Shown here: positions 1 through 64,000 of the stretch, one piece after another
Layout: every line of letters starts with the position of its first letter
How positions within the stretch are numbered: position 1 is the stretch's first letter
Assembly (NCBI RefSeq): GCF_947648125.1
Contig: NZ_CANSMR010000011.1
Span: forward strand, 1-64,000
Length of the DNA stretch: 64,000 bases
Direction: 5' to 3'
DNA from: an uncultured Bradyrhizobium sp.
GTDB taxonomy: Bacteria > Pseudomonadota > Alphaproteobacteria > Rhizobiales > Xanthobacteraceae
The notes under the pieces: generated by a model
The model's database searches: none
Seen by the model: the letters and a program-made list of their open reading frames with translations, nothing else
What the model was told of the DNA's origin: nothing
Made by a program: the position numbers and the translations under genes

Positions 1-2
1 CG

Positions 3-1802
3 GCTGCACCCGCGAAGCCGACCCCGCCACCGCCGGCGGCAGCGCCCGCACATCCCACGCCGACCCCACCGCCGCCTGCTGCAGCACCGCAGCGGCCGGG
101 CACGCCACCGCCCGGCGCAGGACCCGCGCACACGCCGCCGACCCCAGCACCGGCGGCCACTCCCACAGCACCGGCTGCCGCTCCGGCTGCACGCCCAGGC
201 ACGCCGGCTGCGACGCCGACGCCAGCCGCACCGGCGGCTCCTGGAGCTGCAACACCGGCGCCGGCCGAGCGCCGGCCTGGTGATCGTCCGGGTGGCGAAC
301 GTCCTGGCGGCGCCAAGCAACCGCCGGGTACACCGCCCGCGGTGACGCCGCCCGGCGCGACGTCGCCGGCAACGCCTACGCCATCGACAACGACAACGCC
401 TCCCGCAGCAGGCGGACAGCCGCCCGCAAAGCCTGGCACGCCCGGCACCCCACCCGCCGCCGCGCCGTCCGGCGCGACGCCGACACCACCGGCGCCGGGT
501 CAACAGGGACGTCCTGCCACACCCGTAACGCCGGCGACCCCAGGCGCCGCAATGGGCGCCCCCGGCGCGACACCGGCTCCGGGTCAGCCGGGACGCCCGG
601 TCACTCCGCCGGCTGCTGGTGCTGCGCCCGTGGTGCCGCCGGCCCAAGGAGCGGCCATGGGCGCGCCAGCGGCACGTCCGGCCGGCCCCTCGGCACCGGG
701 TGTCGTCCCCGGCTCGGCGGCCGCAACGCCCCCGCCCGACAAGGCGCAATACGCCCCGCCGACGGTCTCGTCCGCGTTCCGGGCCGCGCCAACGGTCACG
801 GCGCCGCTTCCGCCGCCTCCGCGACGTGACAACGTGTCGCCGCTCGCGATCGGTGCCGCCGTCGGCGTCGGCGTGGTGGCCGGTGCGATCATCGGCGGGA
901 CCATCGCCGACCTGCACAACCAGCGGCAGGAGGTCGTCGAAGACGGCCGCACCATCTACACCGAGCCGGACCGCATCATCATCCGCGATCCGGGCGGTCA
1001 GGCCTATGTGCGTGGCGACGACGTCTATCGCTTCCGCTATGGCGCGCGCGACATCCGCACCGAGACGATCGGCGGCGAGACCCGCACCGTCGTGGTTCGT
1101 CCCGACGGCAGCGAGATCATCACGGTGGTCGGTCCTGACGGCCAGATGCTGCGCCGGATCCGCAGGGATCCGGGTGGTCGCGAGCTCGTCATCATCGACA
1201 ACAGCTATCGCGATCCGGGCGCGGTCGGCGGCTTCTATGTCGACCTGCCTCCGCCGGTGGTCCGCATCCCCTATGATCGCTACATCGTCGAGTCCGACAG
1301 CGCGGCGCCGGACGTGATCTACGACACCATGGAGGCACCGCCGGTGGACCGGATCGCGCGACGCTATACGCTCGACGAGATCCGCTATAGCCCGAACGTC
1401 CGCATGCTGATGCCGTCGATCGACGTCAACAGCATCAACTTCGACTCCGGCTCCTGGCAGATTCCGCCGGATCAGGCGGCGAAGCTGCAGGCGATCGCCG
1501 ACGGCCTCAACCGGGCTATCCAGCGCAATCCGCGCGAGGTGTTCCTGATCGAAGGCCACACGGATGCGACCGGCAACGACACCGACAATCTGTCGCTGTC
1601 CGACCGCCGTGCGCAATCCGCCGCTGAGCTGCTGACGCAGCAGTTCGGCGTGCCGGCGGAAAACCTGACCTCGCAGGGTTACGGCTCGCAATACCTGAAG
1701 GAGCAGACCGACGGACCGAGCCGCATCAACCGGCGCGTCACCGTCCGCCGCATCACCCCGCTGCTCAACGGCGGCACCGCCTCCGCAGCGCCACCGCGCT
1801 GA
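3..1802 (+). CDS. OmpA-family outer membrane/peptidoglycan-binding protein, 5' end outside window
   Basis: The frame is open to the left edge of the window, so the start lies upstream; about 599 codons are visible. The first ~270 codons are a Pro/Ala/Thr/Gly-rich low-complexity region, followed by a glycine-rich hydrophobic stretch (positions ~834-905). A middle region has repeated acidic and glycine-rich strands. The last ~110 residues are an OmpA/MotB-like domain with the signature HTDATG, then a NLSLSDRRAQS helix and NRRV near the end, the residues that bind diaminopimelate of peptidoglycan. The likely role is anchoring the outer membrane to peptidoglycan. The low-complexity N-terminus resembles the disordered linkers of rhizobial OmpA-like proteins. 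The family is confident; any specific function is not known. A hairpin terminator follows the stop. Confidence 0.85.
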   Translation, partial: AAPAKPTPPPPAAAPAHPTPTPPPPAAAPQRPGTPPPGAGPAHTPPTPAPAATPTAPAAAPAARPGTPAATPTPAAPAAPGAATPAPAERRPGDRPGGERPGGAKQPPGTPPAVTPPGATSPATPTPSTTTTPPAAGGQPPAKPGTPGTPPAAAPSGATPTPPAPGQQGRPATPVTPATPGAAMGAPGATPAPGQPGRPVTPPAAGAAPVVPPAQGAAMGAPAARPAGPSAPGVVPGSAAATPPPDKAQYAPPTVSSAFRAAPTVTAPLPPPPRRDNVSPLAIGAAVGVGVVAGAIIGGTIADLHNQRQEVVEDGRTIYTEPDRIIIRDPGGQAYVRGDDVYRFRYGARDIRTETIGGETRTVVVRPDGSEIITVVGPDGQMLRRIRRDPGGRELVIIDNSYRDPGAVGGFYVDLPPPVVRIPYDRYIVESDSAAPDVIYDTMEAPPVDRIARRYTLDEIRYSPNVRMLMPSIDVNSINFDSGSWQIPPDQAAKLQAIADGLNRAIQRNPREVFLIEGHTDATGNDTDNLSLSDRRAQSAAELLTQQFGVPAENLTSQGYGSQYLKEQTDGPSRINRRVTVRRITPLLNGGTASAAPPR

Positions 1803-1824
1803 GCCGGCGCGACATCACAATACG

Positions 1825-1858
1825 AAATGGCCGGGAGCGATCCCGGCCATTTTTGTTT
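1825..1858 (+). terminator. Rho-independent terminator after the OmpA-family gene
   Basis: A perfect GC-rich stem (TGGCCGGGA / TCCCGGCCA, extended by A/T pairs) with a four-base GCGA loop is followed by TTTTTGTTT. It lies 23 bases after the stop codon at 1800-1802. Confidence 0.85.
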
Positions 1859-1859
1859 C

Positions 1860-1996
1860 TTCTCCTTCCCCCTGAAAGGGGGAAGGTCGGGATAGGGGTC
1901 GGCCGCAGGCGACGCTGTATCTGGCGAGAGAGCGGGTCCCCACCCGCTTTGCTCTAACGAGCAAAGCGACCTCCCCTTTTCAAGGGGAGGTTTGAG
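1860..1996. repeat. GC-rich palindromic intergenic repeat
   Basis: Two inverted pairs (CCCCCTGAAAGGGGG and CCTCCCCTTTTCAAGGGGAGG-type arms) flank a core with a GCGGGTCCCCACCCGC hairpin and a GCTTTGCTC/GAGCAAAGC pair. Elements of the same build occur at 5590-5763, 12940-13012 and 62600-62730. It fills the convergent gap between the OmpA-family gene and the NTF2-like gene. Confidence 0.6.
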
Positions 1997-2045
1997 CTGC
2001 GTGGCGCAGAGGGAGCGCACCGTCAATGCGGTGCTGCCGGAGATT

Positions 2046-2411
2046 TCAGCGCGCCATCTGCTGCGGATCGTAGAAGAAGCGCTCCTCGACCAGCTCTTCG
2101 CCGCGCCAGGTCTGCCAGGCGACCTCCTCCATGCTGCGGACCTTGCCGTCCTTGCCAGTGAATTCGAAGCGCCAGCAGATCGCCGAATGATCGCCGTCGA
2201 GCAGCAGCGGTCCGAGCCGCGTGGTCTTCACGCCGGAGACCGCGGCCAGCACCGCCGCCTCGCGCGCCGCCAGCGCCTCGCGGCCGACGCGCCATTCGCC
2301 GTCGTTCTCCTGGGTGCGGGCATCGGCGGTATAGAAGTTTCTGATCGCGCCGACATGGTCGTTGGATTCGACCGTATCGGCGAAGGCTTGCAGCGTCTTG
2401 AGCGAAGGCAT
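2046..2411 (-). CDS. NTF2-like / SnoaL-type small protein
   Basis: The 121-residue protein has the layout of the nuclear-transport-factor-2 fold: an N-terminal helix (LQAFADTVESNDHVGAIRNF), a 'YTADARTQENDGEW' segment, then strands ending in a conserved-looking ERFFYDP tail. Proteins of this fold are small cone-shaped pockets that act as polyketide cyclases, isomerases or ligand binders. No catalytic residues can be assigned here. The gene is divergent from a TetR regulator at 2588, and two operator-like palindromes sit just upstream of its start codon, so it is very probably the regulator's target. The substrate is unknown. Confidence 0.7.
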   Translation of the reverse strand: MPSLKTLQAFADTVESNDHVGAIRNFYTADARTQENDGEWRVGREALAAREAAVLAAVSGVKTTRLGPLLLDGDHSAICWRFEFTGKDGKVRSMEEVAWQTWRGEELVEERFFYDPQQMAR

Positions 2412-2426
2412 CGGGCAATCTCCATT

Positions 2427-2467
2427 TACCGACTGATGGTCGGTATTTATCGACTGATAGTCGGTAA
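2427..2467. promoter_or_regulatory. Tandem palindromic operators for the divergent TetR regulator
   Basis: Two copies of a 17-bp inverted repeat lie 21 bp apart: ACCGACTGATGGTCGGT at 2428-2444 and ATCGACTGATAGTCGGT at 2449-2465. Each has 4-6 bp arms around a five-base centre, the usual form of a TetR-family site. They lie 16 bases upstream of the NTF2-like start and about 120 bases upstream of the TetR start. Spacing of two helical turns suggests that two dimers bind on one face. Binding is inferred, not shown. Confidence 0.7.
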
Positions 2468-2501
2468 GTCAACTGGCGCCGATCCGGAACCTGGGCTAGA
2501 C

Positions 2502-2575
2502 AGCATGATCCGGAAAAGTGTGAAGCGGTTTTCCCGCGACAAACGGGAAGCGTTTGCGCTGAGATCATGCTCAAA
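2502..2575. repeat. AGCATGATC...GATCATGCT palindromic intergenic repeat
   Basis: Terminal inverted arms AGCATGATC and GATCATGCT enclose a short core with the internal hairpin TTCCCGCGACAAACGGGAA. Relatives occur at 34334-34383, 44168-44222, 50655-50757 and 51661-51710, always between genes. It separates the operator region from the TetR start. Confidence 0.7.
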
Positions 2576-2587
2576 CAATAGCGAACC

Positions 2588-3175
2588 ATGGCAACCCAGG
2601 CCGAACGGCGCGAGAAGACCAGAGCCGCCATCGTCAAGGCGGCGCGGCGCATTTTTGGCGAGCGCGGCTTTGCGGCGGCGACGATGGACGACATCGCCAG
2701 TGGCGCACGCGTCGCGAAGGGCGCGGTCTATCATCACTTCGCAACCAAGGAGGCCGTATTCGAGGCGGTGTTCGAGCAGGTCTCGATGGACCTCGTCGCC
2801 GATCTCGACCGCATCTCGCGCGCCGAGAACGATCCGCTCGCGGCGATGGCGGCGGGAACGCAGGGCTATTTCGCGGCGTGTTCGAAAGGCCCGACCGGCC
2901 AGATCATTTTACGCGACGGCCCGGCCGTGCTCGGCTGGGAACGCTGGCGCGAAATCGACGCGAAACATTTCGGCGGCAAGTTTCCGCGCGCGCTGACGGC
3001 CGCGATGGACGCCGGCGTGATCGCGAAGCAGCCGATCGAGCCGCTGGCGCGGCTGTTGCTCGGCGCGGTGACGGAAGCGGCGGTCGCGGTCTCCGCGGGG
3101 CCCGACATCGGCAAGACCGGCACGGATTACGCGCGCGCGTTTCGATCGCTGCTGGATGCGCTCAGGGTGAAGTAG
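2588..3175 (+). CDS. TetR/AcrR-family transcriptional regulator
   Basis: This 195-residue protein has a classic TetR N-terminal DNA-binding domain (residues ~8-55): RAAIVKAARRIFGERGF, then MDDIASGARVAKGAVYHHF and the KEAVFEAVF helix. The rest is an all-helical ligand-binding and dimerisation domain that cannot be assigned a ligand. It is divergent from the NTF2-like gene, with two palindromic sites between them, which is the standard arrangement for a self-regulating repressor that also controls its neighbour. The start is preceded by a poor ribosome binding site (AATAGCGAACC). The ATG is kept because the TetR domain begins directly after it. Confidence 0.9.
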   Translation: MATQAERREKTRAAIVKAARRIFGERGFAAATMDDIASGARVAKGAVYHHFATKEAVFEAVFEQVSMDLVADLDRISRAENDPLAAMAAGTQGYFAACSKGPTGQIILRDGPAVLGWERWREIDAKHFGGKFPRALTAAMDAGVIAKQPIEPLARLLLGAVTEAAVAVSAGPDIGKTGTDYARAFRSLLDALRVK

Positions 3176-3190
3176 GCGAACATTTCTCCC

Positions 3191-3322
3191 GTCGTCCCTG
3201 CGAAAGCAGGGACCCATAACCACAGGGGGCAGTCGTTGAAGCACGCTGTGGCCCCAGCGTGCTTCGTCACCACGGCCGGTGGTTATAGGTCCCGGGTCGC
3301 GCTTCGCTTGCCCGGGACGACG
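3191..3322. repeat. GTCGTCCCTGCGAAAGCAGGGAC intergenic repeat, copy 1
   Basis: It begins with a GTCCCTGCGAAAGCAGGGAC hairpin followed by CCATAACCACAG. It ends with GGTTATAGGTCCCGGG, GCGCTTCGCTTGC and CCCGGGACGACG. A second copy with the same ends and a different middle lies at 57414-57546. It sits in the convergent gap between the TetR gene and argG. Confidence 0.7.
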
Positions 3323-3340
3323 AGGTGAGAGAGCGTCGCC

Positions 3341-4756
<1,416 letters not shown>

Positions 4757-5539
4757 TCAGGCTTCCGGCTGGCTCGGCTCCACTCGGTCGCCCCGGCGCC
4801 AGCGCTGCATCAGCCGGTAGCCGGGCATTGCCAGCCGCGTCAGTGCCGCGTCGACCTGGGCGTCGGTCAGCCGGGTCGAGGCCCAACGGTAGATCAGCGC
4901 ATAGAACAGCCAGACGGTGAAGAACGACACCAGGCCGGCGATCGCCACATCGGTGAAAAAGTGCCCGCCAAAGGCCATGCGAAGCCCGCTGGTGACGATG
5001 CCGAACACGGTCGCCCCGGCAAAGGCCAGCGGCCGCCAGGCGGGCGGCGTCAGCGCCGCCGGCGCATAGGTCCAGAACGCCGTGGCGCCCTCGCCGGAGA
5101 AGAAAGAGCAGTTGCGGGGACAGCCGCCGCGCGGGTCCCACCACGGCATGAATTGCAAATCGCCGCCGAACTGCGTCACGAACACCGGCCGCGGCCGGCC
5201 CCAATAGTTCTTGAAGGTGAGGTTGGTGAGCACGCCGGCCGAGAGCAGCATCGTGGTCAGCAGGAACACCGCGGCGCGCCCGGACATCAGCATCGGCCGA
5301 TCCGGCCGGATGAATTTCCAGACGATGGTCACGATGGCGGGCAGCACCAGCGCCCAAGCGATCCACATCGCTGCATCGCGCGCGAACTGTGCCACCGCGT
5401 CGAGCTTCACGGGGAAGGTGTTTTCCGCGGCATCGTAGAACAAGGCCGCGAGCTTCAGGTCGAGCTCGGGATAGATCCCGAACACAAGGCCGATGATGAG
5501 CGCGAGCGCCAGCGCAATGACAAGTCCGGTCCGGTTCAT
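4757..5539 (-). CDS. PAP2-family membrane phosphatase
   Basis: This 260-residue integral membrane protein has about six hydrophobic segments, beginning with a first helix at residues ~5-22. The three PAP2 blocks are visible: KNYWGRPRP (K-x6-RP), SFFSGEGATAFW, and RMAFGGHFFTD (R-x5-H-x3-D). In the second block the usual SGH is SGE, so the acid-base histidine is replaced. Families with these blocks remove phosphate from lipids such as phosphatidic acid, undecaprenyl pyrophosphate or lipid A. The substrate here is unknown. The start was set at MNRTGLVIAL. A longer in-frame extension upstream reads through the palindromic repeat and is not protein-like. Confidence 0.85.
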   Translation of the reverse strand: MNRTGLVIALALALIIGLVFGIYPELDLKLAALFYDAAENTFPVKLDAVAQFARDAAMWIAWALVLPAIVTIVWKFIRPDRPMLMSGRAAVFLLTTMLLSAGVLTNLTFKNYWGRPRPVFVTQFGGDLQFMPWWDPRGGCPRNCSFFSGEGATAFWTYAPAALTPPAWRPLAFAGATVFGIVTSGLRMAFGGHFFTDVAIAGLVSFFTVWLFYALIYRWASTRLTDAQVDAALTRLAMPGYRLMQRWRRGDRVEPSQPEA

Positions 5540-5589
5540 GGCGCGCGGTTTAGCCGAGGCGGCGGGGCATGAAAAGTGCGTCGGCTGCC

Positions 5590-5763
5590 TTACCCTCCCC
5601 TGGAGGGGGAGGGTCGACTCACATTGAGCGGAGCGAAATGTGAGTCGGGGTGGGGTGAAGGTCCCTCCACGTCTACACTGCCCGAGTTGAGAGATCACCC
5701 CACCTCGGTTCGCATTGCGCTTACGCTTCATGCGAACCGATCCTCCCCCTCCAGGGGAGGATG
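5590..5763. repeat. Long inverted palindromic intergenic repeat
   Basis: The outer arms are CCTCCCCTGGAGGGGGAGG and its near complement at the far end (CCTCCCCCTCCAGGGGAGG). Inside are CACATTGAGCGGAGCGAAATGTGAG and GTTCGCATTGCGCTTACGCTTCATGCGAAC-like hairpins, and GGGGTGGGGTGA against TCACCCCACC. The whole element can fold into one cruciform. It separates two minus-strand membrane-protein genes. Confidence 0.65.
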
Positions 5764-5773
5764 AGAGTCCCGA

Positions 5774-6259
5774 TCACGGCCGCGGCGATTGCGATGGCAA
5801 TGGCGGGGGCGGCGGCAAGGGGCGCGGCGGCTCGCGCCAGCCGCCGGCGGTCCGGCCGGCGATCAGCCAGTAGACCAGGCCCGCGACGATGCCGGCGCCG
5901 GTCATGATCTCCATGTGCCGGCGCACGATGCCGTGGAATTGCATCATGTCGGGATCGAACGGAACCAGGCCAAGATAGCAGGCCGCACCGACGATCGCGC
6001 CGCCGACCGCGTAGGCCAGCACGCTCCGGATGAAGAACGCCTCGGTGATCAGCACCACGATCAGCGCGGGCAGCAGCGCAAAGCCTGAGATGAAGATAAA
6101 GCCGAAGCCGAGCACGACGTTAACAGCACTCTGGTCGATCTGCCCGCCAAAATCGCTGATCTCGGGATACAGCACCGCAACGACCACGATCACGCCTGCC
6201 ACGAAGCAAGCCATCAGGAAGCCGAAGGCGACGACGAACAGGCGGCCGATCAGGGCCAT
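5774..6259 (-). CDS. Small multi-pass membrane protein, unknown function
   Basis: This 161-residue protein has four predicted membrane segments (residues ~8-30, ~47-72, ~80-97 and ~116-134). The second and third are separated only by a short turn. The C-terminus is a cytoplasmic or periplasmic proline-rich tail (REPPRPLPPPPPLPSQ). No catalytic motif is seen and I do not recognise the family. It is flanked on both sides by palindromic repeats, so it is probably transcribed alone. Confidence 0.7.
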   Translation of the reverse strand: MALIGRLFVVAFGFLMACFVAGVIVVVAVLYPEISDFGGQIDQSAVNVVLGFGFIFISGFALLPALIVVLITEAFFIRSVLAYAVGGAIVGAACYLGLVPFDPDMMQFHGIVRRHMEIMTGAGIVAGLVYWLIAGRTAGGWREPPRPLPPPPPLPSQSPRP

Positions 6260-6305
6260 GAGATCATTCCATCATCGGAAAACAAGCTTAGCACTCGTCT
6301 CTCCT

Positions 6306-6395
6306 CGTCATGCCCGGGCTTGTCCCGGGCATCCACGTCTTCTCTCGTCGCAGCAGAAGTAAGACGTGGATGGCCGGGACAAGCCCGGCCATGAC
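6306..6395. repeat. CGTCATGCCCGGGCTTGTCCCGGGCAT intergenic repeat, copy 1
   Basis: An inverted element starts with GTCATGCCCGGGCTTG and TCCCGGGCATCCACGTCTT and ends with AAGACGTGGATGGCCGGG and ACAAGCCCGGCCATGAC, so its two halves are complementary. A close copy is at 18475-18561 and a partial one at 42806-42861. Confidence 0.75.
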
Positions 6396-6412
6396 CACAA
6401 TTGTGGGCACCA

Positions 6413-7627
6413 TCAATCCGTCATCGCCATCGCGCGCAGCGCCTGGCGCTCGCGGGCGGAGAGCTTTTCGGTCTCCGACTTGAGCTGACCGCAGGCGGCG
6501 AGGATGTCGCGACCGCGCGGCGTGCGCACCGGCGAGGAATAGCCGGCGTTGAAGATGTATTCGGAGAATTTTTCGATCTGCTCCCAGTCCGAGCATTCGT
6601 AGGCGGTGCCCGGCCATGGATTGAATGGGATCAGGTTGATCTTGGCTGGAATGCCCTTGAGCAGTTTCACCAGCAGCTTGGCGTCGTCGAGTGAATCGTT
6701 GACGCCCTTGAGCATCACATATTCGAAGGTGATGCGCCGCGCGTTCGAGGCGCCGGGATAGTCGCGGCAGGCCTGCAGCAATTCCTTGATCGGGTATTTG
6801 CGATTCAGCGGCACCAGCTCGTTGCGCAGCTCGTCGCGCACCGCATGCAGCGAGATCGCGAGCATCACGCCGATCTCGTCGCCGGTGCGCTGGATGTTCG
6901 GCACCACGCCCGAGGTCGACAACGTGATGCGCCGGCGGGAAATGCCGATGCCTTCATTGTCGCCGACGATCAACAGCGCATCGCGCACCGCGTCGAAATT
7001 GTAGAGCGGCTCGCCCATCCCCATCATCACGATGTTGGTAACGCGCCGGGTGCCGTCCTCGCGGTCGGCCCAGTCGTTCAGCCGGTCGCGCGCCACCATC
7101 ACCTGGCCGACGATCTCGCCGGCGGTGAGGTTGCGCACCAGCCGCTGCGTGCCTGTGTGGCAGAACGAGCAGTTCAGCGTGCAGCCGACCTGCGAGGAAA
7201 CGCACAGCGTGCCGCGATCGGTCTCGGGGATGTAGACGCACTCGACCTCGTGCGGCCGCTCGACCTTGTCGCCGCTCGGCAGCCGCAGCAGCCATTTGCG
7301 CGTGCCGTCATTGGAGATCTGCTCGGCGACGACCTCGGGACGGTCGACGGTAAAATGCTTCTCGAGCTCGGCGCGCATGTCCTTCGAGACGTTGGTCATC
7401 TCGGCAAAGCTCTTGGCGCCGCGGAAATACATCCAGTTCCAGAGCTGCTGGGTGCGCATCTTGCGCTGCGCGGCCTGCACCCCGATCTCGCCCAGGCGAT
7501 CGGCGATCTCGGCGCGAGACAACCCGATCAGCGACGGCTTGGCCGGCGGCACATAGGTCTCGAGCGGAACCTTTTCGACCAGCGCGCTGGCGCCGGACAC
7601 GGCTGTCGTGGTCACGGTGTCGGTCAT
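6413..7627 (-). CDS. rlmN: 23S rRNA/tRNA adenine-C2 methyltransferase RlmN
   Basis: A radical SAM enzyme that methylates C2 of A2503 in 23S rRNA and A37 in some tRNAs, helping decoding accuracy. The 404-residue protein carries the CX3CX2C cluster motif in [13 protein letters not shown], preceded by CVSSQVG, and the family blocks [25 protein letters not shown] and [15 protein letters not shown]. The C-terminal part has the second conserved Cys ([11 protein letters not shown]) used in the dual-cysteine mechanism. The ATG at 7627 follows a TTGAGG ribosome binding site. Confidence 0.97.
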
Positions 7628-7701
7628 GAAACCTCAAATAGGCCTTCCAGCCGGTGCTGGAAAGCCACCAAATACCTTGATTTTGTGTCTCCAAGCCGGT
7701 C

Positions 7702-8301
7702 TTAACGCCGGCAGTCCTGCCCAAGCCGGTCGAGCGCCTGCGCCAGGCCCTTCAGCGAGAAGCTGTCGATCGTCTCGGTGCCCTTCGCCGAGACGGCTTT
7801 TACCGTCAGATCGGCCGATTTGCGCATGGCTTCCACCATCCGCTCCTCCTCGGCCGCATTCTTGATCCAGAGGCCGTCGCCCTGGGTGTACATCGCATAG
7901 GTCCCGCCGCCGACCTGGAGCGTCGATTCCGAGCCCGGCTTCACGGTGTAGCCGATCATGATCGAGACTTCGTTGACGACCTTCTCGGCCGGGCGGGTCG
8001 AGATGAAGGCATAGGCCGGGTCACGCGGCCGGTTCGGCGGGTTGGTCTTCGACGACGACGGCTTGGCGAGCGCAAAGCACACCTTCTTGCCGTTGGGTGA
8101 CGCTGTGTAGGCGCCCCAGGTCCCGAATTGGCCGATCAGCGTCGGCTCGGCACCGCCGGCCGCAGCCGCGGCGGCCGAAGGCGCCGGCTTGGCCGCTTCC
8201 TTCGCCGTATCCTTCTTGGGTGCAGCCTGCGCCGGCGCGAGGGAGACGATCCCGCACACGACACAAACAGCCAGTGATGTCAGAATTTGCCGCACGGCCA
8301 A
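7702..8301 (-). CDS. Invasion-associated locus B (IalB) family periplasmic protein
   Basis: This 199-residue protein has a signal peptide (hydrophobic core LAVCVVCGIVSLAPAQA, cleavage near AQA|AP), an Ala/Lys/Pro linker to residue ~50, then an IalB-type domain beginning at LIGQFGTWGAYTASP, with KKVCFAL, VSIMIGYTVKP and a final Cys (LGQDCRR). The two cysteines could form a disulfide. Family members were named after a Bartonella invasion protein but occur widely in free-living rhizobia, where the role is unknown. It lies 74 bases upstream of rlmN on the same strand. Confidence 0.8.
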   Translation of the reverse strand: MAVRQILTSLAVCVVCGIVSLAPAQAAPKKDTAKEAAKPAPSAAAAAAGGAEPTLIGQFGTWGAYTASPNGKKVCFALAKPSSSKTNPPNRPRDPAYAFISTRPAEKVVNEVSIMIGYTVKPGSESTLQVGGGTYAMYTQGDGLWIKNAAEEERMVEAMRKSADLTVKAVSAKGTETIDSFSLKGLAQALDRLGQDCRR

Positions 8302-8487
8302 CTGGTTCCCCCATCATTGTGACTGGAAGATGGCTCGGCGATTCCCCTCCGCCGGCTCGGATGGATAACCGGGAAACGCTTTTTTGGGAAGGCAGTTAGG
8401 TCCGACGCGCGCGCCGGCGACAGCCCCGCGCGCGTTGATTGATTCTCAATTCACGCTCAATGCGTGTTGTTGCGTATCAGCGCTTGA

Positions 8488-9327
8488 TCAACCCTTGGCG
8501 CGCGCTGCACGCTGGTTCTCCCACTGTGCATCGGTCCATTGCAGCAGGTCCTCGGCACCGGAACTGCGCAAATGCGCGCCGCCGTCCTGCACCACCATCT
8601 CGCCATTGATGTAGCCGCCCTGATCCGAGATCAGGAAGGTCGCGAGATTGGCGAGCTCCGAATGCTCGCCGGCGCGGCCGAGCGGGTTGCGATGCGACCA
8701 GGTCTCGCCGCGCGCTTCGGGGCGCAATTGTCCGGTCGCACCTGGCGTCGGGAACGCGCCGGGCGCGATCGCCACGGTGCGAATGCCCTTCGGGCCCCAC
8801 TCGACGGCCAAGCTCTTGGTCATCGCCAGCACCGCGGTCTTGGCCATCGAGGACGGCACCGTGAAGGCACGGCCGGTGATGGTCGAGGTCGAGAGGATCG
8901 AGAGCACCACGCCCTTGTGCTTGCCTTCGATCCAGCGGCGGCCGGCGGCGAGCGTGCAGTACATCGTGCCATGCAGCGTCGGCGCGAGGATCGCGTCCGC
9001 CGCACGGAATGACAAATGTTCGCTCTGCGCAATAAAGGTTGCGGCAGCATTGTTGACGAGGACGTCGATCGGCGCGTCCTGCCAGACCTGATCCATCATC
9101 GCCTCGACCGCCGCGCCATCGCGGATATCGCAGCGCGCGGTCGACACCTTGGCGCCGAGCTCGCTGCGGAATTTTGCTGCGGTCTCCTCCAGCAGCCCCT
9201 CGCGCCGCCCGCAGATGATCAGCTCGGCACCGAGTTCGGCAAAACGGGCGCCCATCGCCGCGCCAAGACCGGAGCCACCGCCGGTGATCAGGATGCGCTT
9301 TTTCGCTAGCAGGCCTTTTTCAAACAT
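8488..9327 (-). CDS. SDR-family 2,4-dienoyl-CoA-reductase-like oxidoreductase
   Basis: This 279-residue Rossmann-fold protein has the cofactor motif ITGGGSGLG near residue 13 and VNNAAA near 90. At the catalytic site the usual Tyr of YxxxK is Ser: PSSMAKTAVLAMTKSLAVEW. That substitution, with the LAVEWG block, is typical of 2,4-dienoyl-CoA reductases, which help degrade unsaturated fatty acids. The exact substrate is inferred. The start at 9327 has a strong GGAGGG site seven bases upstream; an ATG 16 codons earlier lacks one. It is divergent from the quinone reductase at 9433, with about 105 bp between them. Confidence 0.8.
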   Translation of the reverse strand: MFEKGLLAKKRILITGGGSGLGAAMGARFAELGAELIICGRREGLLEETAAKFRSELGAKVSTARCDIRDGAAVEAMMDQVWQDAPIDVLVNNAAATFIAQSEHLSFRAADAILAPTLHGTMYCTLAAGRRWIEGKHKGVVLSILSTSTITGRAFTVPSSMAKTAVLAMTKSLAVEWGPKGIRTVAIAPGAFPTPGATGQLRPEARGETWSHRNPLGRAGEHSELANLATFLISDQGGYINGEMVVQDGGAHLRSSGAEDLLQWTDAQWENQRAARAKG

Positions 9328-9432
9328 AGTTTGATCCCTCCGCACTGTATTGTCGCTCCGCCGCAAATCCGGCATGAAGCTTGTAGTCCAAGATCTTGCA
9401 GCTCTTTCTGCGTCCGAAACTCAGGTGTGTCC

Positions 9433-10413
9433 ATGAAAGCCATCCTCTGCTCGCAATACTGTCAACCCGACGATCTCGTGCTGGCTGACGTGCCCGATCC
9501 GGTGGCGGGTCCGGGCGAAGCCGTGATCGCGATCAAGGCGGCGGCGCTGAACTTCTTCGACATCCTGATGATCCAGGGCAAGTACCAGATCAAGCCGCCG
9601 TTCCCGTTCTCGCCGGCCGCCGAAGTCGCGGGCGTGATCGAGAGCGTCGGCGCCGGCGTCACTGACCTGAAGGTCGGCGACCGCGTCGTTGCGTCATGCG
9701 GTCACAACGGCGCGCGCGACAAGATCGCGCTGCCCGCGAATACGATCGTGAAGATTCCCGACAATCTCGATTACGACCGCGCCGCCGGCATCATCATCAT
9801 CTACGGCACCGCGCTGCATGCGCTGGAAGATCGCGCGAGCCCGAAGCCGGGCGAAACGCTCGCGGTGCTGGGCGCCGCCGGCGGCACCGGCCTTGCCGCG
9901 TGCGAACTCGGCAAGTTGATGGGCCTGAAGGTGATTGCCTGCGCATCGTCGGACGAGAAGCTCGCATTCGCCAAGCAGCACGGCGCCGAGCTGACGCTGA
10001 ACTACGCCAAGGAAGATCTGAAAGAGGGCCTGCGCAAGCTGACGAACGGCAAGGGCGCCGACATTGTGTTCGATCCGGTCGGCGGCTCCTATGCCGAGGC
10101 CGCATTGCGCTCGACCGCATGGGAAGGCCGCTTCCTGGTGATCGGCTTTGCCGCCGGCGACATTCCGAAGATTCCGCTCAACCTCGCGCTGCTCAAGGGC
10201 TGCGACATCCGCGGCGTGTTCTGGGGCGCGTGGGCGCGGCTGAACCCGGAGAAGAACCGCAAGAACCTCGAGAAGCTCGTGCAGTGGACCGCGGAAGGCA
10301 AGATCTCCTCGCATGTCGACCGCACCTTCCCGCTGTCGCAGACATCAGAAGCCCTGAAGGTGCTCGCCGGCCGCAAGGCGATGGGCAAGGTGATCCTGCA
10401 TCCGGGAAGCTGA
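9433..10413 (+). CDS. Zinc-less medium-chain NADPH:quinone oxidoreductase
   Basis: This 326-residue medium-chain dehydrogenase/reductase has the N-terminal GroES-like domain (ALNFFDILMIQGKYQIKPP, FPFSPAAEVAGV) and a nucleotide-binding domain with VLGAAGGTGLAACELGKLMG. The zinc ligands of classical alcohol dehydrogenases are absent, as in quinone oxidoreductases (QOR/zeta-crystallin type). It probably reduces quinones or alpha,beta-unsaturated carbonyls or acyl-CoAs with NADPH. The divergent dienoyl-CoA-reductase-like gene suggests a shared role in acyl-CoA metabolism. The start at 9433 matches the family N-terminus MKAILC; sequence before it is not conserved-looking. Confidence 0.85.
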   Translation: MKAILCSQYCQPDDLVLADVPDPVAGPGEAVIAIKAAALNFFDILMIQGKYQIKPPFPFSPAAEVAGVIESVGAGVTDLKVGDRVVASCGHNGARDKIALPANTIVKIPDNLDYDRAAGIIIIYGTALHALEDRASPKPGETLAVLGAAGGTGLAACELGKLMGLKVIACASSDEKLAFAKQHGAELTLNYAKEDLKEGLRKLTNGKGADIVFDPVGGSYAEAALRSTAWEGRFLVIGFAAGDIPKIPLNLALLKGCDIRGVFWGAWARLNPEKNRKNLEKLVQWTAEGKISSHVDRTFPLSQTSEALKVLAGRKAMGKVILHPGS

Positions 10414-10424
10414 GCTGAGATCGC

Positions 10425-10511
10425 GTAGCCCGGATGGAGCGCAGCGAAATCCGGGACCGCTCGATCGATTGGTGAAAGGACCCGGATTACGCTTCGCTTC
10501 ATCCGGGCTAC
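10425..10511. repeat. GTAGCCCGGATGGAGCGCAGCG intergenic repeat
   Basis: The left arm GTAGCCCGGATGGAGCG, with AAATCCGGGACC, is matched by the right arm GACCCGGATTACGCTTCGCTTC and ATCCGGGCTAC, so the element folds as a long hairpin. It sits in the convergent gap between the quinone reductase and the YkvA gene and touches the latter's stop codon. Confidence 0.7.
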
Positions 10512-10891
10512 TATTCCGTGCTGTCAGGCACTCCGCGCTTCAGTGCGGCGCGCGCGGCGTCGCGGTGCTCCGATGTGATGTGGCTTGCCACCAGGCGGAT
10601 CGCGGTTGCGAGCACCGCGGCATCGTCGGTGAAGCCGAGCACCGGCAGCATGTCCGGGATGAAGTCGAACGGCAGGATGAAATAGGCGATCGCGCCGAGC
10701 AGCGCAGCCTGCACGTGGCGCGGCGTCTGCCGGTCGAAGGCGCAGTAATAGGCTGCGAGCAGATCCTCGGCGAACGGCAGCCGCGCCACCACTTTCTTGA
10801 ACTTGATCCAGAAGCGGCGGCGCACGCTTTCCGGGTCCTGCGCCAGCCGGTCGGCAGGCCCAAACCCCACGCCGGTGTCGGTCGATGGCAT
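10511..10891 (-). CDS. YkvA-family (DUF1232) membrane-associated protein
   Basis: The 126-residue protein carries the DUF1232 signature: a hydrophobic hairpin AALLGAIAYFILPFDFIPD followed by MLPVLGFTDDAAVLATAI. In this family the short hydrophobic segment and the invariant 'LPxDxIPD' and 'GFxDD' motifs are conserved, but the function is not known. The start at 10891 is preceded by GAAGGGAA; an ATG 26 codons upstream gives a low-complexity, unlikely extension. It is followed on the same strand, upstream, by the pterin dehydratase gene (95 bp gap). Confidence 0.8.
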   Translation of the reverse strand: MPSTDTGVGFGPADRLAQDPESVRRRFWIKFKKVVARLPFAEDLLAAYYCAFDRQTPRHVQAALLGAIAYFILPFDFIPDMLPVLGFTDDAAVLATAIRLVASHITSEHRDAARAALKRGVPDSTE

Positions 10892-10986
10892 CGCCAGGTT
10901 CCCTTCGGCGCCGCGCGACGGATCGGCGGCGGACGATGCGAATCTGGGGATGTCGGCCAACCGGCGCAAGGTTGCGCGCAGCCGGG

Positions 10987-11292
10987 TCAGTTGACCCCGA
11001 GCTGCCTTGCGATCGCGTTCATCGCCTTGGCGAGGTCGATGTCGCGCTTGGTCACCCCGCCGACATCATGGGTTGCCAGCACGACCTCGACCGTCTTGTA
11101 GACGTTCTTCCATTCGGGGTGGTGGTCGCTCTTCTCCGCGACCAAAGCGGCGCGCGCCATGAAGCCGAAGGCCTCGTTGAAGTCCTTGAACACGAAGGTC
11201 TTTGCGATCGCCTCACGTCCGGCCAGCTCCGACCAGCCGGCCAGTTCCCAAAGCGCGGCCTTCCTTGCTTCCGCTGACAGCCTTTCGACCAT
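10987..11292 (-). CDS. phhB: Pterin-4a-carbinolamine dehydratase
   Basis: This 101-residue cytosolic enzyme dehydrates 4a-hydroxytetrahydrobiopterin so that the pterin cofactor of aromatic hydroxylases can be recycled. The diagnostic active-site block HHPEW is present in [19 protein letters not shown], followed by the [15 protein letters not shown] segment with the second catalytic His and the conserved Asp. The start at 11292 fits the family length of ~100 residues. No phenylalanine hydroxylase gene is nearby, so it may serve other pterin or molybdopterin chemistry; the symbol is by homology. Confidence 0.9.
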
Positions 11293-11503
11293 GGCAACCC
11301 TCCCGTTTGACGCTGACCTTAGCCTAACAACCGGCCTCCGGGTGGGATCCATGCCGAAAATAAGGCCGAAATAGCGTCCTATCGCCGCTGGTAACCATGA
11401 CGGAGATGTAACATCTGTGGCTTCAGGAATTTGCTACAAATGCCTGATGTGTGCGCGTTGGTAGTTTTGCGAGATTGAGCCCCGACGATTGTTTGCGAGA
11501 TCG

Positions 11504-12907
11504 ATGACAGACGGCTCCGCCAGCATATCGCCCAAGCCCCTGCGCTCTGCAAAGCGACGGCTGATGTTCGTCTTGATCGCGGGCGCGCTCGCCATCGTCG
11601 GCGCGACGATCGCCGGTTATTATTTCGCGGTTCGTCCGGTGACGCTGCGGATTGCGGTCGGCCCCGCAAGCAGCGATGACCTCAGGGTCGTGCAGGCACT
11701 GGCGCAGGCCTTCAACAACCAGCAGCACACCCAGGTCAAACTCCGCCCGGTGCAGACCGACGGCGCCAACGCCAGCGCGCAAACGCTGGCCGACGGCAAG
11801 GCCGACCTCGCCATCATCCGCGGCGACCTCGAGGTGCCGAAGAATGCGCAGGCGGTCGCAACCTTACGCAAGAACGTCGTGGTGATGTGGGTTCCGCCCG
11901 CAAAGGGCAAAGTTCGCAAGTCCGCGCGGATCACCAAGATCGCACAGCTCTCCGGCCGCAAGATCGGCGTCGTCGGCCGCACGCCGGCCAACGTCAATCT
12001 GCTGAAGCTGATCCTGACGCAATACGGCGTCGACCCGATGAAGGTCGAGATCGTGCAGTTCCCGGCCAATGAGGCGGTCGAGGCCATCAAGAACCTGAAG
12101 GCCGACGCCTATCTCGCCGTCGGTCCGGCCAACAGCAAGCTCACGATCGATGCGATCACGGCGTCGGCCAAGGACGGCGGCGAGCCCACCTTCCTGCCGA
12201 TCGACGCGTCCGAAGCGATTGCGCAGAACCATCCGGCCTATGAAGCCGCGGAAATTCCCGCCGGCTCGCTCGGCTCGGCCGACCGGCCCGACGACGAGGT
12301 GAAGACGATCAGCTTCTCGCACCATATCGTCGCGCGAAAGGGCCTGTCGGACGCGACGGTCGCGGCATTCACCCGGCAATTGTTCGCGATCCGGCAGTCA
12401 CTCAAGAACGATTTCCCGCTCGCCGCCAAGATCGAGACGCCCGACACCGACAAGGACGCCACCATTCCGGTGCATCCGGGCGCGGCCGCCTTCGTCGACG
12501 GCGAGGAGAAGACCTTCCTCGATCGCTACAGCGATTACATCTGGTGGAGCCTGATGGCGTTCTCGGCGATGGGCTCGGCCGGTGCATGGTTCGCCGGCTA
12601 TCTCAAGCAGGACGAACGCAACACCAACACCTCGCAGCGCGAGCGCCTGCTGGAGATGCTGAAGGCCGCGCGGCAGAGCGATTCGACCGACGAACTCGAC
12701 CAGCTGCAGGCGGAAGCCGACGACATCCTGCGCCACACGCTGGACTGCTTCGAGCACGGCGCCATCGAGGAAGGCACGCTGACCGCCTTCAACATCGCGC
12801 TCGAGCAGTTCCACAACGCCGTCGCCGACCGCAAGGCACTGCTGCTCAGCATGCCGCAGAATTTGCAGCGGACTGCGAGCCAGTTCAGGGCGGCGGGCAC
12901 GGCGTAG
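11504..12907 (+). CDS. TAXI-family TRAP transporter solute receptor, membrane-anchored
   Basis: This 467-residue protein begins with a membrane anchor (residues ~17-40, LMFVLIAGALAIVGATIAGY) and has a periplasmic solute-binding domain of the TAXI/NMT1-like type (LRIAVGPASSDDLRVVQAL, GKADLAIIRGDLEVP, SGRKIGVVGRTPANVNLL). After residue ~345 comes a second membrane segment (YIWWSLMAFSAMGSAGAWF) and a ~95-residue helical cytoplasmic-type tail. TAXI receptors normally feed 4TM/12TM permeases, but none is adjacent. The second membrane segment and tail suggest a sensor or scaffold role instead, which is inference. An upstream TTG would add five residues. Confidence 0.8.
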   Translation: MTDGSASISPKPLRSAKRRLMFVLIAGALAIVGATIAGYYFAVRPVTLRIAVGPASSDDLRVVQALAQAFNNQQHTQVKLRPVQTDGANASAQTLADGKADLAIIRGDLEVPKNAQAVATLRKNVVVMWVPPAKGKVRKSARITKIAQLSGRKIGVVGRTPANVNLLKLILTQYGVDPMKVEIVQFPANEAVEAIKNLKADAYLAVGPANSKLTIDAITASAKDGGEPTFLPIDASEAIAQNHPAYEAAEIPAGSLGSADRPDDEVKTISFSHHIVARKGLSDATVAAFTRQLFAIRQSLKNDFPLAAKIETPDTDKDATIPVHPGAAAFVDGEEKTFLDRYSDYIWWSLMAFSAMGSAGAWFAGYLKQDERNTNTSQRERLLEMLKAARQSDSTDELDQLQAEADDILRHTLDCFEHGAIEEGTLTAFNIALEQFHNAVADRKALLLSMPQNLQRTASQFRAAGTA

Positions 12908-12939
12908 AAGCGTCGCCACTCTATCCACGAACTCCCTTC

Positions 12940-13012
12940 GCCTCCCCCGCGATACGACTCGTGGAGAGAGCCCCCACCCCACCCTCCCCCGCAAGCGGGA
13001 GAGGGAGCCCGA
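12940..13012. repeat. CCTCCCCCGC...GCGGGAGAGGGAG intergenic repeat
   Basis: This is a short version of the element seen at 62600-62730: a CCTCCCCCGC arm, a GTGGAGAGAGCCCCCACCCC core and a CCCTCCCCCGCAAGCGGGAGAGGGAG hairpin. It lies between the TAXI receptor and phoD. Confidence 0.55.
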
Positions 13013-13123
13013 CAGACGTGCTCACCTCACGCCGTGTACCCCCTGTAATCTCTCCGTCATGGAATTTTTCTAGGTCTGTGCTCGCCCGCGGCGCATTGTC
13101 GCTGTGACCTGAGGAGGCTTCCC

Positions 13124-14686
13124 ATGACGATCCGGTTCTCGCGAAATCTGACCCGCCGACGCTTTCTCTCGACGGCTGCTACGGCCGGCGCGGGCGTGAT
13201 CGCGATGCCTTATCTGTCGCGCGCGGCCGACCGCCCCGTGATCACCCATGGCGTGCAGTCCGGCGATGTCGGCGTCGACGGCGGCGTGGTGTGGGCGCGT
13301 GCGGACCGGCCGTCGCAGATGATGGTCGAGGTCGCGACGACAGATTCGTTCAAGAATGCCCGCGCGCTGCCGCCGATCACGGCGCTGCCGGAGAGCGACT
13401 TCACCGCCAAGATGCTGCTGGAGAACCTGCCCTCCGGTCAGGACATCTTCTATCGCGTCCGCTTCCGCGACCTCGCCCATGTCGACGTTGTCGGCGAGCC
13501 CGTGGTCGGCCGCTTCCGCACCGCGCCGAGCGACCGCCGCGACGTCTCCTTCGTGTGGGGCGGCGACGTGGCCGGCCAGGGCTGGGGCATCAATCCCGAC
13601 GACGGTGGGATGATCACTTTCGCAGCGATGAAGAAGCACGCCCCGGACTTCTTCCTGCATTCCGGCGACACCATCTATGCCGACGGCATCATCACCGCCG
13701 AGCAGAAGCAGCCCGACGGCAAGATCTGGAAGAACATCACGATCCCGGAGAAGGCCAAGGTCGCCGAGACGCTCGACGAATACCGCGCCGCGCACAAATA
13801 CAATTTCCTCGACACGAATTTGCGCGCCTTCAATGCCGAGGTGCCGATCTTCGTGCAGTGGGACGACCACGAGGTGACCAACAACTGGTCGCTGTCGAAG
13901 CAGCTGCCGGCGGTCTACAAGGAGCGCGACATCAACGTGCTGGCCGCGCGCGCGGCAAAAGCCTTCCACGAGATGTATCCGATGCGCGAGAGCATCGTCG
14001 AGCCGGGCCGGGTCTATCGCACGCTGAGCTACGGCCCGCATCTCGACGTGTTCATGCTCGACGAGCGCAGCTATCGCGGCCCCAATGGTCCGAATCTGCA
14101 GGAGACCTACGGCCCCGACGCCTATTTCATCGGTCCGGATCAGATGGCGTGGCTGAAGCGCGCGCTGCTCAACTCGCGCGCCACCTGGAAGGTGATCGCC
14201 TCCGACATGCCGTTGTCGCTGATCGTCTATGACGATGCCGCCAACAAGAAGGGCTCGGAAGCGTTCGCGCAGGGCGACGGCCCGGCGCGCGGCCGCGAGC
14301 TCGAGATCGCCGACATCCTGCGCTTCATCAAGACCGCGGGCATCGCCAACACGGTGTGGCTGACCGCCGACGTGCACTACGCGGCTGCGCATTACTACAA
14401 CCCGAACAAGGCCCAGTTCCAGGAGTTCGATCCGTTCTGGGAATTCGTCTCCGGCCCGCTGCACGCCGGCACGTTCGGTCCGAACGAGCTCGACAACACG
14501 TTTGGCCCCGAGGTGAAGTTCGTCAAGGCGCCGGGCGAAGCCAACCAGAACCTGCCGCCGTCGGCCGGCATGCAGTTCTTCGGCCACGTCAAGATCGACG
14601 GCAAGAGCGGGCAGATGACGGTGAGCCTGCGCGACCGCGTCGACGCCGAGCTGTGGGCGATCACGCTCGATCCGAAGCCGGTGTAA
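13124..14686 (+). CDS. phoD: Alkaline phosphatase D (PhoD), Tat-exported
   Basis: This 520-residue periplasmic phosphodiesterase/alkaline phosphatase releases phosphate from organic esters. The N-terminus is a twin-arginine signal (NLTRRRFLSTAATAGAG). The metal-binding blocks of PhoD are in order: WGGDVAGQGWG, HSGDTIYADG, QWDDHEVTNNW, DERSYRG and TADVHYAAAHYY. PhoD enzymes use Fe3+ and Ca2+, which fits folding before Tat export. A strong AGGAGG precedes the ATG. Phosphate starvation control would be expected, but no clear PHO box was identified. Confidence 0.93.
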   Translation: MTIRFSRNLTRRRFLSTAATAGAGVIAMPYLSRAADRPVITHGVQSGDVGVDGGVVWARADRPSQMMVEVATTDSFKNARALPPITALPESDFTAKMLLENLPSGQDIFYRVRFRDLAHVDVVGEPVVGRFRTAPSDRRDVSFVWGGDVAGQGWGINPDDGGMITFAAMKKHAPDFFLHSGDTIYADGIITAEQKQPDGKIWKNITIPEKAKVAETLDEYRAAHKYNFLDTNLRAFNAEVPIFVQWDDHEVTNNWSLSKQLPAVYKERDINVLAARAAKAFHEMYPMRESIVEPGRVYRTLSYGPHLDVFMLDERSYRGPNGPNLQETYGPDAYFIGPDQMAWLKRALLNSRATWKVIASDMPLSLIVYDDAANKKGSEAFAQGDGPARGRELEIADILRFIKTAGIANTVWLTADVHYAAAHYYNPNKAQFQEFDPFWEFVSGPLHAGTFGPNELDNTFGPEVKFVKAPGEANQNLPPSAGMQFFGHVKIDGKSGQMTVSLRDRVDAELWAITLDPKPV

Positions 14687-14729
14687 TCCGGTCGCAGCCG
14701 CGACGGAACCCTAACTCGCCGTGCTGAAC

Positions 14730-14752
14730 GCCCTTGCCCCCAAGGCAAGGGC
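14730..14752 (+). other. Hairpin downstream of phoD
   Basis: A perfect nine-base stem (GCCCTTGCC / GGCAAGGGC) with a five-base loop lies 43 bases past the phoD stop. No T-run follows, so it may stabilise the mRNA end or act with Rho rather than be a classical terminator. Confidence 0.45.
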
Positions 14753-14853
14753 GAACAAGGCAAGGGCGGCACGATTGACGGGGGATAGACGTCACCGGCT
14801 TCTTCCGGTACCGATATCAGAGCCGTTATGCTGGGGGCCCGGAGGGGCGGAGC

Positions 14854-15852
14854 ATGAGGCGCTGCGAATTGATTCGCGTGCTCGGTGGCATCGTCGTGGG
14901 GCTTCGGCCGCACCGCTTGCTTGTCGTCGCGATCGCTATGTTCGCGCTGCTGCCGATCGAAGTCAGTGATGCCGGCTGGCTGCCTGATTTCTTCAAGGGC
15001 TCATCGAAGCATCCCAAAGCGCCAAAGCGTGCGAAATCGGCAAAGCCGGCCAAATTGGCACGGCACCACGCGCCATCAAAGCAACGCGCCACGCGGCTTG
15101 CCGCCCTTGGGCCGGTCGCCCTGCCGCCTTCCGTTGCCAAGCCGGCCGCGGGGAAATGCGATCCCTCGACATTGCGAATCGTGCTCGACGTCGGACATAC
15201 TGCTGAATCGGAAGGCGCGATCAGCGCGCGCAACGTCGCCGAGTTCGCCTTCAACCTGCGCCTTGCGCGGCTGATCGAGGAGAAGTTGAAGGCCGAAGGC
15301 TTTGTCGAAACCAGGCTGCTGCTGACCGAAGGCAAAGCGAGACCCAGCCTCTTCAGGCGGGTCGCCGCCGCCAACAATCTGCACGCGGATCTCCTGCTGT
15401 CGATTCACCATGACTCGGTGCCCAACAAGATGCTCGAGGACTGGGAATTCGAGGGCAAGAAACGCCATTTCAGCGATCGCTTCAGCGGTTACTCGGTGTT
15501 CGTCTCCCGCAGCAATCCGGACTTCAAGACCAGCCTCGTGTTTGCCGAGCTGGTCGCCAGGGAAATGAAGGCCGAGGGGCTGCAATATGCCGAGCAATAC
15601 AGCCAGCCCATCATGGGCCGCGACCAGCATCCCCTGCTGAACAAGGACACCGGCGTCTACAGCTACGATAAGCTCATCGTGCTGCGAAAGACCGCGATGC
15701 CCGCCGTCCTGCTGGAGGCAGGCTCGATCATCAACCGGGACGAAGAACTCAAGATGGACTCGCCTGAGCGCCGCAACGCGATCGGCAGCAGCATCGTGTC
15801 TGCCGTCAAGGAATTCTGCGAGCCGCGATGGGCCCTCCTCGGTCCGCTCTGA
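14854..15852 (+). CDS. N-acetylmuramoyl-L-alanine amidase (Amidase_3)
   Basis: The 332-residue protein cleaves the amide bond between muramic acid and the stem peptide of peptidoglycan. An N-terminal hydrophobic segment (residues ~20-37) is followed by a Lys/Ala-rich linker to ~95, and then by the Amidase_3 domain. The zinc ligands are visible: H in VLDVGHTAESEG, E in NVAEFAFNLRLA, H in LLSIHHDSVP; the catalytic Glu is in VLLEAGSIINRDEE. It lacks the AMIN localisation domain, so targeting probably depends on the basic linker. Its stop is 26 bases from the convergent stop of the next gene. Confidence 0.9.
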   Translation: MRRCELIRVLGGIVVGLRPHRLLVVAIAMFALLPIEVSDAGWLPDFFKGSSKHPKAPKRAKSAKPAKLARHHAPSKQRATRLAALGPVALPPSVAKPAAGKCDPSTLRIVLDVGHTAESEGAISARNVAEFAFNLRLARLIEEKLKAEGFVETRLLLTEGKARPSLFRRVAAANNLHADLLLSIHHDSVPNKMLEDWEFEGKKRHFSDRFSGYSVFVSRSNPDFKTSLVFAELVAREMKAEGLQYAEQYSQPIMGRDQHPLLNKDTGVYSYDKLIVLRKTAMPAVLLEAGSIINRDEELKMDSPERRNAIGSSIVSAVKEFCEPRWALLGPL

Positions 15853-15878
15853 CGGCCCGGCGATCAGCACTTCCCGGC

Positions 15879-17003
15879 TCAGCCCGGTTTGCCGGCCTTG
15901 ATCTCCGCGAATTTGGCCAGCGCCTGTTCGAACTTGGGGCTGAACAGCCACATCGCGTCGAGGATTTCGCGGAAGCTCGCGGATGTCCTTGCCCGGTCGG
16001 CCCGGCCGAAGGCGAAGACGCTGTTGTTTCGCAGATATCCCATGATCCTGGGCTCGGAGATCCTGTAGTTGACGAGGTCGCCTGACTTCAGCGCGGACCT
16101 GGTCGGGCTGGGAATGATCTGGATGAGCTCAAAGAGCTTCATCTGATCGATCGGATTGGGCAGGGCTTTTGCGATCGCCGGGACCTGGGGGAAAATATCC
16201 GCGTGCTCATTCATCAGCGCATCGCGCACCGCGGTCCAGTGATTGAACCGGTGATCGAGATTGCCGACCCGCGCTTCTTCCATGTCGTCGCGACGGCTCA
16301 GCGCAGGATCGAGGGCCGCGATCGATTGCTTGATCGCGGCCCACTTCTTACGGCCGTTGTGATCTTCGGACGGGCCGGTCTGCAGGCTGCCCTTGTAGGT
16401 GTTTGACCGCGCATTTCCGGCATTCTGCTTGCCGCTTGTCTCGGCAAAGAACAGGCCGAGGCTGATCCGGCCCGCAGTAGCGGCGGCAGCGGCATCTAGC
16501 CCCCTGGCGCGCGCGATCGCCGTCGCCAGGTCGACCACGTCCTTGAATGGCGTCTCGGAGCTTTGCGCGCCGGCGGGCGGCGCCTCCATCACGTCGAACA
16601 GCTCCCTGTACTCATCGAGCAGCGGCTCATTGTCGGCGTCGAAATAGGCCGGAGGGATCCCGAATCGGTTGGGCCTCCCGATCCTGGACGGAACCGCATC
16701 GGTGAGATCCTTGTAGGCGCTCATCATCTCGACCCGGGCAAGGTAGACGGCCTGGCCCGGCAGATCGGGCAGCGGCTGACGGGAATCGATCTGCGCGCGC
16801 CGCTGGCGCAGGATCGAGACGAAGTTCTTCAGGGCATTGTCGTAAGTCTTGAGCGCGGCCGATTGCTCGCTCGTCGGTGCGGCTGGCTCGGCAACCGCGG
16901 GAGACACGAAGCTACCGACGACGGTCGAGGCGAGCGGAGGCGCGAGCAGCAGCCCGAGAGAGAGCGCCGCTGCGCGCGCAGCGGCGGATGTCCTGATCGC
17001 CAT
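15879..17003 (-). CDS. Secreted protein of unknown function
   Basis: This 374-residue protein has a clear signal peptide (AALSLGLLLAPPLASTVVGS, probable cleavage after AVA near residue 38). The mature part is mostly helical and has no recognised catalytic motif. A segment GLFFAETSGKQNAGNARSN followed by TYKGSLQTG resembles in style the glutamate-containing loops of lysozyme-like folds, but the rest does not support this, so I give no function. It is convergent with the amidase gene. The 93-bp gap before the response-regulator gene leaves co-transcription with that gene possible. Confidence 0.6.
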   Translation of the reverse strand: MAIRTSAAARAAALSLGLLLAPPLASTVVGSFVSPAVAEPAAPTSEQSAALKTYDNALKNFVSILRQRRAQIDSRQPLPDLPGQAVYLARVEMMSAYKDLTDAVPSRIGRPNRFGIPPAYFDADNEPLLDEYRELFDVMEAPPAGAQSSETPFKDVVDLATAIARARGLDAAAAATAGRISLGLFFAETSGKQNAGNARSNTYKGSLQTGPSEDHNGRKKWAAIKQSIAALDPALSRRDDMEEARVGNLDHRFNHWTAVRDALMNEHADIFPQVPAIAKALPNPIDQMKLFELIQIIPSPTRSALKSGDLVNYRISEPRIMGYLRNNSVFAFGRADRARTSASFREILDAMWLFSPKFEQALAKFAEIKAGKPG

Positions 17004-17096
17004 GGCGGCTTCCCGATGCCTGTGCGTCGCCGAATCCGACAGACCGGATGGTAGACGACCAACGCGCCGACGGCGAGGCCGAAGCCCGGCGATCGG

Positions 17097-17471
17097 TCAG
17101 TGCCCGTTTCTCAGCGCGGCTTCGAGCGCTTCGCTCGAACACGGCTTGGTCAGCCGCGGCTTGCCGGCGAGCGATTCCGGCAACCTGATATCGGCGCCAT
17201 AACCTGTGACGAATGCGAACGGCACCTTCAATGCATCTAGCCGCTCGGCAATCGCAAAGGTCTTCTCGCCCCTGACGAGGCCGACGTCGAGCAGCGCGAA
17301 ATCCGGCGCGCGCTCGGCGATCAGTTCGAGCGCGCGGGCGACGTTCGCCGCGGTCCGCACCGTCCGGGCACCGAAGCCCAGGATGGTGTCCTCGAAATAG
17401 AGCGAAATGATCGGATCGTCCTCGACCACGAGAACGTCACCGGGCATGCCGGCATTGGAGGCGGATTCCAT
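17097..17471 (-). CDS. Receiver-only (single-domain) response regulator
   Basis: The 124-residue protein is one CheY-like receiver: the acidic pair in VLVVEDDPIIS, the phospho-acceptor Asp in DFALLDVGLV, the conserved Thr/aromatic switch region VPFAFVTGYGAD, and the Lys in RLTKPCSSEALE. No output domain follows, so it must act by protein contact or in a phosphorelay. Such proteins are common in rhizobia next to stress-response kinases; no kinase is adjacent here. The start at 17471 was chosen because the domain begins shortly after. The gene is divergent from the Crp/Fnr regulator with a 199-bp shared upstream region. Confidence 0.88.
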   Translation of the reverse strand: MESASNAGMPGDVLVVEDDPIISLYFEDTILGFGARTVRTAANVARALELIAERAPDFALLDVGLVRGEKTFAIAERLDALKVPFAFVTGYGADIRLPESLAGKPRLTKPCSSEALEAALRNGH

Positions 17472-17670
17472 GGCTCGGTGTCCATTGCTTCGATGATGGA
17501 TGAGAGACCGGATCAGTCCGGCCGGATGGCCCGCGACCGGCGCCCGAAGGCACGCCGGCTGTTCCCGGGATGAAACCCACCACATCGCAAGGTGCCGCGT
17601 CTGTTCACTAGTGCACATAAAAGCTGGAACTTCTTCATTATGGTCGGCGTTGGGTCGTCAGGATTTTCCA

Positions 17671-18435
17671 ATGATTGCGAAACGGACCGATGTGGCCGGG
17701 ACGAACGACCGGCCGTTCAACAACCTGTTGCGCCGGCTGAATGCCGCCGACTACGAGCTGATCGCATCGCATCTTGCGGTGGTCGACGCGGCGGCCGGCG
17801 ACCTGCTCTACAATCCCGGCGACGACGTCCAGATCGTGCATTTCCCATGCGGACCGAGCCTTGCGTCCTACATGGTGGCCAACGAGGACGGGCGCGATGT
17901 CGAGACCATCCTGGTCGGCCGCGAGGGCGCGGTCGGCGGCATCGTCAGCCAGGGATTCCTGCCGGCGTATACGCGCATCACAGTCAAGTTCGGCGGCCCG
18001 TTCGTGCGACTGCCGATCAGCAAGCTCGACGCCGCCAAGCTGAAGTCGATCTCGGTGCGCAACATCTTCGCCCGCTATGCCGACTGCATGCTGGCGCAGA
18101 TCTTCCAGTCGACCGCCTGCAATGCGATCCACTCGATCGAGCAGCGCGCCGCGAAATGGATCATCTCGGCGATCGAGCGCACCAATGGCAACGGCGTGGT
18201 GCCGCTGACGCATGAGCAGCTCTCGACCTTGCTCGGCGTCGGCCGCAGCTACACCAGCCGCGTGATCCAGAACTTCAAGGCGGAGGGCGTGCTGGACACG
18301 CGCCGCGGCGCGATCGTGATCCGCGACCCCGACAAGCTCAAGCTGCGCTCCTGCCTGTGCAACGAGGCGGTGAAGGATCACTTCGAGGAAGTGCTGCGCG
18401 GGGTGTATCCAAGCGAGGACAACCCGGCGAACTGA
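17671..18435 (+). CDS. Crp/Fnr-family transcriptional regulator
   Basis: This 254-residue protein has an N-terminal cyclic-nucleotide-binding-like beta-barrel (residues ~25-140) and a C-terminal winged helix-turn-helix: LTHEQLSTLLGVGRSYTSRV, then IQNFKAEGVLDTRRGAI. The cysteine cluster of oxygen-sensing Fnr is absent. The barrel lacks an obvious cAMP phosphate-binding RxA motif, so the ligand is unknown. The C-terminus has a Cys pair (SCLCNEA). ATG 17671 is preceded by AGGA at a suitable distance; the in-frame sequence before it has no domain. It is divergent from the receiver-only regulator, which hints at a joint stress circuit. Confidence 0.85.
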   Translation: MIAKRTDVAGTNDRPFNNLLRRLNAADYELIASHLAVVDAAAGDLLYNPGDDVQIVHFPCGPSLASYMVANEDGRDVETILVGREGAVGGIVSQGFLPAYTRITVKFGGPFVRLPISKLDAAKLKSISVRNIFARYADCMLAQIFQSTACNAIHSIEQRAAKWIISAIERTNGNGVVPLTHEQLSTLLGVGRSYTSRVIQNFKAEGVLDTRRGAIVIRDPDKLKLRSCLCNEAVKDHFEEVLRGVYPSEDNPAN

Positions 18436-18474
18436 GGCCTCAGAGCGCGTACTCGCCCCGCGACTTCATCGCTA

Positions 18475-18561
18475 GTCATGCCCGGGCTTGTCCCGGGCAT
18501 CCACGTCTTCAACACCCATCGAAGGAAGGCGTCGATGGCCGGGACAAGCCCGGCCATGACG
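18475..18561. repeat. GTCATGCCCGGGCTTG intergenic repeat, copy 2
   Basis: The ends match the element at 6306-6395: GTCATGCCCGGGCTTG with TCCCGGGCATCCACG on the left, and CGTCGATGGCCGGGAC with AAGCCCGGCCATGAC on the right. Only the central ~20 bases differ. Confidence 0.75.
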
Positions 18562-18658
18562 ATGCGGAGACATCGGGGCCAAATACCGACCAAGCTCCCC
18601 CACGAGCGGGAAAGCGTCCGCCTATCGCCCACCGCGAAATTCGCGCTACACTCGCCTC

Positions 18659-19378
18659 ATGAGCGGGGCTGAACTTCACGCCGTTTTCGACGTCGCTGCA
18701 TGGTGCGCCGCCGCCATCGCGATGTGGTGGCTGTCCCGGGTGCGCGGGCTGCAATTCCCGCGGCAATCGTTCGAGCTGACGTATATCGCCGCGCTGGTGT
18801 TCGGCGCCGGCATCGGCGCCTACATCTTCGGCACACTGAACCTGTGGTTCTCGGGCATGCCTGGCATCGCCCGCTCGGTCGAGGGCGCGCTGGCCGGCGG
18901 CATCGTCGCGATCGAGCTCTACAAGTGGCTGCACGGCATTTCGCTGCGCACCGGGGCGCGGTTCGCGCTGCCGCTTGCGATCGGCGTCGCGGTCGGGCGG
19001 CTCGGCTGCTATTTCGCGGGGCTCGAGGATTTCACCTATGGCACGCCGACTGCGCTGCCCTGGGGGCACGATTTCGGCGACGGCATCCTGCGCCATCCGG
19101 TGCAGCTCTATGAAAGCCTGGCGATGGCGGCGTTCGCCGCCTTCTATGTCCTGATGGTGTTGAACCGCAACGCCGCCGTCATCACCAATGGATTCTACCT
19201 CGTGCTGTTCTACTACGGCCTGCAGCGCTTCGTGTGGGAGTTCATCAAGCCCTACGGCGCGCTGATCGGTCCGTTCTCGCTATTCCACCTGCTGTCGCTG
19301 TTTGTCATGGTTTATGCCGCCGTCATGCTGGCGACGGCCCCGAATGTGAGTGTGAAGCATGAACGCGCCGCTGCGTAA
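18659..19378 (+). CDS. Lgt-like (prolipoprotein diacylglyceryl transferase family) membrane protein
   Basis: This 239-residue protein has about seven hydrophobic helices and the family's landmarks GRLGCYFAG and HPVQLYES, which correspond to GRxGNF and HPxQLYE in true Lgt. It is shorter than E. coli Lgt (~290 residues). Two important Lgt positions look changed: the HGGLIG motif reads EGALAGG, and the Asn of GRxGNF is replaced (GCY). A normal diacylglyceryl transfer from phosphatidylglycerol to prolipoproteins is therefore doubtful. Its last 20 bases overlap the start of the radical SAM gene, so the two are translationally coupled. A lipid-binding or lipid-transferring partner role is my inference. 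Confidence 0.8.
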   Translation: MSGAELHAVFDVAAWCAAAIAMWWLSRVRGLQFPRQSFELTYIAALVFGAGIGAYIFGTLNLWFSGMPGIARSVEGALAGGIVAIELYKWLHGISLRTGARFALPLAIGVAVGRLGCYFAGLEDFTYGTPTALPWGHDFGDGILRHPVQLYESLAMAAFAAFYVLMVLNRNAAVITNGFYLVLFYYGLQRFVWEFIKPYGALIGPFSLFHLLSLFVMVYAAVMLATAPNVSVKHERAAA

Positions 19379-20804
19379 GTCCCGCCCCTACATCTTCTGG
19401 GGCCAGACCCAATCGCTTTGCGAGACCTGCCTGGCCCTGGTGCCGACCAAGATCCAGATATCAGGCAACGAGGTCTGGTACGAGAAGCGCTGCAAGCAGC
19501 ACGGCGTGCAGTCGACCTTGGTCTCGACCGATTCGGCCTATTGGCGGCTGTGCAAGGATTTCATCAAGCCCGGCGACCGGCCGCTGGCCTTCCAGCGCCA
19601 CACCGAGTTCGGCTGTCCCTATGATTGCGGGCTATGCCCGGACCACGAGCAGCACTCCTGCCTGGCGCTGATCGAGATCACCGAGCACTGCAACCTGACC
19701 TGCCCGGTGTGCTTTGCGGATTCCTCGCCGGCCCGCACCAGCTTCACGCCGCTGGCCAAGATCGAGAAGATGCTGGACGCGCTGGTGGCGAGCGAGGGCG
19801 AGCCCGACCTGGTGCAGATTTCCGGCGGCGAGCCGACGCTGCATCCGGATTTCTTCGCCATTCTGGACGCGGTGCGCGCTCGCCCGATCCGTCACGTCAT
19901 GATCAACACCAACGGCCTCAGAATCGCGCGCGAGCCGGACTTCGTGGCGAAGCTTGCGGAGAACAAGCGCGGGCTGGAAGTCTATCTGCAGTTCGATTCA
20001 CTGAAGCGCGAGGCGCTGGTCAATCTGCGCGGCGCGGATCTGCGCAGGATTCGCCAGCAGGCGCTGGAGAATCTCGAGCGCCACGGCGTCTCGACCACGC
20101 TGGTCGCGACCATCAAGCGCGGCGTCAACGACGCCGAGATCGGCGACATCGTCCGCCATGCGCTGACCTGGACATGCGTCCGCGGCGTCACGCTGCAGCC
20201 GGTGCAGGACGCCGGCCGCAACGAGGATTTCAACAAGGACACCGACCGCATCATGCTGTCGGAGATCCGCCGGCGCGTGATCGAGACCGGGGTGTTCGGC
20301 GACAAGGACATGATCCCGCTGCCGTGCAACCCCGAGAGCATTTCGATCGGCTACGGCCTGCGCAACGGCGACAAGGTGCTGCCGCTGACCTCGCTGATCC
20401 CGCAGGAACAGCTCGTCGCCGTGATGCCCAACACGATCAGCCCGGAAAAATATCCGGTGCTGCGGGAAAAGTTCGTCGATTTGTTCTCGCTGTCGTCGGG
20501 GCCGCTGAACACCTCTGAGCGGGTCTGCGAACTGCTGTGCTGTCTGCCGAGCTTCGAAGTGCCGGAGGGCCTCACTTACGAGAACGTGTTCCGCGTCACC
20601 ATCGTGCAGTTTCTCGATCGCTTCAATTTCTGTGTCGGCAACGTCAAGCGAAGCTGCATCCACTTCGTCACCGAGAGTGGCGCGATCATCCCGTTCGACA
20701 GCTACAATCTGTTCTATCGTGACGGAAAGATCGACGGCATCCGCGCCAGCCTGGCCGGCCAGACCTATCGGGAAGCACGGCAGGACGAGAAGGTGCCGCG
20801 ATGA
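19359..20804 (+). CDS. Radical SAM protein of the Tes/MJ0619 type
   Basis: The 481-residue protein has three sets of cysteines. N-terminal: C21, C24 and C45. Then GCPYDCGLCPDHEQHSC (C86, C90, C93, C101). Then the radical SAM cluster CNLTCPVC (C111, C115, C118), followed by ISGGEPTLHPDF, the SAM-binding GGE motif. More cysteines lie near the C-terminus (CELLCC, VKRSC). This layout matches the family of archaeal MJ0619/Tes, which carries extra Fe-S clusters and couples lipid tails in tetraether lipid synthesis; bacterial members are mostly uncharacterised. The coding sequence overlaps the Lgt-like gene upstream and, by ATGA, a small membrane protein downstream. A lipid substrate is therefore likely but inferred. 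Confidence 0.88.
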   Translation: MNAPLRKSRPYIFWGQTQSLCETCLALVPTKIQISGNEVWYEKRCKQHGVQSTLVSTDSAYWRLCKDFIKPGDRPLAFQRHTEFGCPYDCGLCPDHEQHSCLALIEITEHCNLTCPVCFADSSPARTSFTPLAKIEKMLDALVASEGEPDLVQISGGEPTLHPDFFAILDAVRARPIRHVMINTNGLRIAREPDFVAKLAENKRGLEVYLQFDSLKREALVNLRGADLRRIRQQALENLERHGVSTTLVATIKRGVNDAEIGDIVRHALTWTCVRGVTLQPVQDAGRNEDFNKDTDRIMLSEIRRRVIETGVFGDKDMIPLPCNPESISIGYGLRNGDKVLPLTSLIPQEQLVAVMPNTISPEKYPVLREKFVDLFSLSSGPLNTSERVCELLCCLPSFEVPEGLTYENVFRVTIVQFLDRFNFCVGNVKRSCIHFVTESGAIIPFDSYNLFYRDGKIDGIRASLAGQTYREARQDEKVPR

Positions 20805-21070
20805 GCGACGACAGCCGCCCCATCAATCCGGATGGATCTCCGTCCTCGCTGCCCCCGCCGCTTCCGCCACCACGCGGCGGCTGCGCGACTGCGTTCATGG
20901 TGCTGTTCGGGGTGATCCTTCTTCTGCCCGGGCTCTGCGCCCTGCTGTTCGGGTTCGGCGTCCTGAGCGAGTCGAGAACCGATCCCTCCATTCTCTTCCT
21001 GATCCTGCTCGGGCTCGCCGTCTGCTTTGCCGGCGTGATGCTGATCCGCGCCGCGATCAAGGGGAGCTAG
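20801..21070 (+). CDS. Small two-helix membrane protein, first of a paralogous pair
   Basis: This 89-residue protein begins in an ATGA overlap with the radical SAM stop. It has a proline-rich N-terminus (LPPPLPPPRGGCA), then two hydrophobic helices (residues ~28-52 and ~63-85). It shares its plan and the RGGCA / RGCA junction, LLLxPGxLC helix and GLxxxF/I pattern with the next gene, so the two look like a tandem duplication. The function is unknown; the coupling suggests an accessory subunit of the Lgt-like/radical SAM system. Confidence 0.75.
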   Translation: MSDDSRPINPDGSPSSLPPPLPPPRGGCATAFMVLFGVILLLPGLCALLFGFGVLSESRTDPSILFLILLGLAVCFAGVMLIRAAIKGS

Positions 21071-21076
21071 GACACC

Positions 21077-21316
21077 GTGAGCAATTCCGACATACCCCCG
21101 CCACCGGACCGGCCGCAGCAAGCATCGCGCCTGCCGCGTGGCTGCGCGATTTTCATGCTGATCGTCGGGGTGCTGCTGCTGATCCCGGGGGCCCTCTGCG
21201 TGGTCCTCAGTGTCACGCTGGGTGGGTCAAACGACCCAATCACCGGGTTCGCGGTGCTGGTGACGCTTGGCGGGCTCGGGCTGATTGTGTTCGCGCGGGC
21301 ACAGAAGCGGGGCTGA
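21077..21316 (+). CDS. Small two-helix membrane protein, second of a paralogous pair
   Basis: This 79-residue protein starts at a GTG six bases after the previous stop. Its order is IPPPPDRPQQ, then RGCAIFMLIVGVLLLIPGAL as the first helix and GFAVLVTLGGLGLIVFARA as the second, ending in a basic tail. It resembles the preceding protein throughout. No motif for catalysis. It is the last gene of the cluster; a terminator-like hairpin and the typA promoter region follow. Confidence 0.7.
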   Translation: MSNSDIPPPPDRPQQASRLPRGCAIFMLIVGVLLLIPGALCVVLSVTLGGSNDPITGFAVLVTLGGLGLIVFARAQKRG

Positions 21317-21387
21317 ATCGCACCCGAAAAGCCCCTCAAAACCAGCCTCCGGAGCGAAAATCAGCCCCCTAAACGGCCAATAAACCA

Positions 21388-21415
21388 TTGTTTTTTGGCG
21401 TTTTCCGACTATATT
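21388..21415 (+). promoter_or_regulatory. Putative sigma-70-type promoter upstream of typA
   Basis: TTGTTT (21388-21393) and TATATT (21410-21415) are separated by 16 bases in the AT-richest stretch of the 282-bp gap before typA. It is a prediction from sequence only. The distance to the typA start would give a leader of about 180 nt. Confidence 0.45.
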
Positions 21416-21434
21416 GCGCCGCAACGCGCAAGGT

Positions 21435-21463
21435 GCCCGGTCCTCTGACCGGGCTTCCTTTTT
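21435..21463 (+). terminator. Terminator-like hairpin between the small membrane protein cluster and typA
   Basis: A perfect eight-base stem, GCCCGGTC / GACCGGGC with a CTCT loop, is followed by TTCCTTTTT. It can end transcription from the radical SAM cluster. It also lies just 20 bases after the -10 of the predicted typA promoter, so it could act as an attenuator in the typA leader. Confidence 0.7.
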
Positions 21464-21598
21464 GGGGTGATGCGTCCCCGTCAAATTTCTTGGGTATGAG
21501 CGTGATCCGGGCCCCGATTGGGCCACGTGAGCGAGCGGCCGGCCAAACTGGTCCGGCGAGATCGCGCATCTGACCATTGCACGACCAGAAGAAGAGCC

Positions 21599-23425
<1,827 letters not shown>

Positions 23426-23607
23426 GCGGTGGCGTGAGCCTCATCTGTCGTGCCCCGGCTCGACCGGGGCACCCAGTACGCCGCGGCCTATGAGGCTAAT
23501 CATCGCCATCTCGGCAATACTGAATCACCCGCATGCGCATGCGCGGGTGATGACAGTCATGCATGCGGCGGCTTCAGGCCCGGCGGCGAACGTGCTAGAG
23601 CCGGGAC

Positions 23608-24855
23608 ATGAGTTCCCTTCCCTCCACGGTCGATGTTGCCATCATCGGCGCCGGCGCTGCGGGCCTCGGCGCCGCACATGCGCTGAAGCGCAGTGGCCTT
23701 TCCACCATCGTTCTGGAAGCCCGCGACCGTCTCGGCGGCCGCGCGCATACGATCCAGGCCACGCCTGACGTGGTGTTCGACGTCGGCTGCGGCTGGCTGC
23801 ACTCGGCCGACCAGAACAGCTTTGTCGGCATCGCCGAGCAACTCGGCTTCGAGCTCAACAAGGACCTGCCGCCGTGGCGCGAGCGCGCCTATGGCAAGGC
23901 GTTCCCGCAAGCCGACCGCGACGCGTTCATGCTTGCGCTCGACCAGTTCTACGATCGCATCGAGCAGGCCGCACGCGGCGGCAAGGACGCATCCGCCGAT
24001 CGCTATCTCGAGCCCGGCAACTGCTGGAACCCGATGATCGATGCGATCTCGACCTATGTGAACGGCTGCGAGCTCGACCAGCTCTCGATCCTCGACTTCG
24101 ACGCCTATGAGGACAGCAACGTCAATTGGCGGGTCAAGCGCGGCTATGGCGCGCTGGTCGCAGCCTATGGCGAACAGATATCGGTCGCGCGCAACTGCGA
24201 GGTCCGGCTGATCGATCATTCCGGCAAGCGCCTCCGCATCGAGACCTCGCGCGGCGTGCTTGAGGCGGACAAGGTGATCGTCACCGTGCCGACCAACCTG
24301 ATCGCCGACGAGGCGATCCGCTTTGTGCCTGCGCTGCCGGACAAGCTCGATGCCGCGCGCGGCCTGCCGCTCGGCCTGGCCGACAAGGTGACGCTGGCGC
24401 TCGCCGAGCCTGAGGCGCTCCCCAAGGAAGGCAATCTGCGCGGCGCCACCATGCGCACCGAGATGGGCACCTATCACATCCGCCCGTTCGGCCAGCCTTG
24501 CATCGAAGGCTTCTTCGGCGGCCGTTTTGCGCGAGAACTCGAAGACGCCGGCGACGGCGCCATCGCCGCCCACAGCATCGACGAGATCGTTTCCTTCCTC
24601 GGCAACGATTTCCGCCGCAAGCTGAAGCCGCTCAACGAGTCCCGCTGGGCCCACGACCCGTTCGCCCGCGGCTCCTACTCGCACGCGCTGCCCGGCCACG
24701 CCGACAAGCGCGCCTTGCTGGCCGCACCGGTCGACGGCCGGCTGTTCTTCGCCGGGGAGGCCACATCGCCGCATTTCTTCTCGACGGCACATGGCGCACG
24801 GGACAGCGGAGAGAGGGCGGCGAAGGAAGTGGTGGCGGAGTTGGCGCGCAAGTAG
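23608..24855 (+). CDS. FAD-dependent amine oxidase family protein
   Basis: The 415-residue flavoprotein has the dinucleotide-binding motif AIIGAGAAGLGAAHALKRSG, followed by VLEARDRLGGRAHT, which is the hallmark of the monoamine oxidase/phytoene desaturase superfamily. Near the C-terminus GRLFFAGEATSPHFFST is the second FAD-contact block. These enzymes oxidise amines or related substrates and yield H2O2. The substrate is not evident. There is no signal peptide, so it is cytosolic. It stands alone between a repeat-containing gap and a convergent gene. Confidence 0.88.
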   Translation: MSSLPSTVDVAIIGAGAAGLGAAHALKRSGLSTIVLEARDRLGGRAHTIQATPDVVFDVGCGWLHSADQNSFVGIAEQLGFELNKDLPPWRERAYGKAFPQADRDAFMLALDQFYDRIEQAARGGKDASADRYLEPGNCWNPMIDAISTYVNGCELDQLSILDFDAYEDSNVNWRVKRGYGALVAAYGEQISVARNCEVRLIDHSGKRLRIETSRGVLEADKVIVTVPTNLIADEAIRFVPALPDKLDAARGLPLGLADKVTLALAEPEALPKEGNLRGATMRTEMGTYHIRPFGQPCIEGFFGGRFARELEDAGDGAIAAHSIDEIVSFLGNDFRRKLKPLNESRWAHDPFARGSYSHALPGHADKRALLAAPVDGRLFFAGEATSPHFFSTAHGARDSGERAAKEVVAELARK

Positions 24856-24861
24856 CCCCAT

Positions 24862-24945
24862 CGTCATTGCGAGCGGAGCAAAGCAATCCATCCCGCCGCA
24901 ATCGGATAGATGGATTGCTTCGTCGCTTTGCTCCTCGCAATGACG
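24862..24945. repeat. CGTCATTGCGAGCGGAGCAAAGCAATCC repeat, copy 1
   Basis: The left arm CGTCATTGCGAGCGGAGCAA with AGCAATCCAT is mirrored by ATGGATTGCTT and TTGCTCCTCGCAATGACG on the right, giving a near-perfect hairpin of about 84 bases. The sister copy is at 28777-28862. It lies in a convergent gap and could serve as a two-way terminator. Confidence 0.8.
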
Positions 24946-24952
24946 GCGGAAA

Positions 24953-25360
24953 CTATTCGAGCACCCTCGCCCGCATGTCCGCATCCGGCACAAAGCACGT
25001 CTCGTACTTCCCGAAGATCTTGTAGCGGTTGCGGGCGATGAGGCTGTAGACCGCGTCGCGCAGCGGCTTGGGCACTGCGAACAGCGCGCGGGTCCAGCCC
25101 CAGCCGGGGAGATGGCTCAGCACTGTCAGCGCCGCGTCCGACTTCATCCAGGCGATGCCGTCATGGACCACGGCGTTGGTGTCGGGATCCTCGGGGTCGA
25201 TGCCGAAGGTCTTTGCCAGCCGTGTGCCGTAGTCGGACTGGATTGGCGTGAAGCGGAAGCGGTGCGTGGTGTCGCGGGCGACGACGAAGCGGACCCAGCG
25301 CGAACAGAAGATGCAGAGGCCGTCGTAGAGGATCACGTCGTCGTCGGGCCAGATCTTCAT
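24953..25360 (-). CDS. DCC-family thiol-disulfide oxidoreductase-like protein
   Basis: This 135-residue protein has the defining motif YDGLCIFCSRWVRFVVARD near the N-terminus: a D-x-x-C-x-x-C redox-type pair. The IQSDYGTRLA segment and the DAVYSLIARNRYKIFGKYE tail match the YuxK/DUF393 family. Family members look thioredoxin-like, but their targets are largely unknown. Its start overlaps the stop of the SDR-DoxX gene by four bases (ATGA), so they are translationally coupled. Confidence 0.85.
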   Translation of the reverse strand: MKIWPDDDVILYDGLCIFCSRWVRFVVARDTTHRFRFTPIQSDYGTRLAKTFGIDPEDPDTNAVVHDGIAWMKSDAALTVLSHLPGWGWTRALFAVPKPLRDAVYSLIARNRYKIFGKYETCFVPDADMRARVLE

Positions 25361-26685
25361 CGATTATCCAGAATGAGAAGCGCGACCAGCATCAGCACGA
25401 TCGCGGGCCCGGTCTTCACCAGCGCGCCGAGCGGCTCGATCCACAGATCGGGCGTCAGGATCGCAGATCCCGCCATGTAGCCGAGCGAGGCGATGATGCC
25501 TGCAACAAGACCGAATGCCGCGGTGCGGCGGATCGCGATCAGCACCCCGATGCTCATGTCCATCAGGCTGGTCAGCACCGTCACCGGCCCGACCAGGGCA
25601 GGCGGGAAATGGTGCGCGCTCAGGATGCCGGCTGCAGCGTCATAAGAGATGACCAGCCCGATGAAGCCGGACGCAACCCAGAACAGCACGAGGCTTGCGA
25701 AGATCAGCGCCTTGATGAGGAACAGCCGCGCAAACCATTTGTCCTGAATGGTCGCGGGGCGCCCGCCAACCACCTGCACGATGGTCTTCGGCACGATGCC
25801 GGTCGCTTCCATCCAGGCTGTGGGATCGCCGGTGACGCCGCGGCGCAATTCGGCGATCGCGTTGGAGCGCAGCGGCGGCATCCAGCCCAGGCGGCTTGTG
25901 AGATCGCCGAGGCGGGCGCCGAGATCGATCAGCAACGGCGGCGTCGGAAGACGGACATGTTTCGCCGTGCCGAACGACCAGCGGAACTGGGCGATGACGC
26001 CGCCGAGCGAGATTGGCTGCTTCTGCATCAAATCCCATGTCACCGATCGCACCGCTTCATCGGCGACGTCGCGCGCCGCAAGCCAGGCGATGGTGGCGGC
26101 GATATCCTCGACCGCAACCGGCTGGAACGGCGTCGCCGCCTCGTCGGCCGGCAAATCGACCGGCAGCGCCGCCAGCGCGCGCAACATGGCGCTGCCGCCA
26201 TAGGCCGAGGGCGCGATGACAAAGCCGGGGCGCAGGATGGCGTACGCTACGCCTGACGCCGCGATCAGCCGCTCGGCCTCGCGCTTGGTGGTGCTGAAGG
26301 CCGTGCGGTCCTCACTATCCGTGCCCGGAATCGAGATGTGCACGAGACGGATGGCACGGTGGCTGTCCCTGACGGCCTGCAGCAGCCGCGCCACGAAGTC
26401 GCGATGCACCGCGCGGGTGTCGCTGCCTGGACCATCCTGCAGCACGCCAAGGCAATTGACGACGATGTCCGCCTCGTGGGTGCGAACAAGCTGCGTCAGC
26501 GCCGCGGCATCCATCGACATCACGGGAAGCTCGAGGTCGGCCGCGCTCATCTTTTGCGCAGGCGTGAAGTGCCGTGCGATCCCGATCACGTGAAAGCCGC
26601 GCGCCCTCAGATCGTCGGTGATGGTGCGCCCGATCAATCCGGACGCGCCGAGCACGAGGATGTTGTGTGATGCGTCGTCACTCAT
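25357..26685 (-). CDS. NAD(P)-binding epimerase-like protein fused to a DoxX-like membrane domain
   Basis: The 442-residue protein combines two parts. Residues ~1-300 are an atypical SDR/NmrA-like domain with VLGASGLIGRTI and an STTKREAERLIAASG active-site-like helix. From ~320 four membrane helices form a DoxX-like domain (LIKALIFASLVLFWVASGFI, then MDMSIGVLIAIRRTAAFGLV). Such fusions occur in proteobacteria with DCC and DUF2269 neighbours, as here, but no reaction has been assigned to my knowledge. It is the middle gene of a three-gene operon, 16 bases downstream of the DUF2269 gene. Confidence 0.85.
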   Translation of the reverse strand: MSDDASHNILVLGASGLIGRTITDDLRARGFHVIGIARHFTPAQKMSAADLELPVMSMDAAALTQLVRTHEADIVVNCLGVLQDGPGSDTRAVHRDFVARLLQAVRDSHRAIRLVHISIPGTDSEDRTAFSTTKREAERLIAASGVAYAILRPGFVIAPSAYGGSAMLRALAALPVDLPADEAATPFQPVAVEDIAATIAWLAARDVADEAVRSVTWDLMQKQPISLGGVIAQFRWSFGTAKHVRLPTPPLLIDLGARLGDLTSRLGWMPPLRSNAIAELRRGVTGDPTAWMEATGIVPKTIVQVVGGRPATIQDKWFARLFLIKALIFASLVLFWVASGFIGLVISYDAAAGILSAHHFPPALVGPVTVLTSLMDMSIGVLIAIRRTAAFGLVAGIIASLGYMAGSAILTPDLWIEPLGALVKTGPAIVLMLVALLILDNR

Positions 26686-26701
26686 GGAGCCGGATCATGC
26701 T

Positions 26702-27169
26702 CTAAAAGGGTTTCGCGATCATCAGCCACAGGATGACCATCACCGATCCGAAACCGGGAATCCCGAACAGGAACCAGCGGCGAAACAGCGCAAAGTAACG
26801 CGGCGGCAGTGGGAGGCCTTTCTCGGCGGCCGCCTGCGCGAGATCGCGCATCTCCATCTGCATGAAGATGACGGGAACCCAGAACACGCCGGCCAGCGCA
26901 TAGAGTGCCAGCGAAACCAACAGCCAGCGTTCGGTCAGGCTTGTGGCCGACAGCATCATCAGCAGTCCGCCGCTGACCGGCTGCAGCAGCACGGCGCTCA
27001 GCGTGAAGATCATGTCCGCGATCACAACGGTCGACGCCGTGCGCGCGATGAAGGCCGCATCGTGGGTGCGATGCGCCGCCAGCATGAAGAAGGCGATGCC
27101 GGTCCCGGTGCCGAGGATCACGATGGCGCCAAGCACATGCAGATATTTGATCAGGAAGTAGAGCGTCAT
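26702..27169 (-). CDS. DUF2269-family integral membrane protein
   Basis: This 155-residue protein has four membrane helices: YLHVLGAIVILGTGTGIAFF, a second around residues 48-72, LLVSLALYALAGVFWVPVIF, and FGIPGFGSVMVILWLMIA. The family's HVLGA near the N-terminus and the W of 'FWVP' are visible. Function is unknown. It is the first gene of the operon with the SDR-DoxX and DCC genes; the set suggests a membrane redox unit (inference). Confidence 0.85.
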   Translation of the reverse strand: MTLYFLIKYLHVLGAIVILGTGTGIAFFMLAAHRTHDAAFIARTASTVVIADMIFTLSAVLLQPVSGGLLMMLSATSLTERWLLVSLALYALAGVFWVPVIFMQMEMRDLAQAAAEKGLPLPPRYFALFRRWFLFGIPGFGSVMVILWLMIAKPF

Positions 27170-27541
27170 CGCAGTCCGCTAGTGATCAGGCCGGTCTCGG
27201 CGCGCACGAATACCGGTGCTGCCATAGGCCGGGCACGTGCGAAAATCCACTGCGGCGGCGCGGACGCCGCGCGCTCGACGCACCCGCGTCGTTATTGGAT
27301 TCGCTCGCAAATTCCCGTGCCGAATCAGGTCCGAACGGCCTTTTCCCGAACTGCGGCATTGTCATCCAGCGCTCGCGATCCACGCTTTGCACAGGCCGGC
27401 ATCGGCGATTGGTCGCGCGAGCCCGGCGAGTGTCCTCTTTCGGTACAAGTTTTCATGCCACTGATGCAAAAAATCCACACGTTAACTGATAATTAATGAT
27501 GGACCTTGAAGGCGGCCCTCCGACTTGCTTTGATTGGGTGC
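27170..27541. other. Intergenic region without recognised genes
   Basis: This 372-bp divergent gap between the DUF2269 operon and the GNAT gene holds no family-like frame on either strand. Its last ~80 bases are relatively AT-rich (GTTAACTGATAATTAATGATGG) and probably carry the promoter of the GNAT gene. No palindromic repeat of the local families was seen. Confidence 0.5.
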
Positions 27542-28051
27542 ATGAGCACAACGCTAATCGAGGTCCGGCCGGCCAAAGCTGCAGACGCAGCCTCGGTGGC
27601 GTCTACCCATGACGAAGCCTGGCGCTCGGCGTATCAGGGAATCATCCCCGGCGCCGAACTCGAAAAGCTGATCAATCGCCGTGGCCCGCAGTGGTGGGAC
27701 AGCGCCATCCGCAAGGGCAGCCGCGTCAGCGTGCTGGTGTTCGGCGACAGAATCGCGGGCTACGCCAATTACGGCCGCAACCGCGCCCGCAGCCTGCACT
27801 TCGAAGGCGAGATCTACGAGCTCTATCTGCGGCCGGAATTCCAGGGCCTCGGCTTCGGCCGGCGGCTGTTCGCGGCAGCCCGCCGCGACCTCCTGCAGAG
27901 CGGCCTGAAGACCATGGTGATCTGGGCGCTCTCCGACAACGAGCCGGCGACCGAGTTTTACCGCGCGCTGGGCGGCCGCATGGTGGCGCGCTCCTCGGAG
28001 CGGTTCGGGCCGAAGTCGCTCGACAAGGTCGCTTTCGCCTGGAGCAACTGA
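27542..28051 (+). CDS. GNAT-family N-acetyltransferase
   Basis: The 169-residue protein has the acetyl-CoA-binding motif A in YELYLRPEFQGLGFGRRLFA (Q-x-x-G-x-G), and the motif B region VIWALSDNEPATEFYRALGG typical of GNAT enzymes. It begins with IEVRPAKAADAASVASTHDEAW, as in the RimI-like acetyltransferases that act on small molecules or protein N-termini. The substrate is unknown. ATG 27542 was chosen at MSTTLIEVRP; an alternative ATG twelve codons upstream adds a hydrophobic stretch not found in the family. Confidence 0.85.
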   Translation: MSTTLIEVRPAKAADAASVASTHDEAWRSAYQGIIPGAELEKLINRRGPQWWDSAIRKGSRVSVLVFGDRIAGYANYGRNRARSLHFEGEIYELYLRPEFQGLGFGRRLFAAARRDLLQSGLKTMVIWALSDNEPATEFYRALGGRMVARSSERFGPKSLDKVAFAWSN

Positions 28052-28216
28052 AAATCCTGCTTCTCTCGCAGCTGCAGCAAGGCTAAACAGCCTGAGCGTT
28101 TGCGCGCGACGGCCAGCCCGGCTCCCAAGGCCGGGCTTGAAGCTGTTTCGCGGCCTGGCGGCGCCAAGCAAAAAATCACATCCTTCTCAACTTCCAAAGG
28201 CCACGCGGAGCAATCC

Positions 28217-28747
28217 ATGCGTATCGACGCCATATCGATCGGAAAAAATCCGCCCCACGACGTCAACGTCATCATCGAGGTTGCCGTCGGCGGCGAGCCC
28301 ATCAAGTACGAAATGGACAAGGAGGCCGGCACGCTGGTGGTGGACCGCTTCCTCTACACGCCGATGCGCTATCCCGGCAATTACGGCTTCATCCCGCACA
28401 CGCTGTCGGGCGACGGCGATCCGTGCGACGTGCTGATCGTCAACACCCGCGCGATCGTGCCGGGCGCCGTGATGAGCGTCCGCGTGGTCGGCGTGCTGCT
28501 GATGGAGGACGAGGCCGGCGGTGACGAGAAGATCATCGCGGTGCCGTCATCGAAGCTGACCCAGCGCTACGACAAGGTGCATAACTACAGCGACCTGCCC
28601 GACATCACGCTGCAGCAGATCCAGCACTTCTTCGAGCACTACAAGGATCTCGAGAAGGGCAAGTGGGTGAAGGTGCTGCGCTGGGGCGACGCCGACGAAG
28701 CCCGCAAGCTGATCCTCGAAGGCATCGAGCGCGCGAAGAAGAAGTGA
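28217..28747 (+). CDS. ppa: Inorganic pyrophosphatase
   Basis: This 176-residue soluble family I pyrophosphatase hydrolyses PPi to drive biosynthetic reactions. The active-site signature is [10 protein letters not shown], with [14 protein letters not shown] and [10 protein letters not shown] before it and KWVKV near the end. Metal-binding acidic residues are complete. The start at 28217 is preceded by GCGGAG; 39 upstream in-frame codons are not family-like. A hairpin AGCCCGGC / GCCGGGCT at ~28113-28135 lies in the upstream region. Confidence 0.96.
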
Positions 28748-28776
28748 CGGCGGAGCCGTCATTCCGGGACCTATTT

Positions 28777-28862
28777 CGTCATTGCGAGCGGAGCGAAGCA
28801 ATCCATGCCACCGCATATGCGGAACGATGGATTGCTTCGTCGCTTCGCTCCTCGCAATGACG
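28777..28862. repeat. CGTCATTGCGAGCGGAGC repeat, copy 2
   Basis: Same structure as 24862-24945, here with the ends CGTCATTGCGAGCGGAGCGA and TCGCTCCTCGCAATGACG. It sits in the convergent gap between ppa and folD, so both copies are in convergent gaps. Confidence 0.8.
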
Positions 28863-28883
28863 CCGGAACTAGTTTGCCTTAAC

Positions 28884-29768
28884 TCACACCGCCGGCGCCG
28901 GCAGGCCGGCAATCGCGCAGGCGGCGCGCAGCGTGTTGACCAACAGGCACGCCACCGTCATCTGCCCGACGCCGCCGGGCACCGGCGTGATTGCGCCGGC
29001 GACATTGAGCGCTTCCTGGAAGGCGACGTCGCCGACCAGCTTCGGCTTGCCGCCGGGCACCGGAATGCGGTTGATGCCGACATCGATCACGGTCGCGCCC
29101 GGCTTCAGCCAGTCGCCACGCACCATCTCCGGACGGCCGACCGCGGCATAGACCAGATCGGCCTGGGCGCAGAGCTTCGATAGATCGCGCGAGCGCGAAT
29201 GCGCGATCGTCACCGTCGCGTTCTCGTTCAGCAGCAATTGCACCAGCGGGCGGCCGACCAGATTGGAGCGGCCGATCACGATCGCATTCATGCCCTCGAG
29301 CGAGGGGTGCACGCTCTTGGTCAGGATGATGCAGCCGAGCGGCGTGCAGGGCGACAGCGCGGCAAGGCCGCCGGCCAGCCGGCCGGCATTGTTCGGGTGC
29401 AGGCCATCGACGTCCTTGGCCGGGTCGATCGCGTTGATGATGGTCTCGGTGTGCAGCGATTTCGGCAGCGGCAGCTGCACCAGGATGCCGTGCACCTTCG
29501 GATCGCGGTTGAGCTGTGCGATCAACGCCAGCAGATCGGCCTGCGACACATCCTCCGGCAGCTTGTGCTCGAACGAGGCCATGCCGGCGGCCTGGGTCTG
29601 GGTGTGCTTGCTGCGGACATAGACCTCGCTCGCCGGATCATGGCCGACCAGCACGACGGCGAGCCCCGGCGTTAGCGCATGGTCGCGCCTGACGCGGGCG
29701 ACCTCGTCGGCGACGCGGGCGCGAAGCTCGGCGGCAATGGCTTTTCCGTCGATGATGCGGGCAGTCAT
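28884..29768 (-). CDS. folD: Bifunctional methylenetetrahydrofolate dehydrogenase/cyclohydrolase
   Basis: The 294-residue FolD interconverts 5,10-methylene-, methenyl- and 10-formyl-tetrahydrofolate with NADP, supplying one-carbon units for purines and fMet. Motifs: [17 protein letters not shown] (with the Y-x3-K catalytic pair), [45 protein letters not shown] and [12 protein letters not shown]. It is followed at one base by the DUF167 gene upstream, so the three minus-strand genes (yggT, DUF167, folD) form an operon with folD last. Confidence 0.97.
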
Positions 29769-29769
29769 G

Positions 29770-30093
29770 TCAGTCCCTTGTTTCCTGCTGGGTCAGCTTC
29801 CTCAACATTTCGCCAAGCCCTTTCGGGTCACCGTCCACCGCCACCTGCTTCAGCCGCGAGGTGGCGCCGGACAACAGCTTCACCCTGGCCTTCGGCACGC
29901 CCAGCGCCTTGGCCAGCAGCTCGGTCACCGCACGGTTGGCCTCCCCGCCTTCTGCAATGGCGCGGACCCTGACCTTCACCACCGAGCGGCCGTTGGCCAG
30001 CGTCTCGATCCCGTCGATGTCGTCGCGGCCGCCACGCGGCGTCACGCGCAAGGCGATGCTGATGCCCCCGGTGGAGTAGCGCCAAGGATCCAT
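29770..30093 (-). CDS. DUF167/YggU-family protein
   Basis: The 107-residue protein has the DUF167 fold blocks: [55 protein letters not shown] and SRLKQVAV. The family occurs beside yggT across proteobacteria, as here, but has no assigned function. Stop and folD start are one base apart, indicating coupled translation. Confidence 0.9.
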
Positions 30094-30109
30094 CAGCCCT
30101 CGCTCAGGA

Positions 30110-30400
30110 TCAGATTACGTTGGGATAGATGTAATAGGCGATCACCCGCTGGATGAACATGATGATCAGGATCACGATGATCGGCGAGATATCGAGCCCG
30201 CCCAGATTCGGCATCACGTTGCGAATCGGCCGCAGCACCGGCTCGGTGATCCGGTACAGGAACTCGGCCACCGCGGAGACGAACTGGTTGCGCGTGTTGA
30301 CCACATTGAAGGCGACCAGCCAGGACAGGATGGCGGAGGCAATCAGGAGCCAGACATAGAGGTCGAGGACGATGATGACGATGTCGAGAACAGCGCGCAT
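30110..30400 (-). CDS. YggT-family membrane protein
   Basis: This 96-residue protein has two membrane helices (residues ~5-30 and ~72-92), joined by a loop containing the family motif RITEPVLRPIRNVMPNLGG and 'DISPIIVILII'. YggT proteins are linked to envelope stress, potassium/osmotic tolerance and, in Gram-positives, division; the exact role in alphaproteobacteria is unclear. First gene of the yggT-DUF167-folD operon. Confidence 0.92.
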   Translation of the reverse strand: MRAVLDIVIIVLDLYVWLLIASAILSWLVAFNVVNTRNQFVSAVAEFLYRITEPVLRPIRNVMPNLGGLDISPIIVILIIMFIQRVIAYYIYPNVI

Positions 30401-30622
30401 ATGATGGGGGCTCGCGGGTGGGACGACCAGGTGAAGCGCAACAAGACCGGACTGGGCCGCCAGCGCGCTTCTTGTTTGAGCAGGATCTTTTCGGAAAGCC
30501 GCGACGCACTTTTTGCTGGCGCGGCCCGCCGGGTCTGGATCATGCTCTAAATATCGGTTCGTCCCCCCGCAAACAAGGGAAGTTCCCGGCGGGATGGGCC
30601 GAAAACCGTTGTTTCACCGTTC

Positions 30623-30650
30623 TTGACTTGGCCTTGAACGGGACTGTAAA
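30623..30650 (+). promoter_or_regulatory. Putative promoter of tRNA-Ala
   Basis: TTGACT (30623-30628) and TGTAAA (30645-30650) with 16 bases between them lie 48 bases upstream of the mature tRNA 5' end. This is the expected position and a good match to a sigma-70-type promoter. Confidence 0.55.
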
Positions 30651-30697
30651 TGGCGCCCGACTGACGGCCGGGATACTCAGCAACACCCGGCCGCAAT

Positions 30698-30773
<76 letters not shown>

Positions 30774-30892
30774 GCCTTCGCTCGCTTCGCGAGCTACGGC
30801 TCGGCAAGCCCGGGAAGTCCATCGTAGCGAAGTGAGCGAAGGCTGCCGCGGCGTAGCCCGGAGGGCGAAGCCGGGCTGGTTCAGCATGCTCC
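30774..30892. repeat. GCCTTCGCTCGCTTCGCGAGC intergenic repeat
   Basis: GCCTTCGCTC at the left pairs with GAGCGAAGGC in the middle. Next comes a GTAGCCCGGAGGGCGAAGCC-GGGCT hairpin related to the GTAGCCCGG element at 10425. It begins directly after the tRNA CCA and may help end tRNA transcription. Confidence 0.5.
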
Positions 30893-30905
30893 CCAATCCT
30901 CCCCC

Positions 30906-31715
30906 TCACGTCCCCGTAAACCTTGGCGGCCGCTTCTCCACAAAACTCGCGACGCCTTCCCTGAAATCGTTACCCTTCAGTGCGATCTGCATCTCGCGGT
31001 TGGCGTCGATGGTGGCTTCGGCGAGCGTCTGGAACGGCACGTCGTAGACCTGGCGCTTGATCACCGCGATCGCGCTCGGCGAGACGAAATCGGCGAGGTC
31101 GCGGGCATAGGCATAGGTTTCCTCGCGCAGCTTCTCCGGCGAAGAGAGCCGGTTGACGAGGCCGATGCGCAGCGCCTCCGCAGCCGACACGCGCCGCGCC
31201 GACATCAACAGATCGAGCGCGTTGGCATGACCGACGATGCGCGGCAGCATCCAGCTGATGCCGTGCTCGGCGATCAGGCCGCGCCGCGCGAAGGCGGTGG
31301 TGAACACCGCGCTGTCGGCGGCGAAGCGCAGGTCGCAATAGAGCGCGTGGACCAGGCCGATGCCGGCGGTGGCGCCGTTGAGCATCGCGATCACGGGCTT
31401 CTTGATCGCGGGGTAATAGGCGTAGCGCGTCTGCCAGTCGGCGCGCCGGTTCATGTCGAACGGAATATTCTCGCCGCGCCTGACCTCGTTGGGATCGATC
31501 CCCTTCAGCGCTTCCATGTCGGCGCCGGCGCAGAAGCCGCGGCCCGCGCCGGTCAGCACGATGACGCGAACATTGTCGTCATTGGCCGCCGCCTCCATCG
31601 CGTGGCGCACGTCGCGCTCCATGATCGCGGTCCACGCATTCATGCGGTCAGGGCGGTTGAGCGTGATGGTCGCGATCCTGTCGCTGACCTCATAGAGGAT
31701 GTGTTCGTAGCTCAC
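30906..31715 (-). CDS. Enoyl-CoA hydratase/isomerase family protein
   Basis: The 269-residue crotonase-fold protein has GAGRGFCAGADMEAL, which forms the first oxyanion hole, and KKPVIAMLNGATAGIGLVHA for the second. A catalytic-type Glu lies in RRGLIAEHGISWMLPRIVG. It is expected to hydrate or isomerise enoyl-CoA thioesters in beta-oxidation or aromatic acid breakdown. The start is a GTG at 31715, preceded by AGGGAG eight bases upstream. The longer frame upstream has no family match. The particular substrate is unknown. Confidence 0.88.
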   Translation of the reverse strand: MSYEHILYEVSDRIATITLNRPDRMNAWTAIMERDVRHAMEAAANDDNVRVIVLTGAGRGFCAGADMEALKGIDPNEVRRGENIPFDMNRRADWQTRYAYYPAIKKPVIAMLNGATAGIGLVHALYCDLRFAADSAVFTTAFARRGLIAEHGISWMLPRIVGHANALDLLMSARRVSAAEALRIGLVNRLSSPEKLREETYAYARDLADFVSPSAIAVIKRQVYDVPFQTLAEATIDANREMQIALKGNDFREGVASFVEKRPPRFTGT

Positions 31716-31843
31716 GGCGATCTCCCTGTGCTGTGTTGGTCTTGTTGTTCTGAGTTCGCGCGACCATGCGACGGCGCGCGCAGCTGCGGCAAGACTAGCA
31801 CATCTCTGCAAATGAGAAGACGGCGCGAAATTCCGCGCGGCGG

Positions 31844-32659
31844 CTATTCCGCGGCCTGCAGCACGACCGGCCGCGGCACGCGCGCGATCCAGCCGTCGAT
31901 GAAATGCTTCAGCCACGCGCGCTCGGCGGCATCGTGCACGGCACGCTCGGCGAAGTGCAGATGACCCGGTTGAGCGCCCGGCGAATCCATCCGCGCGCAA
32001 CCGCGCGCGGTCCAGCGATGCATCATCGCGTAGGTCACGTCGGGGTGGAATTGCAGGCCGAAGGCGTTGCCGCACTGGAACGCCTGCACCGGGAAATCAT
32101 CGCCCGCCGCGAGCAGGTCGGCGCCTGTGGGCAATTGAAAGCCCTCGCCATGCCAGTGATAGACCCGCGCCGGCCAGTCCGGGCACAACGCGCGGCCCGC
32201 CGCCGTCGGCCTGATCGGGTAATAGCCGACCTCGACCCGACCTTGCGGATGCGGCGCGACCTTGGCGCCGAGTTGCCGCGCCAGCATCTGCGCGCCGAGG
32301 CAGATGCCCAGGAAGGGGCGCTGCTCGCGCAGCGGAACTGAAATCCAGTCGATCTCGCGCCTCACGTAGTCGTCGGGATCGTTGGCGCTCATTGGGCCAC
32401 CAAAGATCACCGCGCCGGCATGCGCGTCGAGCGTGTCGGGCAGCGTATCGCCGAAGCGCGGGCGGCGGATGTCGAGGGGGTAGCCCAGCGCCCGCAGGGC
32501 GTTGCCGATCCGGCCGGGAGTTGATGTCTCCTGATGCAGGACCACCAGCACTGCCCGCAGCTGCGCCTGGTCTGAGATCCGATCCCCGAGCGTGACCGCG
32601 GCCGGCCTTCGGCTCGCGAAGGGCACCACGACACGGCTCTGGTCAGACCGGAACGGCAT
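31844..32659 (-). CDS. Class I glutamine amidotransferase-like protein
   Basis: The 271-residue protein resembles the stand-alone GMP-synthase-like amidotransferases. The nucleophile elbow is FLGICLGAQMLARQLG, an oxyanion GG is in VIFGGPMSANDP, and the second triad residue is His in LQFHPDVT. The usual third residue in HPE is Asp here. A ~30-residue N-terminal extension precedes the first strand (LRAVLVVLHQE). These enzymes hydrolyse glutamine or gamma-glutamyl compounds. No synthetase partner is adjacent, so a gamma-glutamyl hydrolase-like role is possible. Confidence 0.8.
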   Translation of the reverse strand: MPFRSDQSRVVVPFASRRPAAVTLGDRISDQAQLRAVLVVLHQETSTPGRIGNALRALGYPLDIRRPRFGDTLPDTLDAHAGAVIFGGPMSANDPDDYVRREIDWISVPLREQRPFLGICLGAQMLARQLGAKVAPHPQGRVEVGYYPIRPTAAGRALCPDWPARVYHWHGEGFQLPTGADLLAAGDDFPVQAFQCGNAFGLQFHPDVTYAMMHRWTARGCARMDSPGAQPGHLHFAERAVHDAAERAWLKHFIDGWIARVPRPVVLQAAE

Positions 32660-32802
32660 TGCCTCTGCTTAAAGTTTCGGCACGTAAGGCACGATCATAG
32701 CTAAGTGGTCGTTAACATCGTGTGAGTTTGCGCACACCCGTGCGAAGCAAATCGCGGGCCAGAGATAGCCTTAACGGCGATGAAGGGCGCTTTCCGGTGA
32801 CG

Positions 32803-33582
32803 CTAGCGCTTGCGCAGCTGAAATCCGCCGACCGCGGTCAGGATGAAGGAGCGCGGAAACAGCCGGAGCAGGAACGGCACCATTTTGATGAAGGTGCCCG
32901 GTAGCACGGCGCGCTTGTTGGCCATCAGTCCGCGATACGCCTGGCGGGCGACCTCGGCCGGTGCGACGTTGAGGATGGCGGAATCGAATCCGGGGGCAAA
33001 GCCGGCGCGGTCCTGGAATTCGGACGGCACGGGACCCGGACAAACCACGGTGACGCGCACGCCTTTCGGCGCCAGTTCACAGCGCAACGCTTCGGAAAAC
33101 GACAGCACATAGGCCTTGCTGGCGTAGTACACGGCCATGCCGGGGCCCGGCAGGAATCCGGCGATCGAACCGAGATTGAGGATTCCACCGCGGTTGCGGA
33201 TCAGCTGGTCGGCAAAACGCAGCGTCAGATCGGTCAGCGCGCGGATATTGAGGTTGATGATGTTGAGCTGTTCGGCGCGGTCGCGCTCCACGGCAAGCCC
33301 GAACAGGCCGAAGCCGGCATTATTGACGAGATATTCGACCTCGACCCCGGCCTCGGTCAGGGCCCGCGCGATCTGATCACCCGCATCGGTCTGCTGGAGA
33401 TCGCAGGGAATCACGATCGGCGCCGCGCCGCTCTTGGCTCCGAGCTCATCGGCGAGGGTCTTCAGGCGATCGGCGCGCCGCGCCACCAGCGCCACGCGGT
33501 GACCATTCGATGCAAACACGCGCGCCAGTTCGGTGCCTATGCCCGCCGATGCCCCGGTTATCAGCGTCACACGCTCAGTCAC
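32803..33582 (-). CDS. Short-chain dehydrogenase/reductase
   Basis: This 259-residue classical SDR has the cofactor motif LITGASAGIGTELARVFASNG, the NNAGFGLFG block, catalytic Ser in ILNLGSIAGFLPGP and YYASK (Tyr and Lys complete). The last ~30 residues are hydrophobic and basic (MVPFLLRLFPRSFILTAVGG), as in the DltE/YqjQ-like SDRs that touch membranes. NADP preference is suggested by VARRADR after the second strand. The substrate is unknown. Confidence 0.88.
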   Translation of the reverse strand: MTERVTLITGASAGIGTELARVFASNGHRVALVARRADRLKTLADELGAKSGAAPIVIPCDLQQTDAGDQIARALTEAGVEVEYLVNNAGFGLFGLAVERDRAEQLNIINLNIRALTDLTLRFADQLIRNRGGILNLGSIAGFLPGPGMAVYYASKAYVLSFSEALRCELAPKGVRVTVVCPGPVPSEFQDRAGFAPGFDSAILNVAPAEVARQAYRGLMANKRAVLPGTFIKMVPFLLRLFPRSFILTAVGGFQLRKR

Positions 33583-33809
33583 GTTTCAAACTCTTACTGC
33601 AAATTCTAATGAGGTCCCCAACGGGGCGACGAGAGCATAGGGATGCGGTATGACGCAAGCCGCGTATGGGCTTGTGGATAGCGGCGAGGTCGCTGGTTTC
33701 GTGACGAAACGACCGATTTTCAGTCGGATCGCCCACAATCGCGGCGGAGATTAAAATTTCGTCATCCGCTACGCCGGCAGGGGGCCGTCCGGCACGTGCA
33801 GGAGCCGTG
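33583..33809. other. Intergenic region with one perfect inverted repeat
   Basis: No gene-like frame was seen. At 33696-33710 there is a perfect 6-3-6 inverted repeat GTTTCGTGACGAAAC, which could be an operator. No regulator is adjacent, so this is only a note. Confidence 0.3.
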
Positions 33810-34313
33810 TCAGATTGCCGCGTCTGCCGTGCCCCAGGGGCCCTTTGGCAGCTCCGCCTGCTTCTCGGCGACCCGGTGCTTGAGATCGATGCGGTCGCGC
33901 GAGGAGATGCCGAGCAGATCGGCGGCACGCCAGACCACATTGTCCTCGAACTCGCTGACCTGGCCATCGGCATAGACCAGCTCCCACATCATCTCGACGA
34001 TGCGCAGCCGTCCTTCCTCATTCACCGAGCGCATGATCACACTGGTAAAGTGATAGAGATCCACGGCCTCGCCCTCGACGCGCATGGCGGAGGCGATCAG
34101 TCTGTCGGCGGTGCCGGGATCGAGCTGGAAGCGGCTCTCGATCAGGCTGTGCAGCTTGAGCTTTTCGGCAGGCGTCGGCTCGCCGTCGAGCGAGACGACA
34201 TGCACCAGCAGGGCGGTCGCCGCCAGACGATAATCGCTGTCGTCGAAGGCGCGGTCGGTCTGGGCATCGGGGGAGACGATATCGGCAATGAATTGGCGGA
34301 GTCCGTCGAGCAT
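33810..34313 (-). CDS. TerB-family protein
   Basis: This 167-residue all-helical protein has the TerB/DjlA-like signature: AATALLVHVVSLDGEPTPAE, where the acidic pair sits in the first half, and a second related repeat RIVEMMWELVYADGQVSEFE. The two acidic loops are thought to bind metal ions. In rhizobia such stand-alone TerB proteins are common; a tellurite-resistance role is not implied. It is transcribed alone, with a repeat upstream. Confidence 0.88.
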   Translation of the reverse strand: MLDGLRQFIADIVSPDAQTDRAFDDSDYRLAATALLVHVVSLDGEPTPAEKLKLHSLIESRFQLDPGTADRLIASAMRVEGEAVDLYHFTSVIMRSVNEEGRLRIVEMMWELVYADGQVSEFEDNVVWRAADLLGISSRDRIDLKHRVAEKQAELPKGPWGTADAAI

Positions 34314-34333
34314 CGCTCTCTCTGTGGAATGAA

Positions 34334-34383
34334 GCTGTCCGGAAAACCGCTACGCACCTTTCCGGATCATGCGCTGTTGAAAT
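34334..34383. repeat. Degenerate copy of the AGCATGATC-type repeat
   Basis: TGTCCGGAAAACCGCTACGCACC is followed by TTTCCGGATCATGCGCTG, matching the right half of the element family at 2502-2575 in reverse. It lies between the TerB gene and the cyclase gene. Confidence 0.5.
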
Positions 34384-34473
34384 CTATATGGCGTGGAAAC
34401 AGAACCGGCGCAATCCGCGCGGGTTCCCGCTGCGGCATTACGTTTCAGCAAGCATTACATGTCAGCAATGTGA

Positions 34474-35883
34474 CTACGGTATCTCGTACACCACGAGCTT
34501 GTCGGCAATGCCGCGCAGCGCCGCTTGCTTCTGGATCGGCTTGATCGCGGCGCGGTCGAGGATGCCCGCGACCTCTGCCGATTCCATCACCGGCTGGGTC
34601 AAATGGATTTCCTGCGACGTCGACAGGCTCTGCACCCGCGCGGCGATATTCACGGTCTGGCCGAAATAGTCCTGCCGCTCGTTCAGCGTCACCGCGAGGC
34701 ACGGCCCCTCATGGATGCCGATCTTGACGATCAGATCTTCCTTGCCGCGCTCGGTGTTGAGCTGCTTCATCGCGGCCCGCATGCGCAGGCCCGCCGACAA
34801 TGCGTGCTCGGGCCGGATGAAGGTCGCCATCACGGCATCGCCGATGGTCTTCACGACTGCGCCGTGTTCGGAGGCGATGATCTCGAGCAGGGCGTGGAAA
34901 TGCGCGCGCACCAGGTCGAACGCGGCAAGATCGCCGACCCGCTCATAGAGCGCGGTCGATCCTTTGAGATCGGTGAACAGGAAGGTCAGCGCGGTGATCT
35001 TCAGCCGCTGGTCGACGGTGAGGTTGTCGGCCTTGAACACGTCGCGGAAAGTCTGGTTCGACAGCATCCGCTTCGCGGTGAGGATCGGCTTGCGCTTGCC
35101 GAGCAGTTTGTGCAGCGGATCGCCTGCGATCCACACCGAAGGCAGCACGCGGACGTCGGCGTGATTCTCCAGCGAGAGCCGCAACGGCCCCGGCCGCATC
35201 GTCGAGGTGCCGGTCGGCGCATGCGACTTGTTGAACGCGATCGAGAACTGCTGACGCTCGGTGGTCGGCTCGCCCTCGATGGCAAAGAAGTGCGCCGAAT
35301 GCGTCACCGGCTCGAACACGATGACGAACTGATTGGGCAGATTGAGCGACAGGATCGCCTTTTCGCCGGGCGGCAACTCGAGCCCCTCCAGCGTCACCTC
35401 GTTGATCAGGGTCGACACCGAACTCTCGTCGAACTCGATCCCGGAACTCCAGAACATCTGGCGGAAATATTCCCAGATCGGCAGCGTGTTCGGATCGTGC
35501 GCGGCGATGCGGCGGACCCGCGGACTGACGGTGAAGGCAACCTCGACCAGCTCGTCGACGGAGGCCTCGTAGCCGGCTGCGCACAGCGCGCAATTGTAGT
35601 CGTCATGGCGCAGCGACTTCAGCGTGGTGTGGGCGTCGAGCACGCCGCCACACCCCGGACACAGCACGTTCCAGCTCATGTCGAACAGGCCGAGTCGCGA
35701 GGCATGCAGGAAACCGGAGATCACCTTCTCCTGGTCGAGCCCGGTGCGGCGCGAGAAATCCAGAACGTTGATGCGATTGAGCTCGCGGTCATGGCCGTCC
35801 GCGATCAGCTGCTGCATGGCATCGACGACGGCCGGATCGGCCGTCTGCCTGAGGACTGCGAAGTGGGCTTGCGTATCGCTCAT
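34474..35883 (-). CDS. Class III adenylate/guanylate cyclase with zinc-ribbon-containing N-terminal domain
   Basis: The 469-residue protein has an N-terminal ~300-residue DUF5939-like domain. It starts with a helical part and contains a CPGCGG...CALCAAG pair of cysteine knuckles (residues ~75-110), a likely zinc site. The C-terminal class III catalytic domain begins with LTFLFTDLKGSTALYERVG (metal-binding Asp) and continues with VVKTIGDAVMATF and DYFGQTVNIAARVQS (the Asn and Arg that stabilise the transition state). It should make cAMP or cGMP in the cytosol. Alphaproteobacteria have many such cyclases, with inputs mostly unknown; the N-terminal domain is the presumed sensor. Confidence 0.9.
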   Translation of the reverse strand: MSDTQAHFAVLRQTADPAVVDAMQQLIADGHDRELNRINVLDFSRRTGLDQEKVISGFLHASRLGLFDMSWNVLCPGCGGVLDAHTTLKSLRHDDYNCALCAAGYEASVDELVEVAFTVSPRVRRIAAHDPNTLPIWEYFRQMFWSSGIEFDESSVSTLINEVTLEGLELPPGEKAILSLNLPNQFVIVFEPVTHSAHFFAIEGEPTTERQQFSIAFNKSHAPTGTSTMRPGPLRLSLENHADVRVLPSVWIAGDPLHKLLGKRKPILTAKRMLSNQTFRDVFKADNLTVDQRLKITALTFLFTDLKGSTALYERVGDLAAFDLVRAHFHALLEIIASEHGAVVKTIGDAVMATFIRPEHALSAGLRMRAAMKQLNTERGKEDLIVKIGIHEGPCLAVTLNERQDYFGQTVNIAARVQSLSTSQEIHLTQPVMESAEVAGILDRAAIKPIQKQAALRGIADKLVVYEIP

Positions 35884-35924
35884 GGTGAGCCCCTAGATGA
35901 GCATTGGGACACCGCCGCGCAAGG

Positions 35925-37310
35925 TCAGCGCGGCTTGATCGTGAACACCGGAGAGCGGTTCGGCTGTGTCGTCACCACGCCGATCGGAAGCACCGGATCC
36001 TTGTCCGCCAGCGCGACGCGGAACGCGCCGATGATCCGCGCCAGCGCAAGCGTCGCCTCGACCAGCGCGAAATGCGCGCCGATACAGACCCGCGCGCCGA
36101 CGCCGAACGGCAGATAGGCGAAGCGATCGGGCGGCGTCTCCGTCATGAAACGCTGTGGCACGAACGCGTTCGGCTCGCGCCACAGCTTTTCATGCCGGTG
36201 CAACAGCCACGGCGCGATCAGGATTACGTCATGCTTCCTGACCGGACGGCCCGCGATGGTGTCGGGGCCACCTGCCGCACGCGCGATCAGGAACGCCGGC
36301 GGATAAAGCCGCATGGTTTCGTCGATCACCGCGCGGGTGAATTTCAGCCGTTCGATGTCGAGCGCGCCTGTCGTCGTCACGCTCCTGACTTCTGCTGCCA
36401 ATTGTTCCTGAGTGCCGGGATCGAGCGCCAGCAGATAGAGCGCCCAGAACAGCGCGGTCGCGGTCGTCTCATGGCCGGCCAGGATCATGGTCGCGACCTG
36501 GTCACCAAGCTGAGCATCGGTGAAGGCCTCGCCGGTCTCAGGATCGCGTGCGGCGCCCATCAGATCGAATAGGTCGCGGGCCGGCGCGTTGTCATCCTTG
36601 CCGGCGGCGCGACGCTCGGCCATCAGCTGGCCCACAAACGCAGTCCAGCGCTTGCGGAAACGGGCGCGCCGAAAATCCTGCAGGGTCGGCCAACTCAAGG
36701 GCAGCACGAGGTCCAGCATATGCGGCCGTGCCAGCGTGTCGCCATACTCCATCACGAAGTCGCGTAGCGCGGCGCCGTGACGATCCATGCCGAACGAGAA
36801 CATGGTGCGGCCGGCGATCTCCAGCGTCATGCGCTGCATCACCTCGCGCAGATCGACCGGGCCGCCGCTCGCGGCCTTCAGCTTGGCGATGGTCTCGTCG
36901 ACCACCGCAATCATGTACGGCACCAGCGTCGTCACCGCGCGCGGCGTGAACGCCGGCGCCAGCGTGCGGCGTTGATACTTCCACGCGCGGCCCTCGGCGA
37001 TCAGCAACCCCTCGCCCAGCATCGGACGCAGCACGCGGATGCCGGCCGGCGTGCGGGTGTAGTTCTCGTAATTGTCGACCAGTACATGGCGGATTGCATC
37101 CGGCGTGTTGAGGATGAAGCTCGAGCGGCCGAGAAAGCGGCCCTGGACGATGTCGTCCTCATAGGCGCGCTGGCCCCAGGTCTCGATCGGCGAGTTGCGC
37201 ATCACCCGCATCCGCTCGAACGCACCCATGTCGTCGGGGGCGCGCGGCGGGGCCGGCGGGACCAGGGGACGCCGCGTGACCGTGATGTCGTAGACTTCGG
37301 CTATGCTCAT
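35925..37310 (-). CDS. Cytochrome P450
   Basis: This 461-residue haem monooxygenase has all signature blocks: I-helix ILAGHETTATALFWALYLL, K-helix E-x-x-R in VIDETMRLYPPAFLIARAA, and the haem-binding loop YLPFGVGARVCIGAHFALVE with the cysteine ligand. No membrane anchor, so it is soluble and needs a separate ferredoxin/reductase; none is adjacent. The substrate is unknown. The start at 37310 has a GAGGACC ribosome site; 26 upstream codons were excluded. Same strand as the Tat hydrolase 84 bases upstream. Confidence 0.94.
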   Translation of the reverse strand: MSIAEVYDITVTRRPLVPPAPPRAPDDMGAFERMRVMRNSPIETWGQRAYEDDIVQGRFLGRSSFILNTPDAIRHVLVDNYENYTRTPAGIRVLRPMLGEGLLIAEGRAWKYQRRTLAPAFTPRAVTTLVPYMIAVVDETIAKLKAASGGPVDLREVMQRMTLEIAGRTMFSFGMDRHGAALRDFVMEYGDTLARPHMLDLVLPLSWPTLQDFRRARFRKRWTAFVGQLMAERRAAGKDDNAPARDLFDLMGAARDPETGEAFTDAQLGDQVATMILAGHETTATALFWALYLLALDPGTQEQLAAEVRSVTTTGALDIERLKFTRAVIDETMRLYPPAFLIARAAGGPDTIAGRPVRKHDVILIAPWLLHRHEKLWREPNAFVPQRFMTETPPDRFAYLPFGVGARVCIGAHFALVEATLALARIIGAFRVALADKDPVLPIGVVTTQPNRSPVFTIKPR

Positions 37311-37393
37311 GGTCCTCGCTTCCTGCCTCACGCAACGGCCGATCCGGCCATGCGATCCCGGCGCCACGAAGGCGCGCGGACCCTGCACAAGAC

Positions 37394-38755
37394 CTAATAA
37401 GTCAGCTCGGCGACTGCAATCCGGTTTTCCGATGCCGGCCAGCCCCGCGCCACGATGCGTTCCCCGTTGAAGATCGCAGCCACCGGACGGCCGACATCGG
37501 CTGCGGCTAGCCGCAACGTCGTCACCGCATCGGTCGGCACGCCGGATTTGAGATCGGCCGGTTCCTTGCCGTCGAACAGCACGATATCGCGCGGTAGCCC
37601 GAAATAGCCGCGCGGCCGTGACATCAGCATGATGGCGCCCGCACCGGCATCGGCAGGCAACAGCGGTCGCGCCGCGCGCAGATGCACGATCTCGGACGAG
37701 CGCGGAAACGACGAGCGATAAATATGCGTCGTCACTGCATTAGGCGAGGTCAACACGAATTCGAGCGGCCAGGATGGATCGACCTGTGCAGGCCCCCAGC
37801 GGCCGTCGGCGCCGGTCTGCGAGCTGTGCAGCGGACCACTGAGGCGCTCGCCGGTTTCCGCCGACACGTGATAGATGTCGACCGTGGCACCCGGCACCGG
37901 TCGATTGGTCGGCACGCCGCCGGGCGTGCCCGTGACGAGGCCGCTCAGCCTCACCACCGACTCCGGCACGATCTCGATCCGCGACGGCTCGTGCCCCGCG
38001 ATGAATTTGTAGATCTCGCGAAAGGCGCGCGGATGATACGCGGTCTCGCGATGATCCACCGCGCCGAGCACCAGATTGGTCGCGCCTTTCAGCGCCGGAC
38101 CTTCCGCGGTCACATTGGTCGGCGTGCCCGGCTTGCCGACGAAACGCCCATCGGCTTGCGCATATTTGTCGAGGCCATCACTGCGCAAGGTCAGGAATGC
38201 AGTGCCAGCAGTCACCTCGCTGTCGCTGTCGTTCAGCCCACGCAGGAACGGACCGCGCCCGTTGAACTCGTTGCCGAGCCCATCGTCCCAGGCATACACG
38301 CCGTGATTGGGCGTGCCACACAGCACCGCGTGGCTGATGTCGCCGCCGCCACCGTTCTTGATGGTGTTGCGGATGGCATTGCCGCCGCGCGAATTTCCGA
38401 CCAGCGCGATCCGCACGGCGCCGCTCTTCTGCTTCAGCTCCCTGATCGCCTCGGCGAGCTCGCGGCGCTGGTCCTCGGTCGAGGAGCGACCCGCCTGCTC
38501 GACCTTGTCGTCGGCGCGCGCCAGGGGATCGGTGAAGTTGATCGCGGCCATGCGCGCGCGCGGCACGCCGTTGGATTCCATCCGCCAGAGCGTCGTCAAC
38601 CAGAGCGCTGCGTGATCGCCATTGCCATGCACGAACAGGATCGGCGGGATGTCGCCGGCGGGTGCGGACTGCGCTAGGGCCGGGCCGCCAAGGCGGCCCG
38701 CCAGCAGGGACAGTGCGCCGGTCCCTTGCAAAAATCTCCGCCGCGACAGCGCCAT
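37394..38755 (-). CDS. Tat-exported alpha/beta hydrolase
   Basis: The 453-residue protein begins with a twin-arginine signal (MALSRRRFLQGTGALSLLAG) and a likely cleavage after ALA near residue 28. The hydrolase part has ILFVHGNGDHAALW, and the nucleophile elbow IALVGNSRGGNAIRN (G-x-S-x-G). A C-terminal beta-rich domain (residues ~265-453, beginning VRLSGLVTGTPGGV) looks like a carboxypeptidase-regulatory or Ig-like fold. It resembles secreted esterases or depolymerases; the substrate is unknown. Its gene is divergent from the MFS exporter gene. Confidence 0.82.
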   Translation of the reverse strand: MALSRRRFLQGTGALSLLAGRLGGPALAQSAPAGDIPPILFVHGNGDHAALWLTTLWRMESNGVPRARMAAINFTDPLARADDKVEQAGRSSTEDQRRELAEAIRELKQKSGAVRIALVGNSRGGNAIRNTIKNGGGGDISHAVLCGTPNHGVYAWDDGLGNEFNGRGPFLRGLNDSDSEVTAGTAFLTLRSDGLDKYAQADGRFVGKPGTPTNVTAEGPALKGATNLVLGAVDHRETAYHPRAFREIYKFIAGHEPSRIEIVPESVVRLSGLVTGTPGGVPTNRPVPGATVDIYHVSAETGERLSGPLHSSQTGADGRWGPAQVDPSWPLEFVLTSPNAVTTHIYRSSFPRSSEIVHLRAARPLLPADAGAGAIMLMSRPRGYFGLPRDIVLFDGKEPADLKSGVPTDAVTTLRLAAADVGRPVAAIFNGERIVARGWPASENRIAVAELTY

Positions 38756-38917
38756 TGGTCCCCTTCCCCAAGCCTTCCTTAGCTCTTTCAGTGCTTTAGC
38801 TGTGTCCTACAGCCCGTAAGGATACCGTAAACGCTGGACAGGACCCGCGTTTCGCGGGCATCAGTTGACGCAGCCGGAATCATTCGACAAGCCATAGCAG
38901 GCCAACCGGAACCGGAT

Positions 38918-40597
38918 ATGACCGAAGCGCGTGATCGACCCGACAGTATCACTGCACCGTTGCGGCATTCAATCTTCAGGCGAATCTGGCTCGCCAGCCT
39001 GCTCTCCAATCTCGGCATCCTGATCCAGGGCGTCGGCGCCGCCTGGGCGATGACGCAGATGACCGCGGAGGCCGACAAGGTCGCGCTGGTGCAGACCGCG
39101 CTGATGCTGCCGGTGATGCTGATCGCGATGCCGGCCGGCGCCATCGCCGACATGCACGATCGCCGCATCGTCGCACTGGTGTCACTGGCGATCGCACTGA
39201 CCGGCGCCACAACGCTGACCGTGCTGGCCTGGTTCAACCTGGTGACGCCGAACATCCTGCTCGCGCTGTGCTTCGTCGTCGGCAGCGGCATGGCGCTGTT
39301 CGGCCCGGCTTGGCAATCCTCGGTCAGCGAGCAGGTGCCGTCGGAGACGCTGCCCGCCGCGGTCGCGCTGAATGGCATCAGCTACAACATCGCACGCAGC
39401 TTCGGCCCGGCGATCGGCGGCATCGTGGTCGCATCCGCCGGCGCCGTGGCGGCCTTCGCCGCCAATGCCGTGCTGTATCTGCCGCTGCTCGTCGTGCTGT
39501 TCCTGTGGAATCGCGTCAGCGAGCCGTCGCGGCTGCCGCGCGAACGGCTGAACCGCGCCATCGTCTCGGGCGTGCGCTACATCACCAATTCGCCGTCGAT
39601 CAGGATCGTGCTGACCCGCACCATGGTGACCGGCATCATCGGCGGCTCGGTCTCGGCGCTGATGCCGCTGGTGGCGCGTGACCTCCTGCATGGCGGCGCG
39701 CAGACCTACGGAATCATGCTCGGCGCCTTCGGCATGGGCGCGGTGATCGGCGCGCTCAACATCAGCGAGATCCGCAGCCGGCTCAGCGGCGAAGCCGCGG
39801 TGCGAACCTGCGCGCTCCTGATGGGCGCAGCGATCGCAATCGTCGCCGTGAGCAAGCAGCCGGTGCTCACCGCCGCCGCGCTGGTCGTTGCCGGCGCGGT
39901 GTGGATGCTTGCGATCGCGCTGTTCAATATCGGCGTGCAGCTCTCGGCGCCGCGCTGGGTCGCGGGGCGTTCGCTTGCGGCCTTCCAGGCCTCGATCGCC
40001 GGCGGCATCGCAATTGGAAGCTGGTGCTGGGGCCGCATCACGGACCTCGGCGGCGTCGAGATGGCGCTGTTGATCTCCGCCGGGCTGATGCTGCTGTCGC
40101 CGCTGCTCGGCATCTGGCTTCGGATGCCTCCCGTCGGCGCGCGCAACGAGGACGCGACCGATACCCTGGCCGATCCCGAGGTGCGGCTGCAGCTGACCGG
40201 GCGCAGCGGGCCGCTGGTGGTCGAGATCGAATACCGGGTGGCGCAGGACAACGCCCGCGCCTTCCACAATGTGATGCAGGACGTGCAGCTCAGCCGCCAG
40301 CGCAACGGCGCCTACGGCTGGTCGATCGCGCGCGACATCGCCGATCCCGAATTGTGGACCGAGCGCTATCATTGTCCGACTTGGCTCGATTTCCTGCGCC
40401 AGCGCAACCGCGCCACCCAGATCGAGCGCGAGTTGCATCAGAAGGCGGCCGACTTCCACATCGGCGCCGAACCGATTCGCGTGCGCCGGATGCTGGAACG
40501 TCCGTTCGGCTCTGTGCGCTGGAAGGACGAGACCCCGGACCGCGCCGCCAAGGAGGTGATCCCGGTGGTCGCGACGGCGGCGGGAAGTAGTACGTAA
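38918..40597 (+). CDS. MFS exporter (EntS-like, MFS_3) with C-terminal ABM-like domain
   Basis: This 559-residue protein has 10-12 membrane helices in residues ~20-400 (for example FRRIWLASLLSNLGILIQGV, LPVMLIAMPAGAIADMHDR). It belongs to the 'transmembrane secretion effector' type of MFS related to the enterobactin exporter EntS. The last ~140 residues form a soluble domain (VVEIEYRVAQDNARAFHNVM, LWTERYHCPTWLDFLRQRNR) resembling antibiotic-biosynthesis-monooxygenase/NIPSNAP folds. The fused domain could bind or alter the exported compound (inference). No siderophore genes are nearby. Confidence 0.85.
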   Translation: MTEARDRPDSITAPLRHSIFRRIWLASLLSNLGILIQGVGAAWAMTQMTAEADKVALVQTALMLPVMLIAMPAGAIADMHDRRIVALVSLAIALTGATTLTVLAWFNLVTPNILLALCFVVGSGMALFGPAWQSSVSEQVPSETLPAAVALNGISYNIARSFGPAIGGIVVASAGAVAAFAANAVLYLPLLVVLFLWNRVSEPSRLPRERLNRAIVSGVRYITNSPSIRIVLTRTMVTGIIGGSVSALMPLVARDLLHGGAQTYGIMLGAFGMGAVIGALNISEIRSRLSGEAAVRTCALLMGAAIAIVAVSKQPVLTAAALVVAGAVWMLAIALFNIGVQLSAPRWVAGRSLAAFQASIAGGIAIGSWCWGRITDLGGVEMALLISAGLMLLSPLLGIWLRMPPVGARNEDATDTLADPEVRLQLTGRSGPLVVEIEYRVAQDNARAFHNVMQDVQLSRQRNGAYGWSIARDIADPELWTERYHCPTWLDFLRQRNRATQIERELHQKAADFHIGAEPIRVRRMLERPFGSVRWKDETPDRAAKEVIPVVATAAGSST

Positions 40598-40651
40598 TTC
40601 TCAGTCGTCATTCCGGGGCGTCGCGGAGCGATGCACCCGGAATCTCGATGG

Positions 40652-40867
40652 CTACTGCCCGTGATCGGTGAGCGTTTGCTGGCAGGCCTTGCTGAGGCGG
40701 CTGCGATGCTCCTTCAGGCAGGCCAGCACGGCCTGATCGCCCTCGCTGAGATGGGCGCGGCAGAACCGCGAGGCGTCGCGTGAGCAGGCATCACGCCCCT
40801 GCTGCTGTGCCGAAGCGGCCGACGTCAACAGAACCAGTGGAACGACGGCGAACAGAAATCGGGTCAT
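40652..40867 (-). CDS. Small secreted cysteine-rich protein
   Basis: The 71-residue precursor has a signal peptide (FLFAVVPLVLLTSAASAQQ) and a ~50-residue mature part with four cysteines in the pattern C-x7-C-x12-C-x11-C: DACSRDASRFCRAH, VLACLKEH and SKACQQ. The same pattern appears in the neighbouring gene at 40979. Resembles the 'cysteine-rich repeat' exported proteins of proteobacteria; function unknown, possibly periplasmic metal or stress related. Confidence 0.75.
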   Translation of the reverse strand: MTRFLFAVVPLVLLTSAASAQQQGRDACSRDASRFCRAHLSEGDQAVLACLKEHRSRLSKACQQTLTDHGQ

Positions 40868-40978
40868 CTCTCAAAGCCTCTAAGGAATCAAACGCCGGTT
40901 CTATAGCGTTTCAGGGTCGCGAAGAAGCTTAGAACGGCGGGCCAGACCAGCCGGTTCCCTGTTCGATGCAGCGCAAGA

Positions 40979-41269
40979 TCACTCCGCCGCGGCCCTGCGC
41001 TGCGCGGCGAGATCGCGATCCAGCACCACGCGGCAGCCGCTGCTCAGCTGGGAGCGATTCTTGAGCATGCAGGCGGTGATCCTGGGGATGTTCGGGATCT
41101 CCGCGCTGCACAGGCGGAACGCGTCGCCCGAACACATCTGCTGTGCCTCGGCGCTGAACGCAAAGCTCGCGGTCGACGACAGTACGGAAACGGTGGCCGC
41201 AAACGCCAACGCGACGCTGGCCCTGCGAACGGCACCCTCCAGAACCTGGCTCTTCAAGACGGTGGTCAT
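40979..41269 (-). CDS. Small secreted cysteine-rich protein, paralogue of the previous one
   Basis: This 96-residue precursor has a signal peptide (residues ~15-38, VALAFAATVSVLSSTASFAF) and then QQMCSGDAFRLCSAEIPNI, ITACMLKNRSQLSSGCR. The C-x7-C, then C-x11-C spacing repeats that of the gene at 40652. The start at 41269 follows GGGAG; 33 upstream codons were excluded. The two genes are on the same strand, 111 bases apart, and probably arose by duplication. Confidence 0.75.
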   Translation of the reverse strand: MTTVLKSQVLEGAVRRASVALAFAATVSVLSSTASFAFSAEAQQMCSGDAFRLCSAEIPNIPRITACMLKNRSQLSSGCRVVLDRDLAAQRRAAAE

Positions 41270-41487
41270 GATCGGCTCCCATCGGCACCGCAAATGGCGG
41301 GGCCCGTTGTTTGATGGGTCCCATCCTGCACGCGAGCGAGCTGACCGACTGTGATGGTCATCACGCACGCGTAAGCCGCACTTTTTCTTGTCCTTCCGGC
41401 GCCCTGTTGGGATCGCGTTAAGACCTTGTTGGCATTAATCGCTCGTTACGGGTGTGGCGTATCCTTAAGTTCCGAGAGAGTGTAGCG

Positions 41488-42549
41488 ATGCGTAGTGCGT
41501 TGGGCCTGATGCTGGCCAGTGTTGTAGCGGCGATTGTGATCGCCGGCGTGTGGTTCTGGACCTCTTCGCCGCGTGCCGACGCGGCTCCTCCGCAGACAAC
41601 TGCCGCAGCCAAGGCCGAGCCGCTTCCTGCGGCAGCGGCAAAGCAGGCTGCCAGAGACGATGTCGAGACGACCGCCGCGCTGTCGAAGCGCGCCGATGCC
41701 ACCCAGGCGGCAGCCCCGGCCCCGGCCGCTGCCCCCGCACCAGCGCCGGCCCCGGTCGCGGCCATGCCCAAATGCGCCAATCCCGATGCGCTCGGCATCA
41801 GCCGCACCGTCGTGGTCGACACCACAGGCGGCCCGGGCTTCGGCTTCCTGCAGTACAAGCAGTATGACTTCCTGACCGACCATGAGGTCGTGCTGACCTT
41901 CGACGACGGTCCGTGGCCGACCACGCCCGCCGTGCTCAAGGCGCTGGCAGACGAGTGCACCAGGGCGGTGTTCTTCCCGATCGGCCTGCACACCACCTAT
42001 CACCCGGACATCCTCCGCCAGGTCGCCGCCGCCGGCCACACCATCGGCGCCCACACCTGGTCGCACGCGCATCTGGCGAGCAAGAAGCTCACCGAGCAGC
42101 AGGCCAAGGACGAGATCGAGAAGGGTTTTAGCGCGGTGAAGCTGGCGCTGGGCAGCAACCCCGCCCCGTTCTTCCGCTTCCCGGCACTGGCGCACACCCC
42201 GGCGACGACCGCCTACCTCGGCACCCGCAACATCGCGATGTTCTCGGTCGACGTCGACTCCAACGACTTCAAATCGAAGAGCTCGGACGAAGTGATCAAC
42301 AACGTGATGACCAAGCTCGACAAGGAGCACAAGGGCATCATCCTGATGCACGATTTGCAGAAGCACACCGCGCAGGCACTGCCGACGCTGCTGCGCAAAC
42401 TGAAGGCAGGCGGCTACAAGGTGGTCTGGATGAAGGCCAAGACCCAGATCGAGACGCTGCCCGAATACGACGCGATGATGGCGAAGACCGAGAAGCCGAT
42501 CGCAACGGGTCGGCCGATAGGCAACGTCGTGCAGACGGTCGCCGAGTAA
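41488..42549 (+). CDS. Polysaccharide deacetylase (CE4 family), membrane-anchored or secreted
   Basis: The 353-residue protein has an N-terminal membrane segment (residues ~5-23), then a long Ala/Pro linker to ~100, then a NodB-homology domain. The metal-binding Asp pair is in VVLTFDDGPWPTTP, the two histidines in GAHTWSHAHLAS, the motif 3 Arg in FFRFPALAHT, and the closing motif in GIILMHDLQKHTAQALP. CE4 enzymes remove N- or O-acetyl groups from chitin-like oligomers or peptidoglycan. The extracytoplasmic location suggests a cell-wall or exopolysaccharide substrate. A strong terminator follows. Confidence 0.9.
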   Translation: MRSALGLMLASVVAAIVIAGVWFWTSSPRADAAPPQTTAAAKAEPLPAAAAKQAARDDVETTAALSKRADATQAAAPAPAAAPAPAPAPVAAMPKCANPDALGISRTVVVDTTGGPGFGFLQYKQYDFLTDHEVVLTFDDGPWPTTPAVLKALADECTRAVFFPIGLHTTYHPDILRQVAAAGHTIGAHTWSHAHLASKKLTEQQAKDEIEKGFSAVKLALGSNPAPFFRFPALAHTPATTAYLGTRNIAMFSVDVDSNDFKSKSSDEVINNVMTKLDKEHKGIILMHDLQKHTAQALPTLLRKLKAGGYKVVWMKAKTQIETLPEYDAMMAKTEKPIATGRPIGNVVQTVAE

Positions 42550-42579
42550 CGCAGCCCACACATTGAATACGCTCAACGC

Positions 42580-42620
42580 AAAGCGCCCCTGGATCCGATC
42601 CGGGGGCGCTTTCGCTTTCT
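42580..42620 (+). terminator. Rho-independent terminator of the polysaccharide deacetylase gene
   Basis: A ten-base stem AAAGCGCCCC / GGGGCGCTTT closes a loop with a smaller GGATC-GATCC hairpin. TTTCGCTTTCT follows. It lies 31 bases after the stop codon. Confidence 0.8.
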
Positions 42621-42805
42621 GATCGCAGCCACCTTCTGCTGGTCCGACACGGCCGGACGACCTTGAAGGCCTATGCGCCTTCGAGAGTGGCGCGATCGCA
42701 GCCGGTAGCTGCGGCTCCTACCAAAATATCGAAAACAACCCCATGCAAAGTAGCTGCCGGGTGCCGGCGCTCGACAAGGCAACTTGACCCGTCGGACAAA
42801 TCGGG

Positions 42806-42861
42806 GATGCCCGGGTCATTTTGCTTGAAGGCGCGCCCTCGCGCGCCTGCCCGGGCATGAC
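42806..42861. repeat. Partial GATGCCCGGG...CCCGGGCATGAC repeat
   Basis: GATGCCCGGGTCATT and GCGCGCCCTCGCGCGCC followed by TGCCCGGGCATGACG form a nested hairpin related to the elements at 6306 and 18475, with a different middle. The remaining gap 42621-42877 shows no gene. Confidence 0.55.
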
Positions 42862-42877
42862 GAAACTGAACTCGTGG

Positions 42878-43083
42878 CTACCAGTAAATCCCGTGGCGAT
42901 GTAGCTCGCCGATGATGCGGCCCTCGGTCCAGCGCCGCGCGTGGCGGCGATAGCTCGACCGGTGCGAGGTCGCCGGCTGCTCGCCTGCCGGCCTGGCGTC
43001 GGGCACCATCTGCGGCTGGACGTTGGCCGGTTGCACCGGCGCCTGCTGCACGGTCGGCTGGGTTTGCGGGGGATGGTGCTGAG
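42878..43083 (-). pseudogene. ORF remnant next to the island junction
   Basis: The frame encodes a Gln/Pro/Val-rich stretch (PPQTQPTVQQAPVQPANVQP) and a basic C-terminus (RWTEGRIIGELHRHGIYW). No ATG with a ribosome site is found before the att repeat at 43084-43100. Upstream of that repeat the frame runs into island sequence. It may be the tail of a gene that lost its start, or a non-coding frame. Family not recognised. Confidence 0.3.
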
Positions 43084-43100
43084 GAGTGGTGCCGCAAGAG
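43084..43100. other. Distal attachment-site copy (17-bp tRNA-Thr 3' end repeat)
   Basis: GAGTGGTGCCGCAAGAG is identical to 47430-47446, where it forms the last 14 bases of tRNA-Thr (with CCA) plus three flanking bases. It is in the same orientation, 4346 bp away, and marks the far end of the inserted segment. Confidence 0.75.
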
Positions 43101-43102
43101 AC

Positions 43103-43432
43103 CTGCTGGCCCTTCCGCTCGTTGAAGCGAAGGACCCCGCATGGCCACAGTGGTTCGAAGCGGCGGGCTGTCCCACCCCCAACATGACAAGCCGCCCGGC
43201 TCTGCGTTTGGCTGGCCGTGATTTCTACGGTCAAGCGGCCCTCGCGGGCCGAGGAGTCGCCTTACTCACGCCGGAACTGTACGCGCGAGAGTTATCGACC
43301 GGGCAGCTTATGCAGCCGTTCTCGACGGTGATCGACCTTGAGCCGCGAGCCTATTGGTTCGTTTATCCTGCCTCCCGAAAACGATCTCGCCCTATCCGGC
43401 TGCTCCAGAATTGGCTTGCGGGTAGAGCGTGA
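43103..43432 (+). pseudogene. Truncated LysR-family regulator (C-terminal fragment)
   Basis: The frame starts immediately after the attachment repeat and encodes ~109 residues typical of the end of a GcvA-like LysR effector-binding domain: LPLVEAKDPAWPQWFEAAG, AALAGRGVALLTPELYAREL, GQLMQPFSTVIDLEPRAYW. The helix-turn-helix domain and the first half of the sensor domain are missing, and no start is present. The break at the island end shows that the gene was cut when the island was formed or reduced. Confidence 0.8.
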
Positions 43433-43502
43433 ACAAGGTCAGAGCTATCGAGGCTTCTTTCCGAAAGGTATCGCAAATTTCGGGATTTTGCGAAAAGGAC
43501 GC

Positions 43503-43928
43503 ATGGAATTGAGCATATCTTCAACAACGTCGCGCGATCTTTCCGGAATACGCGCCGTAGCCCTCGTGGCGCTCGGGTTTTTCGGCGCGTTTCTAATCCC
43601 ATCTGCTTCCTTTGCTGACAGCAGAAATGGAGAGCGAATTTTTTCGTCGAGATGCGCTATGTGCCATGGAACTGATATTAGAGGCACAGGGCCATTAGCT
43701 ACTAAAAGCGCCCCTCCCACGCCCGATCTTACAACACCTGCATTCAGGCAACGCCTAGTCGATTACCCAGGCGTCATTATTTCATCCGTAATACTCCGCC
43801 CAAACGGAGACCTAATTCCGAGGACCTTGCGAGAGAATGGCGTAAGACTTCCTGCATTTACATGGACAGTTAAGGATTTCCGAGATCTAAATGAGTATAT
43901 GACTGGCATAATTTCTAGAGGCAGATGA
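43503..43928 (+). CDS. c-type cytochrome, small, exported
   Basis: The 141-residue protein has a signal peptide (residues ~17-38, AVALVALGFFGAFLIPSASFA) and one haem-attachment motif CAMCHG in GERIFSSRCAMCHGTD. A likely Met ligand lies in the C-terminal helix (DLNEYMTGIIS). It would be a periplasmic class I electron carrier. The base composition is clearly less GC-rich than the flanking chromosome (many AT-ending codons), supporting transfer. No partner oxidase or dehydrogenase lies in the island. Confidence 0.8.
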   Translation: MELSISSTTSRDLSGIRAVALVALGFFGAFLIPSASFADSRNGERIFSSRCAMCHGTDIRGTGPLATKSAPPTPDLTTPAFRQRLVDYPGVIISSVILRPNGDLIPRTLRENGVRLPAFTWTVKDFRDLNEYMTGIISRGR

Positions 43929-44075
43929 TCGCATCGCCGCAAAAATCCTGACTTTTCGGTGAGGGTAGCGGCGAATTGAAATCGCTCAACAATCTCCGTC
44001 GCAAAATTTAGGCGCAAAAGTCGGCCAACTGGAGGGGACTTTTGCGACAGCCGCTTGGCACTTCCTCACTTTGGG

Positions 44076-44177
44076 GTGCAGTCGACGGTCGCCAACCGGA
44101 TCTGGGCAACCGGTCTCGCAGCCGGCGCGTTGATCGCGATTGCGATCATGAGCGGACTGTGCCGATCTAGAGCATGA
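44076..44177 (+). CDS. Very small hydrophobic ORF, duplicated near the island's other end
   Basis: A GTG-started 33-codon frame reads VQSTVANRIWATGLAAG then ALIAIAIMSGLCRSRA, that is, a short polar start and one hydrophobic helix. A diverged copy of the same sequence, including VANRI, ATGLAA and AIAI, is at 47285-47375 at the opposite end of the island. Conservation of the reading in both copies suggests that it once coded for a small membrane peptide. The end overlaps the AGCATGATC repeat. Confidence 0.35.
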   Translation: MQSTVANRIWATGLAAGALIAIAIMSGLCRSRA

Positions 44178-44222
44178 TCCGCAAAAGTGTGTAGCGGCCT
44201 TCCGAAAAGATCATGCTCAAAA
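44168..44222. repeat. AGCATGATC...GATCATGCT repeat inside the island
   Basis: AGAGCATGATCCGCAAAAGTG is followed by GTAGCGGCCTTCCGAAAAG and ATCATGCTCAAAA, the same build as 2502-2575. Because the family is otherwise chromosomal, it implies that the island came from, or has long resided in, a related genome. The rest of the gap 43929-44264 has only the small ORF above. Confidence 0.7.
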
Positions 44223-44264
44223 CAAAGAGATAGAGCGGGATGATCGAAGAAAAGACGTCCCGCT

Positions 44265-46892
44265 CTAGGCGGCGCAAATCGTTCGATAAGCGGCCAGTTG
44301 AAGCGCGACGACGCGCTGCGCGGAATGACACTTCTCAAACCACAGACGCGCGGCATCGCCGCAGCCATTGTCGTCCAGCGGATCAGCAAGAACCTCGAGA
44401 ATCCGCGCCGCACACGACTCGACGCTGTCGGCGACCAGGCATGGCGGCGCCGCTCCAAAGAACTCCGCTGATTGGGTTTCATCAAGATTGGTTATGACGC
44501 GGCGTCCGAGCGCCATTGCCTCAAAAGTAACTCCGCCGATCGCTGGTATCCTGAACTGATCGACGACGACGTCGCTCGAGCAGTAAAGCTGTCGAAGCTC
44601 CGCTTTGTTCAACGACGGTATCCACGAAACCATACCTTCAATTCCAAGTTCCTGGATGAGTTCCTTGCTTCGTTGAACGTCAACACCCCACTCGACCAGG
44701 ATGATACGAAAATCGCGATCCGTTTGCGCAACCTGCGCTGCCGCCCTCAAGAAATGATCATTACCCTTCTGCATCGAAACAGGTGCTGCGTGCCAGTGAT
44801 GGCGAGTCGGGCTAAAGAATGTGGTGACCTTGGGGTCCCGCTTCGGAAGCTTGAGGCCTGCTCGAAAGCTTGAAATTTTTTCATCGTCGAAGGCATGCGG
44901 AAGATAAACGGTCCGCTCCCTCTTTAGTTTCAGCCGTGCCACAGACGGCAACACGTCCGAGTTGGTCACGAAGGAAAAAGCCGCATTCTTGTACGACGCC
45001 GAACAAAGAATGCCATTGTAGGTTTTCTCAAAAGGCATTTCCCGCAACGTGCCATGCTCGTAACACGTGTAATTTTTGAGTCCGTTGATGAACGGAATGA
45101 ACCCGTCGATCGAATAACCCTGAATGATGTCATAGTGCTCCAATACGTCCGCGAATTCATTTGCAATGGTGGATGCGAAGGCTTCGACCAAGACCAGGGC
45201 TTCTGCCGGATAGTCCGTGAGCTGTCGCAGCAGGTCACCAAGAAGTGCCGCACGTTGCGAAGCGTTTCGATCCTCTCCCTTGCCGTAATTCTCGAAATAG
45301 CGAAACTCCGGACGGTCGATGATATCCGGATGGGTCACCACGGAAATGGCTGATGAACCGACGTCAGCGGCCGCGCCGTTGCTTGCATCCGATGTCACGG
45401 TGTTAGGACTTGGGATCGTGAAAACAACGTTTTCGCCTGCAACCGGCGTCGCGGTGTCAGGATCCGGCATCTTGAAGACATCAGCAGGAAATTCGAAGCC
45501 AAAGCGCGGCAAGCCGCGGCTGCGCCTCTGACTTCGCCAAATTGCGACCGCCAAACTTGGCCTGGCGACAACGCCGGTTTCCGCCTCACACCGCAAATGA
45601 GCAAATACATATTTCGTCAGCAAGGAGCGATAGATCGATACGAGGCGGCTCGGCCCCCTGGGATTTGGTGACCGCGAATTGCGAAACGTCCGATGTTCAT
45701 TGCTTTGGCTTGCAGCCGGCGTCGCCGTATCAGGATTCGGCATCGTGAAGGCGTCGGCAGGAAACTCGAAGCCAAAACGCGGCAAGCCGCGGCTGCGTCT
45801 CTGACTTCGCCAAATTGCGACCGCCAAACTTGGCCTGCCGACAACGCCGGTTTCCGCCTCACGCCGCAGATGAACAAAGACGTATTTCGCCAGCAAGGAA
45901 CGATAAACCGATGCGAGGCGACTTGGCCCTTCGGGATTTGATGGCCGCGAGCCGCGGAGCGTCCGATGTTCATTGCTTTGGCTTGCAGCCGGCGTCGCCG
46001 TATCAGGATTCGGCATCGTGAAGGCGTCGGCAGGAAACTCGAAGCCAAAACGCGGCAAGCCGCGGCTGCGTCTCTGACTTCGCCAAATTGCGACCGCCAA
46101 ACTTGGCCTGCCGACAACGCCGGTTTCCGCCTCACGCCGCAGATGAACAAAGACGTATTTCGCCAGCAAGGAGCGATAGGTTGATACGAGGCGGCCTGGG
46201 CCTTCGGGATTTGGAGATCCGTTGGCGAGAGATCGGCTTTGCTCCGTCTGCGGGCCCGGCGAGGCCGACTTTGATGACGCCGGCGAAATCGGGGAGAGTG
46301 CAGACTCAGGCTCTATGGTCGCCCCTGGCAGGGCGATGGTCGGCTGATCGAGCGGCTGCGGGACTGCCTTGCTTGCCTGGAAGTCCTGAAACTCGCGCGC
46401 AATTGAAATTGTATCTGCCAGATGCTCCGGCATCGGAGGACGGACCCGGCTCTCCGCGGCAGCGATGCCATCAAGCATCTCCCAATATCTTGCCTGCAGC
46501 AGCGTCCAGAAAAATGCGGCGGCTCCGCCGTCGCCGGCGTTCTTTGCACGAAGGTACGAGAGGCAATCGAGAACGGGGCCTTGCGCAAACCAATCCGGTC
46601 GCCGCCAACCGCCCAGCTCGGTGGCCCACCAATCCGGGAACATGTTGTCGATGTTGCCGTCGAAGCTTGCGGCCTCCCACTCCGGGCAACCCATGACGTG
46701 ATAGTAATTGTAGCAAATGACATCCGCTTCGATTCCGAAGCGCCGCTGAATCAAGGCATTGTTGTAGGCGTTGTTCGCGATATTGCCGATATGCAGGACG
46801 CGGAGCGGGCGATTATGGGCGCGTTGGAACTCCTTCAGGAAGGCAAGCTGTAGTTGAAAGTCGCTATCACGATCCTTCTGCACCAACGTCAT
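44265..46892 (-). CDS. Large glycosyltransferase (GT4-like) with three tandem 91-residue repeats
   Basis: This 875-residue protein has three parts. Residues ~1-215 include RPLRVLHIGNIANNAYNNAL and DVICYNYYHVMG, an N-terminal GT-B-like half. Residues ~221-492 are three near-identical 91-residue units built around YRSLLAKYVFVHLRREAETG and SQRRSRGLPRFGFEFPADAF. Residues ~493-875 complete the enzyme, with VTTFFSPTRHHWHAAPVSMQ, FRIILVEWGVDVQRSKELI and SDVVVDQFRIPAIGGVTFEA, the GT4 donor-binding E-x7-E-like region. It probably modifies a surface polysaccharide. The repeats are an insertion between the two halves. No other polysaccharide genes are near, and the island context points to horizontal transfer. 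Confidence 0.75.
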   Translation of the reverse strand: MTLVQKDRDSDFQLQLAFLKEFQRAHNRPLRVLHIGNIANNAYNNALIQRRFGIEADVICYNYYHVMGCPEWEAASFDGNIDNMFPDWWATELGGWRRPDWFAQGPVLDCLSYLRAKNAGDGGAAAFFWTLLQARYWEMLDGIAAAESRVRPPMPEHLADTISIAREFQDFQASKAVPQPLDQPTIALPGATIEPESALSPISPASSKSASPGPQTEQSRSLANGSPNPEGPGRLVSTYRSLLAKYVFVHLRREAETGVVGRPSLAVAIWRSQRRSRGLPRFGFEFPADAFTMPNPDTATPAASQSNEHRTLRGSRPSNPEGPSRLASVYRSLLAKYVFVHLRREAETGVVGRPSLAVAIWRSQRRSRGLPRFGFEFPADAFTMPNPDTATPAASQSNEHRTFRNSRSPNPRGPSRLVSIYRSLLTKYVFAHLRCEAETGVVARPSLAVAIWRSQRRSRGLPRFGFEFPADVFKMPDPDTATPVAGENVVFTIPSPNTVTSDASNGAAADVGSSAISVVTHPDIIDRPEFRYFENYGKGEDRNASQRAALLGDLLRQLTDYPAEALVLVEAFASTIANEFADVLEHYDIIQGYSIDGFIPFINGLKNYTCYEHGTLREMPFEKTYNGILCSASYKNAAFSFVTNSDVLPSVARLKLKRERTVYLPHAFDDEKISSFRAGLKLPKRDPKVTTFFSPTRHHWHAAPVSMQKGNDHFLRAAAQVAQTDRDFRIILVEWGVDVQRSKELIQELGIEGMVSWIPSLNKAELRQLYCSSDVVVDQFRIPAIGGVTFEAMALGRRVITNLDETQSAEFFGAAPPCLVADSVESCAARILEVLADPLDDNGCGDAARLWFEKCHSAQRVVALQLAAYRTICAA
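45415..46233. repeat. Three tandem 273-bp repeats inside the glycosyltransferase gene
   Basis: Unit starts, judged by the marker GTCCGATGTTCATTGCTTTG, are at 45688 and 45961, exactly 273 bp (91 codons) apart. A third, more diverged unit occupies 45415-45687. The two high-coordinate units are nearly identical over ~210 bases, so at least one duplication is recent. Being a multiple of three, copy-number change keeps the reading frame. Confidence 0.9.
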
Positions 46893-47429
46893 TCCCCAGC
46901 AATCGTAGTTCAGGTATTACGCTTCCGCGCAAGAACGCACAATCAACGAACACCGATCCCGCAGCGTTTATCCTGCTCCATGTCGCGTCTCATCTCACCA
47001 ATCATTTAGTCGGCTTGCGCATTGGGTCGGCTCGCCTTGCGCGGGAGTTCGCTACCGGCGGATGTGTTCCGCGTGTTGCAGATCGGCTCAGGCGTTTTAT
47101 CGCGCCACGTCGCGGCGCAGGCTATGCACTGCATCGACACCAATTGGGACTGAGCGTCGGATGCACCAACTGGCCTGATCCACGACGCCTGGAGCATTCG
47201 CCTCGCGCCGCACTGCGCATTCGGCGTTGTCTTCGTGTTTTCGCATCTCGCTTCGGGGTTGTACAGCGTACTGACGCACCCCGTGGCCACCAGAGTCGCC
47301 AACCGTATCAGCGCAACCGGGCTCGCAGCAGACGGACCGGTCGCGATTGCGATCATATGCAGATTGTGCCGTGCGAGAATTCAGGCGAGTAAATCTCGCC
47401 TGCGCATGGAGGCGGGAGATGGTCCCGAA
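46893..47429. other. Island end region with gene remnants
   Basis: No complete gene is recognised in these ~540 bases. The segment 47285-47375 is a diverged copy of the small hydrophobic ORF at 44076-44177: shared VANRI-x-ATGLAA and AIAI readings and matching bases GCGATTGCGATCAT. The remainder shows no family-like frame. Confidence 0.4.
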
Positions 47430-47446
47430 GAGTGGTGCCGCAAGAG
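47430..47446. other. Proximal attachment site at the tRNA-Thr 3' end
   Basis: The 17 bases GAGTGGTGCCGCAAGAG contain, in reverse complement, the last 14 bases of tRNA-Thr including CCA. Together with the identical copy at 43084-43100 they frame the island. tRNA 3' ends are the usual target of tyrosine recombinases. Confidence 0.75.
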
Positions 47447-47508
47447 GGACTCGAACCCCCGACCCCGTCATTACGAATGACGTGCTCTACCAACTGAGCT
47501 ATTGCGGC
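47433..47508 (-). tRNA. tRNA-Thr(CGT)
   Basis: The 76-nt cloverleaf, with encoded CCA, has acceptor GCCGCAA paired with TTGCGGC, D-arm GCTC...GAGC, anticodon stem CGTCA/TGACG with loop TTCGTAA (anticodon CGT, codon ACG), and T-arm GGGGG-TTCGAGT-CCCTC. The gene is intact because the integrated element restores its 3' end. Confidence 0.96.
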
Positions 47509-47615
47509 GAACCGTTCGGCAACGGCCTGACAGCGCGCCACCTGATATCGGGCATGACCCCGATTGGCAAGGAAAACGCGGTTATTGAACCGCGCACCGG
47601 TTATCTAACCGCCGG

Positions 47616-49361
47616 TTAGCTTCCCAAACGTGACAGAAATCCGCGCCAACCCCCGATCTGGGCCTTGGGCGGGCCGATTTGTTCCGCAAATTCGTCCACG
47701 GCGCCGTCCTCGTCGACCCCGGGGTCGTCGGGGGCCCGGACGATGGGGATCACGGCCGGAATCGGCGCAGGCGCCGCCTTGGGCAGGTCGGTCCGGGAAC
47801 GGAACAGGGGGGCGGGTGCCGGGGGAGCCGATTCGGCGGCCGGCGGCTGAGCCGGCTCCGATGCGGGCGGGTCGGCGGGGGCCGGGTCGGCCTCGATGGC
47901 CGCCGGCAGCGGGGCGTTATCCTGCACAGGCGGCGTGGCCGGTTCGACGGGCTTGGCCTCGACCGGCTCGACCGGCTTGGCCGCCGGAGGCTCGTTCGTG
48001 ACCTCCTTGGGCGGCTCGACCCGCCGCGGTGCCAGCATCGCCTCCTCGAACGGCGAGGGCTCGATCGCATTGCCTTTGTCGGAGGGCAGCGCCGCCACCG
48101 GGGTCTGCCACTGGAAGGCATCGAGACGGCCGGTGACCGGCGACACCGGACGCCAGCGGTCGGAGACATAGCCGTCCGCGGTCCACACCGGATCGTGCAG
48201 CGCGCGCACTGCGCGCAAGGTCCAGGCCCGAGCCCGGCCGCTGTCGCCGTGCTCGGTGCGCTCGAGCTCCGCCATCAACAACGCGACCCGCTGCGTCGGC
48301 GCCGCCGTGAACGGCTCCAGCGCCGCACGCGCCTTGGCGAATTCGGCCGCATCGATCCCGGCGCGCGCGATCGCCAGCGCGCCCTCGATATGGCCCGGCG
48401 TTTTCGCCGCCAGCGTCTCGACGCGCACCAGGCGCTGGCGCGCGGCATCGCCGAGCCGCACATGCGAATAGGCATCGGCGAGATCCGGATGCGGCTGCGC
48501 CAGCCACGCGGTCTCGACGATCCGCATTGCACGGCGCACCTGATGCGCCTCGCTCTCGAATTTGGCGGCCAGCACCGCGGCCGGGATCAGCGTCGGCGCC
48601 AGCTTGAGCGCCTCCATCGCGCTCGAGCGCGACAGGTCGCGATCGACGGTCTCGAACTCCAGCGCACGCGCCGTGAGCAGCACGCCGCGTTGCCGCCGAT
48701 AGGTCGCCTTGTCGATCAATCCGGCGGCCTGGTTGTTGTCGATGATCGACAGCGCGCCAGCCCAATCGCCCTTGGCGCAACAGAAACCGAGCACCGCATG
48801 CGAGGCCCAAGACGAGGACGGCGACATTTTCAGCGCTTCCTCGGCAATCATCACGGCCGCAACCGGATCGTCGGCGCGCTGCGCTTCGATGAACAGGCCG
48901 CGCAGGCCGAGCAGCCGTGTGTCCGCGCGCTCGGCCATGGCGCGGAAGGCGCGCTGCGCGCCGTCGCGATCACCGTCAAGCTGCGCCGATTGCGCGTGCA
49001 GCAACAGCGCCAGCGGATCGCCTCCGGCGTGACGCCGCGCCACTTCGGCATGCGCGCGCGCCGCCGACGAATCGCCATGCCCGATCGCGAGCAGGCCTTG
49101 CGTGATGGCGTGACGGCCGCGCGCGTGGCGCCGCTCGCGCCTGCCACGGCGAACGTGGCCCGGGATCTTCCACAACGCGCGCAGGATCACGCCGGCGACC
49201 ATCGCAACGATGATGACGAGGCCAAGCAGATACATCGGCTGCTTGGACGTCAGGCGCAAACCGCCCCAATTCAGCACGAGATCGCCGGGCTGATCGGCCA
49301 ACCAGGCCGCACCCGCTGCAGCGAGCGCGATCAGCAGCAGGAACAGAATGATGCGGATCAT
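47616..49361 (-). CDS. hemY: HemY-like TPR membrane protein
   Basis: The 581-residue inner-membrane protein starts with two membrane helices (residues ~3-21 and ~41-64) around NWGGLRLTSKQPMYLLGLV, the HemY N-terminal region. It continues with a TPR-like helical domain (for example GLLAIGHGDSSAARAHAEVA, RAMRIVETAWLAQPHPDLAD) to residue ~430. A Pro/Ala/Glu-rich tail follows. This is the proteobacterial HemY of the hemCDXY group, not the Gram-positive protoporphyrinogen oxidase. Its role in haem synthesis is accessory and unclear. It lies 20 bases downstream of the mitofilin-like gene. Confidence 0.85.
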   Translation of the reverse strand: MIRIILFLLLIALAAAGAAWLADQPGDLVLNWGGLRLTSKQPMYLLGLVIIVAMVAGVILRALWKIPGHVRRGRRERRHARGRHAITQGLLAIGHGDSSAARAHAEVARRHAGGDPLALLLHAQSAQLDGDRDGAQRAFRAMAERADTRLLGLRGLFIEAQRADDPVAAVMIAEEALKMSPSSSWASHAVLGFCCAKGDWAGALSIIDNNQAAGLIDKATYRRQRGVLLTARALEFETVDRDLSRSSAMEALKLAPTLIPAAVLAAKFESEAHQVRRAMRIVETAWLAQPHPDLADAYSHVRLGDAARQRLVRVETLAAKTPGHIEGALAIARAGIDAAEFAKARAALEPFTAAPTQRVALLMAELERTEHGDSGRARAWTLRAVRALHDPVWTADGYVSDRWRPVSPVTGRLDAFQWQTPVAALPSDKGNAIEPSPFEEAMLAPRRVEPPKEVTNEPPAAKPVEPVEAKPVEPATPPVQDNAPLPAAIEADPAPADPPASEPAQPPAAESAPPAPAPLFRSRTDLPKAAPAPIPAVIPIVRAPDDPGVDEDGAVDEFAEQIGPPKAQIGGWRGFLSRLGS

Positions 49362-49381
49362 CGAGAACCTATTGCAAAGAC

Positions 49382-50620
49382 TTACTGGTTGACCGTGGCG
49401 AGCGCCGCCATGGCGTTGTCGGCAAATTTCCGCGACGCGTCGAGCGCGGCGCGGCGCGCGTCCACCTTGGCGAGCCAGGCTTGCGCCGCGGCGCGATCGG
49501 CCGGCGGCAGCGACTTCAATTCGCGCTCGGTCAATGCAAGATCATTATGCACGGCAGCCGATGTCACGCGCGCGACGATGCTGCCGCGGTCGGTCCCGGT
49601 GCCGTCGGTCCGCTCGATGCGGATCAGCTTGGAAGCGCCGGCCTGCAGGCGATCGACCAGCCCGGCGCTGGCTGCCGCAGCTTCCGGCGGCGGCGGCGCG
49701 AGTTGCGGCACGATCTCGATCAGCTCGCGGCACAGCTTATTCGGATTCGGCACGCCTGACGCAGCGAAGACGTCAAGCGGCTTCAGCAGGTCGGGATTGT
49801 CGGCGATCGCTTTCGCGGCCTCGAGCGCGGAGGCATAGGGGTCGCCGTGACGAACCGCGACGTCGAGCAGCGATGCCGCGACCACGCGACGCAGCGGCAC
49901 GTCGTCCGCCTTCGCCTCGGCCTTGGTGTCGGCGATCTTGCTATCCTGCTTCGCGATCGCGGCACCCTGCGCCTTCACCGCGCCCTCGACCTTGTCGATG
50001 CGTGCCGTAATGCCGGAGATGTCAGGCGCAGCCGCGCCATCGCGCGGCGCGGCCTTCGCCTCATTGACCGCCGCCGCAAGCTTGTCGGATTGCGCGCGCG
50101 TTGCGGCGAGCTCGGTGCGCAGCGCGGCGATCGATTTGTCGAGCGCCTCCAGCCGCGCGGTTGCCGCGGGATCGGCGGCCGCAGTGACCGGCCTGCTGGC
50201 TCTTGATTCAAGCGCGGTCAGGCGCGTGCCGAGCTCGTCCACCACTGCGGCACTGGACTGCGGCGCGGACGCCGGCGGCACCGCGGGCCAGCCGAGCAAC
50301 CAGCCGACCCCGATCACCAGCGCTGCTGCGACCGCGCCCGATACCGGCGCCACCACCCAGGGTGACACCGGCCGCGACGGCTCGGCCTCGGGCTGCGGCT
50401 CTGCGTGGGGAACAGGATCGGGATGAGGCTCCGCCTCAGGCGCGGCCGCCTCCGCTGCCTTGTCGGTATCCTTTTCGGTAGCCTTGCCGGCTTCCTCGCC
50501 CCCCTCGGCCTTTGGCGGCTCGCTGGAGATCTCGGTCGCCTGGAGATCGATGGTCGGCGGCGCGCGCTTGGGCCGGGAATCCGGCGAAGGTCCTGGGTCG
50601 TCGGGCCGTTCTTCAGCCAT
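49382..50620 (-). CDS. Mitofilin-like/HemX-type inner membrane protein
   Basis: The 412-residue protein has a Pro/Glu-rich cytoplasmic start (to ~95), one membrane helix (VVAPVSGAVAAALVIGVGWLLG), then a long coiled coil (residues ~130-225, LDKSIAALRTELAATRAQSD, then DKVEGAVKAQGAAIAKQDSK). A C-terminal mitofilin-like domain includes ASLLDVAVRHGDPYASALEA. This is the COG4223 family, the alphaproteobacterial counterpart of mitochondrial Mic60, which shapes membranes. The start at 50620 follows GAGGACC. It forms an operon with hemY-like downstream and probably hemD upstream. Confidence 0.85.
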   Translation of the reverse strand: MAEERPDDPGPSPDSRPKRAPPTIDLQATEISSEPPKAEGGEEAGKATEKDTDKAAEAAAPEAEPHPDPVPHAEPQPEAEPSRPVSPWVVAPVSGAVAAALVIGVGWLLGWPAVPPASAPQSSAAVVDELGTRLTALESRASRPVTAAADPAATARLEALDKSIAALRTELAATRAQSDKLAAAVNEAKAAPRDGAAAPDISGITARIDKVEGAVKAQGAAIAKQDSKIADTKAEAKADDVPLRRVVAASLLDVAVRHGDPYASALEAAKAIADNPDLLKPLDVFAASGVPNPNKLCRELIEIVPQLAPPPPEAAAASAGLVDRLQAGASKLIRIERTDGTGTDRGSIVARVTSAAVHNDLALTERELKSLPPADRAAAQAWLAKVDARRAALDASRKFADNAMAALATVNQ

Positions 50621-50654
50621 CGCGAGGGTCCTCAAAACTACTGGCCGCACATTC

Positions 50655-50757
50655 TAGGGCATGATCCGATCCGATTGAATTGGATCATGCTCTTATCCTT
50701 TTGTTTGGTCGCGTTTTCTTAACGCGAACCGGTCCCCACTTCGCTTGAAAACGCTCC
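50655..50757. repeat. GCATGATCC...GGATCATGC repeat with GCG(T)TTTC arms
   Basis: GGCATGATCCGATCCGATTG and AATTGGATCATGCTC form one hairpin. GCGTTTTCTTAACGCGAACCGG and GCTTGAAAACGC follow as the second part. It fills most of the 213-bp gap between hemD and the mitofilin-like gene and may weaken co-transcription. Confidence 0.65.
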
Positions 50758-50833
50758 GTCAGAATCGGCTCGGGTTCTTAGAGCACGATCCTAAAAACGG
50801 AGCATTGCCTAACATCATGGTCAGACGAAAGAA

Positions 50834-51571
50834 TTATTCCGCTCGCGGCCGCAGGGTGCGGCCGAGCGCCTCCAGCAGGGCGTTCTCGTCCGGCCGCGCC
50901 GCCACCACGACGTTGGTCGCGCCGGCGTCATGGAGCACCGCGGCGACCGCGGCCGAGATGCAGCATTGTGGCAGGGCGAGCGCCGAAATCTCGATTCCAT
51001 CGGCCCGTATTGTGTCCAGGAACGCCTGCGCGCTGCGGCGGGAATAATGCAGCACCGCGGTGATCCGGTTCGCCAGGAAGGCATCGCTGACCTCGGTTGG
51101 GAGGCCGGCCACCGGCGCCATCCGGTAGGTGGTGTGGGTGACGACGGTCAGCCCCCTTTCGCTGAGCTCGCCCGCCAGATCGCGCGACAGATCGGCCCCG
51201 GCGAGATAGAGCAGCGTGGCTGACGCCGCCAGTTCGCCGGCCTCGACCCGCGCGAGCACGAGATCTCGCAAGCTCACCGCATCGCCCTTGGCCACCATCA
51301 CCTTGTCGAAGCCTGCGGCGGACGCGGCGTCGGCGGTGTGTGCCCCGACCGCGAACAGTGGCAGCCGCAGCAGCCGGCTGCCGGCGAGATCGATTGCGCG
51401 CGGCGCGTTGGCGCTGGTCAGGATGACCGCGTCATAATCCGCGTCGTCGTCATGGAACGGTAATGGCTCGAAGCGCAGCACCGGTGCGGCAAGGGCCTCA
51501 AAGCCGCGTTGGCGCAGCGTCGCGAGCGTCCCTTCATTGTCCGGATACGGTCGCGTGACAAGGATGGTCAC
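50834..51571 (-). CDS. hemD: Uroporphyrinogen-III synthase
   Basis: The 245-residue enzyme cyclises hydroxymethylbilane with inversion of ring D to uroporphyrinogen III, the branch point to haem, sirohaem and cobalamin. The N-terminal MTILVTRPYPDNEGTLATLR and the paired alpha/beta domains with DAVILTSANAPRAIDL and ALPQCCISAAVAAVLHDAGA match HemD. As usual for the family few residues are invariant, and the T-S/N-A block is the best marker. hemC, often next to hemD, is not here. The gene is divergent from tsaD. Confidence 0.9.
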   Translation of the reverse strand: MTILVTRPYPDNEGTLATLRQRGFEALAAPVLRFEPLPFHDDDADYDAVILTSANAPRAIDLAGSRLLRLPLFAVGAHTADAASAAGFDKVMVAKGDAVSLRDLVLARVEAGELAASATLLYLAGADLSRDLAGELSERGLTVVTHTTYRMAPVAGLPTEVSDAFLANRITAVLHYSRRSAQAFLDTIRADGIEISALALPQCCISAAVAAVLHDAGATNVVVAARPDENALLEALGRTLRPRAE

Positions 51572-51660
51572 GGATCAGGCCTCCCGCCTTGCGAATTGGA
51601 CCTTGCCGACCGATTGCACTTTAAGACCTCGCAATGCTACCCCGGAGGGGACACTTTGAT

Positions 51661-51710
51661 GAACATGATCTTGCCGGAAACCGGTTCCGGCCCGTCCGGA
51701 TCATGCTCGT
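51661..51710. repeat. GAACATGATC...GGATCATGCTC repeat
   Basis: ACATGATCTTGCCGGAAACC and GGTTCCGGCCCGTCCGGATC with ATGCTC at the end form the palindrome of the AGCATGATC family. It lies in the hemD-tsaD divergent region, close before the tsaD start, and creates an in-frame ATG at 51703 that is unlikely to be used. Confidence 0.65.
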
Positions 51711-51744
51711 AGCACAAGGGCCGAAATTGGGACACGAACCACCG

Positions 51745-52818
51745 ATGCTGGTGCTGGGGATCGAGACCACCTGCGATGAAACCGCAGCCGCCGTGGTCGA
51801 GCGCCAGGCTGACGGACAGGCAAGGATTCTCTCGAACGTCGTGCGCTCGCAGACCGACGAGCACGCCCGCTTCGGCGGCGTGGTGCCGGAGATCGCGGCG
51901 CGCGCTCATGTCGACCTGCTCGACGGTATCGTCGCCTCCGCCATGAAGGAGGCCGGCGTCGGCTACGGACAATTGTCGGCGGTCGCCGCCGCCGCCGGAC
52001 CCGGCCTGATCGGCGGCGTGATCGTCGGTCTGACCACCGCGAAGGCGATCGCGATGGTGCACGATACGCCGCTGATCGCGGTGAACCATCTCGAGGCGCA
52101 CGCGCTGACGCCACGGCTGACCTGCGCGCTGGCGTTTCCCTACTGCCTGTTCCTGGCCTCGGGCGGCCACACCCAGATCGTTGCCGTCGTCGGCGTCGGC
52201 GAATATGTGCGGCTCGGCACCACGGTCGACGATGCGATGGGCGAGGCGTTCGACAAGGTGGCGAAGATGCTGTCGCTGCCCTATCCCGGCGGGCCGCAAG
52301 TCGAGCGTGCGGCGGCCGGCGGAGACCCGACGCGATTTGCGTTTCCGCGCCCGATGCTCGGCCGTCCCGATGCGAATTTCTCGCTGTCGGGACTGAAGAC
52401 AGCGGTACGCAACGAAGCGAGCCGCCTTGAACCGTTGGAGCCGCAAGACATCAGCGACCTCTGCGCGAGCTTTCAAGCCGCAGTGCTGGAATCGACCGCG
52501 GATCGGCTGACCGTCGGGTTGAGGTTGTTCCAGGAGCGGTTCGGCACGCCGCGCGCGCTGGTCGCGGCCGGCGGCGTTGCCGCCAACCACGCCATCCGCA
52601 GCGCGCTGCAGGATGTCGCGGCGAAAGCACAGACCACGCTGATCATCCCGCCGCCCGCTCTCTGCACCGACAATGGCGCGATGATCGCCTGGGCCGGTGC
52701 CGAGCGAATGGCGCTCGGCCTCACCGATACGCTGGAAGCGCCGCCGCGGGCCCGCTGGCTGCTCGATGCCAACGCCAAGGCGCCGGCCGGCTACGCCAAC
52801 AGCCGCGCCGGATATTGA
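51745..52818 (+). CDS. tsaD: tRNA N6-adenosine threonylcarbamoyltransferase
   Basis: The 357-residue catalytic subunit moves the threonylcarbamoyl group from TC-AMP to A37 of tRNAs that read ANN codons, with TsaB and TsaE. Motifs: [16 protein letters not shown] at the start, the iron-binding histidines in [24 protein letters not shown] and [18 protein letters not shown], and [11 protein letters not shown] near the end. The ATG at 51745 is chosen because the family starts directly at MLVLGIETT; upstream in-frame codons come from the repeat. gpsA follows 13 bases later. Confidence 0.96.
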
Positions 52819-52831
52819 GCCGAGGGTTCAG

Positions 52832-53812
52832 ATGCCCGCGCATATGTCAGTCAGCGTGATCGGTGCGGGCGCCTGGGGTACGGCATTGGCCGAGGTCGCA
52901 GCGCGCGCCGGACGCAAGGTGACGCTCTATGCACGCAATGCCGAGCATGCCGCGCAGATCCAGGCGACGCGGGTCAATCCGCGGCTGGCTGGCGTCCAGC
53001 TGCATCCCGGCATCGCCGTGACATCGGATATTGCGGCGGCCGCGCGTGCGGATATCGTCCTCGCGGTCACCCCGGCGCAGCATCTGCGCGCGGCGGTGAG
53101 CCATCTCTCGCCGCATCTTCCGCCCGATACACCTGTCATCGCCTGCGCCAAGGGCATCGAGCACGGCACACACAAATTCATGACCGAGGTGATCGCCGAA
53201 GCCGCACCGCGCGCCGTGCCGGCGATCCTGTCGGGGCCGAGCTTTGCCGACGACGTCGCGCGCGGATTGCCGACGGCCGTGACGTTGGCCACCAGGGACG
53301 AGACGCTGGCACGCGCGCTCGTCCAGGCGCTCGGCTCGGCGACCTTCCGGCCCTATCACACCACTGATGTGCGCGGCGTCGAGATCGGGGGCGCGGCCAA
53401 GAATGTGCTGGCGATCGCCGCCGGCATCGTCGTCGGCAGGAATCTCGGCGCTTCCGCGCTCGCCGCGCTGACCACGCGCGGCTTCAGCGAACTCGCCCGG
53501 TTGGGCCGGGCTTGCGGGGCGCGCACCGAAACCCTCGCTGGCCTGTCGGGGCTTGGCGATCTCCTGCTCAGCTGCTCGACCGCGCAATCGCGCAATTTCG
53601 CGCTCGGCCTCGCGCTCGGGCGCGGTGAAGCGGCGCCGGTCGGCAAGCTCGCCGAAGGCGCGTTCACCGCGCCGGTGCTGTGCGAGCTCGCTGCCGCGCA
53701 GAAGGTCGACATGCCGGTGTCAAACGCGGTCGCGGCGATCCTGAGCGACCGGCTGACGATCGATGACGCGATCGAAGGCCTGCTGACGCGGCCATTCAAG
53801 GCCGAAGGCTAG
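52832..53812 (+). CDS. gpsA: Glycerol-3-phosphate dehydrogenase [NAD(P)+]
   Basis: The 326-residue cytosolic enzyme reduces dihydroxyacetone phosphate to sn-glycerol-3-phosphate for phospholipids. It has the N-terminal nucleotide motif [45 protein letters not shown], and the catalytic Lys in [25 protein letters not shown], a variant of the usual 'EGxxT' motif, lies near the C-terminus. ATG 52832 follows CGAGGG; a second in-frame ATG is four codons later. It shares an operon with tsaD. Confidence 0.96.
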
Positions 53813-53868
53813 AGCTTGTCGTATTGACGTTTTCTCGACGCGCACCGCTTCCCGCGAAGACGCCCTAA

Positions 53869-54633
53869 TCATCGCACCGTCGCGAAGGCGACGAGGTCGT
53901 GCAGTCCGGCCCCCGCTCCGTCGGGTGTCACGCCGAGTTCCTCGGCCGACGCGTTGGTGCGGTTGACCCAAAAGGTCGGATAACCGAACCATTTTGCGCC
54001 GGCCACATCCCATCCGGCGAATGCCGCAAAGACGATCTCCTCCTTCTTCAGTCCGAACGCATCGATACCCATTTGATAGGCGCGCGCGTCCGGCTTGAAG
54101 GCAGCGACCTTGTCGGTGCTGAGGTGATCTTCGAACAGCCCCTCGAGCCCGGAGTTCTTGATCACCGCGTCCAGCATCGGTGCAGTGAAATTGGAGAGAA
54201 ACGCGAGCCGCAAGCCGGCGGCGCGAAGCTGCACGAGCGCCGGCGCGACGTCCGGCCACGCCTTTAGCTCCAGATAGCTTTGCATCGCGCGGTCGCGCTG
54301 CTCGGGCGCGAGCGAGATCTTCATTGCCTTCGCCGCGAACAACAGCGCATCCTCGGTGACGCGCCAGAAGTCGGCATATTGCCCGCCGAGCGTCCTGAGC
54401 CAGCTGTATTCGAATTGCCGTGTTCGCCACACGGCGCTCAGCTCCGCGCCCATGCCGGGGAACATCTCTTCCAGCCGGACGGACACGGGGCGGGGATCGA
54501 TCACCGGGAAGCCGTCGAAAGCCACTGCCCGGAACGGCGGGCGGCCTGCTGCGCGCGACCGATCGGGCAGCACCGTCGCAGCCGTGACCGAAGCCGCGGC
54601 CAGGGTCGTAAACGTCCGGCGATCCAGAAGCAT
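53869..54633 (-). CDS. Tat-exported haloacid dehalogenase type II-like HAD hydrolase
   Basis: The 254-residue protein has a Tat-like signal: MLLDRRTFTTLAAASVTAAT, then VLPDRSRA. The HAD domain keeps the nucleophile Asp in AVAFDGFPVIDPR, motif II Ser-Asn in LAFLSNFTAPML, the Lys in AAFKPDARAYQMG, and the acidic motif in FAGWDVAGAKWFGYPTFWV. These are the blocks of L-2-haloacid dehalogenases (type II). Export of this enzyme class is unusual. Start at 54633 has GAGGAAA upstream. It is divergent from a LysR regulator, which probably controls it. Confidence 0.85.
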   Translation of the reverse strand: MLLDRRTFTTLAAASVTAATVLPDRSRAAGRPPFRAVAFDGFPVIDPRPVSVRLEEMFPGMGAELSAVWRTRQFEYSWLRTLGGQYADFWRVTEDALLFAAKAMKISLAPEQRDRAMQSYLELKAWPDVAPALVQLRAAGLRLAFLSNFTAPMLDAVIKNSGLEGLFEDHLSTDKVAAFKPDARAYQMGIDAFGLKKEEIVFAAFAGWDVAGAKWFGYPTFWVNRTNASAEELGVTPDGAGAGLHDLVAFATVR

Positions 54634-54746
54634 GTCGTTTCCTCGCGTTGCGCGCCGCCAGCGTTCACACAATTGCGTGTTGGCACAATCGCCCGATTTC
54701 AGCAGAGATCATTCCGCGCTTTGGAACAATCAGGGAGGGGATGACG

Positions 54747-55652
54747 ATGGACCGGCTCGACGAGCTCCGTCTGTTTCTCGCGATCGTCGACAGCGGACAA
54801 TTTGCGGCCGCCGGTCGCAAATTCGCACGTTCCCCCTCCTCGACGACGCGGATCGTCGCCGAGCTCGAGCGGCGCCTCGGCACCCGGCTGCTGCAACGGA
54901 CCACACGAAAGCTGTCGCTGACCGACTCTGGCGCGCGGCTTGCGGCGCAGGCGCGCCGCCTGCTCGCCGATTATGACGACGCGATCGACGGCGCGATCGG
55001 CGAGGCCGCGAGCCTGCGCGGCAACATCAAGCTGTCGGCGCCGACGCTGTTCGGCAGCCGTCACGTCGCACCGCTGGTGCGCGCATTCCTTGAACGTCAC
55101 CCCGACATCACGCTGCAACTGGCGCTCGAGGATCGTCTCGTCGATCTGATCGACGAACGGATCGACATCGCGCTGCGGATCGGCCATTTGACGGACTCAT
55201 CGCTGAGGGCCCGGCGCGTCGGGGAAGTCCGACGCATTGTCGTAGCCAGCCCCGATTATCTGAAGCGGCATGGCCGGCCGCGCAGACCCGACGATCTTGC
55301 GCAGCATCATGCCGTGACCTTCGTCAATCAGGCGAGCCCCGCGGCCTGGTCGTTCCAGCACAAACAAGGCGGTCCGCAGAAGGTCAAGGTATCGAGCCGC
55401 ATGGAGGTCAACCGCGCCGAGACGGCGATCGGACTGACGCGTGACGGCATGGGCTTGACGCGCGTGCTGTCCTACCAGGTTGCAGGTGAACTCGCGGCGG
55501 GGTCGCTGGTCCGCATGCTGAGGGATTATGAAGTGGCGCCGATCCCGGTGCAGCTGGTCTATCCCAGCGCACGCCTGATGGCGCCGCGCATTCGCTCCTT
55601 CCTGGACTTCGCCGCGAGTGAGCTACCCCAGACGGCATTCAACCACCCATAG
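54747..55652 (+). CDS. LysR-family transcriptional regulator
   Basis: The 301-residue protein has the N-terminal winged helix (DELRLFLAIVDSGQFAAAGR, SSTTRIVAELERRLGTRLL, QRTTRKLSLTDSG), and the periplasmic-binding-like effector domain (IKLSAPTLFGSRHVAPLVRA). It resembles the DmlR/AaeR-like branch. ATG 54747 lies eight bases after GGAGG; an ATG two codons earlier is also possible. Its start is 113 bases from that of the divergent HAD gene, the usual layout for a LysR regulator and its target. Confidence 0.92.
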   Translation: MDRLDELRLFLAIVDSGQFAAAGRKFARSPSSTTRIVAELERRLGTRLLQRTTRKLSLTDSGARLAAQARRLLADYDDAIDGAIGEAASLRGNIKLSAPTLFGSRHVAPLVRAFLERHPDITLQLALEDRLVDLIDERIDIALRIGHLTDSSLRARRVGEVRRIVVASPDYLKRHGRPRRPDDLAQHHAVTFVNQASPAAWSFQHKQGGPQKVKVSSRMEVNRAETAIGLTRDGMGLTRVLSYQVAGELAAGSLVRMLRDYEVAPIPVQLVYPSARLMAPRIRSFLDFAASELPQTAFNHP

Positions 55653-55776
55653 CGGGTCTGCGCCGGTCGCGCTTGACGGCGCTGACTTCCGCGCAGAGAT
55701 CATACGCACTGTGATAGCGTAGCGGCGACCATCGGATCCCGTTCCAACAACAAGAAACCGAACTTGGGGAAAGTAC

Positions 55777-56889
55777 ATGCGTCAACCGCGTCACGTTATC
55801 GTTTCGATGAGCATTCTGTTTGCCGTCGCCACCTCCTGCGCCACCACGCGCGCGCAAACGGCCGTACCGTACGACGAACTCGCCAAGCGCGAGGCTGCGG
55901 CGAACGCCGAGGATGGCAAGCGGGTCGCCCCGCTTAAATCGATCGGCAATCCCACAATCGACGTTTCTCCCGAAATGCAGGCGATGATCGGCGCGCCCTA
56001 CCCGCCGCATTTCAACGCCGACCCGAAAACCCCTGCGGAGTGGAAGGAGCTGATCGACCGCCGGGCCAAGCTCCTGATCGCGGGCATTCCGGCCATGAAG
56101 GCGAAGCTCGGCGTCAAGGTCGAGGAAACCAGGATTGCCGGCGTGCACTGCTACATCGTGACGCCGAACAAGATCGCGCTGGAGAACCGGCGGCGCCTGC
56201 TGATCCACGTCCATGGTGGCGGCTACGTGTTCGGCCCCGGCGAAGCGGCGTTGCCGGAAGCCATCATGATGGCGGGCTTTGGCGGCTACAAGGTGATCTC
56301 GGTCGACTACCGGATGCCGCCGGACTTCCCCTATCCGGCCGCGCTGGACGACGCGATGGCGGTCTGGAAGCAGGTTCTGAAGTCGCATGAACGCCACCGG
56401 CTGGCGATCTTCGGCACCTCGACGGGCGGTGCGATGACGCTTGCGATGGTGTTGCGGGCCAAAGACGAGAAGCTGCCGCTGCCCGCCGCCATCGCGCCGG
56501 GCACGCCATGGTCGGACATCGACAAGATCGGCGACAGCTACGCCAGCAACGAGTGGGTCGACAATGAGCTGGTGACCTGGGACGGCTGGCTCGGCCGCGC
56601 GGCAAAGCTCTACGCAAGCGGAACCAGCCTGAAGAATCCCTACATTTCGCCGATCTACGGTGACTTCAAGGGATTTCCGCCGACCATCCTGACATCGGGC
56701 ACGCGCGACCTGTTCCTCAGCAACACGGTCCGCACGCATCGCAAATTGCGGCGCGCCGGCGTGATCGCCGATCTCAACATCTATGAAGGGCAGTCGCACG
56801 CGCAGTACCAGATGAACGTCGACGCGCCGGAGACGAAGGAGGCGTTCATCGACATTGCCAACTTCTTCGATCGGTATCTGAAGCAGTGA
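55777..56889 (+). CDS. Secreted alpha/beta hydrolase of the hormone-sensitive-lipase type
   Basis: This 370-residue protein has a signal peptide (residues ~8-26). The oxyanion motif is LLIHVHGGGYVFGPGE, the nucleophile elbow AIFGTSTGGAMTLAM (G-x-S-x-G), the Asp in TILTSGTRDLFLSN and the His in YEGQSHAQYQMN, so the triad is complete. HSL-family (bacterial esterase family IV) enzymes cleave short acyl esters. No partner gene is evident; it is preceded by the LysR gene at 124 bases on the same strand. Confidence 0.9.
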   Translation: MRQPRHVIVSMSILFAVATSCATTRAQTAVPYDELAKREAAANAEDGKRVAPLKSIGNPTIDVSPEMQAMIGAPYPPHFNADPKTPAEWKELIDRRAKLLIAGIPAMKAKLGVKVEETRIAGVHCYIVTPNKIALENRRRLLIHVHGGGYVFGPGEAALPEAIMMAGFGGYKVISVDYRMPPDFPYPAALDDAMAVWKQVLKSHERHRLAIFGTSTGGAMTLAMVLRAKDEKLPLPAAIAPGTPWSDIDKIGDSYASNEWVDNELVTWDGWLGRAAKLYASGTSLKNPYISPIYGDFKGFPPTILTSGTRDLFLSNTVRTHRKLRRAGVIADLNIYEGQSHAQYQMNVDAPETKEAFIDIANFFDRYLKQ

Positions 56890-56985
56890 GTGCTGCCATC
56901 AACACCTGATGCTCGCGCTTGTCGCGGGCATCTAGCTGCCTGTAGATTGCCACGCGATCAGCGATCGATAACGGGGTGAGTTGCG

Positions 56986-57399
56986 ATGAATTACTGGCTG
57001 GTGAAATCCGAACCGTCGACCTGGTCGTGGGACCAGCAGGTCGCCAAGGGCGCGAAGGGCGAAGCCTGGACCGGCGTGCGCAACTTCACGGCACGGCAGA
57101 ACCTCGTCAACATGAAGAAGGGCGACAAGGCGTTCTTCTATCATTCCAACGAGGGCAAGGAGATCGTCGGCATCGCCGAGATCATCAAGGAAGCCTATCC
57201 GGATCCGACCGACAAGACCGGCAAGTTCGTCTGCGTCGACATCAAGGCCGACAAGCCGCTGAAGACGCCGGTGACGATGGCCGCGATCAAGGCCGACAAG
57301 AAGCTCACCGACATGGCGCTGGTGAAATATTCGCGGCTTTCGGTGCAGCCGGTGACATCTGAGGAATGGAAATACGTCTGCAAGATGGGCGGGCTGTAG
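56986..57399 (+). CDS. EVE-domain protein
   Basis: The 137-residue protein is a single EVE (PUA-like) domain: MNYWLVKSEPSTWSWDQQVA, TGVRNFTARQNLVNMKKGDK, and VGIAEIIKEAYPDPTDKTGK. EVE domains bind modified bases in DNA or RNA, and in bacteria stand-alone copies occur both in core genomes and in defence islands. The surrounding genes are core, so a housekeeping role is more likely here. Confidence 0.92.
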   Translation: MNYWLVKSEPSTWSWDQQVAKGAKGEAWTGVRNFTARQNLVNMKKGDKAFFYHSNEGKEIVGIAEIIKEAYPDPTDKTGKFVCVDIKADKPLKTPVTMAAIKADKKLTDMALVKYSRLSVQPVTSEEWKYVCKMGGL

Positions 57400-57413
57400 C
57401 GTTCCGCTCTACT

Positions 57414-57546
57414 GTCGTCCCTGCGAAAGCAGGGACCGATAACCACAGGCCTGTGTAGCAGTAGCGCGCTGGGGCCCCAGCTCGCTCAAACGTCATGCTT
57501 CTGTGGTTATGGGTCCCGGGTCGCGCTTCGCTTGCCCGGGACGACG
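57414..57546. repeat. GTCGTCCCTGCGAAAGCAGGGAC intergenic repeat, copy 2
   Basis: Its ends match 3191-3322: GTCCCTGCGAAAGCAGGGACC and ATAACCACAG at the left; GGTTATGGGTCCCGGGTCGC, then GCTTCGCTTGCCCGGG and ACGACG at the right. The middle ~60 bases differ. It lies in a convergent gap between the EVE and topoisomerase genes, as copy 1 lies in a convergent gap. Confidence 0.8.
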
Positions 57547-57551
57547 GTGAC

Positions 57552-58724
57552 TTACGCCCCCGCCGCCATCACCACCTGCGCCAGCAATTGCTCGCGCTTG
57601 GACTGGGTGCGGTAGCCGCCCATCGTCGCGGCGAAACGCTCGAGGATGCCGTCCTCGAACGCAGTGACGATGGTGTCGTGGACATAGCTCTTGCGGCAGA
57701 TCGCCGGCGTGTTGGAGAGCTGGTCGGCGGCGGCGCGGATCGCATCCAGCACCTGGCGCTTGCGGCCGCGCTCGCTGGCGGCCGGCGTGATCCGCGACAG
57801 CGATTCAACGACGACGGCCGAAGCCATCAGGGTGCGGAAATCCTTCAGCGAGATCTTGATGCCGGCGAGCTCGCGCAGGAACGCGTTCACCGCCGTGGTC
57901 GAGGCGGCGCGGACAACTCCGGAGCGGTCGTAATACTGGAACATGCGCTTGCCCGGGACGCCGCGCAGAATGCCGATCGCGCGCACCAGCTTGGCCGCGT
58001 CGCATTCCTTGCGCACGGCCTTGCCGCCCTTGGCCTTGAAGGTCAGCACCAGCGAATCGTCTTCCAGCGTGACGTTGGACTTCAAAAGCGTGGTGGCGCC
58101 GCGGGTGCCGTTGAGGCGGGCGTAGGATTCGTTGCCGGGCCGGATCGCGGTGCGCGCGATCAGCTCGATCACCGCCGACAGCGCGAACTCGCGCGTCGGC
58201 TCGTCACCGGACAGAAACGCCGAGACCTTGCGCCGGATCTTCGGCAACGCGGCGACGAGCTTGGCCAGGCGATGCGCCTTGCGCTGCTCGCGGACCTTCT
58301 CCCAGTCGGCGTGATAACGGTACTGCAATCGGCCCGCGGCATCGCGGCCGACCGCCTGCAGATGCGAGCTCGGATCGCTGGAATAGCGGACCTGGCGATA
58401 GGCCGGCGGAACCGCCATCGCATGCAGCCGGCGGATCGTCCGCGCATCGCGGACGCGCGAGCCGTTGGCACGCACGAACGAATAATTCTTGCCGCGCTTG
58501 ATGCGGCGGATGGTCAGCTCGTTCTGATCGCCGAGCCGAAGGCCGAGATCGCGCGCCAGATCCTCCACAGAGGTCTTGATGGCGGCGGGAGCGGTGAGCT
58601 TTGCCGACGGCTGGAGCTTGGCTCGTGGCGACTGCTTCGGCCATTGGCCCAGCGCCTTCGCCATGGCGACAGCGGGATCGGCGGACATGGGCCGCACAGC
58701 CGCGATGTTCTGCTGATCCATCAT
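57552..58724 (-). CDS. DNA topoisomerase IB
   Basis: The 390-residue eukaryotic-like (poxvirus type) topoisomerase relaxes supercoils by single-strand nicking without ATP. It has an N-terminal domain with NYSFVRANGSRVRDARTIRR and PPAYRQVRYSSDPSSHLQAV, and a catalytic domain with AIRPGNESYARLNGTRGATT, LRELAGIKISLKDFRTLMAS, and the active-site Tyr in ICRKSYVHDTIV. Catalytic Arg and Lys residues appear present. Bacterial TopIB is accessory to TopA. The start has two consecutive ATGs at 58724 and 58721. Confidence 0.93.
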   Translation of the reverse strand: MMDQQNIAAVRPMSADPAVAMAKALGQWPKQSPRAKLQPSAKLTAPAAIKTSVEDLARDLGLRLGDQNELTIRRIKRGKNYSFVRANGSRVRDARTIRRLHAMAVPPAYRQVRYSSDPSSHLQAVGRDAAGRLQYRYHADWEKVREQRKAHRLAKLVAALPKIRRKVSAFLSGDEPTREFALSAVIELIARTAIRPGNESYARLNGTRGATTLLKSNVTLEDDSLVLTFKAKGGKAVRKECDAAKLVRAIGILRGVPGKRMFQYYDRSGVVRAASTTAVNAFLRELAGIKISLKDFRTLMASAVVVESLSRITPAASERGRKRQVLDAIRAAADQLSNTPAICRKSYVHDTIVTAFEDGILERFAATMGGYRTQSKREQLLAQVVMAAGA

Positions 58725-59132
58725 TATTCTCGCAAGACGCCTTGTTCCGCTGTTCTCCCGGTAATGCCATTGCTTCGGGCTTCGTTCCGGTGGGGCCGTC
58801 CGGCCTCGGATTGGCGATTTAGGGCGTCAGGGCTGACATTGCGAGTCGCGAATCGGTTATCGACGGTTTCTAATTACCTTTCATGGGTGCCATTCGCCCG
58901 CTAACCTTGATTTTGAGCCCTCCGGGATCGGTCAAAATGGCGGGAGCACGGCCCGGAACCGGCGTTGAGGGTCGGACAGATCAGGTCAGGGACCATGCCC
59001 TTTCGCGCGGCTTCCTCGACGGAGCGCCGCTTCATCTCGGCAGCAGCCGACTGGCCAAGCCGTTATCAATCCGGCGGGATCTGCGCGGCGCGAACGGGCG
59101 TCTTCGCAACCAATTCCTGGCCGGCCGGGCGG

Positions 59133-59339
59133 TCAGGGCCGCAGATCTCCGGCAACGCAATTGTTGACGTAAATCATCGCGGCGGCGTCCGGCAGTCCGT
59201 TCAATGTGCCTGAAGCTGTCGATCAAAATCGACGCCAGCGTATCGCCATCGGACTCGACATTGCCGCGGCGGCGAGGGGCGCAGAGAGCAACATCACTAC
59301 GACCAAGAGACGAGTGACCCCGAGCACGCGATATAGCAT
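59133..59339 (-). pseudogene. Decayed gene for a small secreted protein
   Basis: From the ATG at 59339, preceded by GAGAG, the frame reads a clean signal peptide (LLVVVMLLSAPLAAAA) but stops after 38 codons. Protein-like sequence continues in the other two frames: DGDTLASILIDSFRHIER, then DAAAMIYVNNCVAGDLRP ending at 59133. This pattern fits at least two frameshifts in a ~65-residue secreted protein. The other parts of the 813-bp gap 58725-59537 show no gene. Confidence 0.4.
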
Positions 59340-59537
59340 AGGTTTCTCTCGTCAATGAGGCGCGCTAAACCGCCCTATCAGATGCGGAAGCCGACCGGAT
59401 ACTCGGCGGTTTCCACGCGGCGAAAGTGACAGCCCTTTTTCCTTGCCGGGCCGGAATGCGGCAACGCATAATCGCGGCAATGATCAAGACGGCTTGCCGC
59501 CGCGTTGGGTGCGATCGGCAATGAGCGGAGGAAAAGG

Positions 59538-61490
<1,953 letters not shown>

Positions 61491-61520
61491 GCCGGCGGCA
61501 GCAAGATCGGAATATCGAAC

Positions 61521-61556
61521 AAGGGCCGCGTGCGATCACCGCCGCGGCCCTTCGCC
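61521..61556 (+). terminator. Probable terminator of acs
   Basis: AAGGGCCGCG and CGCGGCCCTT form a ten-base stem with a twelve-base loop, 31 bases after the stop. The following TCGCCTTTCC is only weakly T-rich. The rest of the gap to 61947 has a short GC-rich repeat-like element (61605-61640) and an AT-rich stretch (61740-61800), probably the promoter region of the L,D-transpeptidase gene. Confidence 0.6.
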
Positions 61557-61947
61557 TTTCCGCAGCATCATGACGTCAGGTTGAAGGCATCTCACGCGGG
61601 ACTGGCTACGCCTCTCCCGCGGGCGGAAGAGGGAGCACACCACGGTCGCGACCGCCATTCAGCGTAATCTCATCACACTCTGAGGCCGGCCATTTCACGG
61701 GATTGTCAGAGGCGAGGCGCCATTGCGGCGCGTTTGTGGCCAAGTGTTGTTTTCCGGTCATTTACTTTAATCCGAACTTTTCCTTTTCTCCCCACCATCA
61801 GGACGTGTCTCGCGGCCGGTGTGAAACCACCCGGTTAAGACACGCGGTTAATATTGCGTGCGCGAGACCGGCGGGCCCGGTTTTTTCAGGGCTCTGCACC
61901 TTCGTTTTTGGCTCCTTTACCGGAGCTGTTGGGAAGTGGAGAGGTTG

Positions 61948-62463
61948 ATGTCGATGAAGTTTGCGGTGGCGTTGGCTGCCACCCTTGGTGCTGTTGTTGT
62001 GATGTCGCAGACGGCCGAAGCGCGGCCGGAAATGGTCGGAATACACGCCGACAATTATGAGCCGGGCACCATCGTGGTGAAGACCAACGAACGGCGGCTC
62101 TACCTCATTCTCGATTCCGGCCACGCGATGCGTTACCCGGTCGGCGTCGGCAAGTCCGGCAAGCAGTGGGCCGGCACCACCCGGATCGACGGCAAGTATC
62201 GCAACCCGGCCTGGTCGCCGCCCGCCGAGGTCAAGCGCGACAAGCCGAGCATTCCGAACGTGATCGCAGGCGGTTCGCCCGCGAACCCGATGGGCGTCGC
62301 CGCGATGACGCTGGCCGGCGGCGAATATGCGATCCACGGCACCAACGTGCCGGGTTCGGTCGGCGGCTTCGTCTCCTACGGCTGCATCCGCATGCTGAAC
62401 ACCGACATCACTGATCTCTATCAGCGCGTCTCGGTCGGCACGACGGTCGTCGTCACCCGCTGA
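61948..62463 (+). CDS. L,D-transpeptidase (YkuD family)
   Basis: The 171-residue protein has a signal peptide (MKFAVALAATLGAVVVMSQT, cleavage near AEA) and a YkuD catalytic domain beginning at GTIVVKTNERRLYLILDSGH. The active site is complete: His in YAIHGTNVPGSVGG and Cys in FVSYGCIRMLNTD. These enzymes form 3-3 cross-links in peptidoglycan or attach outer membrane proteins to it in rhizobia. The start may be 61948 or the ATG six bases later; GGAGAGG lies just upstream. It ends with a strong terminator. Confidence 0.93.
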   Translation: MSMKFAVALAATLGAVVVMSQTAEARPEMVGIHADNYEPGTIVVKTNERRLYLILDSGHAMRYPVGVGKSGKQWAGTTRIDGKYRNPAWSPPAEVKRDKPSIPNVIAGGSPANPMGVAAMTLAGGEYAIHGTNVPGSVGGFVSYGCIRMLNTDITDLYQRVSVGTTVVVTR

Positions 62464-62488
62464 TCGCGCACGGCGCTTCGCCGAAAGA

Positions 62489-62518
62489 AAAGCCGCGCAG
62501 CTGCGCGGCTTTTTGTTT
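62489..62518 (+). terminator. Rho-independent terminator of the L,D-transpeptidase gene
   Basis: A perfect 20-base palindrome at 62491-62510 (half-site AGCCGCGCAG), flanked by AAA on the left and TTTTTGTTT on the right, forms a GC-rich hairpin 26 bases after the stop. Confidence 0.9.
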
Positions 62519-62554
62519 GCCTCTCCTGCGTCGTCGCGGCGATGACGCTATTGC

Positions 62555-62770
62555 CTAGAGCAAGATGATTTTTGGTTGAATCAGCCGAGCCGCAGACTCG
62601 CTTCGCCTCTCCCGCTTGCGGGGGAGGCCGACGCGCGTAGCGCGGCGGGTGGGGGCTCTCTCCGCGATGGGATTCGCGGCAATACCGCCACCCCAGCCCT
62701 CCCCCGCAAGCGGGAGAGGGAGCGCAGCGTCCTTGCGGTCGCCAGCTCAACCTAACTTCATCTTGCTCTA
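62555..62770. repeat. Nested composite repeat: CCTCTCCCGC element inside AGAGCAAGATG arms
   Basis: The outer arms AGAGCAAGATGA and TTCATCTTGCTCT are inverted and ~200 bases apart. They enclose the element CCTCTCCCGCTTGCGGGGG... GGGGGCTCTCTCC ... CCCTCCCCCGCAAGCGGGAG seen in shorter form at 12940. It looks as if one repeat was inserted into the other. It reaches the stop codon of the nuclease gene. Confidence 0.6.
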
Positions 62771-63376
62771 CCGCGCGAAATTTCCGCACCAGCCGAAGCG
62801 GTGGCCGCCATTGTAGGCGCGGGCATGACCGGCTGCGAGCAGCGCGGCCGAGACGTTGTCGGTTTTCTTGGTCGCGACGTCGGCGACGACGCGGCCCTGA
62901 TATTTGTCGGGACCGATATTATAGATCGCGACATCACCCTGGCCGAGCAGATCGCGCAGCGCCACCGTCGCCGCTTGCGCCATTTGCAGTTCGCGCGCGC
63001 ACGACGCTTTCAGCTCCGGCGCATCGATGCCGCGCAGCCGGACCCGCGTGTACAGATCGGGTCCCGGCGCGAGATGCACTCGCGCCTCGAACGTGTCGCC
63101 ATCGATCGTCCTGATGACATCGACAGCATGGCGCGCGTCGGGCGCGCCGCCGCGCTGCCAGATCATTTCGGCATCACGCGACCGGCTCAACGACCAGTGC
63201 GACGGCAAGGGCACCCATTGAGGCACCCATCGGCGGATCGGCAGCATGCTGCCGACGGCAATCCCGAGGACGAACACCCACGGCAGCGCCGCCGAGACGC
63301 GGCGGCCCCAAGGCGAGCGGCGAAAGGGCGGACGTCCCGTCCCACGATAAGGATTTATTCTCTCGTATGGGGACAT
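62768..63376 (-). CDS. Membrane-anchored thermonuclease (SNase)-like protein
   Basis: The 202-residue protein has one N-terminal membrane helix (residues ~28-48, AALPWVFVLGIAVGSMLPI) and an SNase-like domain: VIRTIDGDTFEARVHL, YTRVRLRGIDAPEL, GDVAIYNIGPDKYQGRVVAD, and a closing region with Cys (FGWCGNFAR). The Asp and first Arg of the nuclease site are visible. The residue corresponding to catalytic Glu43 is in APEL, which is typical of this group. It probably acts at the outer face of the inner membrane. Confidence 0.85.
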   Translation of the reverse strand: MSPYERINPYRGTGRPPFRRSPWGRRVSAALPWVFVLGIAVGSMLPIRRWVPQWVPLPSHWSLSRSRDAEMIWQRGGAPDARHAVDVIRTIDGDTFEARVHLAPGPDLYTRVRLRGIDAPELKASCARELQMAQAATVALRDLLGQGDVAIYNIGPDKYQGRVVADVATKKTDNVSAALLAAGHARAYNGGHRFGWCGNFAR

Positions 63377-63416
63377 ATTCCCAGACTGGTCCGAGTCGGG
63401 CCATCAGACAAGGCCC

Positions 63417-63644
63417 TCAGAAGTCCGAGGCGATGCCCTTGGTCTCCCAATCGCCATAACGCGTCGGTTCCGGCCCCTTCGGGCCCTGGAATTCCTTCGG
63501 CCGCGCGGCTGCATCCTGCGCGGCCAGCTCCTCGGCCGCCTTGCGCCGCGCTGCGGCCTCGGCGAGCGCGCGCTGCGCGGCCGGCGTCAACGGCTTGCGC
63601 GGCGCGGGTTCCGGTGGCGAGGACGATGGCGATTTCTCAGACAT
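63417..63644 (-). CDS. DUF1674 protein, succinate dehydrogenase assembly factor 4 family
   Basis: The 75-residue protein ends with the family signature GPEPTRYGDWETKGIASDF after a charged Ala/Glu/Pro-rich start. In mitochondria SDHAF4 (Sdh8) binds flavinylated SdhA and protects it before assembly. The alphaproteobacterial DUF1674 proteins share the C-terminal motif. sdh genes are not in the window. It is divergent from the rsmB-like gene. Confidence 0.88.
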   Translation of the reverse strand: MSEKSPSSSPPEPAPRKPLTPAAQRALAEAAARRKAAEELAAQDAAARPKEFQGPKGPEPTRYGDWETKGIASDF

Positions 63645-63818
63645 GACAAAACTTTCTGCCTGCGAATTTCGTATCTTGGTGCTGGCTCAGTGACGGCATC
63701 ACGATCACAAAATCCCGCAAGACGATTCTTACATTTGGCATATTCGCATGCCAGAGGTGTTTTCGAGTTGATGGCATGAGCCGAATGTAACTCAGCACCT
63801 TCGAGATATCTCCGCTCC
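63645..63818. other. Divergent intergenic region
   Basis: This 174-bp region between the SdhAF4-like gene and the rsmB-like gene is more AT-rich than its surroundings and should hold both promoters. No specific boxes could be assigned. Confidence 0.4.
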
Positions 63819-64000
63819 ATGCCTCCTTCAAGATTTGCAGTCCCTGCCGAAGTCCCCGGTCTCGCGGCGCGCCGCATCGCGGCCGACATCCTCGATGGCG
63901 TGCTGCACAAGCACCGCACGCTCGACGATCAGCTCGACGGCGCCGGCGCGCATCCCGGCCTGAAATCGCTGGCCGATCGCGACCGCGCGCTGATGCGCCG
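63819..64000 (+). CDS. RsmB-like 16S rRNA cytosine-C5 methyltransferase, 3' end outside window
   Basis: Only the first 60 codons are present. MPPSRFAVPAEVPGLAARRI, followed by AADILDGVLHKHRTLDDQLD and LADRDRALMR, matches the NusB-like N-terminal domain of RsmB/Fmu proteins, which methylate C5 of a cytosine in 16S rRNA. The catalytic domain lies beyond the right edge, so the assignment rests on this domain alone. Confidence 0.75.
   Translation, partial: MPPSRFAVPAEVPGLAARRIAADILDGVLHKHRTLDDQLDGAGAHPGLKSLADRDRALMR

What the first reader, a model, noticed from the sequence alone, without database searches (positions are those of the whole stretch)
18659..21316. Operon of an Lgt-like protein, a Tes-type radical SAM enzyme and two small membrane proteins: a possible lipid-modification system
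Four genes overlap or are within six bases, so they act together. The radical SAM protein has the CNLTCPVC cluster plus the extra GCPYDCGLCPDH cysteine set of the archaeal MJ0619/Tes family, which joins lipid tails by C-C bonds. Its coupled neighbour has the Lgt fold (GRLGCYF, HPVQLYES) but has lost the HGG motif (EGALAGG) and the Asn of GRxGNF, so it is probably not a normal prolipoprotein transferase. An enzyme acting on lipid tails beside a protein of a phospholipid-binding family suggests chemistry on membrane lipids, such as tail cross-linking, alkylation or a new lipid head group. I know of no description of this set.
Basis: partly seen in the sequence, partly recalled or inferred. Interest (0 to 1): 0.82.

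Follow-up and report, generated by a model that had tools for sequence, protein, structure and literature searches.

The report
Conserved three-part membrane enzyme gene module
A soil-type bacterium carries a conserved, apparently undescribed gene set, also found in many other bacteria, that pairs a relative of a lipid-tail-joining radical enzyme with a changed lipoprotein-making enzyme and tiny membrane proteins that may be their target.

The parts
18659..19378 (+). lgtL: Lgt-like integral membrane protein, 239 aa
19007..19009 (+). codon of Cys117 in GRLGC, at the place of the signature Asn of true Lgt
   Evidence: Cys in 83 of 83 aligned family members
19359..20804 (+). Tes-like radical SAM enzyme, 481 aa
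   Evidence: PDB 7tol profile E 7.4e-88 over both halves; Pfam Radical_SAM plus HMPTM zinc ribbon; clade of 49 rows, 100/100
20801..21070 (+). mini-protein 1: 89 aa, Cys46 in LLLPGLCALLF
   Evidence: PG-x-C mini-protein found downstream of rSAM in 29 of 30 same-genus loci
20936..20938 (+). codon of Cys46, proposed modification site
   Evidence: invariant in the 4 rows of alignment A7, as is Cys28 of the RGGC stretch; motif
21077..21316 (+). mini-protein 2: 79 aa, tandem paralogue, Cys41 in LLLIPGALCVVL
   Evidence: no confident further copy elsewhere in the genome
21197..21199 (+). codon of Cys41, proposed modification site

Best explanation
The genes form a dedicated modification module. Shown here: a conserved Lgt-fold membrane protein, a Tes-family radical SAM enzyme and, in most loci, a mini membrane protein with a Cys near the extracytoplasmic end of a TM helix are encoded together in many bacteria. 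Inferred: LgtL binds a phospholipid with its conserved Arg pair and transfers a lipid group (diacylglyceryl, or an acyl group through its invariant Cys117) to the TM Cys of the mini-protein, much as Lgt lipidates a lipobox Cys. Inferred: the Tes-like enzyme abstracts hydrogen from lipid tails and makes a C-C or C-S bond, so that the mini-protein ends up carrying an unusual, modified or cross-linked lipid. Order of steps and physiological role are open.
For: Linkage: 12 of 12 rSAM genomes in a sample of 398; 82 of 92 loci; 21 of 24 clusters at 70% identity. Lgt fold with R114, R190 and Y186 in 83 of 83, which by motif correspond to E. coli R143, R239 and Y235; R143 and R239 are essential there and lie at the lipid pocket (PMC4728403, passages). 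rSAM relation to Tes, whose structure holds phospholipids in a hydrophobic pocket (PMC9433317, passages). Mini-proteins: 66 of 92 loci by the strict rule and 15 of 24 clusters; TM-Cys in 84 of 117 near TM mini-ORFs against 29 of 273 far ones, and with one locus per cluster 20 of 32 against 8 of 75, p 9e-8. Same-genus loci: 30 of 30 TM mini-ORFs found downstream have it. In 76 of 80 unique motifs the nearest upstream basic residue is 16-25 residues away and basic residues peak at -20 to -24, so the Cys is at the outer end of the helix. Three loci looked at later (L183, L184, L195) all have one; Mss-like control loci 1 of 17. An LplT-like transporter fused to an acyltransferase sits upstream on the same strand in 9 of 80 loci.
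Against: No chemistry was measured. LgtL lacks the His essential in E. coli Lgt (0 of 83) and the signature Asn. The Cys context is not a classical lipobox: position -1 is Leu in 33 of 80. 26 of 92 loci have no mini-protein by the strict rule; 16 remain after a looser look without control, four of them at contig ends. The window mini-proteins have a second conserved Cys (RGGC/RGC) at the other end of the helix, which could be the site instead. The rSAM should be cytosolic while the proposed Cys is at the outer side, so a relay is needed. The LplT link is confined to Proteobacteria. The TM-Cys rule was set after seeing many of the same loci, and its minimum of 15 uncharged residues is built in.
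Confidence: 0.4

Rival explanations
1. The pair modifies free membrane phospholipids: the Tes-like enzyme joins or alkylates tails, LgtL presents or rebuilds the phospholipid, and the mini-proteins are only scaffolds or regulators.
For: Tes acts on phospholipids and the proposed bacterial Mss is thought to (PMC9433317 and PMC13274423, passages); LplT-acyltransferase neighbour in 9 of 80 loci; 26 of 92 loci lack a mini-protein by the strict rule.
Against: A scaffold would hardly need a TM Cys kept in 30 of 30 same-genus mini-ORFs and found again in dissimilar mini-proteins of other phyla. The Mss-like Bacillota loci lack lgtL (0 of 17) and nearly always the mini-protein (1 of 17).
Confidence: 0.27
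2. RiPP-like: the radical SAM enzyme modifies the mini-protein peptide itself, for example a thioether or C-C link at a Cys, and LgtL is a membrane partner that recruits it.
For: Precursor-like genetics: tiny, fast-changing, often duplicated proteins with fixed Cys beside a radical SAM gene. The same-genus copies also keep a Cys at the inner end of the helix, which a cytosolic enzyme could reach.
Against: The nearest solved relative handles lipids. The Cys shared across phyla lies at the outer end of a TM. LgtL keeps the lipid-pocket Arg pair.
Confidence: 0.16
3. TM-Cys mini-protein and LgtL form a membrane redox or metal-binding unit that serves the radical SAM enzyme, with no lipidation.
For: Conserved Cys in both membrane proteins; the window mini-proteins have three and two Cys; the rSAM has several iron-site motifs.
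Against: Many mini-proteins show a single TM Cys; the Lgt fold has no redox role that I know of (recalled).
Confidence: 0.1
4. Ordinary paralogues that happen to be neighbours.
For: Lgt and radical SAM families are large.
Against: Linkage in 12 of 12 and 82 of 92 loci, with few other shared neighbours.
Confidence: 0.02

Closest known systems
Lgt, prolipoprotein diacylglyceryl transferase (PF01790, E. coli 5azb)
   Different: HGG His absent in 83 of 83, Asn replaced by Cys in 83 of 83, new invariant E86 and K89; a normal lgt is also present in the genome
Tes / GDGT-MAS tetraether lipid synthase (7tol, NF045702)
   Same: Full-length relative, rubredoxin CxxC...CxxH and N-terminal cluster CxxxCxxCxxH
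   Different: 257.6 bits against cut-off 450; linked to lgtL; invariant Cys pair C394-C395 without counterpart in the 7tol alignment
Bacterial membrane-spanning lipid synthase-like (Mss) proteins of Bacillota
   Same: Tes-related bacterial rSAM
   Different: Separate clade without lgtL, 0 of 17. The label Mss is mine for these unnamed sequences; no named Mss sequence was compared
TrsS (NF045646) radical SAM (seleno)protein
   Same: Best NCBIfam hit, 302.7 bits
   Different: Below cut-off 490; the 38% relative in L196 is followed by an annotated methyltransferase gene, and L035 by an ORF that looks like one to my eye; no lgtL in L035
MYXO-CTERM / myxosortase
   Same: TM-adjacent invariant Cys proposed to be lipidated by an Lgt-like enzyme (PMC11980579, passages)
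   Different: There the tag is C-terminal with inverted topology, on exported proteins, with a protease; no radical SAM partner in the passages seen

Membership tests
Lgt (prolipoprotein diacylglyceryl transferase) | Pfam LGT domain over gathering score | tested here: met
   67.3 against 24.9 bits
Lgt (prolipoprotein diacylglyceryl transferase) | NCBIfam Lgt equivalog cut-offs | tested here: not met
   window protein 50.2 against 334 and 29.8 against 118.9 bits; for the other 68 members only E-values were shown, best 1.9e-21
Lgt (prolipoprotein diacylglyceryl transferase) | essential His of HGG | tested here: not met
   0 of 83; essential in E. coli (PMC4728403)
Lgt (prolipoprotein diacylglyceryl transferase) | signature Asn of GRxGN | tested here: not met
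   Cys in 83 of 83
Lgt (prolipoprotein diacylglyceryl transferase) | Arg pair R143/R239 | tested here: met
   R114 and R190 in 83 of 83, matched to the genome's own Lgt; E. coli numbers by motif
Lgt (prolipoprotein diacylglyceryl transferase) | Lgt fold | tested here: met
Lgt (prolipoprotein diacylglyceryl transferase) | diacylglyceryl transfer activity | not testable with these tools
   needs biochemistry
Tes (tetraether synthase) | NCBIfam NF045702 cut-off | tested here: not met
   257.6 against 450 bits; 0 of 8 genomes of lgtL-type loci have any match over the cut-off
Tes (tetraether synthase) | rubredoxin, N-terminal cluster and radical SAM motifs | tested here: met
   C21 C24 C45 H48; C86 C90 C93 H96; C111 C115 C118 invariant in the 60 rows of A6
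Tes (tetraether synthase) | C-terminal auxiliary cluster ligands | tested here: inconclusive
   C323, C394, C395, C433 are invariant in A6, but the Tes ligand list was not seen in the passages read
Tes (tetraether synthase) | C-C joining of lipid tails | not testable with these tools
   needs biochemistry
Mss-like bacterial clade | groups with the Tes-like proteins of the Bacillota sample | tested here: not met
   49 rows (41 with lgtL, 8 without) in one 100/100 clade, the 17 Mss-like rows in another; no named Mss sequence was included
TrsS | NCBIfam NF045646 cut-off | tested here: not met
   302.7 against 490 bits
Lipoprotein substrate with lipobox (mini-proteins) | classical lipobox with small residue at -1 | tested here: not met
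   -1 is Leu in 33 and Ala in 23 of 80; -2 is G/A/S in 67 of 80, partly favoured by my choice among several Cys; lipobox consensus recalled
Lipoprotein substrate with lipobox (mini-proteins) | basic residues, hydrophobic stretch, then Cys | tested here: met
   nearest K/R 16-25 residues upstream in 76 of 80; the lower bound of 16 is built into the rule

The most novel reading that the evidence does not exclude
A hitherto unknown protein lipidation pathway, spread over many bacterial phyla: an Lgt-derived enzyme with an active-site Cys lipidates a Cys inside the membrane helix of a dedicated mini-protein, and a Tes-derived radical SAM enzyme couples lipid tails, giving a protein anchored by a tail-modified or membrane-spanning lipid.
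Probability: 0.25. Interest if true: 0.93.

Novelty: new variant of a known kind. Interest (0 to 1): 0.78.

Why it matters
Tes joins inert carbons of lipid tails, a very hard reaction, and its bacterial relatives have been proposed to make, and (as Mss) are searched for as markers of, membrane-spanning lipids (PMC8941075 and PMC13274423, passages). Here a large bacterial branch of that family turns out to be tied to a changed Lgt and, in most loci, to a Cys-bearing mini membrane protein, so such homologues should not be read as tetraether genes without further evidence. Paracidobacterium carries an lgtL-type copy and a second, different Tes-like protein without lgtL. The module also gives a concrete, testable substrate candidate for an unassigned radical SAM branch.

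Tried and rejected
Unlinked copies of the mini-proteins in the genome: none confident (three weak matches, E 0.15 to 0.95). LplT neighbour as a general partner: first counted in 11 loci, but two (L114, L135) are unrelated MFS-type proteins joined to the cluster at 22-25% identity. That leaves 9, eight of them Betaproteobacteria by genus or record title and one (L084) titled only Proteobacteria; three of the 9 were scanned against NCBIfam. So this is weak evidence. Foldseek against PDB did not list Lgt among the 50 rows shown, all with E above 0.2; the VIA-align second look found it clearly. A structure model of the rSAM was wanted, but the job was interrupted and the tool then switched off. 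Coevolution: Mantel r 0.78, 0 of 999 permutations as high, n 83, not corrected for shared descent. Plasmid search: two hits, one a complete module (Persicobacter L195), one TrsS-like with a methyltransferase. Papers: six searches on the pair or its parts listed no description of the set. Three of them were cut lists (20 of 1,016, 20 of 27 and 20 of 30 papers), only the held open-access library was searched, and most hits were seen as listings only. In this final version three things were mended after a recount: the mini-proteins of the window have more than one Cys, 'every copy' became the 30 of 30, and the odds moved slightly (best reading 0.42 to 0.40, two rivals up by 0.01 and 0.02).

Full report
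What is there. The four genes are as described. lgtL (18659-19378) overlaps the radical SAM gene (19359-20804) by 20 bp; this overlaps mini-protein 1 (20801-21070) by 4 bp; mini-protein 2 (21077-21316) follows after 6 bp. Upstream is a Crp-type regulator gene and downstream TypA/BipA, both on the same strand. The genome is 8.57 Mb and has a second, normal Lgt on another contig with SFHGG and GRLAN. No call names the organism; I take the genus to be Bradyrhizobium from recall only. Inside the genus the module is patchy: 30 of the 71 other same-genus genomes have an rSAM at 87% identity or more.

The radical SAM protein. A profile of 10 sequences hits Tes/GDGT-MAS 7tol at E 7.4e-88 over both halves. 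The rubredoxin site, N-terminal cluster and radical SAM motifs known from Tes (PMC9433317, passages) are invariant in 60 aligned members. The window protein stays below the curated Tes and TrsS cut-offs; for the other members only E-values were shown. In a tree of 71 rows, 49 rows (41 with lgtL, 8 without) form a 100/100 clade, apart from 17 Tes-like proteins of the Bacillota sample that I call Mss-like (100/91). None of these 17 has lgtL in the fetched loci, which reach at most about 1.5 kb to each side. In that Bacillota sample 18 of 219 genomes have a Tes-like match at 1e-40, at 22 places: 17 Mss-like, two lgtL-type with lgtL (L150, the seed genome, and L184), L183 with a variant Lgt-like protein, and two (L186, L188) without. 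L183 is sister to the clade, has GRIGC...GCCxG in its Lgt-like neighbour and a TM-Cys mini-protein upstream. The tree tool warns of long branches for L148, L035 and L179.

Co-occurrence. Same genus: lgtL upstream in 30 of 30 loci. Own-phylum sample: 12 of 398 genomes, own genome and five more of its genus included, have the rSAM at E 1e-60, and all 12 have lgtL upstream; in one (L065) a further gene of 272 aa lies between. These 80 plus 12 others (L033, L034, L036-L038, L061-L067) make 92 loci; 82 have lgtL on the same strand within 3 kb. Left out beforehand: L001-L032 (counted apart), L039-L060 (repeats or true Lgt), and L035, a 37% paralogue without lgtL. The other 10 of 92: L081, L086, L111, L119, L136, L137 and L142 have none (L081 and L111 begin within about 320 bases of a contig end); L088, L093 and L116 have a weaker match on the other strand. 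By record titles (phylum of each genus recalled) the 80 come from ten bacterial phyla: Pseudomonadota, Bacillota, Acidobacteriota, Myxococcota, Planctomycetota, Verrucomicrobiota, Omnitrophota, Elusimicrobiota, Bacteroidota and Cyanobacteriota, plus one MAG titled as an archaeon (L130). All of these but Myxococcota have same-strand lgtL loci. Clustering at 70% identity leaves 24 clusters, 21 with lgtL. Few other neighbours are shared.

The mini-proteins. Inspecting the neighbours showed short membrane proteins with a Cys among small residues in a TM: PGLC in the window's genus, GFGLCG in Collimonas relatives, LNAACFG in Bacilli, and so on. A strict rule (45-200 aa, same strand, 15 uncharged hydrophobic residues before the Cys) finds one within 0.8 kb of the pair in 66 of 92 loci: 84 ORFs in 159 kb, against 29 in 951 kb of the same loci farther than 2.5 kb away. 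Among TM mini-ORFs the Cys share is 84 of 117 near and 29 of 273 far (p 4e-33); with one locus per cluster, 20 of 32 and 8 of 75 (p 9e-8); 15 of 24 clusters have at least one. The rule was set after seeing many of these loci, and the far ORFs include ones that overlap other genes. Three loci looked at afterwards (L183, L184, Persicobacter L195) all have one, against 1 of 17 Mss-like control loci. A looser look at the 26 negative loci suggests ten more by eye, without a control, and 16 without, four of them at contig ends. In the 30 same-genus loci, 29 have one to three PG-x-C copies; the thirtieth contig ends 119 bp after the rSAM. Of the TM mini-ORFs found there by a separate rule, 30 of 30 have a TM Cys. 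Over 80 unique motifs, 76 have the nearest upstream basic residue at 16-25 residues, basic residues peak at -20 to -24, and acidic ones slightly prevail downstream, which puts the Cys at the extracytoplasmic end of the helix. For ORFs with several candidate Cys I chose the one with most small neighbours, which biases positions -3 to +1. The window's mini-proteins also keep a Cys at the inner end (RGGC, RGC).

Mechanism. Lgt transfers a diacylglyceryl group from phosphatidylglycerol to a Cys at the outer end of a signal helix; Tes takes phospholipid tails into a hydrophobic pocket. The module holds a relative of each and a tiny protein with such a Cys. The simplest reading is that the mini-protein's Cys receives a lipid from LgtL and that the radical SAM enzyme alters the lipid tails before or after. 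A nine-locus link to an LplT-acyltransferase fusion in Proteobacteria fits lipid turnover. The invariant Cys117 could carry an acyl group instead, which would leave a lysophospholipid. These steps are inference. Rivals are listed with their tests.

Novelty. Six searches of the held library (three with cut lists) listed no paper that describes this set. Zeng et al. (PMC8941075, passages) counted 456 bacterial Tes homologues and proposed a role in branched tetraethers; Lloyd et al. (PMC9433317, passages) note homologues in bacteria not known to make biphytanyl chains. Part of these may belong to the lgtL-linked clade; I compared no accession lists. The parts belong to known superfamilies; the combination with a dedicated TM-Cys mini-protein appears undescribed, hence 'new variant' as the cautious label.

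Noticed in passing
18475-18560 and 6309-6393: REP-like palindrome (36-nt arms, 89% complementary) between the Crp-type gene and lgtL, with a second copy elsewhere in the window.
   Followed up: partly
L183 (G957:C39), L088, L116: A second Lgt-like variant with GRIGC...GCC or GRIGCFLxGCC beside Tes-like radical SAM genes, downstream or on the opposite strand.
   Followed up: partly
L035 and L196 (Mycolicibacterium vanbaalenii plasmid): 37-38% identical TrsS-like radical SAM proteins; in L196 followed by a methyltransferase gene, with CcdA and disulfide oxidoreductase genes nearby; in L035 followed by an ORF that looks like a methyltransferase (my reading only).
   Followed up: no
L148 / L189 (same genome as L103): A divergent Tes-like protein in an open frame of 779 residues, without lgtL in the 16 kb fetched, lives in the same genome as an lgtL-type copy.
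   Followed up: no
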